The notes under the pieces were generated by a model. It had not been told where the DNA came from. It searched no databases and saw only the letters and a list, made by a program, of their open reading frames with translations. DNA of 64,000 nucleotides from positions 558,001 through 622,000 of the forward strand of contig NZ_CP154467.1 in NCBI RefSeq assembly GCF_039545455.1, in the 5' to 3' direction. Made by a program: the position numbers and the translations under genes. This document shows, in pieces, positions 1-64,000 of this stretch (positions are counted from its first letter, which is position 1; every line of letters starts with the position of its first letter). The stretch comes from Brucella sp. BE17. Its GTDB lineage: Bacteria; Pseudomonadota; Alphaproteobacteria; Rhizobiales; Rhizobiaceae.

Positions 1-44
1 ACGAAAATGTTCAGGCTATGTGGCCGAAAGGTTGCAAGAAATGC

Positions 45-121
45 GCGGGTGTAGCTCAGTTGGTTAGAGTGCCGGCCTGTCACGCCGGAGGTCGCGGGTT
101 CGAGCCCCGTCACTCGCGCCA
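45..121 (+). tRNA. tRNA-Asp (anticodon GTC)
   Basis: The sequence folds as a complete cloverleaf. The 7-bp acceptor stem pairs 45-51 with 111-117 (one G-T wobble), the D stem begins at 54, and the anticodon stem pairs 72-76 with 84-88. The loop carries GTC at 79-81, which reads Asp codons. The T arm contains the usual GGTTCGAGCC segment. The discriminator is G at 118, as expected for tRNA-Asp, and CCA is encoded at 119-121. It lies upstream of the nuo operon on the same strand. Confidence 0.97.
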
Positions 122-183
122 TTTTCTCTCAGAAACATTATAAGATGATTGAGATGGAAATGGCGCATCACGTCATTTGCCTT

Positions 184-279
184 TTAGCGAAAAAACTGTC
201 GCCATGACAGATACGCGATCGAGAGTACGATTGCTGCGATGACGACGAGGTCACCGCTCGCGAGCAGAGTGTTTGGCAT
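184..279 (-). CDS. 31-residue single-pass membrane peptide, function unknown
   Basis: I do not recognise a family. The frame runs from ATG at 279 to TAA at 184 on the minus strand. It is preceded by an ideal Shine-Dalgarno sequence (AAGGAGG, six bases before the ATG), which is the main reason to believe it. The peptide starts MPNTLLASGD, continues with a hydrophobic stretch of about 15 residues (LVVIAAIVLSIAYLS) and ends in a basic tail WRQFFR, as expected for a single-pass inner-membrane peptide with the positive end inside. Third codon positions are mostly G or C, like real genes around it. It points toward the 3' end of tRNA-Asp. A longer ORF overlapping it in another frame on the same strand has no comparable ribosome site. 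No obvious terminator or promoter was identified. Confidence 0.6.
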   Translation of the reverse strand: MPNTLLASGDLVVIAAIVLSIAYLSWRQFFR

Positions 280-859
280 GGATGACCTCCTTTCTTCCTG
301 TTCTTTCCCCTATGATAAGGTGTCCAAAGATCGGCTGAAGGCATGAATTGGCGCTGAACAGCGATGTGAAGCGATTCCATTTTCACGTTCTGGCGCCCGG
401 ACGACACGAATATTGCGTGGGAGAGACAGAAGGCTGATGATTCTTCCCGGAGGAGATCGTACGGGGCAGGGGTTATTTGTCGCGCCTGCAGTGTCTTTTT
501 CCGGCTCAGCTCTATCCTATCTATAAGAGTGTGTGATTCTTTGTTCTGTTGTCAGCGGGAATTCACAAAATTATGATCCTTTCGGTACTGGAAGGGGTTT
601 TGTTGGGTTATCGGGCCTGCTGCTGCATCTTGCGTTAAGCATCATGGCACGACTTGCCGGCATGATAATGCGGGAGGGGTTGCACTTGGGCGCGGGCTGC
701 TGTACCCGTCCGCTCGAAAAGCGCTTAGTTCGCACGGCATGCCTTTTGAAGCTGCTTGGGGCGACGGGGTTGCAACAGATGCAATGTGTCGCATGGTCGT
801 GGGCTTTAAAAAGTTTAAGACGGGCGGCGCAGCCTCGTATTCAAGCCGGATAAAGGACC
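280..859. other. gene-poor stretch and probable nuo leader
   Basis: About 580 bases lie between the small minus-strand ORF and nuoA. A GTG-started frame of 106 codons (533-853) covers its right part, but its composition is cysteine- and leucine-rich without family resemblance and its codon use is unlike nuoA, so I do not call it. The region presumably holds the nuo promoter and a long untranslated leader, but no -35/-10 pair stands out. Confidence 0.4.
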
Positions 860-1225
860 ATGAACGAGCTTTTAAGTTCCTATCTGCCGATCGTCATCTT
901 TCTCGGCATCGCTATGGTGATTGGTGTAGCCCTTCTGGTTGCGCCGTTTCTTGTCGCCTATAGACAGCCCGACCCCGAAAAGCTTTCTGCTTACGAGTGC
1001 GGGTTCAATGCCTTTGATGACGCTCGCATGAAATTCGACATTCGATTCTATCTCGTGTCGATTCTCTTCATTATCTTCGACCTTGAAGTCGCCTTCCTGT
1101 TTCCGTGGGCTGTGTCCTTCGGCCAGATCGGCTGGTTCGGCTTCTTGTCGATGATGCTTTTCCTTGGCGTGCTGACCATCGGCTTCATTTATGAATGGAA
1201 GAAGGGAGCGCTGGAATGGGATTGA
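860..1225 (+). CDS. nuoA: NADH-quinone oxidoreductase subunit A
   Basis: Membrane subunit of respiratory complex I, which couples NADH oxidation to proton pumping. The 121-residue protein has the family's usual length and three membrane helices (about residues 8-30, 62-85 and 90-112). It carries the conserved loop [12 protein letters not shown] and the segment [21 protein letters not shown], where the acidic residues contribute to the coupling region. ATG at 860 follows an AAAGGA ribosome site. It is the first gene of the fourteen-gene nuo operon and its 3' end overlaps nuoB by 10 bases, which implies translational coupling. Confidence 0.97.
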
Positions 1226-1791
1226 CCGGAAACACACTCGTGGCGCAGCAGCCCAAGGGTATTCTCGATCCGCGTACCGGCAGGCCTGTCGGTGAAGATG
1301 ATGCGTTCTTCAATGATTTGAATGGCGAGCTCTCGGACAAAGGGTTCATCGTAACCTCCGCTGACGCGCTGATCACATGGGCGCGCACCGGCTCGCTGAT
1401 GTGGATGACGTTTGGTCTGGCCTGCTGTGCTGTGGAAATGATGCATATTTCCATGCCGCGCTATGACGCCGAACGTTTCGGCATTGCGCCGCGCGCCTCA
1501 CCGCGCCAGTCGGACGTGATGATTGTCGCAGGCACGTTGACCAACAAGATGGCTCCCGCTTTGCGCAAGGTCTACGACCAGATGCCAGAGCCGCGTTATG
1601 TGATCTCGATGGGATCGTGTGCCAATGGTGGCGGCTATTACCACTACTCCTATTCTGTGGTGCGTGGTTGTGACCGTGTGGTGCCCGTCGACATTTACGT
1701 GCCGGGCTGCCCGCCGACTGCGGAAGCCCTGTTATATGGTATTCTTCTTTTGCAAAAGAAGATCCGGCGTACAGGTACGATCGAGCGTTGA
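1216..1791 (+). CDS. nuoB: NADH-quinone oxidoreductase subunit B
   Basis: Peripheral-arm subunit that holds cluster N2, the last iron-sulphur cluster before quinone. The [4Fe-4S] ligands are visible in the adjacent cysteines of [10 protein letters not shown], in GSCANGG and in [11 protein letters not shown] chose ATG at 1216 (MGLTGN; 191 residues) rather than the in-frame ATG at 1195 because GGAGCG precedes it and known alphaproteobacterial NuoB proteins begin this way. The gene overlaps the end of nuoA; a 114-base spacer follows before nuoC. Confidence 0.96.
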
Positions 1792-1905
1792 TCCGGCTTT
1801 GCGCTCTATGCGCAATGTCCGATTTTCTTGGGTTCTGCTATGATCCGGTCGTGACTCCCAAGCACGATCAGGGACAGCATGAGTTCTGAAGAAGGAAGTT
1901 AGAAA

Positions 1906-2514
1906 ATGAGCGAAGAAGCTCTCGGTGAACTTTCCGGCTATATCCGGGAACGCCTCGGCGATGCAATTGAGGAAGCGAAGCTTGCCTATGGCGAGCTGAC
2001 GCTTTGCGTTCCTGTGGGTAGCATTCTCAATGTTCTGACTTTCCTGCGTGACGATGTGCAGTGCCAGTTCATCAATCTCACGGATATTTCCGGTGTGGAT
2101 TATCCGCAGCGCGCCGAGCGTTTCGATGTGGTTTATCAGTTGATGTCACCGCGCCAGAACCTGCGCATTCGCCTCAAGGTCAAGGCTGATGAGGACACGC
2201 TGGTGCCGTCTGCCGTCACCGTCTTCATCGGCGCTGAATGGTTTGAGCGCGAAATCTACGACATGTATGGCGTGCTGTTCTCCGGTCATCCCGATCTGCG
2301 CCGCATTCTGACCGATTACGGTTTTGAAGGCCATCCGCTACGCAAGGATTTCCCAATGACGGGCTTTGTGGAGGTTCGATACAGCGACGAGCTGAAGCGG
2401 GTTGTCTATGAGCCGGTGCAATTGCGCCAGGAATTCCGCAATTTCGATTTTCTCTCACCATGGGAAGGGACGGATTACGTTCTGCCCGGTGATGAAAAAG
2501 CCAAAACGAACTGA
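1906..2514 (+). CDS. nuoC: NADH-quinone oxidoreductase subunit C
   Basis: The 30-kDa subunit of the complex I peripheral arm. It has 202 residues, the usual length for the separate (not NuoCD-fused) form. The signature segment [20 protein letters not shown] and the following [14 protein letters not shown] are clear. A GGAAG ribosome site precedes the ATG. nuoD starts 17 bases after the stop codon, consistent with the operon. Confidence 0.96.
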
Positions 2515-2531
2515 GCGACAGGAAGCTGAAT

Positions 2532-3725
2532 ATGGCCGAAACTCAGGTCCGTAATTTCAATATCAACTTTGGTCCGCAGCATCCTGCAGCCCACGGCGTG
2601 TTGCGTCTGGTGCTCGAGCTTGACGGCGAAGTGGTCGAGCGCGTCGATCCACATATTGGTCTTCTGCATCGCGGCACCGAAAAGCTGATGGAAGCCAAGA
2701 CCTATCTGCAGGCTGTGCCTTATCTCGATCGCCTCGATTACGTGGCGCCGATGAATCAGGAACACGCCTATGCGCTGGCCGTTGAACGCCTGCTGGGCAT
2801 CGATGTGCCAAAGCGCGGTCAGGTCATCCGTGTGCTGTTTTCAGAAATCGGCCGTATTTTGAACCATATCCTGAACGTGACCACGCAGGCCATGGACGTG
2901 GGTGCGCTGACACCGCCGCTCTGGGGATTTGAGGAACGCGAAAAGCTGATGGTGTTCTACGAACGCGCTTGTGGCGCACGTATGCACGCAGCCTATTTCC
3001 GTCCGGGTGGCGTGCACCAGGATCTGCCAGATCAGTTGATTGAAGATATTGGCAAATGGATTGATCCGTTTCTTTCCACTACCCTGACAAACCTCAACAA
3101 TCTGATCACGCCGAACCGTATTTTCAAGCAGCGCAACGTCGATATCGGTGTGGTCAAGCTTGAAGATGCATGGGCATGGGGCTTTTCGGGCGTCATGGTG
3201 CGCGGTTCGGGTGCTGCATGGGATTTGCGCAAGTCGCAGCCCTATGAATGCTATAATGAGATGGAATTCGATATTCCCATCGGCAAGAATGGCGACTGCT
3301 ATGATCGCTACCTGATCCGCATGGAAGAAATGCGCCAGTCGGCGAAGATCATGCGCCAGTGCGTCGATCTGCTGCTCGGCAAGGAGCGCGTTGGCCCTGT
3401 ATCCAACATGGACAACAAGATCGTGCCGCCCAAGCGCGGCGAGATGAAGCGCTCGATGGAAGCGCTCATTCATCACTTCAAGCTTTACACGGAAGGCTAC
3501 CACGTGCCTGCCGGTGAAGTTTACGCGGCAGTCGAAGCGCCCAAGGGCGAGTTTGGTGTCTTCCTGGTTTCGGACGGCTCCAACAAGCCTTATCGCTGCA
3601 AGCTCCGTGCCCCGGGCTTTGCCCATCTTCAAGCCATGGATTTCCTGTGCCGCGGCCATATGCTGGCTGACGTGTCGGCAATTCTTGGCTCGCTCGATAT
3701 CGTGTTTGGTGAGGTTGACCGCTGA
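2532..3725 (+). CDS. nuoD: NADH-quinone oxidoreductase subunit D
   Basis: The 49-kDa subunit, related to the large subunit of NiFe hydrogenases, which forms the quinone-binding site with NuoB. At 397 residues it is full length. Conserved blocks include [11 protein letters not shown] near the N-terminus (the His-bearing loop that faces quinone), HRGTEKL, and [19 protein letters not shown] near the C-terminus. The stop codon overlaps the nuoE start in a TGATG arrangement. Confidence 0.97.
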
Positions 3726-4858
3726 TGTCCGTTCGCCGTCTCGCAGAAGATAATGTCCAGCCAGCCGCTTTCGCATTCAATGCGGACAATCAGGCGTGGG
3801 CGCAGAAGACGATTGCAAAATATCCCGATGGCCGCCAGCAGTCGGCTGTCATTCCATTGCTCATGCGCGCGCAGGAGCAGGATGGCTGGGTCACGAAAGC
3901 CGCTATCGAACACGTCTCAAATATGCTCGACATGCCGCTGATCCGCGTTCTGGAAGTTGCAACTTTCTATACACAGTTTCAGTTGAAGCCCGTGGGAACC
4001 CGCGCCCATATTCAGGTTTGCGGCACCACGCCCTGCATGTTGCGTGGCTCCGAAGCGCTGATGGATGTCTGCCGTCACAAGATCCACCACGACCCCTTCG
4101 AGCTCAATGCCGATGGTACGCTTTCGTGGGAAGAAGTCGAATGTCAGGGCGCTTGCGTCAACGCGCCGATGGTCATGATCCTCAAGGACACCTATGAAGA
4201 CCTCACGCCGGAGCGGCTTGAGGAGATCATTGACGCTTTCGAGGCTGGAAAAGGCGATACCGTCAAGCCCGGTCCGCAGAATAGCCGCGTAACGTCTGAA
4301 CCAATCAGCGGTCTGACCGCTTTGACCGAAGACCTCGATTACAAAAAAATCGGGATCGAAACCCGCAAGGCATCCGACGAAGCTACCGCCAAAGCCAAGG
4401 CGGAAGCCGAGGCCAAGGCGAAAGCAGAGGCTGAAACCGTTGCACCGTCGAATGCGGCAAAGCCCGTGACGAATGCGCCGGAAACGGCCAAGGCGCTCAA
4501 CACGCCGTCGCTGGTCAAAGTGTCGAATGCTACTGAGAAGGCTGCTTCGGTCGAGGCAACAAAGGAATTGACGCTCGACGACAAGAACCGTCCGCTGGCA
4601 ATGGAACGCCCTGACGCTCCCGACGATCTCAAGCTGATCTCCGGTGTGGGGCCCAAAAACGAAACCATGTTGCATGAACTGGGTATCTTTACCTTCAAAC
4701 AGGTTGCCGCATGGAAAAAGGCCGAGCGGGAATGGGTTGACGGCTACTTGAGTTTCCACGGTCGCATCGAACGTGAAGACTGGGTGAAGCAGGCCAAGGC
4801 TTTGGCCAAGGGTGGTGTTGCGGAATATATCAAGGTATTCGGAAAGGAGCCGAGATAA
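3725..4858 (+). CDS. nuoE: NADH-quinone oxidoreductase subunit E with C-terminal extension
   Basis: The 24-kDa subunit that carries the off-path [2Fe-2S] cluster of the NADH-oxidising module. Cluster ligands are the cysteines of CGTTPC and CQGAC. Only about the first 200 residues correspond to standard NuoE; the protein is 377 long. The extra part has a Lys/Glu/Ala-rich linker (about 218-245, repeated AKAEAEAK-type units), a low-complexity region, then a compact domain from about residue 300 (LISGVGPKNETMLHELGI, then GRIEREDWVKQAKALA) that looks like a helix-hairpin-helix fold. Long NuoE forms are typical of Rhizobiales; the role of the tail is unknown. It starts on the nuoD stop codon (TGATG) and ends on the next gene's start (TAATG). 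Confidence 0.95.
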   Translation: MSVRRLAEDNVQPAAFAFNADNQAWAQKTIAKYPDGRQQSAVIPLLMRAQEQDGWVTKAAIEHVSNMLDMPLIRVLEVATFYTQFQLKPVGTRAHIQVCGTTPCMLRGSEALMDVCRHKIHHDPFELNADGTLSWEEVECQGACVNAPMVMILKDTYEDLTPERLEEIIDAFEAGKGDTVKPGPQNSRVTSEPISGLTALTEDLDYKKIGIETRKASDEATAKAKAEAEAKAKAEAETVAPSNAAKPVTNAPETAKALNTPSLVKVSNATEKAASVEATKELTLDDKNRPLAMERPDAPDDLKLISGVGPKNETMLHELGIFTFKQVAAWKKAEREWVDGYLSFHGRIEREDWVKQAKALAKGGVAEYIKVFGKEPR

Positions 4859-5148
4859 TGAGTGCGCAAGCAACATTGCACATTATCTGGCTTCCGATGC
4901 TGGTGCGCCTGCTTGCTCTTGTCTTTGCGATAGCGAGTGTGGTCGGCGTGATTGCCTTTTTTGCTTTCGAGAGCCTTTATCCCTACCGCTGGCATTTGAT
5001 GGTCGGTGGTGCACTCGGTTCAGGCATTTTTGGATGGATTGGTGATCGTATTTCGCCGACCCGCGAAATAATTGCCAAGGTCAGGGACGAACTTAATCGT
5101 GACGGAACTTTGAGCGCGGACCGTGAGGAGCAGAACAATGCTGGCTGA
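4858..5148 (+). CDS. small two-helix membrane protein within the nuo operon
   Basis: A 96-residue protein of unknown function inserted between nuoE and nuoF. Its ATG shares bases with the nuoE stop codon (TAATG), and its end overlaps the nuoF start by 11 bases, so it is clearly co-translated with complex I genes. Two hydrophobic segments (about residues 8-38 and 44-62) are followed by a charged C-terminal tail ([15 protein letters not shown] and onward), probably cytoplasmic. It is not one of the fourteen core Nuo subunits. It could be an accessory subunit or assembly factor of alphaproteobacterial complex I, but this is inference from position only. Confidence 0.85.
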
Positions 5149-6445
5149 CAAGGATCGCATCTTCACCAATATTTACGGCTTTAAGGATCGCTCCTTGAAG
5201 GGCGCGATGTCGCGTGGTCATTGGGATAATACCAAGGGCTTTATCGACAAGGGCCGTGATTGGATCATCGAGGAAATGAAGGCATCAGGCTTGCGCGGTC
5301 GTGGTGGCGCTGGCTTTCCGACCGGCCTAAAGTGGTCGTTCATGCCCAAGCAGAGCGATGGACGACCGCATTACCTCGTCGTCAATGCCGACGAATCTGA
5401 GCCCGGTACGTGCAAAGACCGTGACATCCTGCGCCACGATCCACATACGCTGATCGAAGGCTGCGTTATTGCTGGTTGTGCCATGGGCGCAAACACCGCT
5501 TATATTTACCTGCGCGGTGAATTCATTCGTGAGTATGAAGCGCTACAGGCGGCCATCGACGAATGCTACGATGCAGGACTCTTGGGCAAAGACAACAAGT
5601 GCGGCTGGGATATGGAGATTTATCTCCATCATGGCGCTGGCGCTTATATCTGCGGCGAGGAAACGGCCCTTCTCGAAAGCCTTGAAGGAAAGAAGGGGCA
5701 GCCGCGCCTGAAGCCACCATTCCCGGCCAATGTGGGTCTTTACGGTTGCCCGACCACGGTCAACAATGTCGAATCCATTTCGGTTGCGCCGACTATTCTG
5801 CGTCGCGGCGGGGCTTGGTTCTCCTCTATCGGTCGTCCGAACAATGTTGGCACAAAACTGTTCCAGATTTCCGGGCATGTGAACACGCCCACCACCGTGG
5901 AAGAGGGACTTGGCATCTCCTTCCGGGAGTTGATCGAGAAGCATGCAGGCGGTATTCGTGGCGGATGGGACAATCTGCTGGCCGTCATTCCGGGCGGAGC
6001 ATCCTGCCCGGTCATCAAGGCCGAGGACATGATGGATGCCATCATGGATTTCGACGGCATGCGTGAGAAGAAGTCATCTTTCGGCACCGGCGGTCTGATC
6101 GTCATGGACAAGTCCACTGACATCATCAAGGCGATTGCGCGTCTGTCGGCTTTCTTCAAGCATGAAAGCTGCGGCCAGTGCACGCCATGCCGTGAAGGCA
6201 CGGGCTGGATGTGGCGCGTGATGGAACGCATGGTCAAGGGAAACGCGCAAAAGCGTGAGATTGATATGCTGTTCGACGTGACCAAGCAGATTGAAGGTCA
6301 CACGATCTGCGCGCTTGGCGACGCGGCTGCATGGCCGGTTCAGGGCCTCATTCGCAATTTCCGTCCGGAAATCGAAAAGCGTATCGACGATTACACACGC
6401 AATGCCGTTCAAAGCCGCAATATCCGTCTGGAAGCAGCGGAATAG
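5138..6445 (+). CDS. nuoF: NADH-quinone oxidoreductase subunit F (NADH-binding)
   Basis: The 51-kDa subunit that binds NADH and FMN and passes electrons to cluster N3. Visible motifs: the glycine-rich [16 protein letters not shown] (NADH/FMN site), [32 protein letters not shown], and the N3 ligands [11 protein letters not shown] with a fourth cysteine in HTICALGD. I start it at ATG 5138 (MLADKDR, 435 residues), which follows GAGGAG, rather than an in-frame ATG 15 bases upstream. The start lies inside the end of the preceding small membrane gene. An 88-base spacer containing a GCCCC/GGGGC hairpin (6463-6482) separates it from nuoG. Confidence 0.96.
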
Positions 6446-6533
6446 GTTTAGGGCAATGCGTATGCCCCCGTGAAAAGGGGCTACAAGAGTTTGATCTGGA
6501 AGGTGCGGCAGGAGCCGCAGGTTTGGATAAGCG

Positions 6534-8618
6534 ATGGCAAATATCAAGGTTGACGGCACAGAGATCGAGGTTCCCGATCACTATACGCTCCTTCAGGCTG
6601 CCGAAGCCGCGGGGGCTGAAGTCCCGCGTTTCTGTTTCCACGAACGGCTTTCCATCGCTGGAAACTGTCGCATGTGTCTGGTTGAAGTGAAGGGCGGACC
6701 GCCCAAGCCCGCAGCGTCCTGCGCTATGGGCGTGCGCGATCTGCGTCCGGGACCCAACGGCGAAGCCCCTGAAATCTTCACCAACACGCCGATGGTCAAG
6801 AAGGCCCGCGAAGGCGTGATGGAATTCCTGCTCATCAACCACCCGCTTGATTGCCCGATCTGCGATCAGGGCGGCGAGTGTGATCTTCAGGATCAGGCTA
6901 TGGCTTTCGGCACCGATGGTTCGCGCTATCGAGAGAACAAGCGTGCGGTCGAAAACAAATATATCGGTCCGCTCGTCAAGACGGTGATGACGCGCTGCAT
7001 CCACTGCACGCGCTGCGTCCGCTTCACGACCGAAGTGGCAGGTATTTCGGAACTGGGCCTCATTGGTCGCGGTGAAGATGCCGAAATCACCACCTATCTC
7101 GAACGCGCCATGACGTCGGAATTGCAGGGCAATGTGATCGACCTTTGCCCGGTAGGTGCGCTGACCTCGCGTCCTTATGCATTTCAGGCGCGTCCGTGGG
7201 AATTGACCAAGACCGAAACCATCGACGTGATGGATGCGGTCGGCTCCAATATCCGCGTCGATACGCGTGGCCGCGAAGTCATGCGCGTCATGCCGCGCGT
7301 TAATGAAGCGGTCAACGAGGAATGGATTTCCGACAAGACCCGCTTCATCTGGGATGGTCTGCGCACGCAGCGTCTGGATCGTCCTTATGTGCGTAAAGAT
7401 GGCCGTCTGGTTGCCGTCAACTGGCCGGAAGCTTTCGCTGCCATTGGCGCGAAGGTGGCTGCGAGCTCTGCTGACAAGATTGGTGCGGTTGCAGGCGATC
7501 TGGCCTCAGTCGAGGAAATCTATGCGCTCAAAGGTCTGATGACGTCGCTGGGAAGCACCAGCATTGATGCGCGTCAGGACGGGGCAGCCCTCGATCCGGC
7601 ACTTGGTCGTTCAAGCTATCTCTTTAACACGACCATTGAAGGCATTGAAAGTGCTGATGCTTTGCTCATCATCGGCTCCAATCCTCGCGTTGAAGCAGCC
7701 GTGCTCAATGCCCGTATCCGCAAGCGTCAGCGTTCGGGTCCGTTCCCAGTTGCTCTCATCGGCGAGCAGGCTGAACTGCGTTACAACTATCAGTATCTCG
7801 GTGCTGGCGGCGACACGCTTGTCAATCTCGCTTCCGGCAAGGATGCGTTCCGCGATGTGCTGGCCAAGGCCGAACGTCCGCTGATCATTGTCGGTCAGGG
7901 CGCGATTGCCGGTGAAAACGGTTCGGCTGTTCTGGCCGCTGCCGCAAAGCTTGCTGAGGACGTGGGCGCTATCACCGAAGGCTGGAACGGTTTTTCGGTG
8001 CTGCATACGGCCGCCTCGCGCGTCGGTGCTCTCGATCTCGGTTTCGTACCGGGTGAGGGTGGTCTTAAAGCGCAAGATATGCTGGGCAATCTCGATGTCG
8101 TGTTCCTGCTTGGCGCAGACGAACTCGACATGACCAAAAAGGGTTCGAGCTTCGTTGTCTATATCGGCACGCATGGCGATGCCGGTGCACATGCCGCAGA
8201 TGTGATTTTGCCCGGTGCCGCCTATACCGAGAAATCGGGCACCTGGGTTAACACCGAAGGCCGCGTGCAGATGGGCAACCGCGCTGGTTTTGCGCCGGGC
8301 GAGGCCAAGGAAGACTGGGCGATCCTGCGTGCGCTTTCCGACACGCTGGGCAAGCGCCTGCCGTTTGATTCACTCTCGCAGCTTCGTGCAAAGCTCTATG
8401 CGGATTACCCGCATATGATGGCAATTGACGCAATTGCACCTGCGGACGCAAGCGAGATCGTAACGCTTGCTGGCAAGGCATCAAAACTTTCTGGAGGTGC
8501 TACTTTTGTGTCTCCGGTCAAGGACTTCTATCTGACGAACGCAATCGCGCGCGCTTCCGCAGTGATGGCCGAATGTTCGGCTCTCGCAGCTGGTCATTTC
8601 AGCCAGGCAGCGGAATAG
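6534..8618 (+). CDS. nuoG: NADH-quinone oxidoreductase subunit G
   Basis: The 75-kDa subunit, a chain of iron-sulphur clusters linking NuoF to NuoI. The N-terminal ferredoxin domain has the CRMC motif; then [16 protein letters not shown] and [10 protein letters not shown] supply further cluster ligands. Residues from about 220 onward form the molybdopterin-oxidoreductase-like domain, which does not bind the cofactor in complex I. The length of 694 residues is normal for the alphaproteobacterial and mitochondrial type. nuoH follows after 17 bases. Confidence 0.96.
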
Positions 8619-8635
8619 GCGAGGAAACGAGAATA

Positions 8636-9679
8636 ATGGACGGTATTTTTGCAACCTACGTGCTGCCCGCGCTGATCATCGCGCTGAAGTCGGTCGTTCT
8701 GCTCGTCGTTCTGCTGATCGTCGTGGCTTACCTGCTTTATGCGGATCGCAAGATCTGGGCGGCAGTGCAGCTTCGTCGCGGCCCGAACGTGGTCGGCCCA
8801 TGGGGTCTGTTTCAGGCTTTCGCCGACCTGCTGAAGTTTGTCTTCAAGGAGCCGATCATTCCGTCGGGTGCCAACAAGGGCGTGTTCCTGCTGGCTCCCT
8901 TCATTTCGGCTGTTCTGGCCATGGCGACATGGGCAGTCATTCCGGTCAATGAAGGCTGGGCGGTCGCTAATATCAATGTTGGCATTCTCTATATTTTCGC
9001 CATTTCTTCGCTCGAAGTTTACGGCGTGATCATGGGGGGCTGGGCGTCGAACTCGAAATATCCGTTTTTGGGCGCATTGCGCTCTGCGGCGCAGATGGTG
9101 TCTTACGAAGTCTCCATCGGTTTCGTGATCGTGACCGTGCTGCTCACCGTCGGCTCGCTTAACCTCACCGACATCGTGCTGTCGCAGAATACGGGTCTTG
9201 GCACTTCGCTGGGCTTGCCTGCATCGTTCCTCGACTGGAACTGGCTGGTGCTGTTCCCGATGTTCGTGGTGTTCTTCATTTCGGCTCTCGCCGAAACCAA
9301 TCGCCCGCCTTTCGATCTTGTGGAAGCGGAATCGGAACTCGTAGCCGGTCATATGATCGAATATTCGTCCACGCCGTTCCTTCTGTTCTTCCTTGGCGAA
9401 TATGTGGCCATCACGCTGATGTGTGCGCTGATGACCACGCTGTTCCTCGGCGGCTGGCTGCCTCCGGTTGATGTATGGTTCCTCAATTGGGTGCCCGGCA
9501 TCATCTGGTTCATGCTAAAGCTTTGCTTCTGCTTCTTCCTGTTTGCAATGGTGAAGGCTTTCGTTCCGCGCTACCGCTATGATCAGCTGATGCGTCTTGG
9601 CTGGAAAGTATTCCTGCCGATCTCGCTCGCCATGGTGGTGCTGACCGCAACCGTCATCAAAGTCTTTGATCTGGTGTAA
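8636..9679 (+). CDS. nuoH: NADH-quinone oxidoreductase subunit H
   Basis: Membrane subunit that joins the proton-pumping arm to the peripheral arm and lines the quinone cavity. The 347-residue protein has about eight hydrophobic segments. Conserved stretches include [18 protein letters not shown] and [20 protein letters not shown] with the family's essential acidic residues. ATG 8636 follows GAGGAAAC; the upstream in-frame ATG at 8573 would overlap nuoG by 46 bases and adds residues not typical of the family. Confidence 0.96.
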
Positions 9680-9690
9680 GGAGAAATAAA

Positions 9691-10182
9691 ATGGCTTCCT
9701 TAGCTCAGGCCGCAAAATCGCTCCTTCTCAAGGAATTCGTCGGAGCCTTCTTCCTCTCCATGCGTCAGTTCTTTGCGCCCAAGGCGACATTGAACTATCC
9801 GCATGAAAAGGGTCCGATTTCGCCGCGCTTTCGTGGTGAACACGCTCTGCGTCGTTATCCCAATGGCGAAGAACGCTGCATAGCCTGCAAGCTCTGCGAG
9901 GCAATCTGCCCCGCGCAGGCCATCACGATCGAGGCCGGTCCGCGCCGCAATGACGGCACGCGCCGCACGGTGCGTTACGATATCGATATGGTAAAGTGCA
10001 TTTATTGCGGTTTCTGTCAGGAAGCCTGTCCGGTGGATGCCATTGTGGAAGGTCCGAATTTTGAATTCGCGACTGAAACCCGCGAAGAGCTTTACTACGA
10101 CAAGGACAAGCTTCTCGCCAATGGCGACCGCTGGGAACGCGAAATCGCGCGTAATATCGCGATGGATGCGCCTTATCGCTGA
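9691..10182 (+). CDS. nuoI: NADH-quinone oxidoreductase subunit I
   Basis: The 23-kDa, TYKY-like subunit with two [4Fe-4S] clusters (N6a and N6b). Cysteines 63, 66, 69 and 73 ([11 protein letters not shown]) and 103, 106, 109 and 113 ([11 protein letters not shown]) form two classical ferredoxin motifs. At 163 residues it is full length. A GGAG ribosome site precedes the ATG. Right after the stop codon there is an 8-bp hairpin and then a 90-base gap before nuoJ. Confidence 0.97.
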
Positions 10183-10202
10183 CCGGATATCGTTTATCCG
10201 GT
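10182..10202 (+). other. intra-operon mRNA hairpin between nuoI and nuoJ
   Basis: ACCGGATA (10182-10189) pairs perfectly with TATCCGGT (10195-10202) across a 5-base loop, starting on the last base of the nuoI stop codon. There is no T-run after it, so it is not a typical terminator. It could stabilise the upstream mRNA segment or serve as a processing site; this is inference from position. Confidence 0.5.
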
Positions 10203-10272
10203 GACTGAACGAAGTTTATAAAGCGGGCAGGGCAATAGGGCCTTGCTCACGGAAAGGTGTTGGGGGAACCCC

Positions 10273-10890
10273 ATGCTGACAGGTATTGCGGCAGCGTTTT
10301 TCTATCTGTTCGCTTTCATCATGATCGCCTCCGCGTTCATGGTGATCGCGGCACGCAACCCCGTGCATTCGGTGCTGTTTCTGATCCTCACATTCTTCAA
10401 TGCGGCGGCACTCTTCCTGCTGACCGGGGCCGAGTTCCTCGCCATGATCCTGCTGGTCGTTTATGTGGGTGCTGTGGCGGTTCTCTTCCTCTTCGTGGTG
10501 ATGATGCTGGATGTGGATTTTGTGGAATTAAAGCGCGGTGCGCTGCAATATGCGCCGGTGGGCGCGCTGATCGGCCTTATCCTTTTGGGCGAGCTGATTT
10601 TCGTCTTTGCAAGCCACAGCTTTTCGCCGCAAGTCGGGCAGGGTGCCGTGCCGATCCCGGATCTCGCAACCCGCTCCAATACGGCCGCGTTGGGAGACAT
10701 TCTCTATACCGACTTCGTCTTCTACTTCCAGATCGCAGGTCTTGTGCTTCTGGTGGCGATGATCGGTGCAATCGTTTTGACATTGCGCCACAAGCCAAAC
10801 GTCAAGCGCCAGTCGATCCCCGATCAGGTCGCGCGCACGCCTGAAACGGCGGTCGAGATCAGACACGTTGAAACGGGTAAAGGCATCTGA
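10273..10890 (+). CDS. nuoJ: NADH-quinone oxidoreductase subunit J
   Basis: Membrane subunit of the proton-pumping arm, with five predicted helices in 205 residues. Segments such as NPVHSVLFLILTFFNAA and AEFLAMILLVVYVGAVAVLF are characteristic; the latter contains the helix with the pi-bulge implicated in coupling. I chose ATG 10273 (MLTGIAAAFF) with a GGGGGAACC ribosome site over an in-frame start 30 bases upstream. The 3' region is polar and rich in Thr, Arg and Val. nuoK starts 9 bases after the stop. Confidence 0.95.
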   Translation: MLTGIAAAFFYLFAFIMIASAFMVIAARNPVHSVLFLILTFFNAAALFLLTGAEFLAMILLVVYVGAVAVLFLFVVMMLDVDFVELKRGALQYAPVGALIGLILLGELIFVFASHSFSPQVGQGAVPIPDLATRSNTAALGDILYTDFVFYFQIAGLVLLVAMIGAIVLTLRHKPNVKRQSIPDQVARTPETAVEIRHVETGKGI

Positions 10891-10899
10891 GGACATATT

Positions 10900-11208
10900 A
10901 TGGAAATCGGTATCGCTCATTATCTGACCGTTTCAGGCATCCTTCTGACGTTTGGCATTTTCGGTATTTTCTTGAACCGCAAGAACGTCATCGTCATCCT
11001 GATGTCGATTGAATTGATCCTGCTGTCGGTCAATCTGAACTTCGTGGCGTTCTCCAGCCAGCTTAACGACATGGTTGGACAGGTCTTCGCCCTCTTCGTC
11101 CTGACGGTGGCTGCTGCTGAAGCGGCCATCGGTCTTGCAATTCTCGTTGTTTTCTTCCGTAACCGCGGTTCTATCGCGGTGGAAGACGTCAATGTCATGA
11201 AAGGTTGA
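10900..11208 (+). CDS. nuoK: NADH-quinone oxidoreductase subunit K
   Basis: Small antiporter-related membrane subunit (102 residues, three helices). The conserved glutamates of helices 2 and 3 are seen in [14 protein letters not shown] and [14 protein letters not shown]; these are part of the proton path. The protein has the usual family length. nuoL starts 7 bases after its stop codon. Confidence 0.97.
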
Positions 11209-11215
11209 CGGGCAA

Positions 11216-13198
11216 ATGCTCTATTACGCGATCGTCTTCCTTCCGCTTATTGGCTTCCTGATTGCCGGTCTTTTCGGCAACCAGATCGGCGCCAAGGCGA
11301 GTGAATTCGTAACCTCCGGCCTTATGGTGATCGTGGCTATTTTGTCATGGATCGTGTTCTTCCAGATCCCGCTTGGGGCTGACGCTGAAACCGTGCGCAT
11401 TCCAGTGCTACACTGGGTGACGTCGGGTGCGCTGTCGTTTGACTGGGCGCTGCGCGTCGACACGTTGACCGGCGTCATGCTGGTGGTGGTCAATTCGGTG
11501 TCGGCATTGGTGCATATCTATTCAATCGGATACATGCATCACGATCCGCACCGTCCGCGTTTCTTCGCCTATCTGTCGCTGTTTACCTTCGCTATGCTCA
11601 TGCTGGTGACGTCTGACAATCTGGTGCAGATGTTCTTTGGCTGGGAAGGCGTGGGTCTCGCATCCTATCTTCTGATCGGTTTCTGGTTCAAGAAGCCATC
11701 CGCCAATGCCGCTTCCATGAAGGCTTTTGTCGTCAACCGCGTTGGTGACTTCGGCTTCCTGCTTGGCATTTTCGGCCTGTTCGCGCTGTTCCAGTCAGTT
11801 GATTACAACACGATCTTTGCCGCTGCCGCCAATTACCTGCCGGGTGATGGCGACGCGGTGGTGCTCAATTTCCTGGGTTATGATCTGCACAAGGAAACAG
11901 CACTCACCGTCATCTGTCTGTTGCTCTTCATGGGCGCGATGGGCAAGTCGGCGCAGTTCCTGCTCCACACCTGGTTGCCGGACGCCATGGAAGGCCCGAC
12001 ACCCGTGTCCGCACTCATTCACGCCGCCACAATGGTGACCGCGGGCGTGTTCATGATCGCGCGCATGTCGCCGGTGTTTGAACTCTCGCAAACGGCGCTT
12101 CTGGTGGTGACCATCATCGGTGCGACCACGGCTTTCTTTGCCGCAACCGTTGCACTCGTGCAAAACGACATCAAGCGCGTGATCGCCTATTCGACCTGTT
12201 CGCAGTTGGGCTATATGTTCGCAGCGCTCGGTGTAGGTGCTTATGGCGCTGCCGTCTTCCACCTTTTCACACACGCTTTCTTCAAGGCACTGTTGTTCTT
12301 GTGCGCAGGCTCGGTCATTCACGCCGTTCACGACGAGCAGGACATGCGCCGCATGGGCGGTCTGCGCAAGGTGATACCGATTACCTACTGGATGATGATG
12401 ATCGGAACCGTGGCCATTACGGGTCTTGGTATTCCGGGAACCATGTTCGGTATGGCTGGCTTCTTCTCCAAAGACGCGATCATCGAGTCTGTTTTTGCCT
12501 CGCACAGCGCGGCAAGCGGCTATGCCTTTACTCTTCTGGTGGTGGCAGCCCTCTTTACGAGCTTCTATTCCTGGCGCCTGATTTTCATGACCTTCTTCGG
12601 CAAGCCACGCGCTTCGGCGGAAGTCATGCATCACGCGCATGAATCGCCGCCCGTCATGCTGGTGCCGCTGTTCATTCTGGCAGTAGGTGCGATCCTTGCC
12701 GGTGTGGTGTTCAAGGAGCTCTTCTTCGGCCACGACTATGCCGAATTCTGGAAGGGTGCGCTGTTCACATTGCCGAGCAACGAAATCCTCGAGCATTACC
12801 ATCATGTGCCGACATGGGTGAAACTGTCGCCCTTCATCGCCATGGTGACTGGTTTCGTGATCGCCTATATCTTCTATATCCGTTCGCCCGAAACGCCCAA
12901 GGCACTGGCAGCGCGCCATCGCGGCCTCTACCAGTTCCTGCTCAACAAGTGGTATTTCGACGAACTCTACGATTTCATCTTCGTTCGTCCGGCCAAGTGG
13001 CTCGGTCGCCTGTTCTGGAAGGGCGGCGACGGCTGGCTCATTGACGGCTTCGGCCCGGATGGCGTTTCGGCTCGTGTGCTTGATGTCACCAACCGTGTCG
13101 TCAAGATGCAGTCCGGATATCTTTATCATTACGCATTCGCGATGCTGATCGGCGTCGCCGCGCTCGTCACCTGGATGATGCTCGGGAGCTCTTTCTGA
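11216..13198 (+). CDS. nuoL: NADH-quinone oxidoreductase subunit L
   Basis: The largest antiporter-like proton-pumping subunit, 660 residues with about 16 membrane segments and the long C-terminal lateral helix. Core motifs include [19 protein letters not shown] (essential Glu), [29 protein letters not shown] and [19 protein letters not shown]. The C-terminal region around [16 protein letters not shown] is typical of alphaproteobacterial NuoL. It overlaps the nuoM start (TGATG at 13196-13200). Confidence 0.97.
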
Positions 13199-14706
13199 TG
13201 ACCGACTGGCCAATTCTCTCAACGGTCACGTTCTTGCCGCTCGTCGGCGCGTTACTGATCCTTCTCATCAAGGACGACAGCGAGGCTGCACGCCGCAACA
13301 TCAAGAATGTTGCGCTGCTGACCACGATCTTCGTCTTCATCCTGTCACTGGTCATCTGGGCGGATTTTGACAATTCCAACCCCGGTTTCCAGATGGTCGA
13401 ACAGATCGACTGGATCGGCGGCGGCATTAGCTACCATATGGGCGTGGATGGTATTTCCATGCTGTTTGTGGTGCTCTCAGCTTTCCTGATGCCGTTCTGC
13501 ATTCTGGCAAGCTGGGTGTCGGTCGAAAAGCGCGTCAAGGAATATATGATCGCCTTCCTTATTCTGGAAGTGATGATGATCGGCGTGTTCTGTGCGCTGG
13601 ATCTGTTCTTGTTCTACGTGTTCTTCGAGGCGAGCCTCATTCCGATGTTCATCATCATCGGCGTGTGGGGCGGAAAGCGCCGCGTCTATGCGAGCTTGAA
13701 GTTCTTCCTTTATACGCTGCTCGGCTCCGTGCTTATGCTGATCGCCATCATGGCGATGTACTGGCAAGCCGGAACCATGAACATCGTCGAACTTCTCAAG
13801 CATGACTTCCCGGCCAATATGCAGACATGGCTATGGCTGGCGTTCTTTGCTTCCTTCGCGGTCAAGATGCCGATGTGGCCGGTCCACACCTGGCTGCCGG
13901 ATGCGCACGTGGAAGCACCGACCGCAGGCTCGGTCATTCTGGCCGGTGTGCTTTTGAAGCTTGGCGGTTACGGCTTCCTGCGCTTCTCGCTGCCGATGTT
14001 CCCGCTGGCTTCTGCCGATTTCGCACCCTTCATCTTCGCGCTGTCGGTCGTCGCCATCATCTACACATCGCTTGTGGCGCTGGTGCAGGAAGACATCAAG
14101 AAGCTGATCGCCTATTCGTCGATTGCGCATATGGCCTATGTAACCATGGGTATCTTTGCCGCAAACGAGCAGGGCGTTCAGGGCGCAATCTTCCAGATGC
14201 TTTCGCATGGTATCGTGTCGGCGGCACTGTTCCTCTGCGTCGGCGTCATCTATGACCGTATGCATACGCGTGATATTTCGGCCTTCGGCGGACTGGTCAA
14301 CAATATGCCGAAATACGCGGTGGCCTTCATGATCCTCACCATGGCCAATGTCGGCCTGCCGGGGACATCGGGCTTCATCGGCGAGTTTCTGACGCTGTTC
14401 GGCGTGTTCCGGGTCAATACATGGGTGGCGTTGCTTGCGACTACGGGTGTAATCCTCTCGGCGGCCTATGCGCTCTTCCTCTATCGCCGGGTCATATTCG
14501 GTGCATTGGAAAAGGAGAGCCTCAAGGCGCTTCTCGATCTTTCTCCGCGTGAGAAGGTTATTCTTTACCCGCTGGTGGTGCTTACCATCTTCTTCGGCGT
14601 GTATCCGGCTCCGGTCTTCGATGCGACCGCAACTGCTGTGAGCGCTCTGGTTCAACATTACGATGCTGCGATTGGCGGAGCCGCCAACGCCATGCTGGTA
14701 CGTTAA
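13198..14706 (+). CDS. nuoM: NADH-quinone oxidoreductase subunit M
   Basis: Antiporter-like proton-pumping subunit of 502 residues and about 14 helices. It has the conserved helix [21 protein letters not shown] with its essential Glu, [19 protein letters not shown] and [19 protein letters not shown]. The ATG overlaps the nuoL stop codon. nuoN follows after 22 bases. Confidence 0.97.
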
Positions 14707-14728
14707 GAAAATAGAGGCGTAAAAGGTC

Positions 14729-16168
14729 ATGCAGACTGATCTGATAGCTCACCTGACCCTTGCTGCACCGGAGGTTCTCCTTGCGGTAAGCGCCTTGGCA
14801 CTGCTCATGATCGGCGTGTTTTCCGGTGAACGGGCAACCACGCTCGTCAACGGACTGGCGGTCGCAGTGCTGATTGCAGCCCTGGCACTGGTGGTTCTTT
14901 TCCCCAAAGACGGCAGCGCCTTTGGCGGCGCTATGGTCAATGACAGTTTTGGCCGCTTCATGAAGGTGTTGACACTGGTTGGTTCCATCGTCACGCTGAT
15001 CATGTCGGTGGGCTTTGCAAAACTCGAGAAATTCGACAAGTTCGAATTTCCAGTGCTGATCGTCGTGTCCACGCTCGGTATGTTGCTGATGGTGTCGGCC
15101 TCCAACATGCTCTCACTCTATCTCGGCCTTGAGCTGCAATCTCTCGCACTCTATGTGCTGGCGGCATTTAACCGCGACAGCGTGAAATCGACTGAAGCAG
15201 GCCTTAAATATTTTGTGCTTGGATCGCTGTCTTCGGGCCTTCTGCTTTACGGTATCAGCCTCGTCTACGGTTTCACCGGCCATATCGGCTTTGCTGAAAT
15301 TGCGACAGCCATTACCAGCGGCGAGCGCCAGCTTGGCCTGGTTTTCGGTCTGGTGTTCATTCTGGCCGGCCTGGTGTTCAAGATTTCGGCGGTGCCGTTC
15401 CATATGTGGACGCCTGATGTCTATGAAGGTGCGCCGACGCCTGTGACGGCATTCTTTGCGGCCGCCCCCAAGATGGCTGCCATGGCGTTGATCGTGCGTG
15501 TGGTATGCGAAGCCTTTGCTCCCGTCACCCATGACTGGCAGCAGATCATCGTCTTCATCGCCATCGCCTCGATGGTCTTGGGTGCTTTTGCAGCCATCGG
15601 CCAGCGCAACATCAAGCGCCTGATGGCCTATTCCTCGATCAGCCATATGGGTTATGCGCTTGTGGGTCTGGCTGCCGGAACGGCAGTGGGTGTGAAGGGT
15701 GTTGCGATCTATATGGCGATCTATCTTGCCATGACGCTCGGCTCGTTTGCCTTCATTCTCGCCATGCGCACGCGTGACGGAAATGTCGAACAGATCGACG
15801 ATCTGGCAGGTCTGTCGCGCACCAATCCGGTGCTGGCAACCATTATGACGATCTTCCTGTTTTCGCTCGCTGGCATTCCGCCGCTCGCAGGCTTCTTTGG
15901 TAAGTGGTACACTTTCCTTGCAGCCGTTCAGGCTGGACTGCTGCCGCTGGCGATCATTGGTATCGTGGCATCGGTCGTGGGCGCATTCTACTATCTGCGC
16001 ATGATCAAGGTCATGTGGTTCGACGAGCCGACGGGTGTAGGCTTTGTCCCGGTCGCGGGTGAGCTTCGTCTCGTTCTCGGCGTCACGGGCGCTTTCGTGC
16101 TGTTCTACATCTTCCTCGCTGGCCCTATTGGCAATTATGCCGATATGGCTGCGAAGTCGTTGTTCTGA
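14729..16168 (+). CDS. nuoN: NADH-quinone oxidoreductase subunit N
   Basis: Third antiporter-like proton-pumping subunit, 479 residues. Motifs: [18 protein letters not shown] (essential Glu), [20 protein letters not shown] and [19 protein letters not shown]. An AAAAGG ribosome site lies 3 bases before the ATG. It is the last nuo gene; birA begins 22 bases after the stop and the cluster appears to be read through. Confidence 0.97.
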
Positions 16169-16190
16169 TAGACTGCAACGGGTGTCTCGC

Positions 16191-16988
16191 ATGCATTTTG
16201 CGCTATCGCCTGTTGCCCACAATATCGGCTATCGCCTCGAAAGTTTTGCGGCGATTGGCTCGACCAATGCGGAAGCGCTGACACGCGCTGCCTCGGGCGA
16301 TACCGGAAAATTGTGGCTTGTGACCAAAAGACAGGAACAGGGCCGGGGCCGTCGCGGTCGCGTCTGGACGGCACCGGACGGCAATCTGGCTTCCACCCTG
16401 CTTCTGGTCGAAAATTTCGATGTCACGAGTGCCGCAACACTCGGCTTTGTTGCAGGGCTTTCTCTGGCCAACGCGCTCGACGCGGTCTTTGCCATCTTTC
16501 CCCCCACGGTGCCTTCCAAAATTACGCTAAAATGGCCCAATGATGTGTTGCTCAATGGTGCGAAACTAAGCGGTATCGGTCTTGAATCCACGCTTGTGCG
16601 TGAAAGGGCCCTCGGCGTGGCCGTCGGCATCGGGACCAATGTCGTTGGCTACCCGGAAGATTTGCCCTATCCGGCGATTTCGCTTCATGCGGTGGGATGC
16701 AAGGTCGATGCCGAAACGCTGTTTTCAGCGCTGTCGGATGCATGGGTGGAAAACTACCGCATCTGGGACATGGGGCGTGGACTGGACCATATCCGCAAGC
16801 GCTGGCTTGAGCGTGCGCATGGACTTGGCGACAATGTCGCCATCAAGCTTCAGGACAGGGTCGTCGAAGGCCGTTTCGAGACAATTGATGCGGCGTGTCG
16901 TTTCGTCATTCGCGACGATGACGGCGAGCGGGTTGCGATCACGGCGGGTGATGTCTATTTCGGAACGGCTGCAACATTGCGCAAATAA
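16191..16988 (+). CDS. birA: biotin-[acetyl-CoA carboxylase] ligase
   Basis: Activates biotin as biotinyl-AMP and attaches it to the biotin carboxyl carrier protein of acetyl-CoA carboxylase and related enzymes. The 265-residue protein is a group I ligase: it begins directly with the catalytic domain (STN at 24-26, the biotin/AMP loop GRGRRG at about 50-55, KWPNDVLLNGAKLSGIG) and has no N-terminal DNA-binding domain, so it should not be a repressor. The start could be the GTG at 16182, three codons upstream. Position after nuoN and before rnj is the usual arrangement in Rhizobiales. Confidence 0.93.
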   Translation: MHFALSPVAHNIGYRLESFAAIGSTNAEALTRAASGDTGKLWLVTKRQEQGRGRRGRVWTAPDGNLASTLLLVENFDVTSAATLGFVAGLSLANALDAVFAIFPPTVPSKITLKWPNDVLLNGAKLSGIGLESTLVRERALGVAVGIGTNVVGYPEDLPYPAISLHAVGCKVDAETLFSALSDAWVENYRIWDMGRGLDHIRKRWLERAHGLGDNVAIKLQDRVVEGRFETIDAACRFVIRDDDGERVAITAGDVYFGTAATLRK

Positions 16989-17080
16989 CAGGATTATCGT
17001 GTTGCCAAGACTTGCAACTGTGGCCGTTTGGGTTCAGTTGAAGCGCAATCGATAGACAAGATAATAACAGAGGAAATTTC

Positions 17081-18757
17081 ATGGCCCGATCCAACAACCC
17101 GGAACTCGTCTTCCTGCCCTTGGGCGGAGTGGGCGAAATCGGCATGAATCTGGCTATGTACGGTTTCGGTCCGGAAGACAATCGTGAATGGCTGGTGGTC
17201 GATATGGGTGTGAGCTTCGCCGGTCCCGAACAGCCGGGCGCTGATCTGATCCTGCCTGATATTCGTTATCTTGAAGCCCAAAAACACAATCTGCGCGGCA
17301 TTGTGATTACACATGCGCATGAAGACCACTTTGGCGCTTTGCTCGATCTGTGGCCGCGTTTGCAGGTGCCGGTCTATGCGACACCATTTACGGCCGGGCT
17401 TTTGGAGGCCAAACGCCAGTCGGAACACGGCGCACCGGATATTCCGGTCAATATCTACAAGGCCGGTGAAACATTTGAGCTCGGCGCGTTTAAGATCGAG
17501 GCGATTGCCGTCACCCATTCGATCCCCGAGCCGGTTTCGCTGGCCATCACCACCTCGCTTGGCACGGTGATCCATACCGGCGACTGGAAGATGGACCCAG
17601 AGCCATCGCTTGGGCCGGTGATTGATGAAGCGCGCTTCCGCGCCTATGGCGATAAGGGCGTTTTGGCGCTGATCTGCGATTCCACCAATGCCATGCGCGA
17701 GGGCGAATCCGCCTCCGAGCGGCAGGTGAGCGAGAGCCTGCGCGAACTGATTGAAAATGCGCGGGGTCGCGTGGCGATCACCACCTTCTCCTCCAATGTC
17801 GGACGTATCCGCTCCATCACGGAAGCCGCACGCGATGCAGGCCGCCAGGTGCTGGTGGTCGGGCGCTCCATGAAGCGCTCGATTGCCGTTGCGACCGAAC
17901 TTGGTTACATGGAAGGTCTGCCGGAATTCTTAAGCGAAGAGGATTACGGCTATATTCCGCGTGAAAACGTGGTGGTCATCCTTACGGGCAGTCAGGGAGA
18001 GCCGCGTGCGGCGCTGGCAAAGCTTGCGCGTGATGAAATGCGCAGCCTTGCGCTCTCGCCGGGTGACACGGTCATCTATTCCTCGCGTGCTATTCCCGGC
18101 AACGAAAAAGCCATTCTCGATATCAAGAACCAGCTGATCGATCGCGGGATCAAGATTATTGGCGACGAGGATGGGCTGGTGCATGTCTCCGGCCATCCGC
18201 GTCGCAGTGAATTAAAGCGCATGTACGCATGGGTGCGCCCGGAAATTCTTGTGCCTGTGCATGGTGAGGCGGCACATCTTGTGGCGCAAGGATCGCTCGG
18301 TGCCATGGAAGGCATCGAACAGGTAGCCCAAATCCGCAATGGCGACGTGCTGCGGCTCGCACCCGGTAAGGCAGAAATCATCGACGAAGCACCGATTGGC
18401 CGCATCTACAAGGACGGCAAGCTGATCGGCGACGAGGACGAGATCGGTATGGTCGAGCGGCGCAAGCTCGCTTATGTCGGTCATGTCGCGGTCAATGTTC
18501 TGCTCGACCGCGAAAACAAGCTTCTGGACGAGCCGGATCTGGCTGCTTTTGGTCTGCCGGAAGAAGACGGGCAGGGCGATCTTCTCGAAGATATTCTGCT
18601 CGATGCGGCAGTCGAGGCCATCGACAGCATTCCGCGGGTGCGCCGCAAGGATGTTGAACTGGTTCGCGAATCCGTGCGCCGTGCCGTTCGCGCTGCGGCA
18701 AATATGACATGGGGCAAAAAGCCTGTGGTGACGGTGTTCGTGAACAGGGTACGTTAA
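17081..18757 (+). CDS. rnj: ribonuclease J
   Basis: Metallo-beta-lactamase/beta-CASP ribonuclease with 5'-to-3' exonuclease and endonuclease activity; in alphaproteobacteria it works in rRNA maturation and mRNA turnover alongside RNase E. The zinc motif is HAHEDH at residues 78-83, with HTGDWKMDPEP and the C-terminal HVSGHPRR carrying further metal or RNA ligands. A conserved PVHGE segment follows. 558 residues is full length. A GAGGAAATTTC ribosome site precedes ATG 17081. Confidence 0.94.
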   Translation: MARSNNPELVFLPLGGVGEIGMNLAMYGFGPEDNREWLVVDMGVSFAGPEQPGADLILPDIRYLEAQKHNLRGIVITHAHEDHFGALLDLWPRLQVPVYATPFTAGLLEAKRQSEHGAPDIPVNIYKAGETFELGAFKIEAIAVTHSIPEPVSLAITTSLGTVIHTGDWKMDPEPSLGPVIDEARFRAYGDKGVLALICDSTNAMREGESASERQVSESLRELIENARGRVAITTFSSNVGRIRSITEAARDAGRQVLVVGRSMKRSIAVATELGYMEGLPEFLSEEDYGYIPRENVVVILTGSQGEPRAALAKLARDEMRSLALSPGDTVIYSSRAIPGNEKAILDIKNQLIDRGIKIIGDEDGLVHVSGHPRRSELKRMYAWVRPEILVPVHGEAAHLVAQGSLGAMEGIEQVAQIRNGDVLRLAPGKAEIIDEAPIGRIYKDGKLIGDEDEIGMVERRKLAYVGHVAVNVLLDRENKLLDEPDLAAFGLPEEDGQGDLLEDILLDAAVEAIDSIPRVRRKDVELVRESVRRAVRAAANMTWGKKPVVTVFVNRVR

Positions 18758-18787
18758 ACGCATAAGCGTAAAGCATGGGAGGTGCTG

Positions 18788-19192
18788 ATGCTTGAACGTC
18801 TCAATCATGTGGCGATTGCCGTACCGGATATCGCCGCCGCATCAGCCCTTTACCGCGATCAACTGGGTGCGAATGTGTCTGCACCGCAGGCGCTGCCCGA
18901 GCATGGCGTCACTGTCGTCTTTATCGATGTCGGCAATACCAAGATCGAACTGCTGGAGCCTTTGGGAGAAAATTCGCCAATTGGCGCTTTTCTTGCCAAA
19001 AATCCGTCAGGCGGCATGCATCACCTGTGCTATGAAGTGAAGGATATTTTGGCCGCCCGCGAGGTGTTGAAGGCAAAAGGTGCACGCATCCTGGGTGACG
19101 GCGAGCCCAAGCAGGGCGCGCATGGCAAGCCGGTGCTGTTCTTACATCCGAAAGATTTCAACGGCACGCTTATCGAACTTGAAGAGGTATAA
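18788..19192 (+). CDS. mce: methylmalonyl-CoA epimerase
   Basis: Interconverts the epimers of methylmalonyl-CoA in propionyl-CoA catabolism. The 134-residue protein is a two-module VOC-superfamily enzyme: LNHVAIAVPDI at the start, GMHHLCYEV in the middle and a final KDFNGTLIELEEV with the last metal-ligand Glu. ATG 18788 has a strong GGGAGG ribosome site; a GTG two codons earlier is in frame but too close to it. The stop abuts the next gene without a gap. Confidence 0.92.
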   Translation: MLERLNHVAIAVPDIAAASALYRDQLGANVSAPQALPEHGVTVVFIDVGNTKIELLEPLGENSPIGAFLAKNPSGGMHHLCYEVKDILAAREVLKAKGARILGDGEPKQGAHGKPVLFLHPKDFNGTLIELEEV

Positions 19193-19462
19193 ATGTCCCT
19201 CATTTCCGCAATTGCGATCTATTTCATTATCTGGTGGACGACGCTTTTCGCGCTTTTGCCGGTAGGGCTGCGTACGCAGGCTGAGGAAGGTAACGTGACG
19301 CTTGGAACAGTCGCAAGCGCACCGGCAAAGCCACGCATATGGCGCGCCTTTCTGCGCACAACGATAGTCGCCAGTCTCATCTTCGCGCTCTATTATTATC
19401 TGACGCAAGTGCGCGGCCTTGGTCTGGACGACATCCCGCACTTCTTTCCTGATTTGAAGTGA
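19193..19462 (+). CDS. DUF1467 family small membrane protein
   Basis: An 89-residue protein with two membrane segments (about 4-24 and 57-75), an internal polar loop, and the family pattern IIWWTTLFALLPVGLRTQAEEG. DUF1467 proteins are widespread in alphaproteobacteria, usually near mce and proS as here, but their function is unknown. Its ATG directly follows the mce stop codon, so the two are co-translated. A strong terminator follows 31 bases later. Confidence 0.85.
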   Translation: MSLISAIAIYFIIWWTTLFALLPVGLRTQAEEGNVTLGTVASAPAKPRIWRAFLRTTIVASLIFALYYYLTQVRGLGLDDIPHFFPDLK

Positions 19463-19493
19463 TCACAGCCTTTTCAATGTTGACCATGCAATG

Positions 19494-19525
19494 CCCTGCC
19501 TAAAATTTAGGCGGGGTTTCTTTTT
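19494..19525 (+). terminator. intrinsic terminator after the nuo-birA-rnj-mce block
   Basis: CCCTGCCTAAA (19494-19504) pairs with TTTAGGCGGGG (19506-19516), with one G-T wobble; the innermost A-T pairs must open to form the loop. It is followed by TTTCTTTTT. It lies 31 bases downstream of the DUF1467 gene and is the first good terminator after nuoN. Confidence 0.8.
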
Positions 19526-19783
19526 AATTAGAAATCTCTAATGCAATTATAGATTGTGGCTTTTGATTTGTGTCTTTAGCGTTTTTCGGAAGCGTGAGAG
19601 ATACAGTTCCACATCTGCTCGTAGTTAAGGCTTGCGGGAAAACGCCCAGCCATGCTGTTTAATCCCATTCCTGTGCACAATTGTCGTTTTGTATTATAAT
19701 CACACAAAAATAATAGGTTAATACTGGACGTGCGTTCAAAAATGGCGCATAGGAACCGCGTGGCAGCGTAACAGGCCAAACGC

Positions 19784-19811
19784 AAAAAAAAAGCAAGGCT
19801 TTCGCCTTGCT
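19784..19811 (-). terminator. orphan leftward intrinsic terminator
   Basis: Read on the minus strand, AGCAAGGC and GCCTTGCT form a perfect 8-bp stem with a GAAA tetraloop, followed by nine Ts. No intact gene on the minus strand feeds it. It begins at the stop codon of a short coding-like relic (19810-19911), so it either remains from a lost gene or ends a small RNA. Confidence 0.8.
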
Positions 19812-19911
19812 AATCGAATACGCGTTCGACCCGTTTCCATTTTACCGGCGGCAGCGATAATCGCGCCTGGATCCATCCTCCCAAGACTTTGACCGCGTGA
19901 AACCAACGGTT
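19810..19911 (-). pseudogene. coding-like C-terminal relic of an unrecognised gene
   Basis: A minus-strand frame of 33 codons bounded upstream by an in-frame TAA (19912-19914) ends with TAG at 19810-19812, exactly at the base of the leftward terminator. It reads NRWFHAVKVLGGWIQ followed by ARLSLPPVKWKRVERVFD, a plausible basic protein tail, with high G+C third positions. There is no start codon with a ribosome site. A stop codon set directly against a strong terminator is what the 3' end of a real gene looks like; the rest seems lost. I do not recognise the family. Confidence 0.35.
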
Positions 19912-20033
19912 TTAATCCGTTGTGCTCTTATGCTGAAAAAAATAGCGGACTGCACAGCTTTTGTCACCAAAAATCTTCTATCCCGTCACATTTCTTTCGC
20001 AATTATTTTCTGTTTTGGCTCAAACACCGGTAA

Positions 20034-20174
20034 AATCTTGAAATTGAAGGCGAAACCCGGCGCGTCACCTGGGAAGCGCTGGCAAAAGGCGGCGTCAAAC
20101 CGTCTGTGGATGGTGAAATCTGCGCCATGCAAAGCGAAACGCTGCGGCTTTCCATTGGCGGCATAACCCGATAA
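20034..20174 (+). pseudogene. coding-like relic upstream of proS
   Basis: A 46-codon frame open from an in-frame TAA (20031-20033) to a double stop TAATAA (20172-20177). It reads EIEGETRRVTWEALAKGG, then VKPSVDGEICAMQSETLR and LSIGGITR. Codon choice is native (GC-rich third positions) and the peptide looks like folded protein, but there is no ATG, GTG or ribosome site at its head. An overlapping longer ORF in another frame looks like a shadow. I treat it as the end of a decayed gene. Confidence 0.35.
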
Positions 20175-20248
20175 TAAACCAGCGGATATGCTTAATTTTT
20201 GCCTGATTCTTAAAGCATTCAGGCATTCTCACATGAACGGTGGTTCGC

Positions 20249-21577
20249 ATGCGTCTGTCGCAGTATTTTTTGCCCATACTGAAGGAAAATCCGAAAGAGG
20301 CGGAAATCGTCTCTCACAGGCTGATGCTGCGTGCGGGGATGATCCGTCAGCAATCGGCAGGCATTTACGCCTGGCTGCCGCTCGGGCTTAAAGTATTGAA
20401 CAAGGTCTGCGACATTATCCGCGAGGAGCAAAACCGCGCAGGTGCCAATGAAATCCTGATGCCGACCATCCAGTCTGCCGATCTGTGGCGTGAGAGCGGG
20501 CGCTACGATGCCTATGGCAAGGAAATGCTGCGCATCGAGGACCGGCAGGAGCGCGAAATGCTGTTCGGTCCGACTAATGAGGAAATGGTCACAGACATTT
20601 TTCGCTCATACGTGCGCTCCTATAAGGATCTGCCGCTTAATCTTTATCATATCCAGTGGAAATTTCGTGACGAAGTGCGTCCGCGTTTCGGCGTGATGCG
20701 CTCGCGTGAGTTTTTGATGAAAGACGCCTATTCGTTCGACCTCGATTATGAGGGCGCGAAAATGGCCTATTACCGCATGTTCGTGTCTTACCTGCGCACT
20801 TTTGCCCGTGTCGGCTTGCAGGCGATTCCCATGCGCGCCGATACTGGCCCTATTGGTGGTGACCTTAGCCACGAATTCATCATTCTGGCTGAAACCGGTG
20901 AAAGCCAGGTCTATTGCGATCGTGCTTATCTGGGGCTTGATGTGCCGGGTGCTGACACAGATTTCCGTAACGATGCGCAATTGACCGATATCGTCGAGCG
21001 CTGGACAGCACCTTATGCTGCAACCGATGAAATGCATGACGAGAGCGCATGGACACAGGTGAAATCCGACGACCAGCTTTCGGCACGCGGCATTGAAGTC
21101 GGCCACATCTTCCATTTCGGCACCAAATATTCGGACGCCATGGGCGCGAAAGTGCAGGGGCCGGACGGCAAGGAACATGCAGTTTCCATGGGGTCCTACG
21201 GCATTGGCCCGTCGCGTCTGGTGGCGGCTGCTATCGAGGCTTTCCACGACGATGCGGGCATCATCTGGCCCAAAGCCATTTCCCCATTCGGTGCGGGTAT
21301 CGTCAATATGAAACCGGGCGACGAGGGCTGCGATCAGGTGAGTGAAAAGATCTACGAAGCGCTCAGCAATGCCGGTATCGATCCGCTGCTTGATGACCGT
21401 GACGACCGTCCGGGCGCGAAATTCGCAACCATGGATTTGATCGGCCTGCCGACGCAGGTGATCGTCGGTCCGCGCGGCGTGGCAAGCGGCGAAGTCGAGA
21501 TCAAGGACCGCAAGACAGGAGAGCGGCAGAGCCTCACTGTCGATGCTGCCATCAACCTTTTGACGAGTGAAGCATGA
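20249..21577 (+). CDS. proS: proline-tRNA ligase (short alphaproteobacterial form)
   Basis: Class II aminoacyl-tRNA synthetase that charges tRNA-Pro. Motifs include [16 protein letters not shown], the motif 2 region [28 protein letters not shown] and motif 3 [13 protein letters not shown]. At 442 residues it lacks the inserted editing domain found in the longer enterobacterial enzyme, as usual for alphaproteobacteria. I chose ATG 20249 ([10 protein letters not shown]) over GTG 20240. It overlaps lolC by 4 bases (ATGA). Confidence 0.95.
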
Positions 21578-22914
21578 TTAAAGCGGCGGCAGCAAAGCCT
21601 GAAGGCCAACCAGCAGGTAACCCAGCGGGCAAGGACCAGACTGCGGAAAAACCTCTGAAATCCGGGCCTTTTTCGGCTTTCGAGCGGATGATTGCCTGGC
21701 GATATCTGCGTGCGCGCCGCCGCGAAACGTTTATTTCGGTGATTGCCGGTTTTTCCTTTACCGGCATCATGCTCGGCGTTGCAACGCTCATCATCGTCAT
21801 GGCGGTGATGAACGGCTTTCGCGCTGAACTTCTGACCCGAATTCTTGGGATCAACGGCCATCTTATCATGCAGCCCATCGACCGACCGCTCGATGACTAT
21901 GCCGATCTCATCAAGCGCATCGACGGTATTTCCGGCGTGCAGTTCGCCATTCCCGTGGTCGAGGGGCAGGCGCTTGTGCAGGGCAATGTCGGTGCTGGCA
22001 GCGGCGCATTGATCCGGGGCCTTCGCGAGGAAGACCTCGACAAGCTCAAGCTCGTCTCCACCAATATCCGGCAAGGGTCGCTGCAAGGCTTTGATCAAAG
22101 CGGCGGCGTGGCGATTGGCACGCGCATGGCGGAAAATCTGGGGCTTACGATTGGCGATACGCTGCGCGTGATTTCTCCCGATGGCGATGTGACGCCCTTT
22201 GGCGTCAATCCGCGTGTCAAGGCTTATCCGGTGGTGGCGATTTTTGAGATCGGCATGTCGGAATATGACAATTCGATTGTCCTGATGCCGCTTTCCGAAG
22301 CGCAGCTTTTCTTCAATCAGGAAGACAAGGTGCAGTCGCTGGAGATATTCGTCAATAATCCTGACAAGGTCGATGCGATGCGTGCGCCCGTTGAACAGGT
22401 GGCAGCGCGCCAGCTCAATATGGTCGACTGGCGACAGCGCAACCAGACGTTCTTCTCAGCGCTTGAAGTCGAGCGTAATGTGATGTTCATGATCCTGACG
22501 CTGATCGTGCTGGTGGCCGCTCTCAATATCATTTCCGGCCTCATCATGCTGGTGAAGGACAAGGGCCACGATATAGCGATCCTGCGCACCATGGGCGCGA
22601 CACGGGGCGCTGTGATGCGCATCTTTTTGATGACGGGCGCTGCCATCGGCGTCACCGGTACGGTTGCGGGCGTGGCGCTCGGCGTACTGGTTTGTCTCAA
22701 TGTGGAGAGCCTGCGGCAATTCTTTTCGTGGCTTTCGGGAACGACATTGTTCAACCCCGAACTCTATTTCTTGAGTCAGTTGCCGGCCAAAATGGACCCG
22801 GGGGAGACGATCTCGGTGATCCTTATGGCGCTTGTCCTATCTTTCATCGCCACCATTTTCCCGGCCTGGCGTGCTGCCAAGCTCGATCCGGTCGAAGCAT
22901 TGAGGTATGAATAA
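21574..22914 (+). CDS. lolC: lipoprotein-releasing ABC transporter permease (LolC/LolE type)
   Basis: Inner-membrane permease that extracts mature lipoproteins for transfer to LolA. The 446-residue protein has a polar N-terminal extension (about 35 residues), a first helix ending near [18 protein letters not shown], a large periplasmic domain and three C-terminal helices of the FtsX fold ending in [18 protein letters not shown]. With a single permease gene here, it probably forms a homodimer with LolD (LolF-like arrangement), which is inference. It overlaps both proS (ATGA) and lolD (TAATG). Confidence 0.92.
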
Positions 22915-23597
22915 TGGCGGCTGAAGTGATCCTGCGGCTGGAAAAGGTCAGCCGTGCCTATAAGGAAATCGACCGCGAACTGGTTATTCTGAAGGATACC
23001 GATTTCACGTTGAGACGCGGTGAGATGGTGGCGCTGGTTGCCCCATCGGGTGCGGGTAAATCGACGCTTCTCCATACGGCTGGTTTGCTTGAGCGACCCG
23101 ACAGCGGCGATGTTATTCTTAATAACCATTCCTGCGGTGCGCTTTCCGATGATGAGCGCACATCGGTGCGCCGCAACGATGTCGGCTTTGTCTATCAGTT
23201 CCACCATCTGCTGCCGGAATTTTCCGCTCTGGAAAATGTGATGATGCCGCAGATGATCCGCGGCCTGTCAAAACAGGCCGCACAGGAACGTGCTCAGCTT
23301 CTGCTCGAATATATGAAAATCGGCAAGCGCGCCTCGCATCGCCCGGCAGAACTGTCGGGCGGCGAGCAACAGCGTGTGGCAATTGCGCGTGCGGTGGCCA
23401 ATGCGCCGCTGGTGCTGCTGGCCGACGAGCCCACCGGCAATCTCGACCCGACCACATCCTCTTATGTTTTTGGTGCGCTGGAGGCGCTGGTGAGACAATC
23501 GGGACTGGCAGCCCTGATTGCTACCCACAATCACGCACTGGCTGAGCGTATGGATCGCCGCGTCACGCTGAAGGACGGCAAGGTCGTCGACCTTTAA
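22914..23597 (+). CDS. lolD: lipoprotein-releasing ABC transporter ATP-binding protein
   Basis: Cytoplasmic ATPase partner of the LolC/E permease. Walker A is APSGAGKST at residues 43-51; the signature [14 protein letters not shown] and Walker [14 protein letters not shown] are intact. 227 residues is the normal length. The ATG overlaps the permease stop codon. A wobble-rich hairpin with a T-run follows about 55 bases downstream. Confidence 0.95.
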
Positions 23598-23652
23598 AAA
23601 GGTGGCGCTGCGCATTCCGTCGTAATGCACTCAGCTCTGATACCTTTGATAT

Positions 23653-23688
23653 AGCCTGCTGGCGTTTTTTCGCTGGCGGGTTGTTTTT
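23653..23688 (+). terminator. intrinsic terminator after lolD
   Basis: A 12-bp stem (23653-23664 with 23671-23682, several G-T wobbles) with a six-T loop is followed by GTTTTT. It separates the proS-lolCD unit from the SOS-type promoter and the small ORF that follow. Confidence 0.6.
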
Positions 23689-23731
23689 ACTATTCGTAAA
23701 CCCTAAAATAAAGGGAGTCGCAGAACAGGCA

Positions 23732-23760
23732 TTGACATTGGAACAAAAATAGAACAAATA
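23732..23760 (+). promoter_or_regulatory. promoter with embedded LexA (SOS) operator
   Basis: TTGACA (23732-23737) is a perfect -35 hexamer; 17 bases on, CAAATA (23755-23760) is a possible weak -10. Between and over them lies GAAC-N7-GAAC (23741-23755), an exact match to the alphaproteobacterial LexA box (GTTC-N7-GTTC on the other strand). LexA bound here would block RNA polymerase. Additional GAAC half-sites occur at 23723 and 23773. The promoter points at the 28-codon ORF starting at 23794 and, beyond it, dnaE1. Confidence 0.75.
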
Positions 23761-23793
23761 ATAAACATACGTGAACAAAGAGGAGTTATCCCC

Positions 23794-23880
23794 ATGACCG
23801 ATCTCATCTACGATGTTTTGTCCTTCGTTTCCGTCAGCCTTTTCGTTGCCACCTTTGCTATTTGGGTGAGCGTTATCTGA
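23794..23880 (+). CDS. 28-residue SOS-controlled membrane peptide (SidA-like candidate)
   Basis: ATG at 23794 follows an AGAGGAG ribosome site and TGA ends at 23880. The peptide begins MTDLIYDVLSF and continues VSVSLFVATFAIWVSVI: one hydrophobic helix with two acidic residues before it and no basic residues. The upstream promoter holds a consensus LexA operator, so the peptide should be made only after DNA damage. Caulobacter SidA is a LexA-controlled inner-membrane peptide of about 29 residues that stalls cell division through FtsW; this peptide matches it in size, topology and control. Homology at sequence level is not shown here. Alternatives are a leader peptide for dnaE1 or a small toxin-like peptide. 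Confidence 0.7.
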   Translation: MTDLIYDVLSFVSVSLFVATFAIWVSVI

Positions 23881-24069
23881 ACATAAAATCCCGGTTTCTC
23901 TTGTGCATCCGTGCGATGAGAGGCCGCTTTCTCTGGACTTCGTTCAAGCATTCCCTGAAACTGATCCGGGAGCGGCAAGAGTCGCTCCTCTCGTCGTCAT
24001 CCTGAATGACGATGTTCTTCTGGTGATATTTTTGCCAGTTTGGTTTGGTACGTGATCGGGGTCGATAAA

Positions 24070-27000
24070 ATGAGTGATGCAGCAAGCGCAGGGCTATCGA
24101 CGTCAGTTGTTGTGACGACGCCCCGCTTTGTACATCTGCGTGCGCACTCCGCCTATTCCCTGCTCGAAGGCGCCTTGCAGGTCGGAAAAATCATCAAGCA
24201 GGCCGTTGCCGATGAAGCACCAGCCATTGCGATTACCGACACCAACAATCTTTTCGGCGCGCTCGAATTCGCGCAAAAAGCTTCCAAGGAAGGGTTGCAA
24301 CCGATTATCGGCTGTCAGCTGGATGTTGGTTTTGGCGACCATAGCGACAATGGCCGCAGTGCCAATCGCAGGCTGGCACTCGACCTCGCCCCTATGGTGC
24401 TGCTTGCAGCAACGGAAGAAGGCTACGCCAATATCGTGCGGCTGGTTAGTCGCGCCTATCTTGATACACCTGCGGGCGATCCCGTGCATATCGAGGCGAA
24501 TTGGCTTGCAGAGCTCTCCAGAGATGTGATCCTTTTAACGGGCGGACCGCTTGGTCCCTTAGGCCGCTCTTTCACTGCCGACCGCCCGGACAGGGCGCGG
24601 GCGCGTCTTACGTATCTGAAGGAGTATTTCGGCGACCGTCTCTATGTCGAATTGCAGCGCCAGTCCGGTTATGATCGGGGGCTTGAGGCAAAAACCATCG
24701 CAGCCGCCTATGATCTGCAATTGCCGCTGGTTGCCACCAATGAAGCCTTTTTCTTGCAATCGGAGGATTTTGAGGCTCATGACGCGCTTCTGGCCATTGC
24801 CGAGGGGCAAATTCTGTCCAATGACAATCGCCGCCGCCTGACGCCTGATCATTATCTGAAAAGCCGCGCGGAGATGGCCAAGCTTTTTGCAGACTTGCCC
24901 GAAGCACTCGAAAACACTGTGGAGATTGCGCTGCGCTGCCATTGGTACACGCAAACGCGCAAACCGATCCTGCCGCGTTTCACAGGCGAATCGGACGACC
25001 CGGAAGCAGCCGTTGCCGCCGAAGCGAGCGAACTGGCGCGGCAGGCCCGCGAAGGCCTTAGAATGCGTCTGGATACCGTCGGTCTCGCCGATGGTTACAC
25101 CGAGCAACACTATGCCGAGCGTCTCGAATATGAGATCGGTATCATAACCCGCATGAAGTTTCCGGGTTATTTTTTGATCGTTGCCGACTTCATCAAATGG
25201 GCCAAAGCCCATGACATTCCGGTCGGGCCGGGGCGCGGTTCGGGTGCCGGTTCGCTGGTGGCCTATGCGCTCACCATTACCGATGTCGATCCGTTGCGCT
25301 TCTCACTGCTGTTCGAGCGCTTCCTCAATCCCGATCGCGTATCGATGCCCGACTTCGATATCGACTTCTGTCAGGACCGCCGCGAAGAGGTGATCCGCTA
25401 CGTGCAGGAGAAATACGGGCGCGAGCAGGTGGCGCAGATCATCACCTTCGGTACGTTGCAGGCACGTGCTGTGCTGCGTGATGTCGGTCGCGTGCTTGAA
25501 ATGCCGTATGGGCAGGTGGACCGGCTGTGCAAGCTGGTGCCGCAGAACCCGGCTAATCCGGTATCGCTGGCTCAGGCCATTGATACCGAACCCAAAATTG
25601 TCGAGGAACGCGACAAGGAGCCGGTGGTCGGACGTCTGCTTGACATGGCACTGAAGCTCGAAGGCCTGTACCGCCACGCCTCGACCCATGCGGCCGGTAT
25701 CGTGATTGGTGACCGTCCGCTCTCGGAACTGGTGCCGATGTATCGCGATCCGCGTTCCGACATGCCGGTCACCCAGTTCAACATGAAATGGGTCGAGCAG
25801 GCGGGGCTGGTCAAGTTCGACTTTCTGGGCCTGAAAACGCTGACGGTTCTGGACACGGCAGTTAAGCTCGTCGCCCGCAAGGGCATCAAGGTTGATCTTT
25901 CGCATCTGCCGCTTGATGACGAACCGACGTATGAGATGCTCTCGCGCGGCGAAACGGTCGGCGTGTTCCAGGTGGAAAGTGCCGGTATGCGCAAGGCGCT
26001 GCTTGGCATGCGTCCCGACCGGATCGAGGATATTATCGCACTTGTGGCGCTTTATCGTCCCGGTCCCATGGAAAACATTCCGACCTATAATGCGCGTAAG
26101 AACGGCGAAGAGGAAATTGCTTCCGTTCACCCAAAAATCGATCATCTGATCAAGGAAACGCAGGGCGTTATCGTTTATCAGGAACAGGTGATGCAGATCG
26201 CGCAGGAGCTTTCGGGCTATTCGCTCGGTGAAGCCGATCTCTTGCGCCGTGCCATGGGTAAGAAAATTCGTGCCGAAATGGACCAGCAGCGCGTGCGTTT
26301 CGTCGATGGTGCGCTTGAAAACGGCCTCGACAAGGCGCAGGCGAATATGATTTTCGACCTGCTTGCCAAGTTTGCCGATTACGGTTTCAACAAATCGCAC
26401 GCGGCAGCCTACGCCATCGTTTCCTACCAGACCGCCTATATGAAGGCGCATTATCCGGTCGAGTTTCTGGCCGCCTCGATGACCTATGATATGTCGAATA
26501 CAGACAAGCTCAATGATTTCCGCCGCGAGGCCAATCGTCTGGGCATCGAGGTGGTGCCGCCTTCGGTCATGACCTCCTTCCGCCCGTTTGAGGTGGGTGA
26601 AAAGCAGATTTTCTATTCGCTCGCAGCCATCAAAGGCGTGGGTGAGGCGGCAGTCGATCACATTGCCGATGTGCGTGCGCAAAAGCCCTATGAAAGCCTT
26701 GAGGATTTTTGCGAGCGCGTTGATCCTAGGATCGTCAATCGCCGGGTGCTCGAAAGCCTGATTAATGCCGGTGCCATGGATTGTTTCGGGCGTGAGCGTC
26801 CGGCCATGAGTGCGGGCATGGATCGCATCATGGGCTTTTCCCAGCGCACCCAGGAAAACGCGGCAAGCGGCCAGTCGGATATTTTTGGCCTTTCGGGCGC
26901 ACCGAAGGAAACACTAATTCTGCCGCAGGCCGCTCCCTGGTTGCCATCGGAAATGCTGCATCGCGAATTTCAGGCGGTCGGCTTTTATCTTTCCGCCCAT

Positions 27001-27564
27001 CCACTCGATGAATATCGCTCCGTGCTCGATCGAATGCGCGTTCAAAGCTGGGCCGATTTTTCTGCAGCCGTCAAACGCGGCGCCAATGCGGGGCGTCTCG
27101 CAGGCACGGTGACAGCGCGGCAGGAACGCAAGACGCGCACCGGCAACAAGATGGGCATCGTGCAGTTTTCTGACGCGAGCGGTCAGTTCGAGGGCGTGCT
27201 GTTCTCGGAAGGTCTGGCGCAATATCGCGATCTTTTGGAAAGCGGCAAGTCGGTGGTCATCACGGTTCAGGCCGAAGATCGCCCGGAAGGGATCGGCCTG
27301 CGTATCCAGACGGTACAATCGCTGGAGGACGAAGCCTGCCGTATGCAGAAGGCACTCAGGCTTTATCTGCGCTCAGCCGAAGCCGTTCGTCATATTGCCC
27401 CGCATTTCAACACGCGCGGCGATGGTCAGGTGAGCCTGATCGTCATCAAGGAAAATGGCCAGCGCGAAGTGGAGATCGAACTGCCGCATCGCTATCGCGT
27501 CAGCCCGCAGATCGCCAGTGCCATGAAAGCTATTCCGGGCGTGATCGATGTCGAGCTTGTTTAA
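24070..27564 (+). CDS. dnaE1: DNA polymerase III alpha subunit, replicative
   Basis: Catalytic subunit of the replicative polymerase. The N-terminal PHP domain starts VHLRAHSAYSLLEGA; the polymerase domain carries GPGRGSGAGSLVAYAL and the catalytic aspartates in MPDFDIDFCQDRR; helix-hairpin-helix and OB-fold regions follow toward the C-terminus. At 1164 residues and located next to lolCD (the usual alphaproteobacterial place), it is the replicative DnaE1; the mutagenic DnaE2 is normally found with imuA-imuB. I chose ATG 24070 (MSDAASAG); an in-frame start at 24040 is possible. The SOS-type promoter 300 bases upstream may add damage-induced transcription. Confidence 0.94.
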   Translation: MSDAASAGLSTSVVVTTPRFVHLRAHSAYSLLEGALQVGKIIKQAVADEAPAIAITDTNNLFGALEFAQKASKEGLQPIIGCQLDVGFGDHSDNGRSANRRLALDLAPMVLLAATEEGYANIVRLVSRAYLDTPAGDPVHIEANWLAELSRDVILLTGGPLGPLGRSFTADRPDRARARLTYLKEYFGDRLYVELQRQSGYDRGLEAKTIAAAYDLQLPLVATNEAFFLQSEDFEAHDALLAIAEGQILSNDNRRRLTPDHYLKSRAEMAKLFADLPEALENTVEIALRCHWYTQTRKPILPRFTGESDDPEAAVAAEASELARQAREGLRMRLDTVGLADGYTEQHYAERLEYEIGIITRMKFPGYFLIVADFIKWAKAHDIPVGPGRGSGAGSLVAYALTITDVDPLRFSLLFERFLNPDRVSMPDFDIDFCQDRREEVIRYVQEKYGREQVAQIITFGTLQARAVLRDVGRVLEMPYGQVDRLCKLVPQNPANPVSLAQAIDTEPKIVEERDKEPVVGRLLDMALKLEGLYRHASTHAAGIVIGDRPLSELVPMYRDPRSDMPVTQFNMKWVEQAGLVKFDFLGLKTLTVLDTAVKLVARKGIKVDLSHLPLDDEPTYEMLSRGETVGVFQVESAGMRKALLGMRPDRIEDIIALVALYRPGPMENIPTYNARKNGEEEIASVHPKIDHLIKETQGVIVYQEQVMQIAQELSGYSLGEADLLRRAMGKKIRAEMDQQRVRFVDGALENGLDKAQANMIFDLLAKFADYGFNKSHAAAYAIVSYQTAYMKAHYPVEFLAASMTYDMSNTDKLNDFRREANRLGIEVVPPSVMTSFRPFEVGEKQIFYSLAAIKGVGEAAVDHIADVRAQKPYESLEDFCERVDPRIVNRRVLESLINAGAMDCFGRERPAMSAGMDRIMGFSQRTQENAASGQSDIFGLSGAPKETLILPQAAPWLPSEMLHREFQAVGFYLSAHPLDEYRSVLDRMRVQSWADFSAAVKRGANAGRLAGTVTARQERKTRTGNKMGIVQFSDASGQFEGVLFSEGLAQYRDLLESGKSVVITVQAEDRPEGIGLRIQTVQSLEDEACRMQKALRLYLRSAEAVRHIAPHFNTRGDGQVSLIVIKENGQREVEIELPHRYRVSPQIASAMKAIPGVIDVELV

Positions 27565-27714
27565 GTGGGCTAAGCCAGACAATATCTGTGCCGTTTCGCT
27601 ATGTTCGACTGAAAAGGCCTGTTTATTCGTATCTGATCCGCAGTTTTAAGGCTTTAATAGGGGGCAAGACATGCTCTTGGGTAGTAAAACTGTGTTATTT
27701 ACACCCATTCCCAG

Positions 27715-27747
27715 CAAAATGGGCTGAACGAAGGAGTCGTCCAGCCC
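27715..27747 (-). terminator. terminator of the NAD(P)-binding gene
   Basis: On the minus strand GGGCTGGACGA and TCGTTCAGCCC form an 11-bp stem (one G-T wobble; plus-strand 27721-27731 with 27737-27747) followed by ATTTT. It lies 10 bases past the minus-strand gene's stop and also separates it from dnaE1. Confidence 0.65.
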
Positions 27748-27756
27748 TCTGCATTA

Positions 27757-28398
27757 TTAATAAGCGGCGGTGAAACGTGCGCGAATATGCTTGTTCTGCT
27801 CGGCTTCATCCACAATGGCGACCGCCAGATCGGCAGCGGAAATAATGCTTTCGCCCTTGTCATCAAACACCGGTTCATCGGTGCCAAGGCGGTATTTTCC
27901 CGTGCGTTCGCCCGGTTGCAGCGTGATGGCGGGGGACACGAATGTCCATTCAAGTCCGTCTTCGTTACGCAGTTCTTCAAGCGCTTGACGTGCACCAAGC
28001 GCACCTTCTTTCCACTCTGCTGGAAATTCAGGTGAATCAACAAGTTGCTGTCCGTTTATCGATAGGCTACCGGCACCGCCAACCGCTATCACGCGCTTGA
28101 TGCCTGCCTTTTTGGCGGCTTCATTGATGGAACGGCTGCCCTTGATGTGGTTCTCGCGAATATTGCTGTCGCCCCAGCCCGGATTGAATGCGGAAATGAC
28201 CAGATCATGCCCGGTAATCTGCCTTGCCAGCGCTTCAGCATCGAAAACATCCGCTTTTTCTGCCGTGACATTCGTAGCGTTCTCGACATTCTCCGGATGA
28301 CGCACAAGCGCTGTAACACTGTGTCCGCGAGACGACGCCTCTTTCAATATTTCCGTTCCGACAAAGCCGGTTGCGCCGATCAATGCGATTTTAGCCAT
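27757..28398 (-). CDS. NAD(P)-dependent oxidoreductase, NAD(P)H-binding/NmrA-like
   Basis: A 213-residue Rossmann-fold protein of the atypical short-chain dehydrogenase group. The dinucleotide motif GATGFVG is at residues 8-14, followed by LVRHPENV, a typical NADP-discriminating position. The catalytic Tyr-x-x-x-Lys motif is not evident, as in NmrA- and quinone-reductase-like members that bind cofactor or reduce quinones. It is transcribed away from an HxlR-family regulator gene, the common arrangement for redox- or electrophile-responsive reductases. The substrate is not known. Confidence 0.85.
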   Translation of the reverse strand: MAKIALIGATGFVGTEILKEASSRGHSVTALVRHPENVENATNVTAEKADVFDAEALARQITGHDLVISAFNPGWGDSNIRENHIKGSRSINEAAKKAGIKRVIAVGGAGSLSINGQQLVDSPEFPAEWKEGALGARQALEELRNEDGLEWTFVSPAITLQPGERTGKYRLGTDEPVFDDKGESIISAADLAVAIVDEAEQNKHIRARFTAAY

Positions 28399-28436
28399 GA
28401 TGTTTCCTTTCTAGCGTTGGGTGTATTTCATAACAA

Positions 28437-28453
28437 GGTTACTTATGATAACC
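28437..28453. promoter_or_regulatory. inverted-repeat operator in the divergent promoter region
   Basis: GGTTA-N7-TAACC (28437-28453) is a perfect interrupted palindrome 38 bases upstream of the oxidoreductase start. HxlR-type regulators commonly bind GTTAC/GTAAC-like palindromes in such divergent regions, so it is a likely site for the regulator encoded at 28648. The assignment is inference. Confidence 0.5.
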
Positions 28454-28647
28454 ATATAGCGCAGGACCGAATGTTCGTGAAGAACGCACTTTGACATGAG
28501 CAGAGCACTTCAAAGTAACTGTCGTAGAAATAGCTAGAGCATAATGCGATCGTCGTGAAACGAGCATCGATTAGATTATGATATGAATACAAGGAGTTGA
28601 GGTGTGCCGGTCTTATTCAAACAGATCGAATACGCTCCAGAAAAACA

Positions 28648-29061
28648 ATGACTATATCCACGCTTCCATGCGCTGAAACGCCCTTGCTTTCCTCTACCCC
28701 GGCATTTGAAGAGGACGGAAATGGTTCTTGTCCGATACGGGATGTGCTCGATCGGGTGGGAGACACCTGGAGCATATTGGTTGTCTTCAATCTGCAAGGT
28801 GGACCTAAGCGTTTCAATGCATTACGTCGAGAAATTGAAGGTATATCTCAGCGTATGTTGACAGTTACCTTGCGTTCCCTTGAGCGTGATGGTCTGGTTT
28901 CACGCCATGTCCGGCCCGTATCGCCGCCGGAAGTGGAATATGCGCTAACCGATATTGGCCATTCGCTGGCAGGTCCAATTAATAGTCTCGGGCAGTGGGC
29001 AGTCGTCAATCGTGCCGCATTGAGCACGGCGCGTTCACAGTTTGATCGCGAACGGGAATAG
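28648..29061 (+). CDS. HxlR-family winged-helix transcriptional regulator
   Basis: A 137-residue regulator. The family core is clear: CPIRDVLDRVGDTWSILVVF (N-terminal Cys and first helices), then GGPKRFNALRREIEGISQRML (DNA-recognition helix) and TLRSLERDGLVSRHVRPVSPPEVEYALT (wing). In YodB/QorR-type members the N-terminal Cys senses quinones or diamide; Cys before PIRDVL occupies that place. ATG 28648 has no good ribosome site; a TTG at 28597 next to AAGGAG is in frame and may be the real start. It probably represses itself and the divergent oxidoreductase gene. Confidence 0.85.
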   Translation: MTISTLPCAETPLLSSTPAFEEDGNGSCPIRDVLDRVGDTWSILVVFNLQGGPKRFNALRREIEGISQRMLTVTLRSLERDGLVSRHVRPVSPPEVEYALTDIGHSLAGPINSLGQWAVVNRAALSTARSQFDRERE

Positions 29062-29124
29062 CCCGGAACGACTCTTTGAACATTGCGTTTTCTAATTAGA
29101 ATCGCAAATTTTCAGGAGGATGCC

Positions 29125-29310
29125 ATGCCCGCTAAATCGCAAGCCCAGCAAAAGGCAGCAGGCGCTGCCTTAGCAGCCAAGCGCGGCGACACGAAAGTCA
29201 AGGACCTCGTAGGCGCGTCAAAGGAGATGTATGAATCCATGTCCGAAAAGCAGCTGGAAGAGTTTGCAGAGACGAAGCACAAGGGCCTGCCAGAAAAGAA
29301 AAGCTCCTGA
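29125..29310 (+). CDS. DUF3008 family small basic protein
   Basis: A 61-residue, lysine- and alanine-rich soluble protein beginning MPAKSQAQQKAAGAALAAKRG, the hallmark of DUF3008, a family of unknown function. ATG 29125 has AGGAGG four bases upstream; an out-of-frame ATG at 29120 overlaps that site. The C-terminus LPEKKSS is read from the left arm of the terminator hairpin, and the stop codon lies inside the stem. Confidence 0.85.
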   Translation: MPAKSQAQQKAAGAALAAKRGDTKVKDLVGASKEMYESMSEKQLEEFAETKHKGLPEKKSS

Positions 29311-29338
29311 TTTGGTGTCAGGAGCTTGAATGTTTTTT
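29301..29338. terminator. bidirectional terminator overlapping a stop codon
   Basis: AAGCTCCTGA (29301-29310) pairs perfectly with TCAGGAGCTT (29318-29327) around a 7-base loop. TTTTTT at 29333-29338 serves the plus strand and the A-rich stretch just before the stem serves the minus strand. It sits between two convergent genes; the left arm encodes the last codons and the stop of the DUF3008 gene. Confidence 0.85.
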
Positions 29339-29762
29339 ATTGTGCGTCCTTTGTTTTGACGAACTCAATCGCTGTGAGCTTTCCGTCTGTAATGCCACAA
29401 CGCAGATTGATACCATCCCATTGATAGCCGGTCGCCTTAATACGCGCTTCGCCTGGCACTGTCAGAATCGATGAGACCTTGCGCGGATCTTCGTCGCTGA
29501 ATTTCGCGGCTTTCTGGCTGGTTTGTGCCGCCGCCAAGTCATCCTTGGTAAAGCCGAGCTGATCGTATTTCTTGTCTTTTTTGACGAAATCATAAGCCGC
29601 AGCAACGCAATCCGCCACTTGCGGTGAAGCCTGCTGATCTTTGATCAATGTTTGATAATTGCCAGTAAAATCCTTTGAGCGAGTGGGAATCTTGGCTGCA
29701 TTGGCTGCGGCTGTAAAGCCAAGTGCGACAGTGGTGGTTAGTATAAATTTAATCAACTTCAT
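29337..29762 (-). CDS. secreted hypothetical protein
   Basis: A 141-residue protein with a signal peptide (MKLIKFILTTTVALGFTAA with a likely cleavage after ANA). The mature part is polar, with two cysteines (VADCVAAAYDF and LRCGITDG) that could form a disulphide in the periplasm. I recognise no family. It is convergent with the DUF3008 gene and shares its terminator. Confidence 0.8.
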   Translation of the reverse strand: MKLIKFILTTTVALGFTAAANAAKIPTRSKDFTGNYQTLIKDQQASPQVADCVAAAYDFVKKDKKYDQLGFTKDDLAAAQTSQKAAKFSDEDPRKVSSILTVPGEARIKATGYQWDGINLRCGITDGKLTAIEFVKTKDAQ

Positions 29763-29876
29763 GCCCGAATCCTTTTGAAATGCCCTCCATTTTATCAGGA
29801 AGGCATCAAATTGAAATACGGATAAGCTTAGAGCGTTAATCTGTATTTATTTATGAGTATCGTGTGGTTACGATGA

Positions 29877-30920
29877 TTATTGACACAGACGGGTGAGACA
29901 GGTTTTCCCATGACAGCCCTGATCCAGATGCATGTTTGTCTTGTGTGCGGCATCGCCATCCGGTCCGATCACGGTCATGAACATTTTGCAGCTTGCGCCA
30001 TGAACTGCCCGCCAGAAGGCTTTTTCCTTGTCTGAACCCTGCCATCCGCTTTCAAGCTGTGTTTGGCTTCCATCGGACAAGGTGAAAGACATGATGTCGA
30101 GCGCATTCGCGAATGCGTGTTCGGAAACCCGCCCCCTTGAAGCGCCGTTGACCTTGCGGCACTTATAGTCTGAACCGGTGCCGATTTCGCTGATCTTGAT
30201 GTCTTTTCCATATACGTCGCGGACAGCCTTGTTGACCTCGATACTCCATTGCGCCAGCGTCACGGCCATGGCGCAATTTGTCGTAACCGGATTCGTGAAT
30301 TTTAATGGCTGCTCCTTGCCGATTGCGCTTAGCAATAAAGGGGAATGAACACCGCATTGCGCGTCATCGTTGATGGGGGGCAGCAGCTTTCCCTCGACTT
30401 CGCCTGCAATCAGGGCTGGACAAGCCACCTGATAGACGCGCTCGTCCTTTGCAGATTTTTCGGCCTGTTTGTTGTCGGCAGGCTTATCATCTGACTTCTC
30501 TGGGGCGTTTACCCGTGGTTCAGTGTTCTGCCTTGCCGGTTTTTCCTCAGGCTTGACCGGAACCGGGTCAGTCTTGTCGTCTGCCGGTTGCACTGGTGCT
30601 GGTTGATCAGGTTTCTGCTCGGGAACCGGAATTGGGACGGCCACAGACTGTGAAGAAGGGGACGCAGAAGAAGCTGCGGGCTTGGACTGTATCTTGCTTT
30701 TGCTTCGTTTCTGTTCTGTGCGTCTGGTTTGCTTTTTTCCAGAGGCCTGCTTTTTGCGAGCCTGTGCTTTTTGCGCATCGCGTTTAAGAATGTTTTCGAT
30801 GAATGTTTGGGCTTTTGCCGGGGCCGCCCCCAGGCCCAATGCATGGACAGGCATAAGAAAACCAAGCCCTAGAATGGCGGCGATGACCGTTTTGCTGAAG
30901 GGCAGGAAAAATCTGGCCAT
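29877..30920 (-). CDS. extensin-like family protein, secreted
   Basis: A 347-residue exported protein. Its N-terminal signal segment (MARFFLPFSKTVIAAILG) is followed by a long low-complexity linker (about 50-190) rich in Lys, Gln, Pro, Glu and Asp, then a cysteine-containing extensin-like C-terminal domain (about 195-347). That domain has CPALIAGEVEG, CAMAVTLAQWS, the segment EHAFANALDI (similar to the metal-binding S/E-H-x-x-x-x-A-x-D of D-Ala-D-Ala peptidase-like folds) and MHLDQGC. A peptidoglycan-related role is likely but unproven. ATG 30920 with GAGGTG upstream is preferred to the in-frame ATG at 30962. Confidence 0.85.
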   Translation of the reverse strand: MARFFLPFSKTVIAAILGLGFLMPVHALGLGAAPAKAQTFIENILKRDAQKAQARKKQASGKKQTRRTEQKRSKSKIQSKPAASSASPSSQSVAVPIPVPEQKPDQPAPVQPADDKTDPVPVKPEEKPARQNTEPRVNAPEKSDDKPADNKQAEKSAKDERVYQVACPALIAGEVEGKLLPPINDDAQCGVHSPLLLSAIGKEQPLKFTNPVTTNCAMAVTLAQWSIEVNKAVRDVYGKDIKISEIGTGSDYKCRKVNGASRGRVSEHAFANALDIMSFTLSDGSQTQLESGWQGSDKEKAFWRAVHGASCKMFMTVIGPDGDAAHKTNMHLDQGCHGKTCLTRLCQ

Positions 30921-31071
30921 GCACACCTCGTTGAAAGTAAGTCGTGACAGTTGCAGGAGCATAATGACCGGATGCGGGGCCGTGTTCCTTCACGCTTGAT
31001 GGCAAAATGTTGCAAACGGGTGTGTAAGTACGCAAACTGTACGTATGTCGGGGCTTTCTGGCGGTTCTAAC

Positions 31072-31100
31072 TTGACAATAGCACATGCGCATGACTAAAA
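31072..31100 (+). promoter_or_regulatory. possible rpsD promoter
   Basis: TTGACA at 31072-31077 is a consensus -35; 17 bases later CTAAAA (31095-31100) could act as -10. This would leave an rpsD leader of about 160 bases containing a small CCTCG/CGAGG hairpin near 31191-31205. Ribosomal protein S4 often regulates its own mRNA, but I cannot show that here. Confidence 0.4.
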
Positions 31101-31266
31101 GCCGCCATCGCTGGTGCTGTGATGGTGCCGGCGTTTCATTTGACGTGTCCCGTGGATGAGGATCGCACTTGCGCACTTCATCCTGTCAGTCCTCGAAAAC
31201 CGAGGGCAGAGGAGGGCGCGTTTCCTGTATGCGCCACATGGCGCTAATAATTTTAAAGGAAATGCG

Positions 31267-31884
31267 ATGAGCAAGCGCGAATCTGCAAAATACAAGATCG
31301 ACCGCCGTCTCGGCGAAAACATCTGGGGCCGCCCAAAATCCCCGGTCAACCGTCGTGAATATGGCCCCGGCCAGCACGGCCAGCGCCGCAAGGGCAAGCT
31401 GTCGGATTTCGGCGTACAGCTGCGTGCCAAGCAGAAGCTCAAGGGTTTCTACGGCGATATCTCCGAAAAGCAGTTCCGCAAGACCTATGACGAAGCCGCT
31501 CGCCGTAAGGGTGACACCGGTGAAAATCTGATCGGTCTGTTGGAATCGCGTCTGGACGCTGTCGTTTATCGCGCAAAGTTCGTTCCGACGATCTTCGCCG
31601 CTCGTCAGTTCATCAACCACGGCCACGTCAATGTGAACGGCCGTCGCGTCAACATCCAGTCCTACCGCCTGAAGGCCGGTGACGTTGTTGAAGTGCGCGA
31701 AAAGTCCAAGCAGCTCGTGATCGTTCTTGAAGCCGTTCAGCTCGCAGAACGTGACGTTCCTGATTACGTCGAAGTCGACCACAACAAGATGGTTGCGACC
31801 TATGGTCGTGTTCCGACCCTTTCTGACGTGCCTTATGCCGTTCAGATGGAACCGAACCTCGTGGTCGAATTCTACTCGCGTTAA
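31267..31884 (+). CDS. rpsD: 30S ribosomal protein S4
   Basis: Primary 16S rRNA-binding protein uS4, 205 residues, with the N-terminal [20 protein letters not shown] region and the S4 RNA-binding domain from about residue 93 ([33 protein letters not shown]). ATG 31267 is preceded by AAAGGAAATGCG; an upstream in-frame ATG at 31156 would add residues not found in S4. The gene stands alone here rather than in the alpha operon, as is common in Rhizobiales. Confidence 0.97.
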
Positions 31885-31919
31885 TTTTTCACCTTCGGGC
31901 GAATTAAAGCAAAGAAATG

Positions 31920-31950
31920 GCCGTCCATGGTTTCCCCATGGACGGCTTTT
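31920..31950 (+). terminator. intrinsic terminator after rpsD
   Basis: GCCGTCCATGG (31920-31930) and CCATGGACGGC (31936-31946) form a perfect 11-bp stem with a 5-base loop, followed by TTTT. It ends rpsD transcription 35 bases after the stop codon and lies inside an in-frame upstream extension of ttcA, arguing that ttcA starts later. Confidence 0.85.
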
Positions 31951-31989
31951 CTGTATGAAACAGAAAACTCATTTGTTCCGGGAAGCATC

Positions 31990-32865
31990 ATGCCAGCTTT
32001 CGATCAAGACATTGCCGCAGATGGTGGCGACGGTTGCCATCCGCTTTTCCGCGACGTGCCTACAACGGTTGAATTCAACAAGCTGCGCAAGCGGCTTTTG
32101 CGGCTCACACGACAGGCGCTTGATGATTTTGCCATGGTGAAGCCCGGTGAGCGCTGGATGGTTTGTCTTTCAGGCGGCAAAGATTCCTATGGCCTGCTAG
32201 CGCTGCTGCTCGATCTTAAATGGCGCGGGCTTTTGCCTGTAGAGCTTCTGGCCGTCAATCTGGATCAGGGCCAGCCGAATTTCCCAAAGCATATCCTGCC
32301 GGAATTCCTCAATCGCTATGGCATCGAACACCGTATCGAATATCAGGATACCTATTCAATCGTCACAGAAAAACTGCCAGAAAATAGCACCTATTGTTCG
32401 CTATGCTCACGTCTGCGCCGCGGCAATCTTTACCGCATTGCACGTGAAGAAGGCTGTTCGGCGGTGGTTCTTGGCCATCATCGCGAAGACATTCTCGAAA
32501 CTTTTTTCATGAACCTGTTTCATGGCGGGCGGCTAGCCGCCATGCCGCCCAAGCTTGTCAATGATGAGGGTGATCTGATGCTGTTCCGTCCGCTTGCCTA
32601 TGCGGCGGAAGAGGATATGGAAAAATTCGCGACTGCCATGCAATTCCCGATTATTCCCTGCGATCTTTGCGGCAGTCAGGAAGGCCTGCAGCGCAATGCG
32701 ATGAAGGCCATGCTGGCGGATATTGAAAAGCGCATGCCAGGACGCAAGGATACGATGATCCGTGCTATGACCAATGTGCGCCCGAGCCATCTGCTCGACC
32801 GAAAACTGTTCGACTTTGCGGGGCTTACCATTTCTGGTGACGAGGATATTGCAATTGCGGTTTGA
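31990..32865 (+). CDS. ttcA: tRNA 2-thiocytidine(32) synthetase
   Basis: Thiolates cytidine 32 in certain tRNAs using ATP and an iron-sulphur cluster. The PP-loop is [13 protein letters not shown], the cluster cysteines are in [14 protein letters not shown], and the conserved [19 protein letters not shown] follows. 291 residues. I prefer ATG 31990 ([14 protein letters not shown] upstream) over the in-frame ATG at 31927, which lies inside the rpsD terminator. Confidence 0.93.
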
Positions 32866-33682
32866 TGAAACGGAAATAGGGCATTTGGCCGATTTGCTTG
32901 CCGACGCCGCACGCACCGAAATCATGCCGCGCTTTCGCAGGCTCGATGTGTCCGATATTAGGCAAAAAACCTCGCCCGCCGATCTGGTAACTGAAGCCGA
33001 TATCAGTGCGGAACTTTTTTTGACCGCACAGTTACGAGAGCTTTATCCTGATGCGCTGATCGTGGGCGAGGAAGCCTGTTCGGACAATCCAGCGCTTCTG
33101 GACGGTCTTGGCACGGCCGATCTTGCCTTTACCCTCGATCCGGTGGATGGAACGTTTAATTTCGCATCCGGCGTGCCGCTGTTTGGCGTCATGCTGGCGG
33201 TGGTTGCAAAGGGTGAAACCATCGCCAGTATTATTCACGATCCTGTGGGCAGGGACTGGATCACGGCCGCCAAAGGCAGCGGTGCCTATATCCGTCACGC
33301 CGATGGGACGACAAAACGCGCGAGCGTGGCGCAGGCAGGCGATATTGAGCAGATGACCGGTTCGGTTTCATGGCAATATGTGGCCGAGCCTATGCGTTCG
33401 CGACTGGCCCGCAATCATACCAGGTTTTTATCGCAGATCGGCTATCGTTGTGCCGCGCATGAATATCGCATTCTGGCGACGGGTGGCGCGCATTTTGCAC
33501 TCTATAACAAGCTGATGCCATGGGATCATTTGCCGGGTGCATTGATCCATCACGAGGCGGGTGGTTACAGCGCGCGCTGGGATGGTAGTGACTATCTACC
33601 GTCGCATGTCGGGGGCGGATTGTTGGCCGCACCCGACCGTGAAAGCTGGAAAGCCATTCATGCAGCACTCTGGGAAGCATGA
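32849..33682 (+). CDS. inositol monophosphatase family protein
   Basis: Mg-dependent phosphatase of the IMPase/SuhB/HisN superfamily, about 277 residues. Metal-site motifs are visible: [27 protein letters not shown] and the C-terminal [15 protein letters not shown]. Substrate is uncertain; inositol phosphate, histidinol phosphate or 3'-phosphoadenosine 5'-phosphate are all possible. The start is unclear: no ATG lies near the expected N-terminus, and I chose TTG 32849 with GACGAGG just upstream; GTG 32837 or TTG 32855 are alternatives. Any of these overlaps the end of ttcA. Confidence 0.85.
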
Positions 33683-33729
33683 CAGAGCGCATTCCGAAAA
33701 GTTTGAAGCGGTCTTCGGATAAAATGCAC
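33682..33729. repeat. rhizobial-type palindromic repeat element
   Basis: The stretch contains GCATTCCGAA and TTCGGATAAAATGC (33691-33728) as nested inverted repeats around AAGTTTGAAGCGGTC. It resembles the short intergenic palindromes with a CCGAAAAGTGTGAAGCGG core that I know from rhizobial and Brucella genomes. It sits between two convergent genes and may also help end transcription. Confidence 0.5.
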
Positions 33730-33743
33730 GATCATTCAAATCA

Positions 33744-35009
33744 TCAGATGACTGTTTCTGTCTGTGGGTTTTTGACCTGAAACAGGCGCCCGTTTTCGGC
33801 AATAAGCACACAGCCGAGCGCCAGGAAACCCAGCAAGCAATAGCCCATGGCCACCGGCGTGACCGTTCCGTCAAAAGCCTGACCGATCACCGCACCCAAT
33901 GCAGCACCAATGACTGTTTGTGCAAAACCCAGCACGGAAGACGCTGTGCCTGCGACATCGCCCAGCGGTTCCATGGCCAGCGCATTGAAATTGGACGTAA
34001 CAAGACTAAACGAGAACATGATCGTCATATAGATGGCCATCAGCAAGGCAAAGGGCATCGGACCTTCAATGACGAGGGAAAGAACCATCCATAAAAGGCT
34101 CATGGCTGTGAAGAGCAGCAACATTGCCTGTGAAATCCGACGCATGCCGTAACGTCCGACAAGACGGGAATTGAGGAACGAGGCAAGCGCCAGCGTCATG
34201 GCAACTGCGGCAAAAGCCAGCGGAAACCACTGCCCTAGTTTATAGATATCGACAAAAATCTGCTGGGCCGAATTGATGTAGCCAAACAAGGCACCGAGAA
34301 TGAAAGATGTGCCAAGCATATAGAAAAGTGCGACGCGATTTGTCAGTACGATGACAAAACCGCCAGCGATGCTTTTGACCGTCAGTGGGCGACGATGGCT
34401 GACAGGCAGGGTTTCAGGCAGACGGATGAATGCCCAAAGGGCGACGATCAATGCCATCACGGCCATGGACAGGAATATCAGGTGCCATTCGCCAAACAGC
34501 ATGATGAGCTGGCCTGTAGCGGGTGCAACGATGGGCATGATCATGAAAATCATCATCACCAGCGACATGACTTCGGCCATCTGACGGCCTGCAAACCTGT
34601 CTCGCACCACGGAAACCGCGATCACACGCGTTCCGGCAGCGCCCAGCCCTTGCAGGATGCGCAACACGATCAGTGTCGTAAAATCGGTCACGAAAGCGGC
34701 CGCAAGCGAGGCCAGAATATAGATCGCCAAGCCACTAAACAGTGGCACTCTGCGTCCAAACCGGTCACTGAGGGGACCATAAAAAAGCTGGGAGACGCCA
34801 AAGCCCAGCAGATAGGCGGTGATGACGAATTGCGCATGATTTTCCGACTGAATGCCAAGGCTTGCACCAATCTGAGGCAGGCCAGGCAGCATGATGTCGA
34901 CGGCAAGCGCGTTGATCGCCATAATGGCGGCAATCAGGATAATGAATTCGCCGCGCCCGTGCATGGATGTTTTCTGATCGGATGATCCGTTCTTGATATC
35001 GAGGGGCAT
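33744..35009 (-). CDS. Bcr/CflA-family multidrug efflux MFS transporter
   Basis: Inner-membrane proton antiporter of the 12-helix DHA1 drug-export group, 421 residues. The first helix has ALAVDIMLPGLPQIGASLG, then the MFS motif A YGPLSDRFGRRVPLFSG and RILQGLGAAGTRVIAVSVVRD, as in Bcr and CmlA. The substrate cannot be read from sequence. ATG 35009 with AAGGA upstream (MPLDIKNG) fits better than the upstream in-frame ATG at 35138. It converges on the IMPase-family gene. Confidence 0.9.
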   Translation of the reverse strand: MPLDIKNGSSDQKTSMHGRGEFIILIAAIMAINALAVDIMLPGLPQIGASLGIQSENHAQFVITAYLLGFGVSQLFYGPLSDRFGRRVPLFSGLAIYILASLAAAFVTDFTTLIVLRILQGLGAAGTRVIAVSVVRDRFAGRQMAEVMSLVMMIFMIMPIVAPATGQLIMLFGEWHLIFLSMAVMALIVALWAFIRLPETLPVSHRRPLTVKSIAGGFVIVLTNRVALFYMLGTSFILGALFGYINSAQQIFVDIYKLGQWFPLAFAAVAMTLALASFLNSRLVGRYGMRRISQAMLLLFTAMSLLWMVLSLVIEGPMPFALLMAIYMTIMFSFSLVTSNFNALAMEPLGDVAGTASSVLGFAQTVIGAALGAVIGQAFDGTVTPVAMGYCLLGFLALGCVLIAENGRLFQVKNPQTETVI

Positions 35010-35126
35010 GGCTATATCCTTGGCATAAAAGCGTATCGCATCGCAATGATGCGTTACGGTGGGCAATTTTAAAAAGCAGTTTTTTGACCGGTCCGTGTTC
35101 TGGTTATCGAATGTGCAGAAAAACGT

Positions 35127-35151
35127 AAAAGGCGCCAAAACGGCGCCTTTT
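35127..35151 (-). terminator. terminator after grxD
   Basis: AAAAGGCGCC and GGCGCCTTTT form a perfect stem with a 5-base loop and run straight into a T-rich tract on both strands. It lies 45 bases past the grxD stop on the minus strand and separates it from the MFS gene. Confidence 0.8.
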
Positions 35152-35195
35152 AGAAAAAAAGTTGAGGCAAAAGCCGGTTCTGAGGTAATTAAACC

Positions 35196-35528
35196 TCAGG
35201 CAGCTTTGGTAGCAATACCTTTGTCGGTAAAAAGACTTTGTAATTCTTTTGACTGGAACATTTCGCGAATGATGTCGCAGCCGCCGACAAACTCGCCCTT
35301 GACGTAAAGCTGCGGAATCGTCGGCCAGTTGGAATAGTCCTTGATGCCCTGACGCATATCGTCGGAAGCGAGCACGTTAACGCCCTTATAGTCCACACCG
35401 ATATAATCGAGAATCTGCACGACCTGACCCGAAAAACCGCATTGCGGGAAACCCGGCGTGCCTTTCATGAAAAGCACGACGTCATTGGTCTTTACTTCAT
35501 TGTCGATAAAATCATTGATGCCGGTCAT
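35196..35528 (-). CDS. grxD: monothiol glutaredoxin (Grx4 type)
   Basis: A 110-residue CGFS-type glutaredoxin that binds a [2Fe-2S] cluster with glutathione and passes it to targets. The active site is PQCGFSGQ with Cys30; the glutathione-binding WPTIPQLYVKGEFVGGCDI is intact. ATG 35528 has AAAGGA upstream. A BolA-family gene lies directly upstream on the same strand; the Grx4-BolA heterodimer is a conserved iron-sulphur partner pair, so the neighbourhood supports a joint role in iron sensing or cluster delivery. Confidence 0.95.
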   Translation of the reverse strand: MTGINDFIDNEVKTNDVVLFMKGTPGFPQCGFSGQVVQILDYIGVDYKGVNVLASDDMRQGIKDYSNWPTIPQLYVKGEFVGGCDIIREMFQSKELQSLFTDKGIATKAA

Positions 35529-35724
35529 TCTGGTTCCTTTCAGAGCATGTCCACCCGGATAGCGGCGCTTTCGCTTCGGATCATGCGTCAAATACGGTCG
35601 CCGGGTTTTGTTCCGGCGCAAATGGGAAGCTTATCCCAATATAATCATTTATTTTTGGCTCAACACCCTTTGCAGGCAAAAAGCAAATCAAATGGTTGGG
35701 AAGACGAGCTTCCCCGTCCATTCG

Positions 35725-35958
35725 CTACTCGGGGATGCTCGTTTGAAGTGCGAGGGCATGCAGTACGCCGCCCATATTGCCCTTCAAGGCATCATAAACC
35801 ATCTGATGCTGCTGAACACGGGATTTGCCGCGAAAGCTTTCAGCAATAACTTCGGCAGCATAATGATCCCCGTCACCGGCAAGGTCGCGGATCGTCACCT
35901 TTGCGTCAGGAATCCCTTCGCGTATCAGCTTTTCGATCTCGTGTGCGTCCATAGCCAT
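35725..35958 (-). CDS. BolA family protein
   Basis: A 77-residue protein of the BolA/IbaG family: MDAHEIEKLIREGIPDAKVTI, then DLAGDGDHYAAEVIAESFRGKSRVQQHQMVYDAL. The His residues in DGDHY and QQHQMVY are candidate cluster ligands shared with a CGFS glutaredoxin, and grxD is the next gene downstream (about 200 bases). GGAGATT precedes the ATG; the second Met (two codons on) is a possible alternative start. Confidence 0.93.
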   Translation of the reverse strand: MAMDAHEIEKLIREGIPDAKVTIRDLAGDGDHYAAEVIAESFRGKSRVQQHQMVYDALKGNMGGVLHALALQTSIPE

Positions 35959-36045
35959 GTAGAATCTCCTGCCGTATACGGCTTTTTATCGTTGCGCCCG
36001 AAATGGTAGCGAAGCTTTCGGGCGCGTCAACCGTGATTTGCAGTT

Positions 36046-38268
36046 TCAGTTGCCTGCGGCGGTTTCGCCCTGCATGAAGCCGGGGAACCAGCCTTCATAG
36101 GCCTGTGTTAGGTCTGCTACGCTGACATCGACAATGTCGCCGAACGTCACGCGGTCGCCGCCCACGTTACCCAGAACTCGGAAAGGAACGCCTCCACCTT
36201 CTGCGTTGAGTGCAATGAGCTTCGCCATTTCAGGTGTTGCGGAGATGACGTAGCGCGCCTGATCTTCACCGAAAAGGATGGCGTGCGGCAAACCGTCGCC
36301 CACGTCAAGTGAGGCACCTTTACCCGACGTGATCGCCATTTCAGCAATGGCAATGGCCAGCCCGCCATCGGAAATGTCGTGGCACGCCGTTACCTGGGAA
36401 TTGCGGATGACTGAACGAACAAATTCACCATTGCGCTTTTCAAACGCCAGATCGACTGTGGGCGCAGGGCCGTCGGCACGCTCAAACAGATCACGCAGAT
36501 AGACCGATTGGCCGAGATGCGTGCCGTCGATGCCTAAAAGCAGCAGAACATCCCCGTCCTGCATGCCACCGATCTTAGCCATTTGCGACCAGTCCGGGAT
36601 CAGGCCGACACCGGCAATGGTCGGGGTCGGCAGAATGCCCTCACCATTGGTCTCATTGTAAAGCGATACGTTACCCGAGACGATCGGGAAATCGAGCGCG
36701 CGGCAGGCTTCGCCAATGCCTTCAATGGCTTTCACAAGCTGGCCCATGATTTCCGGTTTTTCGGGATTGCCGAAATTGAGGTTGTCGGTGGAGGCCAGCG
36801 GTTCAGCTCCGGTCGCGGTAATATTGCGCCAGCATTCGGCAACAGCCTGCTTGCCGCCCTCATAAGGATCGGCCTCGCAATAGCGCGGCGTCACGTCAGA
36901 CGAGAAGGCAAGCGCCTTGGTGTCGTGGCCCTCGACGCGGATGACACCGGCGTCTCCACCTGGAATTTGCAGCGAATTGCCCTGGATCAGCGTATCATAT
37001 TGCTCATAGACCCAGCGGCGCGACGACAGATCGGGTGAGCCGATCAGTTTGAGAAGAGCTGCCGAATAATCATCGGCCTGCGGCACATTGGAGGCGGGAA
37101 GCGGCGCGTGCTTGCCCGGTTCCATCCATGGACGGTCATATTCGGGCGCTTCGTCGCCCAGTTCCTTGATCGGCAGATTGGCGACTTCCTCACCCTGATG
37201 GATAACGCGGAAACGCAAATCATCGGTGGTCTTGCCGACGATGGCAAAATCAAGACCCCATTTGCGGAAGATCGCTTCGGCTTCAGCCTCTTTTTCGGGT
37301 TCGAGAACCATGAGCATGCGCTCCTGGCTTTCCGAAAGCATCATTTCATAGGCGCTCATGTTTTCTTCGCGCACCGGCACGGAATCGAGGATCAGTTCAA
37401 CGCCGAGATCGCCCTTGGCACCCATTTCAACAGCCGAACAGGTCAGGCCCGCAGCACCCATGTCCTGAATGGCAATAACGGCTCCTGAAGCCATCAGTTC
37501 AAGGCAGGCTTCGAGCAGGCATTTTTCGGTGAAAGGATCGCCGACCTGAACGGTCGGGCGCTTTTCTTCAATCGATTCGTCAAATTCTGCCGATGCCATG
37601 GTCGCACCGCCAACCCCGTCGCGGCCTGTCTTGGCACCGAGATAGACCACCGGCAGGCCGACGCCCTTGGCTTCCGACAAAAAGATGCCGTCATGCTTGG
37701 CCAGGCCAGCCGCGAAGGCATTGACCAGAATATTGCCATTATAACGCTTGTCGAAATTGACTTCGCCGCCAACGGTCGGCACACCAAAAGCATTGCCGTA
37801 ACCGCCGACCCCGGCAACTACGCCTGAGACGAGGTGGCGGGTTTTGGGGTGATCCGGCTCGCCAAAACGCAGCGCATTCATGGCGGCAACCGGACGTGCG
37901 CCCATCGTGAAGACGTCGCGCAGAATGCCGCCGACGCCGGTACCGGCACCCTGATAGGGCTCAATGTAAGAGGGGTGGTTGTGGCTTTCCATCTTGAAGA
38001 CGACGCAATCGCCATCCCCGATATCGACCACACCTGCGTTTTCGCCCGGACCCTGAATGACGCGTGGGCCGGTGGTGGGAAGGGTACGCAGCCATTTTTT
38101 CGAGGACTTATAGGAGCAATGCTCGTTCCACATCGCCGAGAAGATACCGAGTTCCGTAAAGCTCGGCTCACGCCCGATCAGCTCCAGGATGCGCTGATAT
38201 TCATCGGGTTTCAGCCCGTGCGCTGCGATCAGTTCTGGCGTGATGTCTCGAGTATTGGAAATAGTCAT
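36046..38268 (-). CDS. purL: phosphoribosylformylglycinamidine synthase, PurL subunit
   Basis: Large ATP-dependent synthetase subunit of FGAM synthase (fourth step of purine synthesis), the small PurL form that works with PurQ and PurS. 740 residues with the AIR-synthase-like halves: the N-terminal [17 protein letters not shown], the nucleotide loop [33 protein letters not shown], and [15 protein letters not shown] in the C-terminal half. ATG 38268 (MTISNTRD) is preferred over the in-frame ATG at 38301. purQ and purS lie about 3.2 kb further up on the same strand, separated by unrelated genes. Confidence 0.96.
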
Positions 38269-38402
38269 GGAAAAGGGCGATCCCATTGCAGGCTGCGGCA
38301 CCCGAAGTCCTTCTGCCGAAGGGCGAATGCCTCTAAGGTTTCAAGGGGTCTCTTTAGCCCAAGTCTTTTGCAAGTGCGACAGGAAAATACCAATTTCCCG
38401 GA

Positions 38403-39830
38403 TCAATTGCTGCCTTCGTGACCAGCATGGCCGTTTTCGAGCAGGTGCCTGAGTGTGATAAAGCCGTTTTCGACCTTTTTACGGTCCGTGGGCGAAGAAA
38501 AGGCAATGCGCACCCGATGATAGGTCCGCTCGCCGCGCCCGGGCTTGAACTCGTCTTCATCATCGATCAGCAGTCCGTTTTCATAGGCTGCGGTCTTGAA
38601 TGTGCCAGTCAGCCATGGTTCGGGCAGTTTGAGCCACAAAATGGGGACATGTGGCGAGGACACGAAATCATGGCCTGCAAAAATCGTGCGGGCGAGTTTT
38701 TCGCGCCATGCAATTTCTTCGGCGCATTGCGCACGCAAAGCTTCCGCCTGACCCGATAGCACCAGTTGCGCGGTGGTCTCGGCCAGAACAAAGGAAATGC
38801 CGCCGGTCATCAGCTTGTGGGTGACGTGAACCCGCTGCGCACAATGTGGCGGGCAGGCGACCCAGCCGCAGCGTAGGCCGGCACTGACCGCCTTGGAAAG
38901 GCTACCGGTCAAAAAAGTACGCTCCGGCGCGATATCCGCCATTTTTGGAATGCCGGACGGTGTCATGACTCCATAGGTGTCGTCCTCGATCAGCCAGACA
39001 TTGTGACGGGCGGCGATCTCGGCAATCGCCTCACGGCGTTCAACGGGCATAACGGCGAGCGTGGGATTGTGGACGCTTGGCATCATGAAGGCCATGGTCG
39101 GGTGTTGCTGGTTGCAGATACGCTCGAATTCGTCGGGGATCATGCCCTGTTCGTCGCTCAACGCGATTGCGGTGCGTCGTCCGATCAGGCGTGCAGCACG
39201 GCTGATCTGCGTATAAGTGAGGTCTTCAAACACGATGCGGTCGCCGGGCGCGGTAAACGCGGAAATAACTGCCATTGCAGCGGCATGCGCCCCATTGGTG
39301 ACGACGATTGTTTCGAGATCGATGGCTTCGTTTCTCGAGCCGCCTCCCATCTCCAACCATTGCCGCCCGGCTTCCAGCCAGTGCTGCGGAATATAGCGCG
39401 TATAATTTCCCACTTCGTGCGGATAATTATGCAGGATCGAGGTGAAAATAGGCCCAAGGATTGTGTGCTGTCCGATATCGGGTGCCGCTGTGGTGTCCAG
39501 ACGTATCTTGTCGGGCGGCGCTTCCTGAAGCCGTGTTCCGGCAATGCCATCGCTGGAATAGGCGGGTGGCGCATTTTTGCGCATGTTTTGATCAAGCACA
39601 TAAGTGCCGCGCCCGACTTCGCCGCTCACCAACCCTCTCTCGTAGGCAAGCGCATAAGCGCGGCCGATTGTGCCGATTGTCACCTTCAAGTCATAGGCGA
39701 GATTGCGCTGCGGCGGCAGTTTCTGACCTGCTGGCAAAGCGCCTGTTTCAATAGCCTCTTCAATTGCGTCGGCCAGTTGCAAATAAATCGGTCCGGATTT
39801 TCCGGTCAGGACGGGAAGCCAATTTGTCAT
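38403..39830 (-). CDS. MocR/PdxR-type regulator (GntR HTH fused to aminotransferase-like domain)
   Basis: A 475-residue regulator. Residues about 8-80 form a GntR-type winged helix (IYLQLADAIEEAIETGALP, then GQKLPPQRNLAYDLKVTIGT); the rest is a fold-type I pyridoxal-phosphate domain with LIEDDTYGV and the cofactor lysine in FLTGSLSKAVSAGLRCGW. MocR proteins sense a PLP adduct or PLP itself and regulate nearby or amine-related genes. It faces a DUF1127 gene across a 111-base gap with GATACAA repeats that are likely operator half-sites. The ligand and target are unknown. Confidence 0.9.
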   Translation of the reverse strand: MTNWLPVLTGKSGPIYLQLADAIEEAIETGALPAGQKLPPQRNLAYDLKVTIGTIGRAYALAYERGLVSGEVGRGTYVLDQNMRKNAPPAYSSDGIAGTRLQEAPPDKIRLDTTAAPDIGQHTILGPIFTSILHNYPHEVGNYTRYIPQHWLEAGRQWLEMGGGSRNEAIDLETIVVTNGAHAAAMAVISAFTAPGDRIVFEDLTYTQISRAARLIGRRTAIALSDEQGMIPDEFERICNQQHPTMAFMMPSVHNPTLAVMPVERREAIAEIAARHNVWLIEDDTYGVMTPSGIPKMADIAPERTFLTGSLSKAVSAGLRCGWVACPPHCAQRVHVTHKLMTGGISFVLAETTAQLVLSGQAEALRAQCAEEIAWREKLARTIFAGHDFVSSPHVPILWLKLPEPWLTGTFKTAAYENGLLIDDEDEFKPGRGERTYHRVRIAFSSPTDRKKVENGFITLRHLLENGHAGHEGSN

Positions 39831-39846
39831 GGTGACAAGTTATAAA

Positions 39847-39980
39847 TTGTATCGATCAATTGTCAATGTATAGGATCAATTCAGTCAAACTCGGCCGAAA
39901 AACGTGCCGAAACAACTCTATTTGCATAAGGATAGAGCAGAATGTTCTATTTTAGACAGGAAATTGATACAATTGATACA
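39847..39980. promoter_or_regulatory. GATACAA repeats, probable MocR operator
   Basis: Two perfect 9-base direct repeats ATTGATACA stand head to tail at 39963-39971 and 39972-39980, and an inverted copy of the core (TTGTATC) is at 39847-39853 close to the regulator's start codon. MocR regulators such as GabR bind pairs of short direct repeats, so these are the likely binding sites. Confidence 0.5.
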
Positions 39981-40205
39981 ATGCTGCCGCAGAAGCAGTC
40001 TACCATGACCGAAGTCTCGTCAAACCAAATCAGGCCAAGACGCGGCCCGTTGCGTCGATTGATCGATTGGTTGACGTGGCAAGCCGCAATACGGCGCAGC
40101 CGTCTTGCCTTATATGAATTGACCGACGAGCAATTGCGCGATGTGGGGCTAGGGCGCTGTGAAGCCGAGAAGGAAGCGCGCAAGGTGCGCTTCCACCTAC
40201 GTTGA
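39942..40205 (+). CDS. DUF1127 (YjiS-like) small protein
   Basis: An 87-residue (maximum) basic protein. The C-terminal half is a DUF1127 domain: RRLIDWLTWQAAIRRSRLALY followed by ELTDEQLRDVGLGRCEAEKEARK. Small DUF1127 proteins in alphaproteobacteria have been linked to RNA turnover and stress or phosphate metabolism; nothing specific can be said here. ATG 39942 is supported by AAGGA nine bases upstream, but then the ATTGATACA repeats would be inside the coding region; starts at 39981 or 40005 would place them upstream, so the start is uncertain. It is divergent from the MocR-type gene. Confidence 0.8.
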   Translation: MFYFRQEIDTIDTMLPQKQSTMTEVSSNQIRPRRGPLRRLIDWLTWQAAIRRSRLALYELTDEQLRDVGLGRCEAEKEARKVRFHLR

Positions 40206-40210
40206 AAAGA

Positions 40211-40612
40211 TCAGTCGCAGTCGTTCGTGCCCGATGCCCAGCGATTGACGTCGCTCATGATGCGGCCGCCATGGCTTTGCTGCATCATGGGGCCAAAAGT
40301 CTCGACACGCGCCGGGTTGCCCTCAGCTTGTACGACCAGCAACGGCCGCGATCCGGGATTACGCGCCGGAACCACCAGAATGCGCGGTCGACCGCTAAAA
40401 GAATTGAGTTCGGGTGCCAGTGAGTAGCCTTTGAAATCCTTGTCCTTGGACTTGAACCAGCAGCGATTGGCGGCAACCGCAATCCGCTCCATGGTCGGCA
40501 GCGCTCGCTTGCTAGGATCGGACAGGGAAGGCGCAGGTGTTGATTTGGGCATGCATGAAGCCACAAGCGCAAGCAGAGGCAGGGCAAAAACGGCAATGGT
40601 TTTATGAGACAA
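40211..40612 (-). CDS. small lipoprotein, function unknown
   Basis: A 133-residue predicted lipoprotein if started at TTG 40612 (GGAG five bases upstream), giving the signal KTIAVFALPLLALVASC with a lipobox LVASC. The mature part has a Pro/Ser-rich spacer and a globular domain with NRCWFKSKDKDF and RPRILVVPARNP; a second cysteine occurs near the end (TNDCD). No family recognised. It converges on the DUF1127 gene, with 5 bases between stops. A longer in-frame start at 40708 would bury the signal peptide. Confidence 0.8.
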   Translation of the reverse strand: MSHKTIAVFALPLLALVASCMPKSTPAPSLSDPSKRALPTMERIAVAANRCWFKSKDKDFKGYSLAPELNSFSGRPRILVVPARNPGSRPLLVVQAEGNPARVETFGPMMQQSHGGRIMSDVNRWASGTNDCD

Positions 40613-40656
40613 ATGAGGCTCCGCTTGAGGCGATGAGAATTCTGACCGGCCAGAAT

Positions 40657-41307
40657 TCAGGCAAGGTGGGGCATGAAGGATTTGAGCCCGTCGCTCATCT
40701 CGTTCCATATGCGTTCAAAAGCTGGATGTTGCGGCGCTTTTGCGGCATAGGCGTCAAATTTCGGAAAATCATCGAGTAAATCTGTGCGACCTGAAAGTTT
40801 CTTGAACGGCTCCATCAAAAAGCGCACCGGCAATAGCCACGCATCGGCAAAGGTCGGGGTGTTTCCCAGGGCGTAATCGTGCCTGTCCGAAAGACGTGAT
40901 TCGACAAATTTCAATCCGGAAATCTGCTTTTCAAATAGTCTTTCAATGGTGGTCGTATCGCGGCCAGATTTGCTTAGAAGAATAAACAATCGCATTGTTT
41001 CCCGCAGTACATCTTCTTCCGCAATGCGGGCGAGCAGCCGGATCAGCGCGCGTTCGCGTGGGCTGCCGGGCAAAAGCGAGATTTCGGGAAAATGATCTTC
41101 CAGATATTCATTGATGACAACGGCCTCGAACAGCGTTTCGCCTGATGAGGTTATGAGAACCGGAATGCGCTTCAAGGGTGCGACTTCGCCAAAATCAGCA
41201 GGCGTGGGGTAGGGCTGGGCGATCGGTTTGAACGGCAGTTCCTTGACATAGAGGACACTGCGCACCGCAGCGCAATAAGGCGAAAGAGGCCGATTATAAA
41301 GCTGCAT
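40657..41307 (-). CDS. glutathione S-transferase family protein
   Basis: A 216-residue GST-like protein. The thioredoxin-fold N-terminal domain reads MQLYNRPLSPYCAAVRSVLY and keeps the cis-proline and ES-like glutathione contacts (RIPVLITSSGETLFEAVVINEYLED); the all-helical C-terminal domain has TPTFADAWLLP. The SPYC segment suggests a Ser or Cys catalytic residue, as in omega/beta-like classes. ATG 41307 follows GGGAGC. Substrate unknown. Confidence 0.9.
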   Translation of the reverse strand: MQLYNRPLSPYCAAVRSVLYVKELPFKPIAQPYPTPADFGEVAPLKRIPVLITSSGETLFEAVVINEYLEDHFPEISLLPGSPRERALIRLLARIAEEDVLRETMRLFILLSKSGRDTTTIERLFEKQISGLKFVESRLSDRHDYALGNTPTFADAWLLPVRFLMEPFKKLSGRTDLLDDFPKFDAYAAKAPQHPAFERIWNEMSDGLKSFMPHLA

Positions 41308-41409
41308 GGTGGTCGCTCCCTGATTAAACCCCGATTCGAATAGCGTCGAGGCTTTTAAAAACGAAGCTGCCATGAAACGGCATCGGGTACCAGCCGATTT
41401 TGTGATATA

Positions 41410-41444
41410 GAAAACGGCCCTCGTATCAAGATATGAGGGCCGTT
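41410..41444 (-). terminator. terminator after purQ
   Basis: ACGGCCCTCGTATC (41414-41427) pairs with GATATGAGGGCCGT (41430-41443), one wobble, with a 2-base gap that opens into a small loop. On the minus strand it is followed by TTTTCTAT. It ends the purC-purS-purQ unit 20 bases after purQ. Confidence 0.8.
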
Positions 41445-41466
41445 CCTTTGTTCGTTCATGGGATAA

Positions 41467-42138
41467 TCAGGCGGCGATCCCCAGTGCGCCCGCAAAGAGC
41501 GCCCGACCGTCAATGCCGCCATGGGCGGTTTCGATCAGGTTTTCGGGATGCGGCATCATGCCAAGCACATTGCCGCGTTGATTGACGATACCGGCGATGT
41601 CGTTGACCGATCCGTTCGGATTGGTGCCTTCGGCGTAACGAAACACCACCTGGCCTTCGCCTTCGATGCGCTTTAATGTTTCCACATCTGCAAAATAATT
41701 GCCGTCATGATGGGCCACCGGGCAGCGGATGATCTGGTTTTGGGCATAACCGCGGGTGAAGGCGGTATTGGCATTGGTGACTTCGAGCTTGACCTCGCGG
41801 CAGACGAATTTAAGCGATGCGTTGCGCATCAATGCGCCGGGCAGCAGGCCTGCTTCGACCAGAATCTGGAAGCCGTTGCACACGCCCATAACCATGACGC
41901 CCTTGTCAGCCTTTTCGCGCACGGCCTGCATCACCGGCATGCGTGCGGCAATCGCACCACAACGCAAATAGTCACCGTAGGAAAAGCCGCCCGGAATGAG
42001 GATCAGGTCGACATCGTCGGGGATCGACGTGTCGGTCTGCCATACGGTTACAGGCGGTTGGCCGGTAATCTTGGTCAGCGCTGCGATCATGTCGCGGTCG
42101 CGATTAAGGCCGGGAAGAAGAATGACGGCGGATTTCAT
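41467..42138 (-). CDS. purQ: phosphoribosylformylglycinamidine synthase, PurQ subunit
   Basis: Class I glutamine amidotransferase that supplies ammonia to PurL. The nucleophile is Cys87 in [10 protein letters not shown], with His197 and Glu199 in [10 protein letters not shown] completing the triad. 223 residues is normal. It lies 18 bases downstream of purS and is the last gene of the purC-purS-purQ run. Confidence 0.97.
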
Positions 42139-42156
42139 GGCGTGTCCGTGTCCTTT

Positions 42157-42399
42157 TTAGCCAATGGCGATTGCGTAATCTTCGATCACCGTATTGGCGA
42201 GCAGCTTTTCACACATGGCCTTGATGTCGGCTTCGGCCTTGGCCTTGTCAGAACCTTCCAGTTCGAGATCAAAAACCTTGCCCTGTCGCGCGGAATTGAC
42301 GCCGTCAAAACCGAGACTGCCGAGTGCGCCGACAATAGCCTTGCCCTGCGGGTCGAGAACGCCATTTTTCAAAGTAACGGTGACGCGTGCCTTGATCAC
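42157..42399 (-). CDS. purS: phosphoribosylformylglycinamidine synthase, PurS subunit
   Basis: An 80-residue structural subunit that bridges PurL and PurQ. Family features: KARVTVTLKNGVLDPQGKAIVGALGSLGFDGVNSARQGK followed by an acidic C-terminal half. Its presence explains why PurL here is the short form. It sits between purC and purQ on the same strand; a hairpin lies in the purC-purS gap. Confidence 0.96.
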   Translation of the reverse strand: MIKARVTVTLKNGVLDPQGKAIVGALGSLGFDGVNSARQGKVFDLELEGSDKAKAEADIKAMCEKLLANTVIEDYAIAIG

Positions 42400-42434
42400 T
42401 GTTTGTCATCCCTGTTTTGTGAATGCGAATAAAG

Positions 42435-42460
42435 CAGCCCGGAAATATTCCTCCGGGCTG
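42435..42460 (-). other. hairpin in the purC-purS intergenic gap
   Basis: CAGCCCGGA (42435-42443) pairs with TCCGGGCTG (42452-42460) around an 8-base loop. On the minus strand the following bases (CTTTATTC) are only weakly T-rich. It may act as a partial terminator or mRNA-stability element that sets the ratio of purC to purS-purQ expression; this is inference. Confidence 0.5.
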
Positions 42461-42470
42461 TGTGATGCGT

Positions 42471-43235
42471 TTACTTGACCAGCTTCGGGCCTGTTGGGCG
42501 TGGCGTATCGTTCTCGTTCATGATGCCGAGACGGCGCGCCACTTCCTGATAGGCCTCAACCAATCCGCCCATATCGCGGCGGAAACGGTCCTTGTCGAGC
42601 TTGTCGTTGCTGGCGATATCCCACAAACGCGCCGAATCGGGCGAAATCTCGTCGGCCACGACAATACGCATCATGTCGCCCTCAAACAGGCGTCCGCATT
42701 CCATCTTGAAATCGACAAGCTGGATGCCGATGCCGAGGAACAAGCCGGTGAGGAAGTCGTTGACGCGAATGGCGAGTGCCATGATGTCGTCGATTTCCTG
42801 CGGGCTGGCCCAGCCGAAAGCCGTGATATGTTCTTCGGTGACCATTGGGTCATCAAGCGCATCGGCCTTGTAATAAAATTCGATGATCGAGCGCGGCAGC
42901 AATGTACCTTCCTCGATCCCAAGACGCTTGGAAAGCGATCCGGCGGCGACATTGCGCACCACGACTTCCAGCGGAATGATTTCCACTTCCTTGATCAGCT
43001 GCTCACGCATGTTGAGGCGGCGGATGAAGTGGGTGGGGATGCCGATGCGGTTCAGCTGCGTGAAGATGTGTTCGGAAATGCGGTTGTTGAGAACGCCCTT
43101 TCCGTCAATCACCTCATGCTTTTTCGCGTTGAATGCTGTTGCATCGTCCTTGAAGAACTGGACAAGTGTGCCGGGCTCAGGGCCTTCATAAAGAATCTTG
43201 GCCTTGCCCTCGTAAATACGGCGGCGACGGTTCAT
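42471..43235 (-). CDS. purC: phosphoribosylaminoimidazole-succinocarboxamide synthase
   Basis: SAICAR synthetase (adds aspartate to CAIR in purine synthesis), 254 residues. The N-terminal [31 protein letters not shown] and central [13 protein letters not shown] motifs and [12 protein letters not shown] are all present. It is the first gene of the minus-strand purC-purS-purQ run. Confidence 0.96.
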
Positions 43236-43513
43236 GGCTTTTCTCGGATTTCCAAACAGTGATGATCGGCATAGTGCCGTTATTCTCGCGGGCTACCTAT
43301 AGCAATTAGGGCGCTTTAACAATCCTGCTTCGTGGCCTTTCCCCGTTTTTGGCCCCCGTCTGGAAGTTCGCGTGCGCAAGTTTATGCCGGAACTGCAAGA
43401 AAGTGATGCTTTGCCGAGGATTTGCCCTTGTATATTCTTGCGCCCCTTGCCAGCTTTAGGCGAGAGAAGCTGACAGAATCTCTTAGTAACGCCTTATCTC
43501 GGGAGCTTTATGA

Positions 43514-43837
43514 ATGACCTCTGGCATGGATGATCGCCGCAACGCTTTTGAAAAGAAATTCGCACTGGATGCGGAATTGCGCTTCAAGGCTGAAGCCCGT
43601 CGCAACAAGCTCCTTGGTCTGTGGGCCGCGGAACTTCTTGGCAAGCACGATGCAGATGCCGACGCATATGCCCGGGACGTCGTTGCAGCCGATTTCGAGG
43701 AAGCGGGCGACGATGACGTTTTCCGTAAAGTGCGCGGTGATTTCGACGCAGCCAATGTGAATGTGGCCGACACCGTCATTCGCGAAAAGATGCTGGCTCT
43801 GCTTGAGGAAGCAATCAGTCAGGTCTCAAAGGACTGA
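43514..43837 (+). CDS. F1-ATPase inhibitor zeta subunit (DUF1476)
   Basis: A 107-residue, mostly helical, charged protein. The N-terminal MTSGMDDRRNAFEKKFALDA followed by ELRFKAEARRNKLLGLWAAELLG is typical of DUF1476, shown in Paracoccus to be the zeta subunit that blocks ATP hydrolysis by F1Fo ATP synthase through its N-terminal arm. The gene stands alone, away from ATP synthase genes; an Atp12 assembly factor is elsewhere in this window. GGGAG precedes the ATG by about nine bases. Confidence 0.9.
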   Translation: MTSGMDDRRNAFEKKFALDAELRFKAEARRNKLLGLWAAELLGKHDADADAYARDVVAADFEEAGDDDVFRKVRGDFDAANVNVADTVIREKMLALLEEAISQVSKD

Positions 43838-43880
43838 CAAAACCGGGGGGAAGGTGAAGAGCTTTCCGCCCCGTTTTATT
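43838..43880 (+). terminator. terminator after the zeta-subunit gene
   Basis: AAAACCGGGGGGAAGG and CTTTCCGCCCCGTTTT form a stem with a bulge and one mismatch, followed by ATTT. It begins immediately after the stop codon. Confidence 0.55.
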
Positions 43881-43908
43881 TCTGCGTTTGGCTGATTGGA
43901 GGATGCTC

Positions 43909-44694
43909 ATGTCGAAGCCCGTGTTAAAATCTGCGTCACTGTCTTCGCGCCTGCGTGCCGGAGAAACAGTTCTTTCGGCATGGTCGTCCCTTCCGGAGCC
44001 TCTCACGATCGAAATCTTGGCTCATAGTGCGTTTGATGCCGTGACGATCGACATGCAGCATGGTGGTCATGACGAGGCGAGTGTCCTTCGCAGTGTCGGG
44101 CTCGTGCTTAATGCCGGTAAGCCACCTGTGGTGCGTGTCCCGGTAGGACGCTTCGATATGGCGAGCCGCGCGCTGGATTTCGGCGCTCAGGCCGTGATCG
44201 CCCCGATGATCAACTCCGTCGAAGATGCGCGCAAATTTGCAGCGGCCATGAAATATCCGCCCGTTGGCGAGCGCTCATGGGGCGTATTCCGTCCCAATGC
44301 CGATTATGGCACACCGGGCTCCAACGATTATCTGACGGGCGCCAATCACGACACGTTGGCATTTGCGATGATCGAGACGCGCGACGCTTACGATGCGCTG
44401 GATGCTATTCTGGACGTGCGCGGCATTGATGGCGTGTTTGTCGGCCCCGCCGACTTTTCGATTGCATGGAGCAACGGCCGCGAAGCAAATCCGCATTCCG
44501 AGGCCATTCTCGAGCCTGTCAGCACGATTGCGCGCAAGGCTGCGGCTGCGGGTAAGATTGCCGGTATTTATTCACCCACGCCGGAATTCGCCAAGCGCTA
44601 CATTCCGCTTGGCTTTCAGTTCCTGACGCTTGGAAGTGATCGTGGTTATATCAGCCTTGCCGCGCAAACCCTGGTCAATGCCGTACGCGACTGA
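43909..44694 (+). CDS. HpcH/HpaI-family aldolase
   Basis: A 261-residue class II aldolase of the 2-keto-3-deoxy-acid type that cleaves 2-oxo-hydroxy acids to pyruvate and an aldehyde. Motifs: TIDMQHGGHDEASV (catalytic His region), RVPVGRF, DFGAQAVIAPMINSVEDA, MIETRDAYDALDAIL and GVFVGPADFSIAWS (metal ligand Glu and Asp). ATG 43909 follows GGAGGATGCTC; the in-frame ATGs at 43888 and 43903 have no fitting ribosome site. The natural substrate is not determinable. Confidence 0.92.
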   Translation: MSKPVLKSASLSSRLRAGETVLSAWSSLPEPLTIEILAHSAFDAVTIDMQHGGHDEASVLRSVGLVLNAGKPPVVRVPVGRFDMASRALDFGAQAVIAPMINSVEDARKFAAAMKYPPVGERSWGVFRPNADYGTPGSNDYLTGANHDTLAFAMIETRDAYDALDAILDVRGIDGVFVGPADFSIAWSNGREANPHSEAILEPVSTIARKAAAAGKIAGIYSPTPEFAKRYIPLGFQFLTLGSDRGYISLAAQTLVNAVRD

Positions 44695-44803
44695 TGTGTG
44701 CTGCCCGCGATATCCATAAATCCGTCGCCATTTGTATAGATGAATTGAGCTCAAGCGCAGCCGGTTTCGGCTCAAGGCAAATGCACGACCGACGGGTGGA
44801 TAT

Positions 44804-45688
44804 ATGGTGAAAAAAACTGGCCGCCGCGCCTTGCTGATTGTAAATCCCAACGCCCGAAACGGACAGGGTTTTGGCGGTGCGATGCAAAAAGTTCTCGAAG
44901 AGGGTAGTCTTAGCTTATCCCCGCATCAACCCGCAAAAGACGAAACGATTTCCGATGTGATCATGCGCGAACGCGATCATGATCTGGTTATCATCGGCGG
45001 TGGAGATGGATCGCTCAATGCTGCGGCCAGAGGACTTGCAGAAACGGGTCTGCCGCTCGCAATCCTGCCTCTCGGGACAGCCAATGATTTTGCCCGCACG
45101 GTTGGAATTCCTGCAGATCCGGTGGAAGCTGCACAGCAATTATTGACCTATAAGGCGCATGAAATTGATCTCGGTGAGGTCAATGGTCACCTTTATTTCA
45201 ATGTTGCCAGCATCGGTTTTAGCGCGGAGCTGGCGAGCGAACTCAGCGGAGCTGCCAAGAAAAAATGGGGCAAGTTTGGTTACGCTCTCGTTGCTGCCCG
45301 CCTTCTGATGCGCTCGGAACTTTTTACCGCATATCTTGAACATGATGGTCTCACAGAGAATATCCGTACATTGCAGGTATCGGTCGGCAACGGCAAATTC
45401 TATGGCGGCGGCATGGTGGTTGAGCAGAATGCCGCGATCGATGATGGAAAACTCGATTTTTACAGTCTTGAAGTGGATCACTGGTGGCATCTGTTGCGCC
45501 TGCTGCCGAGCCTTCGCCGCGGCACGCAATCGCAATGGCAGGATGTACGTGCCTTTCCCGTAAAAGAGGTGATCATTCGCACCAAAAAACCACGAGCCGT
45601 CAACACCGATGGCGAGTTAACGACGTGGACACCGGCGCATTTCAAACTGCATCGGCGAGCGATCAAGGTTTATATGCCAGGCGGATAA
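44804..45688 (+). CDS. diacylglycerol kinase-like lipid kinase (YegS/DagK family)
   Basis: A 294-residue soluble kinase of the DGK catalytic superfamily. VNPNARNGQG is the first nucleotide loop, GGGDGSLNAAARGL the ATP-binding signature, and PLGTANDFAR the second conserved loop; the C-terminal NVASIGFSAEL and NTDGELTTWTPAHF are typical. Members phosphorylate diacylglycerol, phosphatidylglycerol or sphingoid bases; the lipid cannot be told here. Confidence 0.9.
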   Translation: MVKKTGRRALLIVNPNARNGQGFGGAMQKVLEEGSLSLSPHQPAKDETISDVIMRERDHDLVIIGGGDGSLNAAARGLAETGLPLAILPLGTANDFARTVGIPADPVEAAQQLLTYKAHEIDLGEVNGHLYFNVASIGFSAELASELSGAAKKKWGKFGYALVAARLLMRSELFTAYLEHDGLTENIRTLQVSVGNGKFYGGGMVVEQNAAIDDGKLDFYSLEVDHWWHLLRLLPSLRRGTQSQWQDVRAFPVKEVIIRTKKPRAVNTDGELTTWTPAHFKLHRRAIKVYMPGG

Positions 45689-45706
45689 CCAATAACCGGA
45701 AAAAAA

Positions 45707-45732
45707 GGCCCGCATCGTAGACGTGCGGGCCA
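45707..45732 (-). terminator. orphan leftward terminator
   Basis: GGCCCGCA and TGCGGGCC form a perfect 8-bp stem with a 9-base loop. The T-run (TTTTTTT) is on the minus strand, so it best serves leftward transcription, yet no minus-strand gene precedes it. On that strand another hairpin (GGCTC/GAGCC, 45752-45772) lies just upstream, giving a two-stem small-RNA-like outline. It may also end the plus-strand lipid kinase gene inefficiently. Confidence 0.65.
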
Positions 45733-45944
45733 AGTCATGACGTTAGGTGACTGGCTCAGAGGTCAGTAGAGCCGTGATGTTAACGATTACGCCAAGGGTT
45801 CGTTCCATTGAGTGGCAAAATCGAGTCGAATTTGACGGCGGGGTGAAAGTTTTAATAAAACGTCAATGAATCGGTGACATCACTTTATTCAAATAAACAG
45901 CAGGCGGTCTTTTGACTGCCACGATAGTGACGGGCGTATGGCGT

Positions 45945-47198
45945 ATGGGTTCTGGGCGAGAGCTGAAGACAGGTTCGGGCTGGCGTGAAGGCGTAAAGGT
46001 TTTGCGCGAAAAACGCAGTTCCGTTTCCCTCATCACCTTCATGGCATTGGCCGTTGCACTTGCTGGCTGCGCGTCACAGACGCCTTCATCGCAAAAACCT
46101 AAAGCAAAACGTTCCAAAGAATATTTTGCGGAATCGAAATATGGCGTCAAGGCGAGCCCGCGTGTTGCCCATTCGACAGGAAAACCCTTGCCGCGCGGCG
46201 GCGGACGCGACCAGACCGGACGGCCCTACAAAGTGAAGGGCCGCTGGTACCATCCCAAGGAAGACAAAAATTACAAGGCAGTTGGACAAGCGTCCTGGTA
46301 CGGCGAAGCCTTTCATGGCCGGTTGACCGCCAATGGCGAAATCTACGATATGGCGCATCTGACTGCCGCGCATCCAACCATGCCCCTGCCAAGCTATGCG
46401 CGGGTTACAAACACGCAGACCGGCAGTTCGGTAATCGTGCGGGTTAATGATCGCGGTCCTTATGAATATGACCGGGTGATCGATCTTTCGCAGAAGGCCG
46501 CAGACATGCTCGGCTATCGCCATCATGGTACGGCCAAGGTGAAGGTCGAATATGTCGGACGTGCGCCGCTCGACGGTCAAGACGATTCCTACCTGATGGC
46601 ATCCTATCGTCCGGGTGATGGCGATCCAATGGGCCAGCCGGCGACCGGTGTCATGCTGGCGATGAACGGCCCGACGCCGACATCTTCGCAATCGTCAGCG
46701 CCCATAGCGGCATCGGCGCCGATCCCGCAGGATTCACCTTTTGCCGTCAATGACGCATACGGAAATGTACTGTCTCAGCCTGCAGTCGTTCCGCGGCCAT
46801 CACCGCGGCCTGATCTGGCGATGGGGCAGACAAGCGGCGATCATATCAAAGGCATGGCGGGTTATGCCCCTGATCAGTCAACGCTCCGCGCCTATGCACA
46901 AGAGAACACCTATGGCAGCATCCTGAACGAAGGGGCCGTTTCCGGCGCTTGGAAGACGCAGGATAGTGCGCGCAGCGGCGAATATGTGGAACTCGGGCTT
47001 TTCAATTCACTGGAAGCCATTGAAAAAGTCGAGCGCGCTCTGGCGAAGACGGCTCAAATTAGCCGCGCGCAGGTGCAGTCCGATACAGGCATGGTCTATG
47101 AACTGACCGCTGTTTCGCGAAAAGGCGACAATGATGCTCTCTTGAAAGCAGCATGGAAAGCCGGTGTAAGCGATGCATTTGTGGTGCGTGCCCATTAA
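45945..47198 (+). CDS. rlpA: septal-ring lytic transglycosylase RlpA-type lipoprotein
   Basis: Envelope protein of about 417 residues. A lipobox-like ALAGC follows the hydrophobic segment SLITFMALAVALAG, so it is probably an outer-membrane lipoprotein. The double-psi beta-barrel (about 105-200) has GQASWYGEAFHGRLTANGE and VRVNDRGPYEYDRVIDLS with the catalytic Asp; a Pro/Ser-rich region follows; the last 70 residues (GEYVELGLFNSLEAIEKVER and onward) form a SPOR domain that binds denuded septal glycan. The start is uncertain: ATG 45945 puts a long polar segment before the signal; a TTG or GTG nearer the signal is possible. Confidence 0.9.
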   Translation: MGSGRELKTGSGWREGVKVLREKRSSVSLITFMALAVALAGCASQTPSSQKPKAKRSKEYFAESKYGVKASPRVAHSTGKPLPRGGGRDQTGRPYKVKGRWYHPKEDKNYKAVGQASWYGEAFHGRLTANGEIYDMAHLTAAHPTMPLPSYARVTNTQTGSSVIVRVNDRGPYEYDRVIDLSQKAADMLGYRHHGTAKVKVEYVGRAPLDGQDDSYLMASYRPGDGDPMGQPATGVMLAMNGPTPTSSQSSAPIAASAPIPQDSPFAVNDAYGNVLSQPAVVPRPSPRPDLAMGQTSGDHIKGMAGYAPDQSTLRAYAQENTYGSILNEGAVSGAWKTQDSARSGEYVELGLFNSLEAIEKVERALAKTAQISRAQVQSDTGMVYELTAVSRKGDNDALLKAAWKAGVSDAFVVRAH

Positions 47199-47273
47199 AA
47201 TTGCTAAAATGGAAACGATTTCGACTATACTGCCCCTGTAGGTAATTTTCGATAATCTTGCAGCAAGGCTTTC

Positions 47274-48464
47274 ATGGCGCTCTCTTCTTTTTTTGTCAGG
47301 CGAGTAATGGCGTTGGCGGGCGGTGTCTTGGCTCTCTCGCTTGCGTCGTCCAATCTCGCCTCGAGCCAGGAAGGCTTCACTGTCAAGGCACCACAGGCGT
47401 TTTTGATCGATGATCATAGTGGCACGGTGCTTCTCGCAAAAGATGCCTCTGCACCAATACCACCAGCGTCTCTTGCCAAACTGATGACGGCGGAAATCAT
47501 TTTTGAGGCCATCGAAAGCGGAAAAACGACGCTTGAAACCACCTATCCGGTCAGCGAGCATGCCTGGCGCACGGGTGGTGCGCCATCCGGCACATCAACG
47601 ATGTTCGCGCGTATCAAATCCTCACCGACTGTTTCTGATCTTTTGCAAGGCCTGATTGTTCAGTCGGCAAATGACGCGGCGATTATCTTGGCTGAGGGAT
47701 TGGCGGGAAGTGAACAAGACTTCGTCCGTCAGATGAATGAACGTGCCCAAGTTCTTGGATTAAAAGGCTCTCATTTCGTCAATTCCACCGGTCTTCCGGC
47801 GGAAGGGCAAAAGGTCACTCTTGAAGACCTAACCGATCTTGCGCGTCATATCCATTCAGCGCATCGCGCATTTTATCAATACTATTCTCAAGGCTCTTTT
47901 ACCTGGAACAATATCACACAGCGCAATCGCAATCCACTGCTGCGGCTTGACGTGGGGGCGGACGGACTGGGTACCGGCTATACCGAAGCTTCCGGCTACG
48001 CGCTGGTCGGTTCTGCCGAGCGCAACGGACGGCGATTGTTTCTGGCGTTGAGCGGTCTTGCCAGCGCCAAGGAGCGTGAGCAGGAGGCGCGAAAGCTGCT
48101 TGAATGGGGCATGACGGCATTCGATGATTTGCGCCTTTATGGGGCAAACGACGTGGTCGGCGAGGCGCAGGTGTTCGGCGGGGCTATGGCTTATGTTCCG
48201 CTCAAGGTGAAGGATGAAGTCGAACTGCTGTTGCCTAAAGATGGTCGGGACAGGCTGAAGGCACGCTTGATCTATGAGGGGCCGCTGGTGGCTCCGGTCA
48301 CAGCGGAATCGCCGATTGGGGCATTGCAATTCGAGCTTGGTGGCAAGGTTTTACGAAAGGTGCCGGTCTTTGCCGCGCAAGACGTGTCGCAGGGCAGCCT
48401 TACGCGACGGGCCTGGAGCAGTATGGTCGAGCTTTCCACCGGCTGGCTCAGGAAATATCTGTAA
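47274..48464 (+). CDS. D-alanyl-D-alanine carboxypeptidase (DacF-like) with altered KTG motif
   Basis: Low-molecular-mass penicillin-binding protein (class C, S11 family) of 396 residues, exported by a signal peptide (first 31 residues). The active-site Ser66 is in SLAK (66-69) and the second motif is SAN (131-133). The third motif, normally KTG, reads GTG at residues 233-235 (context GADGLGTGYTEASGYA). Loss of that lysine would be expected to impair acylation. The C-terminal PBP5-like domain (about 290-390) is present. It lies downstream of rlpA with 75 bases between, so a shared role in septal or peripheral peptidoglycan is plausible. Confidence 0.9.
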   Translation: MALSSFFVRRVMALAGGVLALSLASSNLASSQEGFTVKAPQAFLIDDHSGTVLLAKDASAPIPPASLAKLMTAEIIFEAIESGKTTLETTYPVSEHAWRTGGAPSGTSTMFARIKSSPTVSDLLQGLIVQSANDAAIILAEGLAGSEQDFVRQMNERAQVLGLKGSHFVNSTGLPAEGQKVTLEDLTDLARHIHSAHRAFYQYYSQGSFTWNNITQRNRNPLLRLDVGADGLGTGYTEASGYALVGSAERNGRRLFLALSGLASAKEREQEARKLLEWGMTAFDDLRLYGANDVVGEAQVFGGAMAYVPLKVKDEVELLLPKDGRDRLKARLIYEGPLVAPVTAESPIGALQFELGGKVLRKVPVFAAQDVSQGSLTRRAWSSMVELSTGWLRKYL

Positions 48465-48556
48465 AACGGCTGTTCCTGGCGCGTAAACCTCGACCTCAAC
48501 GCCAAAGCTCGATATGAACTTGAATCATATGATTTTCCAATTGCGCGGAAGCCAGT

Positions 48557-49201
48557 GTGTCGGGATTGTTCATTACATTCGAGGGCGGTGAAGGGGCTGG
48601 CAAGTCGACACAGATCGGTTTGCTGGCTGAATTTCTTCGCACCCACGACTTTACTCCGCGCATCACGCGCGAACCGGGCGGCTCTCCCGGCGCGGAAGCG
48701 GTACGTCATGTCATTTTGAGCGGCAGCGCTGAAGAATATGGCCCGGCCATGGAAGCGCTTTTATTCGCCGCAGCTCGTGCTGATCATATTGACCAGCTTA
48801 TTCGCCCTTCGCTGGATGAAGGAAAAATCGTTCTTTGTGATCGTTTCATCGATTCAAGTCGCGTCTACCAGGGCGTCACCGGTAATCTCGATGCCTCCTA
48901 TATGACGGCACTTGAACGCGTCACGGTCGATGGCGTGATGCCTGATCTTACGATCATTCTGGACATCACAGCCGAAAAAGGACTGGCTCGCGCTGGCAAG
49001 CGACGCGGCACTGACACGGTTGACCGCTTCGAGAAGGAAGATGTTAGTGTGCATGAAGCACGCCGACAGGCTTTTTTGGCAATTGCCAAGGTGGAGCCGG
49101 AGCGCTGCAAGGTTGTTGATGCCGATAGGCCACAGGATGAGATTGCTGGAGACATAGCAGCGCTTCTCGAAGCAGAATTGCGAAAGCGGGGGCTTCTATG
49201 A
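48557..49201 (+). CDS. tmk: thymidylate kinase
   Basis: Phosphorylates dTMP to dTDP. Walker [13 protein letters not shown] is at residues 8-19, the DR-x motif is [13 protein letters not shown], and the LID region is [15 protein letters not shown]. 214 residues. The start is GTG at 48557 with GGAAG upstream; no ATG fits. Its stop overlaps the holB start (ATGA), the usual tmk-holB pairing. Confidence 0.95.
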
Positions 49202-50268
49202 TCGACGCGCTCGATGTTCCCAAGACACATGATTCCATTGAAGGTGTTGCAGAGCCTTCGGCCAACGATCTTCTGACCGGGCATGATGACGTCGTGCGTT
49301 TTCTGGCGCAGGCCTATCGCGAAGGCCGCATGCATCACGCTCTTCTGCTGGAAGGTGAACAGGGTATCGGAAAGGCGACACTGGCCTTTCATCTCGCGGG
49401 TCATATGCTTGGCCACGGAGATCAGGCCAATGCGCCGGATTTTTTTGATAAGCCGGATTTTTCAAAACCCTTGTGGCGGCAAATTGCCGGTGGCATGCAT
49501 CCCGCTGTGGTGCACATCAGTCGGCCATTCGACCAGAAGACGGGTAAATTCCGTACTGCCATAACGGTCGAGGAAATTCGGCGCGTTACGCATTTTCTGA
49601 CCCGTACGGCATCGGATCACGCATGGCGCATTGTTATTATCGACCCCGCCGACGATATGAACCGCAATGCCGCCAATGCGCTGCTCAAGACGTTGGAAGA
49701 GCCGCCAGCGCGGGCATTATTCGTTCTTGTTTCGCATTCGTCCGGGCGACTTCTGCCGACCATTCGCTCGCGCTGCCAGAGCATCCAGATGCGTCCGTTG
49801 GACAACGCTTCCATGGTGCAAGCGCTGGCACATGCGGGTGCTGGCATCGGTCTGGATTCGTCCAGCATTACCGCCCCCTTGCTGGATCGCGCAGAAGGAA
49901 GCGTGCGCAAGGCGCTTTTGCTGCTCGCCCATGGCGGCGTCGAAATTGCCGATAGCGTCGATGCACTTTTGGAAGGGCAAACCTTCGATCTGCCCAAAGC
50001 GCAGGCGCTAGGCACGGCTGTCAGCGGGCGCGAGGCGGAAATCCAGTACCAACTCTTCCGTGATCATCTGATGGAACGCATCGCCGGCCGTGCGCACCAC
50101 CTTGCAGAGGATGGGCAATTGCGCGAGGCAAGCGGGTGGTCGCAGTTCTGGAGCGATCTTGGCCGCGAAATCACCACCGCTGAAACCTATAATCTTGACC
50201 GCAGGCAGTTCGTCACAGGATTGCTTGAAAAAACCCATCGCGCATTTCGCGCCGGTCCTCCGGGGTGA
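49198..50268 (+). CDS. holB: DNA polymerase III delta' subunit
   Basis: Clamp-loader subunit, 356 residues, AAA+ fold. Walker A-like [20 protein letters not shown] and the conserved [39 protein letters not shown] (SRC motif) are clear. The ATG overlaps the tmk stop. metG lies 111 bases downstream. Confidence 0.93.
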
Positions 50269-50379
50269 CATGGTTCAAGACATGCGTTATGTCAGCGCTG
50301 ACCAATTTCTTGCATGTGTCTGGTGATCGTTTTGCAAAACGGGCAGACGCGCTTCAAACATCGAAAGACCGGGTCCCTC

Positions 50380-51927
50380 ATGAGCCGCGAAAAATATTAC
50401 ATCACCACGCCGATCTTCTACCCCAATGGCAAGCCGCATATCGGCCACGCATACACGGCGATTGCGACTGACGCGATGGCGCGTTTTCAGCGGCTTTTGG
50501 ACAAAGATGTGTTTTTCTTAAGCGGCACCGATGAGCATGGCCTTAAGATGCAGCAGACGGCGGAGAAGGAAGGCGTTACGCCCATAGCGCTTGCCGACAA
50601 GAATTCGGATGTTTTCCGCTCGATGCTCGAAGCGCTTGGTTGCTCGAACGATCAGTTCATTCGTACCACCGAAGAGCGTCACCACAAGGCTTGCCAGGCA
50701 ATCTGGAAAGCCATGGAAGCCAATGGCGATATCTATCTCGATTCCTATGCGGGCTGGTATTCGGTGCGGCAGGAAGCCTATTTCGACGAAAGCGAAACAA
50801 CACTCGGCGATGATGGTGTTCGCCGCGAGCCGTTGGGCTCGCCCGTCGAGTGGAACGAGGAGGAAAGCTATTTCTTCCGCCTGTCCGCCTATCAGGACAA
50901 GCTGTTGGCGCTTTATGAAAACGATCCCGGTTTCGTCATGCCGTCAGAACGCCGCAATGAGATCATGAGTTTCGTCAAATCGGGCCTGCGCGATCTGTCG
51001 ATTTCGCGCACCACCTTTGACTGGGGCGTAAAAGTTCCGGGCAACGAAAAGCATGTCATGTATGTCTGGGTCGATGCGCTGACCAACTACATCACCGCTG
51101 CCGGTTACCCCGACACGTCGAGTGAACAATGGGATTTCTGGCCCGCAAACGCGCATATTATCGGCAAGGATATCGTGCGTTTTCACGCTGTCTACTGGCC
51201 TGCGTTTCTGATGTCGGCGGGCCTGCCGCTGCCAAAGCGCGTCTTTGCGCACGGTTTTCTGTTTAACCGCGGCGAGAAAATGTCGAAATCGGTCGGCAAT
51301 GTCATCGATCCGTTTGAACTGGCCGAGCGTTACGGTCTTGACCAGTTGCGCTATTTCTTCCTGCGTGAGGTGCCATTCGGGCAGGATGGCAGCTATAGCC
51401 ACGAAGCCATTGTCAACCGTACCAATGCCGATCTCGCCAATGACCTCGGCAATCTCGCGCAGCGCTCTCTGTCGATGATCGCCAAGAATTGCGAAGGAAA
51501 GGTACCTGAGCCGGGCGCATTCACGGCAGAAGACAAGGCTATTCTCGATCAGGGAATGCAAGCGCTTGAAACCGCATGCAAAGCCATGGATGATCAGGCA
51601 CTACATCAGGCGCTGGGCGCGATCTTTGCCGTTGTCGCTGAAGCCAATCGTTACTTTGCGGGGCAGGAGCCTTGGGCGCTGCGCAAGACCGATTTCGAGC
51701 GCATGGGCACTGTGCTTTATGTGACGGCGGAAGTCATTCGTCGTGTCGCCATCATGGTGCAGCCGTTCATCCCGCAATCTGCACAAAAGCTGCTGGATAT
51801 TCTGGCAATTCCGGCGGACAAGCGGCTGTTTGCCGATGTGACTGCGAGCCCGCTTGCAGGTGGCACGCAATTGCCCGCGCCTCAGCCGATCTTCCCGCGC
51901 TATGTGGAAACCGAAGAACAGAACTGA
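50380..51927 (+). CDS. metG: methionine-tRNA ligase
   Basis: Class I synthetase charging tRNA-Met. HIGH is at residues 20-23 ([13 protein letters not shown]) and KMSKS near residue 300 ([15 protein letters not shown]). At 515 residues it lacks the C-terminal dimerisation domain and the four-cysteine zinc knuckle is not evident, as in the short alphaproteobacterial form. I chose ATG 50380 (MSREKYYIT) over an in-frame ATG at 50314. tatD starts 7 bases after its stop. Confidence 0.95.
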
Positions 51928-51934
51928 GTTGATC

Positions 51935-52732
51935 ATGCTTGTCGATAGCCATTGTCATCTCGACTTTGCCGAATTCGAACCGGAGCGCGATGACATCGTG
52001 CGCCGTGCGCTCGATGCTGGCGTCAAGCGTATGGTGACCATCTCCACCCGCGTGCGGCAGTTCGACAAGATTCTTGCCATCGCGGAAAACTATGAGTCCG
52101 TCTATTGCTCGGTCGGCACTCATCCCAACAACGCGCATGAGGAACTCGATATCACTGCCGATGATCTGGAGCGGTTGAGTGCGCATCCCAAAGTGGTCGC
52201 CATAGGTGAGGCGGGGCTTGATTATCATTACGATTACGCCCCACCCGCAGCACAGCGTCAGGGGTTTCTGACCCACATAGAGGCTTCACGGCGCACGCAA
52301 TTGCCGCTGGTCATCCATGCCCGCAGTGCGGATGATGATATGGCGGAAATATTGCAACATGAAACCGCCAAGGGTCCTTTTCCCTTCATCCTGCATTGCT
52401 TTTCGTCTGGTCGCGCACTGGCTGAAAAAGGCATCGCACTCGGCGGCTATATTTCCTTCTCCGGCATTTTGACGTTTAAAAACTCGCCGGAAATCAGGGA
52501 AATCGCAAGCATTGTGCCGCATGAGCGTTTGCTGGTTGAAACCGATGCGCCGTTTCTCGCACCCTTGCCGCATCGCGGAAAGCGCAACGAACCATCCTTC
52601 GTGCCGCATACGGCGCGTGTGCTGGCCGAGACGATTGGTGTCGGCGCCGACGACATTGCCCGCATCACCAGTGATAATGTGTTCCGGCTGTTTTCCAAAA
52701 TGCCGCGACCATCCGGAGATACAGCCAATTGA
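51935..52732 (+). CDS. TatD family metal-dependent hydrolase
   Basis: A 265-residue TIM-barrel metallohydrolase, YcfH/TatD type, members of which are metal-dependent DNases. Metal ligands: DSHCHLDF (HxH), GEAGLDYHYD (Glu), HARSADDD and HCFSSG (His) and ETDAPFLAPLPHRGKRNEPS (Asp). ATG 51935 is 7 bases after metG; the ribosome site is weak. Order tmk-holB-metG-tatD is conserved widely. Its end overlaps the next gene by 4 bases. Confidence 0.93.
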   Translation: MLVDSHCHLDFAEFEPERDDIVRRALDAGVKRMVTISTRVRQFDKILAIAENYESVYCSVGTHPNNAHEELDITADDLERLSAHPKVVAIGEAGLDYHYDYAPPAAQRQGFLTHIEASRRTQLPLVIHARSADDDMAEILQHETAKGPFPFILHCFSSGRALAEKGIALGGYISFSGILTFKNSPEIREIASIVPHERLLVETDAPFLAPLPHRGKRNEPSFVPHTARVLAETIGVGADDIARITSDNVFRLFSKMPRPSGDTAN

Positions 52733-53547
52733 GCACGCCGCGTGATTGCCTGCGTTTTACGGTTCTGGGCTGCGGTTCCTCTCCCGGTGTCCCGCGCATC
52801 AATGGTGATTGGGGCAACTGCGATCCCAAAAATCCAAAAAACCGCCGCCGTCGCGCGGCCCTCCTGGTCGAGCGGTTTGACGCGTATGGTAATCAGACCA
52901 CGGTAGTGATCGATACCGGGCCAGATTTCCGCAGCCAGATGATCGATGCCAATGTTCATGCGCTGGACGCTGCAATCTATACCCATCCCCATGCCGATCA
53001 TATCCACGGCGTCGATGATCTGCGCACCTATGTCGTGGAGCAGGGGCGTTTGATGGATGTCTATGCCAATCGCTTGACGCGGATGCGGCTGTTCGAGGCT
53101 TTTGGCTATTGTTTCGAGACGCCAGTCGGTTCGAACTACCCACCAATTCTGAGCATGCACGATATTGTGGCGGAGACGCCATTCACGATCAGCGGTGCGG
53201 GCGGCGACATTCGTTTCACACCTTTCGCGCAGGTGCATGGCGACATTCAATCGCTGGGCTTTCGCATTGGCAACCTTGCCTATTGCACCGATGTCAGCGC
53301 TTTTCCTGATGAAAGCTTGCAATATATCGAAGGCGCGGATGTGCTGATATTGGGTGCACTGCAATATCGGCCGCATCCAAGCCATTTTTCACTTGAACAA
53401 GCGCTTCAATGGATCGAACGACTGGCGCCAAAGCGGGCTATTCTCACCCATATGCATGTGCCACTTGATTATGAGACGGTGATGCGCGAAACGCCGCCCC
53501 ATGTCGAACCCGGATATGACGGCCTCAGTTTTGAGATGCCTCTATAA
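52729..53547 (+). CDS. MBL-fold metallohydrolase (PhnP-like)
   Basis: A 272-residue metallo-beta-lactamase-fold enzyme. The metal motif is THPHADHIHG (HxHxDH), with CGSSPGVPRI at the start as in PhnP-type phosphodiesterases and YCTDVSAF and THMHVPLDYE later. It begins with TTG 52729 inside the tatD stop (TTGA), with GGAG upstream. Commonly found after tatD in Rhizobiales; the in vivo substrate is unknown, with cyclic phosphodiesters plausible. Confidence 0.9.
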   Translation: MSTPRDCLRFTVLGCGSSPGVPRINGDWGNCDPKNPKNRRRRAALLVERFDAYGNQTTVVIDTGPDFRSQMIDANVHALDAAIYTHPHADHIHGVDDLRTYVVEQGRLMDVYANRLTRMRLFEAFGYCFETPVGSNYPPILSMHDIVAETPFTISGAGGDIRFTPFAQVHGDIQSLGFRIGNLAYCTDVSAFPDESLQYIEGADVLILGALQYRPHPSHFSLEQALQWIERLAPKRAILTHMHVPLDYETVMRETPPHVEPGYDGLSFEMPL

Positions 53548-53575
53548 AAAAACCCGCCAAATGGCGGGTTTTTTC
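53546..53575. terminator. bidirectional intrinsic terminator
   Basis: CCCGCCA (53553-53559) and TGGCGGG (53562-53568) pair perfectly, flanked by seven As on the left and six Ts on the right, so it works on both strands. It separates the MBL gene from the convergent ndvA. Confidence 0.9.
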
Positions 53576-53593
53576 GACATATCAGCCAGCTGA

Positions 53594-55399
53594 TCAGGCA
53601 CGAGCTGGGAAGGGCATGACGTTGCTGCCTTCTTCGATTTCAGCTTCGATCTCTATCGTGCGATCCGGTTTGGTATCGACGGCAAGACCGCCTGCGCGCA
53701 AGAGATCTGAAAAGCGTCCGCCCAGAGCTGCCAATTCGTCAAAACTGCCACGCTCGACCAGGTGGCCATTGTCGAGAAACAGGACAATATCAGCGGAACG
53801 GACCGTTGAAAGGCGGTGCGCAATGATGAAGGTGGTGCGGCTTTCGCTCAATTCATCAACGGCCTTCTTGACCTTTTCCTCGGTTTCCACATCCAGCGCA
53901 CTCGTGGCCTCATCGAGAACGAGGATTGGCGAATCCTTCAGGATCGCACGGGCAATGGCCAGACGCTGGCGTTCACCGCCCGAAAGCTGCGAGCCGCGCT
54001 CGCCCACCACCGTGTCATAGCCGCTGCTCTTGGCGAGAATGAAATCGTGGGCTGCGGCAGCTCTTGCAGCCGAATGCACGTCTTCATGCGACGCATTTTC
54101 ATTGCCGATACGGATATTGTCTTCCACCGAGCGGTTGAAGAGGCCTGCATCCTGAAACACGGTTGCAATGGCGTGACGCAGCGAACGGCGGCTGACGCTG
54201 CGCGTATCGGTGCCATCGATCAGGATACGACCGGCGGCCGGATCGAAAACGCGCTGCAACAGATTGATCAACGTCGTCTTGCCCGCACCCGTCGGGCCGA
54301 CGATTGCAACTGTCTGGCCGGGTTTTACGCCGAACGAAATATCATAGACGCCCTGACCGGAATTGGGAAACTCGAAGGTGACGTTATCGAAGACAATGTC
54401 GCCCTTGACGTCTTCCAGGTCTTTCGCACCCTGCGGTTCCTGACGATCAGCGGTTGCATCTTCCATATCAAAGAATTCTTCGAGCTTGGCGCGCGCTGTG
54501 ACTGTCTGGTTGATGAACGCGCTGATCTGGTCGAGACGACCGATCATCAGCTGTGCGAAGCCGATAAAGGCTACGACATCACCAACGCGCATCTGGCCCT
54601 TGGTCACGAAATAGGCACCCAGCACCAGCACAACGACCATCGAGAAGGTCGAGGCCATGCGATTGAGGCCGCTTGCCAGGGCCCACCAGTTGAGAACCGG
54701 GAACTGCGACTTTTCGAGATTATGCGCATAGTCGCGCAGCGCTTTGGTTTCCGATGCGATGCGGTTATAGCTTTGAACCACCGACACATTGCTGATCGTG
54801 TCGCTGACATGCTCAAACAACTTGTGGTGATGCTTTTCGACGGCTACCTGGCCGTCCTTGGTCTTGCGCATGACCAGTTGCCCGATCATCACATAGATGA
54901 CGCCAAGCACGATCAGCACCAACGACATGCGCAGATCCATGCTCATGGCAACAGGAATGAGCGTTACGAGCGCGACGACCGTGGTCAGATGCTGGCGCAT
55001 AAACTCGAGCCAAAGCGTGAAGAGCGAATCCGTTGCGCGGATCAGTGTATGCAGCGCATTGGATGTGCCGCGCTTCTGGTGCCATGAAAGCGGCATGGTG
55101 ATGATGCGCTCATAGGAATCGATCATCACGCCGAGACGACGGCGGTGTGCCAGACGGTCGGCACCACGCGCTACGAAGACGGCGGCAACGATATTGAAAG
55201 CGCCGAGTGCGGCCCAAAGTCCAAGCGGGAGGGAAATGTCGCTTTTGTCGGAAATAGCCTGAATGACCTTACCGAACAGGATTGGTTCGGCCAGAGTGAC
55301 GACGGCGACAAGCACACTTGCGACACACATGGTTATCGTCCCGGCCTTTTCGACCGCGAGATATTGCATGGCACGCCAGTAGATTTTGAGTAACGACAC
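53594..55399 (-). CDS. ndvA: cyclic beta-1,2-glucan ABC exporter
   Basis: A 601-residue fused ABC exporter (six membrane helices, then an ATPase domain). It exports cyclic beta-1,2-glucan to the periplasm, important for osmoadaptation and host interaction in rhizobia and Brucella. The N-terminus MSLLKIYWRAMQYLAVEKAG is typical of NdvA/ChvA. Walker A is GPTGAGKTTLINLLQ, signature LSGGERQRLAIARAIL, Walker B ILVLDEATSALD. Other single-chain exporters are less likely. It has no neighbouring ndvB (synthase), which is normal for Brucellaceae. Confidence 0.92.
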   Translation of the reverse strand: MSLLKIYWRAMQYLAVEKAGTITMCVASVLVAVVTLAEPILFGKVIQAISDKSDISLPLGLWAALGAFNIVAAVFVARGADRLAHRRRLGVMIDSYERIITMPLSWHQKRGTSNALHTLIRATDSLFTLWLEFMRQHLTTVVALVTLIPVAMSMDLRMSLVLIVLGVIYVMIGQLVMRKTKDGQVAVEKHHHKLFEHVSDTISNVSVVQSYNRIASETKALRDYAHNLEKSQFPVLNWWALASGLNRMASTFSMVVVLVLGAYFVTKGQMRVGDVVAFIGFAQLMIGRLDQISAFINQTVTARAKLEEFFDMEDATADRQEPQGAKDLEDVKGDIVFDNVTFEFPNSGQGVYDISFGVKPGQTVAIVGPTGAGKTTLINLLQRVFDPAAGRILIDGTDTRSVSRRSLRHAIATVFQDAGLFNRSVEDNIRIGNENASHEDVHSAARAAAAHDFILAKSSGYDTVVGERGSQLSGGERQRLAIARAILKDSPILVLDEATSALDVETEEKVKKAVDELSESRTTFIIAHRLSTVRSADIVLFLDNGHLVERGSFDELAALGGRFSDLLRAGGLAVDTKPDRTIEIEAEIEEGSNVMPFPARA

Positions 55400-55724
55400 T
55401 TTCGTACTCCCGTTGTTCTATTCATTGAGCTACATGGGGCAGACCCGATGTTCTATCAATATCAAAATGCGGTAAGACGTGGCGATTGCGTGTCTCAATC
55501 GACCATAAATTAAGAACATGTGTAACCGTGCGTGAATATTGGTCGGTTTTGGTGCTATTTCTTGCCAAAGCAGACCAAACCTAAATAATTTGTAATGTTG
55601 GGCTGGCGTCATTGCGATTGAGATTTGCGCGAAACGCTCTGGTAATCCGTTGCGGCCACGTCTATTGACAGGTCCAAGAAACAGATGTGCGGTTGTCACC
55701 GCAAAAGGATATATCGGCTTTCTC
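55400..55724. other. ndvA-rluC divergent intergenic region
   Basis: About 325 bases, AT-richer than the flanking genes, holding the promoters of ndvA (leftward) and the rluC-like gene (rightward). It contains a large imperfect palindrome at 55539-55578. A TTGACA (at about 55664) may be a -35 for the pseudouridine synthase gene. No convincing small ORF. Confidence 0.5.
55539..55578. repeat. long inverted repeat upstream of ndvA
   Basis: TTGGTC-g-GTTTTGG (55539-55552) pairs with CCAAAGC-a-GACCAA (55565-55578): 13 of 14 positions can pair, counting one wobble, around a 12-base loop. It lies about 140 bases upstream of the ndvA start. It has no T-run, so it could be a protein-binding site or an RNA hairpin. 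Confidence 0.6.
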
Positions 55725-56711
55725 ATGGCAGGCGTTGAACAGAAGATCGTTGCAGCAGACGAAACAGGCATGCGTCTTGACCGTTGGTTCAAGGTGCATT
55801 TTCCGGGACTGGGTTTCGGACATCTGCAAAAGCTGTTGCGCTCGGGCCAGGTGCGCATCGATGGCGGCCGCGCCAAGGCGGACACGCGCGTGCAGGCTGG
55901 GCAGGCGATCCGCATCCCACCCATGGGCGTTGATGAAAAAGCCTCCGGTCCCGTGACGGCAAGAACCATGCGCAGCCAGCAGGACGGTGACGTTCTTGCG
56001 CAGATGCTTATTTATGAAGACCCGAAAGTCTATGTCTTCAACAAGCCTGCGGGATTGGCAGTGCAGGGTGGTTCCGGCCTTGTGCGCCATGTCGATGGCA
56101 TGCTTGAGGCATGGCGCAATAAGAGGGGCGAAAAACCACGCCTCGTTCACCGCATCGACCGCGACACATCGGGCGTTCTGGTGGTGGCGCGAACACGCGG
56201 GGCCGCACAGGCGCTTACAGCCGCCTTTCGCGAGCGCGATACCAAGAAGACCTATTGGGCACTGGTCAAGGGTGTGCCGCGCAAGCGCGAAGACAAGATT
56301 TCGACCTGGCTGGTCAAGGAACAGACGCCGGATGGCGACAAGATGCGCGTCTGCCAGCATGGCGAGCCGGATTCCGATCATGCGGTTTCCTATTATCGCA
56401 TCATCGAAAAAGTCGGCAACAATCTGACATGGCTCGAAATGGAGCCTTATACGGGACGCACCCACCAGCTTCGTGTCCATGCCGCCCATATTGGCCATCC
56501 GATCCTCGGCGATCCCAAATATTTCGAAGCCGACCAGAACTGGGAGTTTCCGGGCGGCATTCAAAAGCGCCTGCATCTTCATGCGCGCCGCATCCGTATT
56601 CCCAACCCTTCTGGCGGCACTATCGATGTTACCGCGCCCTTGCCACCACATATGGTGCAAACATGGAACCTGCTTGGTTTCGATGCCGATGGCGTGGACG
56701 ATCAGTCATGA
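55725..56711 (+). CDS. RluC/RluD-family 23S rRNA pseudouridine synthase
   Basis: A 328-residue enzyme with an N-terminal S4 RNA-binding domain (MRLDRWFKVHFPGLGFGHLQ followed by KLLRSGQVRIDGGRAK) and a catalytic domain with HRIDRDTSGVLVVARTRGAAQ, where Asp is the nucleophile, and EPYTGRTHQLRVHAAHIGHPILGD. RluC-type (U955/2504/2580 in E. coli numbering) is most likely, but RluD cannot be excluded. ATG 55725 (MAGVEQ) is the likely start; its ribosome site is weak. It overlaps the HAD gene (ATGA), which follows in an apparent three-gene operon. Confidence 0.9.
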   Translation: MAGVEQKIVAADETGMRLDRWFKVHFPGLGFGHLQKLLRSGQVRIDGGRAKADTRVQAGQAIRIPPMGVDEKASGPVTARTMRSQQDGDVLAQMLIYEDPKVYVFNKPAGLAVQGGSGLVRHVDGMLEAWRNKRGEKPRLVHRIDRDTSGVLVVARTRGAAQALTAAFRERDTKKTYWALVKGVPRKREDKISTWLVKEQTPDGDKMRVCQHGEPDSDHAVSYYRIIEKVGNNLTWLEMEPYTGRTHQLRVHAAHIGHPILGDPKYFEADQNWEFPGGIQKRLHLHARRIRIPNPSGGTIDVTAPLPPHMVQTWNLLGFDADGVDDQS

Positions 56712-57403
56712 AGCTGGTTCTGTTCGATTGCGACGGCACATTGGTCGATAGCGGCAATTTCATTCACCGCTGCATGGCAGAGAGTTTCGTCGATGCAGGC
56801 CTTGCGCCGCCAGAACAGGAACAGACCTTTTCCATCATCGGACTTTCACTGCCTTTGGCGATTGCGCAATTGTTGGGACGCGAAGTGGACGCGCAAGTTG
56901 AGTGGTTGACCGCGCGTTACAAGGAAAATTTCGTGCGGCTGCGGGCTGCACCCGATTTCGCCGAGCCGCTTTATGACGGCATCTTGCCGCTTTTGTCAGA
57001 GCTTGGGCAGAGGGACGATATTCTGCTCGGACTTGTTACGGGTAAATCACAGCGCGGCGTACGCGCGGTGTTTGAAAGACACGGCATCGGTCAGCATTTT
57101 CTGGTCGTGCGCACCGCAGATGATTGCCCGTCCAAGCCGCATCCGGCCATGGTGATGGAATGCTGTGCCGAGATGGGTGTAGAGCCCGATCGGACTATTG
57201 TGATTGGCGATGCGATCTACGACATGCAGATGGCTCGCTCCGCCGGTGCGCTGGCTGCCGGTGTGTCATGGGGCTATCATGGCAGGCAATCGCTGCTGCA
57301 AGCCGGTGCCCATCATGTTTTAAACGTGCCGCATGATCTGCATCCGCTGCTGGATGGCATGAACAGGCGCGCCACACTGGAACTGGAAGTACCCCATGCG
57401 TGA
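56708..57403 (+). CDS. HAD-family hydrolase (phosphoglycolate phosphatase-like)
   Basis: A 231-residue haloacid-dehalogenase phosphatase. Motif I is FDCDGTLVDS near the N-terminus, motif II LVTGKSQRG, motif III SKPHPAMV and motif IV VIGDAIYDMQMARSAG. It resembles Gph-like and pseudouridine-phosphate-type phosphatases; because it is translationally coupled to a pseudouridine synthase, a role with nucleotide-derived phosphates is possible but unproven. It overlaps the Atp12 gene by 8 bases. Confidence 0.9.
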   Translation: MKLVLFDCDGTLVDSGNFIHRCMAESFVDAGLAPPEQEQTFSIIGLSLPLAIAQLLGREVDAQVEWLTARYKENFVRLRAAPDFAEPLYDGILPLLSELGQRDDILLGLVTGKSQRGVRAVFERHGIGQHFLVVRTADDCPSKPHPAMVMECCAEMGVEPDRTIVIGDAIYDMQMARSAGALAAGVSWGYHGRQSLLQAGAHHVLNVPHDLHPLLDGMNRRATLELEVPHA

Positions 57404-58178
57404 CAAATTAAGTGATGCGGGAGCGCACAATCAGCCCTCGGACGAAAGCCCGGTCGTGCGTGCGCAAAAACTGATGCAGACGCCTTTGCCCAAGCGTTTT
57501 TATGAGCGCGTGGAAGTAGCTGAGGTTGAAGGCGGTTTTGCCGTGCATCTCGACGGTCGTCCAGTCAAAACGCCAGCGCGTAATCTGCTGCTGCTGCCAA
57601 CGGCTGCCGCCGTGCAAATCGTGGCTGATGAATTTGACGCGCAGGAAAAGCACGTTGATCCAGTCAAGATGCCCGCGACACGGCTCGTAAATACGGCAAT
57701 CGACGGCATTGCGCTCGATCCTCAAGCGGTGCTTGAGGATATATTGCGTTTTGCCGGAACTGATCTTCTTTGCTATCGCGCCGACACGCCGCAGGAATTG
57801 GTGTCGCGGCAGACAGCACAATGGGATCCATTGATCGATTGGGCCGAGACGCTCGGTGCGCGTTTTGCGCTTGCGGAAGGCGTGATGCATGTTGAGCAAC
57901 CGCGCGAAGCTTTGGCGGCATTTGGCGTTCATTTGTCTGCTTTCCGTGAGCCGATCGCACTTGCCTGCCTGCATACCATGACGACATTGACCGGCTCGGC
58001 CATTGTCGGACTGGCGATTGCCAAACAGGAAATTACCGCTGATCAAGGCTGGTCGCTCGCCCATATTGATGAGGACTGGACAATCGAGCAATGGGGTGAG
58101 GATGCGGAAGCCTCCGCACGACGCAAAACCCGGCTGGTCGAAATGATGGTTGCGGACAGGGTGCTCAAAGTTCTTTAG
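57396..58178 (+). CDS. ATP12 family F1-ATPase assembly chaperone
   Basis: A 260-residue homologue of mitochondrial Atp12, the chaperone that holds the F1 alpha subunit before assembly. Conserved stretches: VHLDGRPVKTPARNLLLLPT, KMPATRLVNTAIDGI, DLLCYRADTPQELVSRQTAQWDPL and HTMTTLTGSAIVGLAI. Found in alphaproteobacteria and mitochondria, as expected here. It is the last gene of the rluC-HAD-Atp12 run and is followed by a terminator. Confidence 0.92.
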   Translation: MRDKLSDAGAHNQPSDESPVVRAQKLMQTPLPKRFYERVEVAEVEGGFAVHLDGRPVKTPARNLLLLPTAAAVQIVADEFDAQEKHVDPVKMPATRLVNTAIDGIALDPQAVLEDILRFAGTDLLCYRADTPQELVSRQTAQWDPLIDWAETLGARFALAEGVMHVEQPREALAAFGVHLSAFREPIALACLHTMTTLTGSAIVGLAIAKQEITADQGWSLAHIDEDWTIEQWGEDAEASARRKTRLVEMMVADRVLKVL

Positions 58179-58280
58179 AAGTAGAATGAAAAAGATATTG
58201 TAAATATATGATTATAATAAAAAAATGGTGTCTTTACCGGTTTTTCTTTGCACGCTTTTGTGCATCATTCCCACGATAAG

Positions 58281-58316
58281 AAAAAGGCGGGTGCCAATGC
58301 ACCCGCCTGATTTTTT
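58281..58316. terminator. bidirectional terminator between atp12 and glnA
   Basis: AGGCGGGTGC (58285-58294) pairs perfectly with GCACCCGCCT (58299-58308) with a 4-base loop; TTTTTT at 58311-58316 for the plus strand and AGAAAAA on the left for the minus strand. The glnA stop codon falls within the T-run. Confidence 0.85.
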
Positions 58317-59724
58317 AGACCGAATAATACATGTCGAATTCGACCGGATGCGGGGTCATTTCATAACGCATCACTTCAGCCATTTTCAGCTCAATGAAGC
58401 TGTCGATCTGATCGTCTTCGAACACGCCACCGGCTTTAAGGAACTCGCGATCCTTGTCGAGCGACTGCAGAGCTTCACGCAGAGAACCGCTGACGGTCGG
58501 AATTTCCTTCAGTTCCTTGGCTGGCAGATCATAAAGATCCTTGTCCATAGCTTGTCCCGGGTGAATCTTGTTCTTGATGCCGTCAAGGCCTGCCATCAGA
58601 AGTGCGGCAAAGCACAGATAAGGATTTGCCGACGGATCAGGGAAGCGGACTTCCAGACGCTTTGATTTTGGCGATGAACCGAACGGAATACGGCACGATG
58701 CAGAACGGTTGCGGGCTGAGTAGGCCAGCAGAACCGGGGCTTCATAGCCTGGAACCAGACGCTTGTAGGAGTTGGTCGATGGGTTTGTGAATGCATTCAC
58801 TGCCTTGGCGTGCTTGATGACGCCGCCAATGAAGAACAGGCAGTTTTCCGAAAGACCGGCATATTCATTGCCAGCAAAAGTCGGCTTGCCGTCTTTCCAG
58901 ATCGAGAAATGCACATGCATGCCCGAGCCGTTATCGCCAAAGACCGGCTTCGGCATGAAGGTTGCGGTTTTGCCATAAGCATTGGCGACCTGATGCACGA
59001 CATATTTGAAAATCTGCATCTTGTCGGCATTGCGCACGAGGCTGTCGAATTTGACGCCGAGTTCATGCTGTGCTGCGGCCACCTCATGGTGATGCTTTTC
59101 GACGGTGACGCCCATTTCGGTCAATACGGTCAGCATTTCAGAACGCATGTCCTGCGCGCTGTCGATCGGAGGAACCGGGAAATAACCGCCCTTGACGCGG
59201 GGGCGGTGGCCGAGATTGCCGGTTTCATAATCGGTGTCGTCATTGGACGGCAGCTCGTTTGAATCGAGCTTGAAACCGGTGTTGTAAGGATCGGCCTTGT
59301 ACTTGACGTCATCGAAGATGAAGAATTCAGCTTCCGGGCCGACATAAACCGTGTCGCCAATGCCCAGCGACTTCATGTAGGCTTCGGCTTTCTTGGCCGT
59401 GGTGCGCGGGTCGCGGCTATAGGCTTCGCCCGAAATCGGATCGAGAATATCACACAGGATCACCAGCGTGGACTGGGCGAAGAACGGATCGATATGCGCG
59501 GTCGTCGGATCGGGCATCAGGACCATGTCGGATTCGTTGATGGCCTTCCAGCCGGCGATCGAGGAGCCGTCGAACATGACGCCGTCCTCGAACATTTCCT
59601 CATCCACGAGGCCTACATCCATCGTTACGTGCTGTAGCTTGCCCTTCGGGTCGGTAAAGCGAAGGTCGACAAACTTGATGTCGTTGTCTTTGATCTGTTT
59701 TAGAATGTCATTGGCAGTCGTCAT
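58315..59724 (-). CDS. glnA: glutamine synthetase type I
   Basis: Makes glutamine from glutamate, ammonia and ATP. 469 residues, GSI-beta length. Motifs: [13 protein letters not shown], the metal-binding [28 protein letters not shown] and the adenylylation loop [14 protein letters not shown] with its Tyr, so it is controlled by GlnE adenylylation. It lies 45 bases downstream of glnB on the same strand and is co-transcribed from the sigma-54-type promoter. Confidence 0.97.
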
Positions 59725-59769
59725 TTTAATTTCCTGTTCGCACGACGAGAGATGGTATGCTGATTTTTA

Positions 59770-60410
<641 letters not shown>

Positions 60411-61913
60411 ATGTTTGAGCTTCTTTCCCCGGATGAAATGGGTGATGCGGACCGGTGGACCATCGAAAGTGGCATCAGGGATGGTTTTTCGCTGATGCTC
60501 GCTGCGGGAAAATCTGTGGCGGATGTGGCAGGCGGTATGTTTTCGCGCGAGATGCCGGTGGCTGTCCTTTGTGGCCCGGGCAATAATGGCGGGGACGGCT
60601 ATGTTGCTGCGCAATATCTGCTGGAGGCGGGTTTCGAAGTCGTTTGTTTTTGTTCGACGCTGCCACGCAATGGCAGTGATGCCTTACGTGCGTCGGTTTT
60701 TTATAAGGGCGATGTGCGCGGTATTGCCCAGTTTTCACCAGCAAGCTTTGGCGGTGTGGTCGATGCCCTTTACGGTGCCGGTCTTACACGTGAAATTCAT
60801 GGTGCCGAAGCCATTGCCATTGCAGCACTGAACGGCTCAGGCCTGCCGGTGGTTGCCGTTGATTTGCCAAGCGGTGTATCGGGCGAAAGCGGGCAGGCGC
60901 AAGGCGTGGTGGTAACGGCGACGACGACCGTCACCTTCTTTCGCAAGAAACCTGGCCATTTGCTACAACCGGGCAGGGCGCTTTGTGGTGTGCTGCATGT
61001 CACTGATATTGGAATTTCCGATACTGTTCTTTCCAAAGCTATCAAGCCACAAACTTTTGAGAACGCCCCGGAACTGTGGTCGCAAAACCTGCCCGTCCTT
61101 AGCGTCGATGCTCATAAATATAGTCGCGGCCATGTGGCAGTATTTTCAGGACCTATGCATTCGACCGGTGCGGCGCGCCTGTCAGCTCTTGCTGCTGCCA
61201 GAAGCGGTGCGGGAGCCGTAACGCTTTTATCACCCACTGACGCCATGACAACGAATGCAGCGCATTTGACCAGTATCATGGTGCGGGAATCAAATACCGC
61301 AGATGATGCCGAGCGCTTTATCTTGGATCGAAAAGTGGCGGCCGCGGTTCTGGGGCCGGGCTTTGGTAATAGGGCTCTGGCACGCGACTATACACAAATG
61401 CTTTCAGGCAGCGATGCGACAACAGCGTTTAAAGGGCTGGTACTGGATGCCGATGCAATAGTGGCTTTCGAGGACAATCCACAGCAATTATTCGATATTC
61501 GCAAAAATGCCAAAACTGATCTGATAATGACGCCGCATGAAGGCGAATTCCGGCGGCTTTTTCCCGATATTGCTGCACACGATACTTCAAAGCTCGACAA
61601 GGCGAGGATGGCGGCAAAGCGCGCCAATGCCGTCATTGTCTATAAAGGCCCTGATACAGTAATCGCCGCCCCGGATGCTCGTGCGGCAATCAACACCAAT
61701 GGCACACCATTGCTTGCCACTGCTGGATCGGGGGATGTACTGGCAGGCATTATATGTGGACTGCTGGCGCAAACCATGCCGGCTTTTGAAGCGGCTTGCG
61801 CGGCGGTTTGGGTTCATGGCGACACGGCACGTCGCTTTGGTCATGGGCTGATTGCGGAGGATTTGCCGCAACTATTGCCCAATACCTGGTCTGTATTGGC
61901 AAAACGCGAATAA
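60411..61913 (+). CDS. nnr: bifunctional NAD(P)H-hydrate epimerase / ADP-dependent NAD(P)H-hydrate dehydratase
   Basis: Repairs hydrated, damaged NADH and NADPH. 500 residues. The N-terminal YjeF epimerase domain (about 1-210) has CGPGNNGGDGYVAAQYLLEAG and VVAVDLPSGVSG; the C-terminal ribokinase-like dehydratase domain (about 225-500) has LGPGFGN, MTPHEGEFRRLFPD, VYKGPDTVIA and NGTPLLATAGSGDVLAGIICGLLAQ. ATG 60411 (MFELLSPDEMG) is the likely start. It stands convergent with a small secreted protein gene with no bases between the two stops. Confidence 0.93.
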   Translation: MFELLSPDEMGDADRWTIESGIRDGFSLMLAAGKSVADVAGGMFSREMPVAVLCGPGNNGGDGYVAAQYLLEAGFEVVCFCSTLPRNGSDALRASVFYKGDVRGIAQFSPASFGGVVDALYGAGLTREIHGAEAIAIAALNGSGLPVVAVDLPSGVSGESGQAQGVVVTATTTVTFFRKKPGHLLQPGRALCGVLHVTDIGISDTVLSKAIKPQTFENAPELWSQNLPVLSVDAHKYSRGHVAVFSGPMHSTGAARLSALAAARSGAGAVTLLSPTDAMTTNAAHLTSIMVRESNTADDAERFILDRKVAAAVLGPGFGNRALARDYTQMLSGSDATTAFKGLVLDADAIVAFEDNPQQLFDIRKNAKTDLIMTPHEGEFRRLFPDIAAHDTSKLDKARMAAKRANAVIVYKGPDTVIAAPDARAAINTNGTPLLATAGSGDVLAGIICGLLAQTMPAFEAACAAVWVHGDTARRFGHGLIAEDLPQLLPNTWSVLAKRE

Positions 61914-62174
61914 TCAGCGGCGCAGGCGGCCCTGATTTTGACCGACGTCTATTCTGACATCACCGGATATGGAAATATCTGTATTTCCCACACGGAAATT
62001 TCTCCGTGTCCCGACAGGTCTTTCATCTGGCTCCGCTTCGGGCGGAGGGCTCGAAACTAACGGCTTTTGTGTCTCGACACCGGGAAGCCCCGCAGGCGAA
62101 TGCTGCTCTTCGCTCAATGCTGTTGTAGAACTTAAGACAACAACAGCAATGATATGTAAATTAATGGCTTTCAT
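61914..62174 (-). CDS. small secreted hypothetical protein
   Basis: An 86-residue protein with a signal peptide (MKAINLHIIAVVVLSSTTALS). The mature part is Pro/Glu-rich (SSPPPEAEPDERPVGTRR) then a short beta-rich segment ending in RLRR. No family recognised. Its ATG overlaps the gph stop codon (TAATG), so it is translated with gph. Its stop directly abuts the convergent nnr gene. Confidence 0.75.
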   Translation of the reverse strand: MKAINLHIIAVVVLSSTTALSEEQHSPAGLPGVETQKPLVSSPPPEAEPDERPVGTRRNFRVGNTDISISGDVRIDVGQNQGRLRR

Positions 62175-62890
62175 TAATCTGTAAAAGCCTCAGCCGGGTC
62201 GGCAACAGCTTCTAGAAGCTGTTGCGCCATATCCAGTGTGAACTCGTTATAATGTGAAATTACCCGGCTTGGTTCATAATGCTGAACCGGCAGGTCGGTG
62301 TAACCGAAATCAACCGCAACCACCGGGATACCTGCAGCTTTTGCCGTATCGATATCCGTGCGGCTGTCGCCCACCATGATGGCGCGGTCACGATTGCCCG
62401 CTGCAAGGGCGATCGTTTCGGTCAGGTGCCGCGGATCAGGTTTGCGCCATGGAAATGTGTCAGCGCCACAGATCGATGCGAAACGGGAGGCTTGCCCCAT
62501 ACTCGTCAGAAGCTTTTTTGCCAAAGCCTCGTATTTGTTGGTGCAAACCGCCAGGTCGTACCCGTGCGCCTGAAACCGATCCATAGCCTCGATTACACCG
62601 GGAAAGAAAAAGGACGAACCGGGCATATGATCTGAATAATGCGTACGAAACACCTCGACCAGTTCATCGAGCCGGGCATCATCGATTTCTGTTTTCTGTG
62701 CCGTGAAGGCCCGCTCGATCATGGTTCGTCCGCCTTGGCCGACATAACGACGCAATGCAATGCGATCTGCCGCTTTCAGGCCGGAAATGGTCAGACAGTG
62801 ATTGAGGCTTTCCAGCAAGTCTGGCGCTGTATCGACAAGTGTACCATCAAGGTCGAACACGATAATAGGGCGGGTATTCGCGACTGACAT
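62174..62890 (-). CDS. gph: phosphoglycolate phosphatase
   Basis: HAD-family enzyme of 238 residues that removes phosphoglycolate formed during repair of oxidised DNA or photorespiration-like chemistry. Motif I VFDLDGTLVDTAPDLLESLN with the typical APDL cap start, motif II AVCTNKYEALAKKLL, motif III WRKPDPRHL and motif IV MVGDSRTDIDTAKAAGIP. It is the second HAD phosphatase in the window and closer to true Gph than the one at 56708. Divergent from rpiA. Confidence 0.9.
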   Translation of the reverse strand: MSVANTRPIIVFDLDGTLVDTAPDLLESLNHCLTISGLKAADRIALRRYVGQGGRTMIERAFTAQKTEIDDARLDELVEVFRTHYSDHMPGSSFFFPGVIEAMDRFQAHGYDLAVCTNKYEALAKKLLTSMGQASRFASICGADTFPWRKPDPRHLTETIALAAGNRDRAIMVGDSRTDIDTAKAAGIPVVAVDFGYTDLPVQHYEPSRVISHYNEFTLDMAQQLLEAVADPAEAFTD

Positions 62891-63121
62891 GGCAATTCCT
62901 TGTCATTACTGTTGTGTCTGACGAAAACCGATACCTATCGCATAGGCTAAAAAGGCTCAAGCCCGATGCCTAAAATAAGAATTTTCTGAAAGATGTTTCA
63001 GGCTAAATTCTCTATCATATTTCCAATCGGCGCTTTGTTATAGTAACTGCGCGTGCTAGACGATGACCGGAATAACGAGAATCCGTGAGTGTGGTTGAAT
63101 AACAAGCCGGGGACTTATGCG

Positions 63122-63820
63122 ATGAGTGACGCACGCAAGCTCAAAATTGCAGCGGCTGCCGAAGCCCTGACCCATGTCAAGGATGGCATGCGTCTGGGCA
63201 TTGGCACAGGCTCTACCGCGGAAGAGTTTGTGCGTTTGCTCGCAGAAAAAGTACAGAATGGTCTGCATGTCACAGGCGTGCCGACATCGGAACGCACCGC
63301 CAGTCTTTGCCGTGAACTCGGCGTGCCGCTTACGACACTCGATGAAACTCCGCATCTTGACCTGACGATTGATGGTGCAGACGAAGTCGATGGCGAGTTA
63401 TCGCTGATCAAAGGCGGTGGCGGGGCGCTTCTGCGCGAGAAAATCGTCGCCGCAGCTTCCGATTCTATGATCGTCATTGCCGATCAGTCGAAAGTCGTGG
63501 AAACGCTGGGCGTTTTTGCACTGCCTATCGAGGTCAACCGTTTCGGGCTTGGTGCCACGATACGGGCGATTGAACATGCTGCTGAGAAATGTGGTCTTGC
63601 AGGGCCTTTAAACCTGCGTTTAAAAGATGGTTCGCCGTTTGTGACCGACGGCGGACACTATATCGTGGATGCATCTTTTGGCCGTATTCCATCGGCAAAG
63701 ACATTATCCGACGCTCTCTTCGCCATCCCGGGCGTGGTCGAGCATGGGCTTTTCATCGGGCTGGCGCGCGCGGCAGTGATTGCCGGGACCGATGGCATTA
63801 AAACTATCAAGCGGTCTTGA
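63122..63820 (+). CDS. rpiA: ribose-5-phosphate isomerase A
   Basis: Interconverts ribose 5-phosphate and ribulose 5-phosphate. 232 residues. Motifs: [66 protein letters not shown] (catalytic Asp and Glu) and [18 protein letters not shown] 63122 (MSDARKLK) after GGGGACTTATGCG; an in-frame ATG at 63089 has no good site. A DUF2059-like gene follows. Confidence 0.95.
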
Positions 63821-63860
63821 CCGCTGGCTTATCATCAAGCGGTCCCGAACCGCCGGTTTT
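63806..63860 (+). repeat. tandem TCAAGCGGTC hairpins after rpiA
   Basis: The 10-base sequence TCAAGCGGTC occurs at 63807-63816 and again at 63835-63844. Each forms a small hairpin with the bases that follow (AGCGGTC/GACCGCT and GCGGT/ACCGC). The second is followed by CGGTTTTG, a weak terminator-like tail. The first overlaps the rpiA 3' end. Confidence 0.45.
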
Positions 63861-63897
63861 GAACTGATTGAACGGAGTATTGAGCATATGATCCCGG

Positions 63898-64000
63898 CAA
63901 CTGGCTTTCGCCGTCTGATTGCACCGTTTTCCGCGCTCGTTCTGATGGCAGGCGTTCATGCTGCTACGGCGCAGGAAATCTCTGAAACCCATCTGCAAGC
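63898..64000 (+). CDS. start of an exported protein (partial; DUF2059-like by position)
   Basis: Only the first 34 codons are inside the window. ATG 63898 has GGAG about ten bases upstream. The translation begins MIPATGFRRLIAPFSALVLM and continues to a signal-peptidase site near ATAQ, then EISETHLQ. In Rhizobiales a DUF2059 periplasmic protein commonly sits between rpiA and gor, and SETHLQA matches how such proteins start after cleavage, but the domain itself is beyond the window. Confidence 0.7.

What the first reader, a model, noticed from the sequence alone, without database searches (positions are those of the whole stretch)
23723..23880. LexA-box-controlled 28-residue membrane peptide in front of dnaE1: a SidA-like SOS division inhibitor candidate
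The sequence shows an exact GAAC-N7-GAAC operator placed between a consensus TTGACA and the transcription start, a good ribosome site, and a 28-codon ORF encoding one hydrophobic helix. It is known that alphaproteobacterial LexA binds GTTC-N7-GTTC and that Caulobacter SidA is an SOS-induced inner-membrane peptide of about 29 residues that blocks division through FtsW. Size, topology and control all match; sequence homology is not shown. A damage checkpoint peptide encoded beside the replicative polymerase would be functionally sensible and easily missed by gene finders.
Basis: partly seen in the sequence, partly recalled or inferred. Interest (0 to 1): 0.88.

Follow-up and report, generated by a model that had tools for sequence, protein, structure and literature searches.

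The report
SidA-type SOS division-arrest peptide gene
This small gene seems to be the rhizobial counterpart of SidA, the 29-residue membrane protein with which Caulobacter pauses cell division while DNA damage is repaired, so how a large group of bacteria makes that pause becomes testable.

Summary
At 23794-23880 (+) there is a 28-codon ORF with a GAGGAG ribosome site, behind TTGACA and an exact GAAC-N7-GAAC (23741-23755). Alone the operator is chance-level; conservation is decisive. The frame is under purifying selection (dN/dS 0.06-0.16). A family profile matches 124 of 151 family genomes at E<=1e-3. 92 of 100 family loci carry the exact operator; shuffles give 0.36. The peptide precedes dnaE1 in much of Alphaproteobacteria. 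In Caulobacter that place holds a 29-aa peptide (30 of 30 loci, 15 with an exact and 15 with a one-mismatch box) that the rhizobial profile recognises modestly (E 0.02). Published gene numbers put sidA at dnaE, so the Caulobacter peptide is very probably SidA. The operator follows the peptide, not dnaE1: in 30 genomes where they lie apart, 29 peptide loci have it and 0 dnaE1 upstreams do. Division arrest through FtsW is inferred, not shown. Boxless extra copies, some beside phage-like genes, occur in relatives.

The parts
23794..23880 (+). 28-aa single-helix membrane peptide ORF, SidA family
23741..23755 (+). LexA operator GAAC-N7-GAAC, starting 53 nt before the start codon
   Evidence: exact in 92 of 100 family loci
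23732..23737 (+). -35-like TTGACA, starting 9 nt before the operator as in 63 of 90 family loci
23780..23785 (+). ribosome-binding site GAGGAG
23651..23684 (+). terminator-like hairpin (14 pairs) between lolD and the peptide unit
22914..23597 (+). lolD-type ABC ATPase gene, frequent upstream neighbour
24070..27564 (+). dnaE1 (DNA polymerase III alpha), frequent but not constant downstream neighbour

Best explanation
The gene is the sidA orthologue of this lineage. LexA sits on the operator just behind the -35 hexamer and keeps it off. DNA damage (RecA filaments, LexA self-cleavage) releases it. The 28-residue peptide inserts in the inner membrane as one helix, binds the late divisome (FtsW, perhaps FtsN) and holds septal wall synthesis inactive until LexA returns. 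Shown here: conserved frame, conserved operator, conserved place before dnaE1 in many lineages, and profile similarity to the Caulobacter peptide at the sidA place. Inferred: LexA binding, induction, membrane insertion, divisome target and division arrest.
For: Purifying selection on the frame (dN/dS 0.06-0.16 in the 6 of 8 pairs where dS is not saturated). Family-wide presence (147 of 151 genomes at E<=1, 124 of 151 at E<=1e-3). Exact operator in 92 of 100 loci. A profile made only from family peptides, run on 5,421 ORF segments of 90 loci, puts the peptide before dnaE1 in ranks 1-40, first unrelated hit E 0.77 (six of the forty, L253-L258, are close kin of the training set). Three of five named Caulobacter loci score E 0.017-0.02. 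Shuffled versions of eight Caulobacteraceae peptides reach the real score in 0-2 of 2,000 trials each. Iterated, it finds 51 of 90 loci, none on the other strand; 43 of the 51 have an exact box and 8 a one-mismatch box. In the Caulobacter genus the peptide is 29 aa in 30 of 30 loci, with an exact (15) or one-mismatch (15) box within 80 nt, against 2.0 of 30 in shuffles; dnaE1 follows directly in the 29 checked. SidA is 29 aa, inner-membrane, SOS-induced and acts on FtsW/FtsN (PMC4211646, passages). sidA is CCNA_02004 (PMC11034885, passage); dnaE CC1926, recN CC1983, uvrA CC2590 (PMC1839093, passages); recN ccna_02062, uvrA ccna_02673 (PMC12700426, passages): offsets 79 and 83, which put CCNA_02004 at or beside dnaE. 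The genome's own LexA-type gene carries GAACAAGACTGGAAC about 76 nt before its start.
Against: No functional data. The SidA sequence record was not in hand; the Caulobacter peptide is called SidA from length, place and control. The Caulobacter match is modest (about 13 bits): two of five named Caulobacter loci score only E 0.56 and 8.5, Phenylobacterium 0.18 and Brevundimonas poindexterae 1.3, and single shuffles can reach such scores. In Caulobacter 1.1-1.4 kb lies between LolD and the peptide where LolD was seen, so only the dnaE1 side is tight there. The centre differs (FATFAIW versus FVWMM). 39 of 90 loci gave no profile hit, among them Hyphomicrobium, Brevundimonas bacteroides, Robiginitomaculum and 17 of 20 class-level loci. 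The -10 is poor.
Confidence: 0.82

Rival explanations
1. The operator and promoter serve dnaE1, and the small ORF is only a leader or uORF tuning polymerase synthesis.
For: dnaE1 is downstream in 56 of 100 family loci, and a Sinorhizobium meliloti paper names a translated sORF in the dnaE1 5'-UTR (sORF25) among possible uORFs (PMC10117765, passages).
Against: Without dnaE1 downstream in the stretch read, 29 of 30 (lolD only) and 14 of 14 (neither neighbour) loci keep the exact operator. In 30 genomes with the two genes apart, 29 peptide loci have it and 0 of 30 dnaE1 upstreams within 500 nt (397 nt in one). The longest frame downstream is then often on the opposite strand. Selection is on the amino acids.
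Confidence: 0.04
2. It is an SOS-induced membrane toxin of the TisB/DinQ kind that lowers membrane potential rather than a divisome inhibitor.
For: Size, one helix and LexA control fit (E. coli DinQ: PMC3567139, search listing with start of abstract only; TisB recalled).
Against: Sequence and place link it to SidA. The window peptide has no charged residue after D7. The operator ends 38 nt before the start codon, leaving little room for the structured leader typical of such toxins (recalled); no Rfam match at 23500-24200.
Confidence: 0.08
3. It is a true orthologue but its main target has shifted in these bacteria, e.g. FtsN or the polar elongation machinery instead of FtsW.
For: SidA interacts with both FtsW and FtsN in two-hybrid tests (PMC4211646, passages); the central helix differs between the lineages; Rhizobiales grow from the pole (recalled).
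Against: The acidic residue near position 7 and F17 are kept in the family and Caulobacter has E7 and F17; nothing here tests a target.
Confidence: 0.15
4. Chance ORF behind a chance operator.
For: Exact boxes are near background frequency in this genome.
Against: Conservation of both across families.
Confidence: 0.005

Closest known systems
SidA of Caulobacter crescentus (CCNA_02004)
   Same: 28 versus 29 aa, one hydrophobic helix, LexA-type boxes upstream, place directly before dnaE1, profile match to Caulobacter peptides there.
   Different: Central residues differ (FATFAIW versus FVWMM); in Caulobacter about 1.1-1.4 kb separates it from LolD where LolD was seen; activity not shown here.
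DidA of C. crescentus
   Same: Small damage-induced single-helix division inhibitor (PMC4211646, passages).
   Different: 71 aa, SOS-independent, acts through FtsN.
YneA (Bacillus), SosA (Staphylococcus), ChiZ (Mycobacterium)
   Same: Damage-induced membrane division inhibitors predicted or shown to act at FtsW (PMC13396833, passages).
   Different: YneA has a LysM domain; SosA has none but an extended helix (same passages); homology was not tested.
S. meliloti sORF25
   Same: Translated sORF in the dnaE1 5'-UTR by Ribo-seq (PMC10117765, passages); in strain Ak57 the only 20-60-aa same-strand ORF after the LexA promoter in that gap is the 28-aa homologue.
   Different: Identity with this peptide not verified: supplements could not be read; the paper mentions a possible uORF role.

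Membership tests
SidA | about 29 aa, single membrane helix | tested here: met
   28 aa, best 19-mer hydropathy 2.16; membrane insertion itself not tested
SidA | LexA-type operator at the promoter | tested here: met
   exact box; 92 of 100 family loci exact, 98 of 100 with at most one mismatch
SidA | sidA place in the genome (directly before dnaE) | tested here: met
   that sidA lies there is inferred from gene numbers
SidA | sequence homology | tested here: met
   family profile: E 0.017-0.02 for three of five named Caulobacter loci, 0.56 and 8.5 for the other two; shuffles 0-2 of 2,000; modest, SidA record itself not compared
SidA | RecA/LexA-dependent induction by damage | not testable with these tools
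   needs expression data
SidA | overproduction blocks division | not testable with these tools
   bench
SidA | binds FtsW/FtsN; suppressed by ftsW or ftsI mutations | not testable with these tools
   bench
TisB/DinQ type I toxins | antisense RNA antitoxin and structured leader | tested here: inconclusive
   no Rfam match 23500-24200, short leader; antisense transcription not testable
Any curated protein family | Pfam, NCBIfam or PHROG model | tested here: not met
   0 Pfam and NCBIfam families for three members at E<=10; 0 PHROGs for the window peptide at E<=0.01

The most novel reading that the evidence does not exclude
SidA is not a Caulobacter speciality but the ancestral SOS division brake of Caulobacterales and Hyphomicrobiales, kept with its operator through breaks of synteny; and mobile elements have captured it without the LexA operator, so that a phage or conjugative element can stop host division on its own schedule.
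Probability: 0.4. Interest if true: 0.82.

Novelty: new member of a known kind. Interest (0 to 1): 0.72.

Why it matters
[quoted passage not shown] the 2011 SidA paper was not held. A gene with operator found in most of 151 family genomes, matched by no Pfam or NCBIfam model and not listed in the one S. meliloti record examined (that gene table may be incomplete), makes the damage checkpoint of plant symbionts and pathogens directly testable. It also gives a deep alignment (M1 and F17 invariant, D7 nearly so in 32 members) for asking how a 28-residue helix switches off the septal wall synthase.

Tried and rejected
Considered and rejected: chance operator (likely true for most exact boxes of this genome, including the two others in the window); operator for dnaE1; leader/uORF only; known RNA element; curated family. 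A search of named phage genomes with one boxless-copy peptide and one rhizobial peptide found nothing. The identity of sORF25 could not be settled from the main text. A first attempt to reach Caulobacter through class-level genomes failed.

Rows dropped and choices: of 110 family loci read, 10 were left out before the counts: nine boxless copies (L031-L036, L053, L059, L097) and L085 at a contig end; with the nine included the count is 92 of 109. One search listed some further weaker or secondary places that were not read. Start codons were chosen with a preference for 28 aa, so the 94 of 100 at exactly 28 aa is partly by construction; likewise 29 aa. In 'lolD only' (30) includes G077, whose contig ends there, and G018, whose upstream ABC gene is only 29% similar to LolD; one search used the other 28 plus two (G073, G026) of the 14 'neither' genomes. 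In one search, 2 of the 92 boxed loci fell out. The 60 unnamed dnaE1 loci were picked by me from the 120 order and 149 class hits (mostly one per family); the 30 genomes from the 80 loci.

Full report
What is there. Between lolD (22914-23597) and dnaE1 (24070-27564) lies a 28-codon ORF, 23794-23880 (+), MTDLIYDVLSFVSVSLFVATFAIWVSVI, with GAGGAG 8 nt before the ATG, TTGACA at 23732-23737 and GAACAAAAATAGAAC at 23741-23755. A 14-pair terminator-like hairpin at 23651-23684 follows lolD. No Pfam or NCBIfam model (E<=10) or PHROG (E<=0.01) matches the peptide and no Rfam family the region 23500-24200.

Chance. Exact GAAC-N7-GAAC sites are near background frequency in this genome: 125 against 113 for the pattern read backwards, 3 in the window against 1.94 expected. 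So the operator alone proves nothing. Conservation does. With the single sequence, 104 of 151 genomes of the family match at E<=10; with a 32-row profile, 147 of 151 at E<=1 and 124 of 151 at E<=1e-3. The four genomes without any match are small (1.4-2.0 Mb), though one other small genome (G072, 1.9 Mb) matches well. I read 110 of the matched places. After leaving out nine boxless copies and one contig end, 92 of 100 loci have the exact operator within 120 nt of the start; mononucleotide shuffles give 0.36 on average (max 3), and the same half-sites at spacings 5, 6, 8 and 9 give 0, 4, 0 and 1. Six of the other eight have a one-mismatch box, two only a two-mismatch box. TTGAC or TTGCA starts 9 nt before the box in 63 of 90, none within 16 nt in 18. 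Against eight relatives, differences fall mostly on third codon positions and dN/dS is 0.06-0.16 in the six pairs where dS is not saturated. The genome's own LexA-type protein (PF00717 match; N-terminus recognised from memory) has GAACAAGACTGGAAC about 76 nt before its start, so the motif fits this organism.

Relation to SidA. I took the stretch upstream of dnaE1 from 40 genomes of the order and 20 of the class and from 30 named genomes reached through ctrA loci. A profile built from the family peptides alone was run on 5,421 ORF segments of these 90 loci. The forty best hits, one per locus and all on the dnaE1 strand, are the small ORF before dnaE1; the first unrelated hit has E 0.77. Six of the forty (L253-L258) are close kin of the training set. 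The rest include Bradyrhizobium, Rhodopseudomonas, Afipia, Tardiphaga, Ancylobacter, Devosia, Phenylobacterium, Asticcacaulis and four of five named Caulobacter loci (17J65-9, hibisci and D5 at E 0.017-0.02; BK020 at 0.56); the fifth, AP07, comes at 8.5 and Brevundimonas poindexterae at 1.3, among unrelated hits. Shuffled Caulobacteraceae peptides reach the real score in 0-2 of 2,000 trials for each of eight sequences. Iterated, the profile finds 51 of 90 loci, none on the other strand; 43 of the 51 have an exact box within 130 nt and 8 a one-mismatch box. By sampling: 21 of 40 order loci, 3 of 20 class loci, 27 of 30 named loci. A few further loci have a box followed by a hydrophobic small ORF below the profile threshold.

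In the Caulobacter genus, 60 of 61 genomes match a Caulobacter query. In the 30 loci returned the peptide is 29 aa, and each has an exact (15) or one-mismatch (15) box within 80 nt; shuffles give 2.0 of 30. dnaE1 follows directly in the 29 where this was checked; LolD, where seen, ends 1.1-1.4 kb upstream. Published SidA is a 29-aa inner-membrane protein, SOS-induced, that blocks division through FtsW and also interacts with FtsN (PMC4211646, passages). sidA is CCNA_02004 (PMC11034885, passage). dnaE is CC1926, recN CC1983, uvrA CC2590 (PMC1839093, passages), and recN is ccna_02062, uvrA ccna_02673 (PMC12700426, passages): offsets of 79 and 83, which place CCNA_02004 at or beside CC1926. I infer that the Caulobacter peptide is SidA. 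The SidA sequence record itself was not seen.

Operator and neighbour. In 30 of 100 family loci lolD is upstream but dnaE1 is not downstream in the stretch read; 29 keep the exact operator. In 14 loci neither neighbour is there; 14 keep it. With both neighbours 34 of 38, with dnaE1 only 15 of 18 (G077 ends at a contig edge and G018's ABC gene is only distantly LolD-like). In 30 genomes with the two genes apart (28 of the first group, two of the second), 29 peptide loci have the exact box and none of the 30 dnaE1 genes has one within 500 nt upstream (397 in one). So the operator belongs to the peptide, and dnaE1 is a neighbour only.

Translation. A ribosome-profiling study of S. meliloti reports a translated, formerly unannotated sORF25 in the dnaE1 5'-UTR (PMC10117765, passages). 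In S. meliloti Ak57 no CDS is listed in the gap between lolD and dnaE (the table may be incomplete), but the gap holds two overlapping exact boxes and a 28-aa homologue, the only 20-60-aa same-strand ORF after the promoter. That sORF25 is this peptide is likely, not verified.

Mechanism. Shown: frame, operator, place, homology. Inferred: LexA repression, release by damage, insertion as one helix with an acidic N-terminus, contact with the septal wall synthase, reversible division arrest. The tested part of the SidA definition is met; the functional part could not be tested. The target might have shifted in these bacteria.

Boxless copies. Nine further family peptides have no exact LexA box; eight lie in genomes whose boxed copy I also read, the ninth (L053, G008) in a genome whose other match was not read. 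In two genus relatives (L031, L032) they sit beside a DUF3799/exonuclease VIII gene (Pfam and PHROG); in L033 beside a weak Mob_Pre match, below that model's cut-off; in L053 beside a DUF5131 gene. The first two look like phage-type regions, which would let an element halt host division outside SOS. No named phage matched two test peptides.

Limits. The 2011 SidA paper was not held, so earlier remarks on homologues cannot be excluded.

Noticed in passing
L031 2001-2096 and L032 2001-2096 (genus relatives): SidA-like peptides without LexA box, beside a DUF3799/exonuclease VIII gene: a phage-like region that may carry its own division inhibitor.
   Followed up: partly
L033, L034, L059 (G050, G142): More divergent boxless copies (five profile matches in G142), near frames that look by eye like XRE regulators (not searched) and, in L033, a weak mobilisation-gene match.
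   Followed up: partly
L016, L018, L019, L020, L026, L027, L253-L255, L313: Two overlapping operators sharing a half-site (GAAC-N7-GAAC-N7-GAAC), which might mean tighter or graded LexA control in some lineages.
   Followed up: no
G005, G044, G076, G091: The four of 151 family genomes with no profile match are all small (1.4-2.0 Mb), as if the gene is lost in reduced genomes; but G072 (1.9 Mb) keeps it.
   Followed up: no
window 32456-32470 and 40702-40716 (-): Two other exact GAAC-N7-GAAC sites, within chance expectation.
   Followed up: partly
L260-L263, L266, L268, L269, L271: In Bradyrhizobium and relatives the operator region also holds inverted GTTC half-sites after the second GAAC.
   Followed up: no
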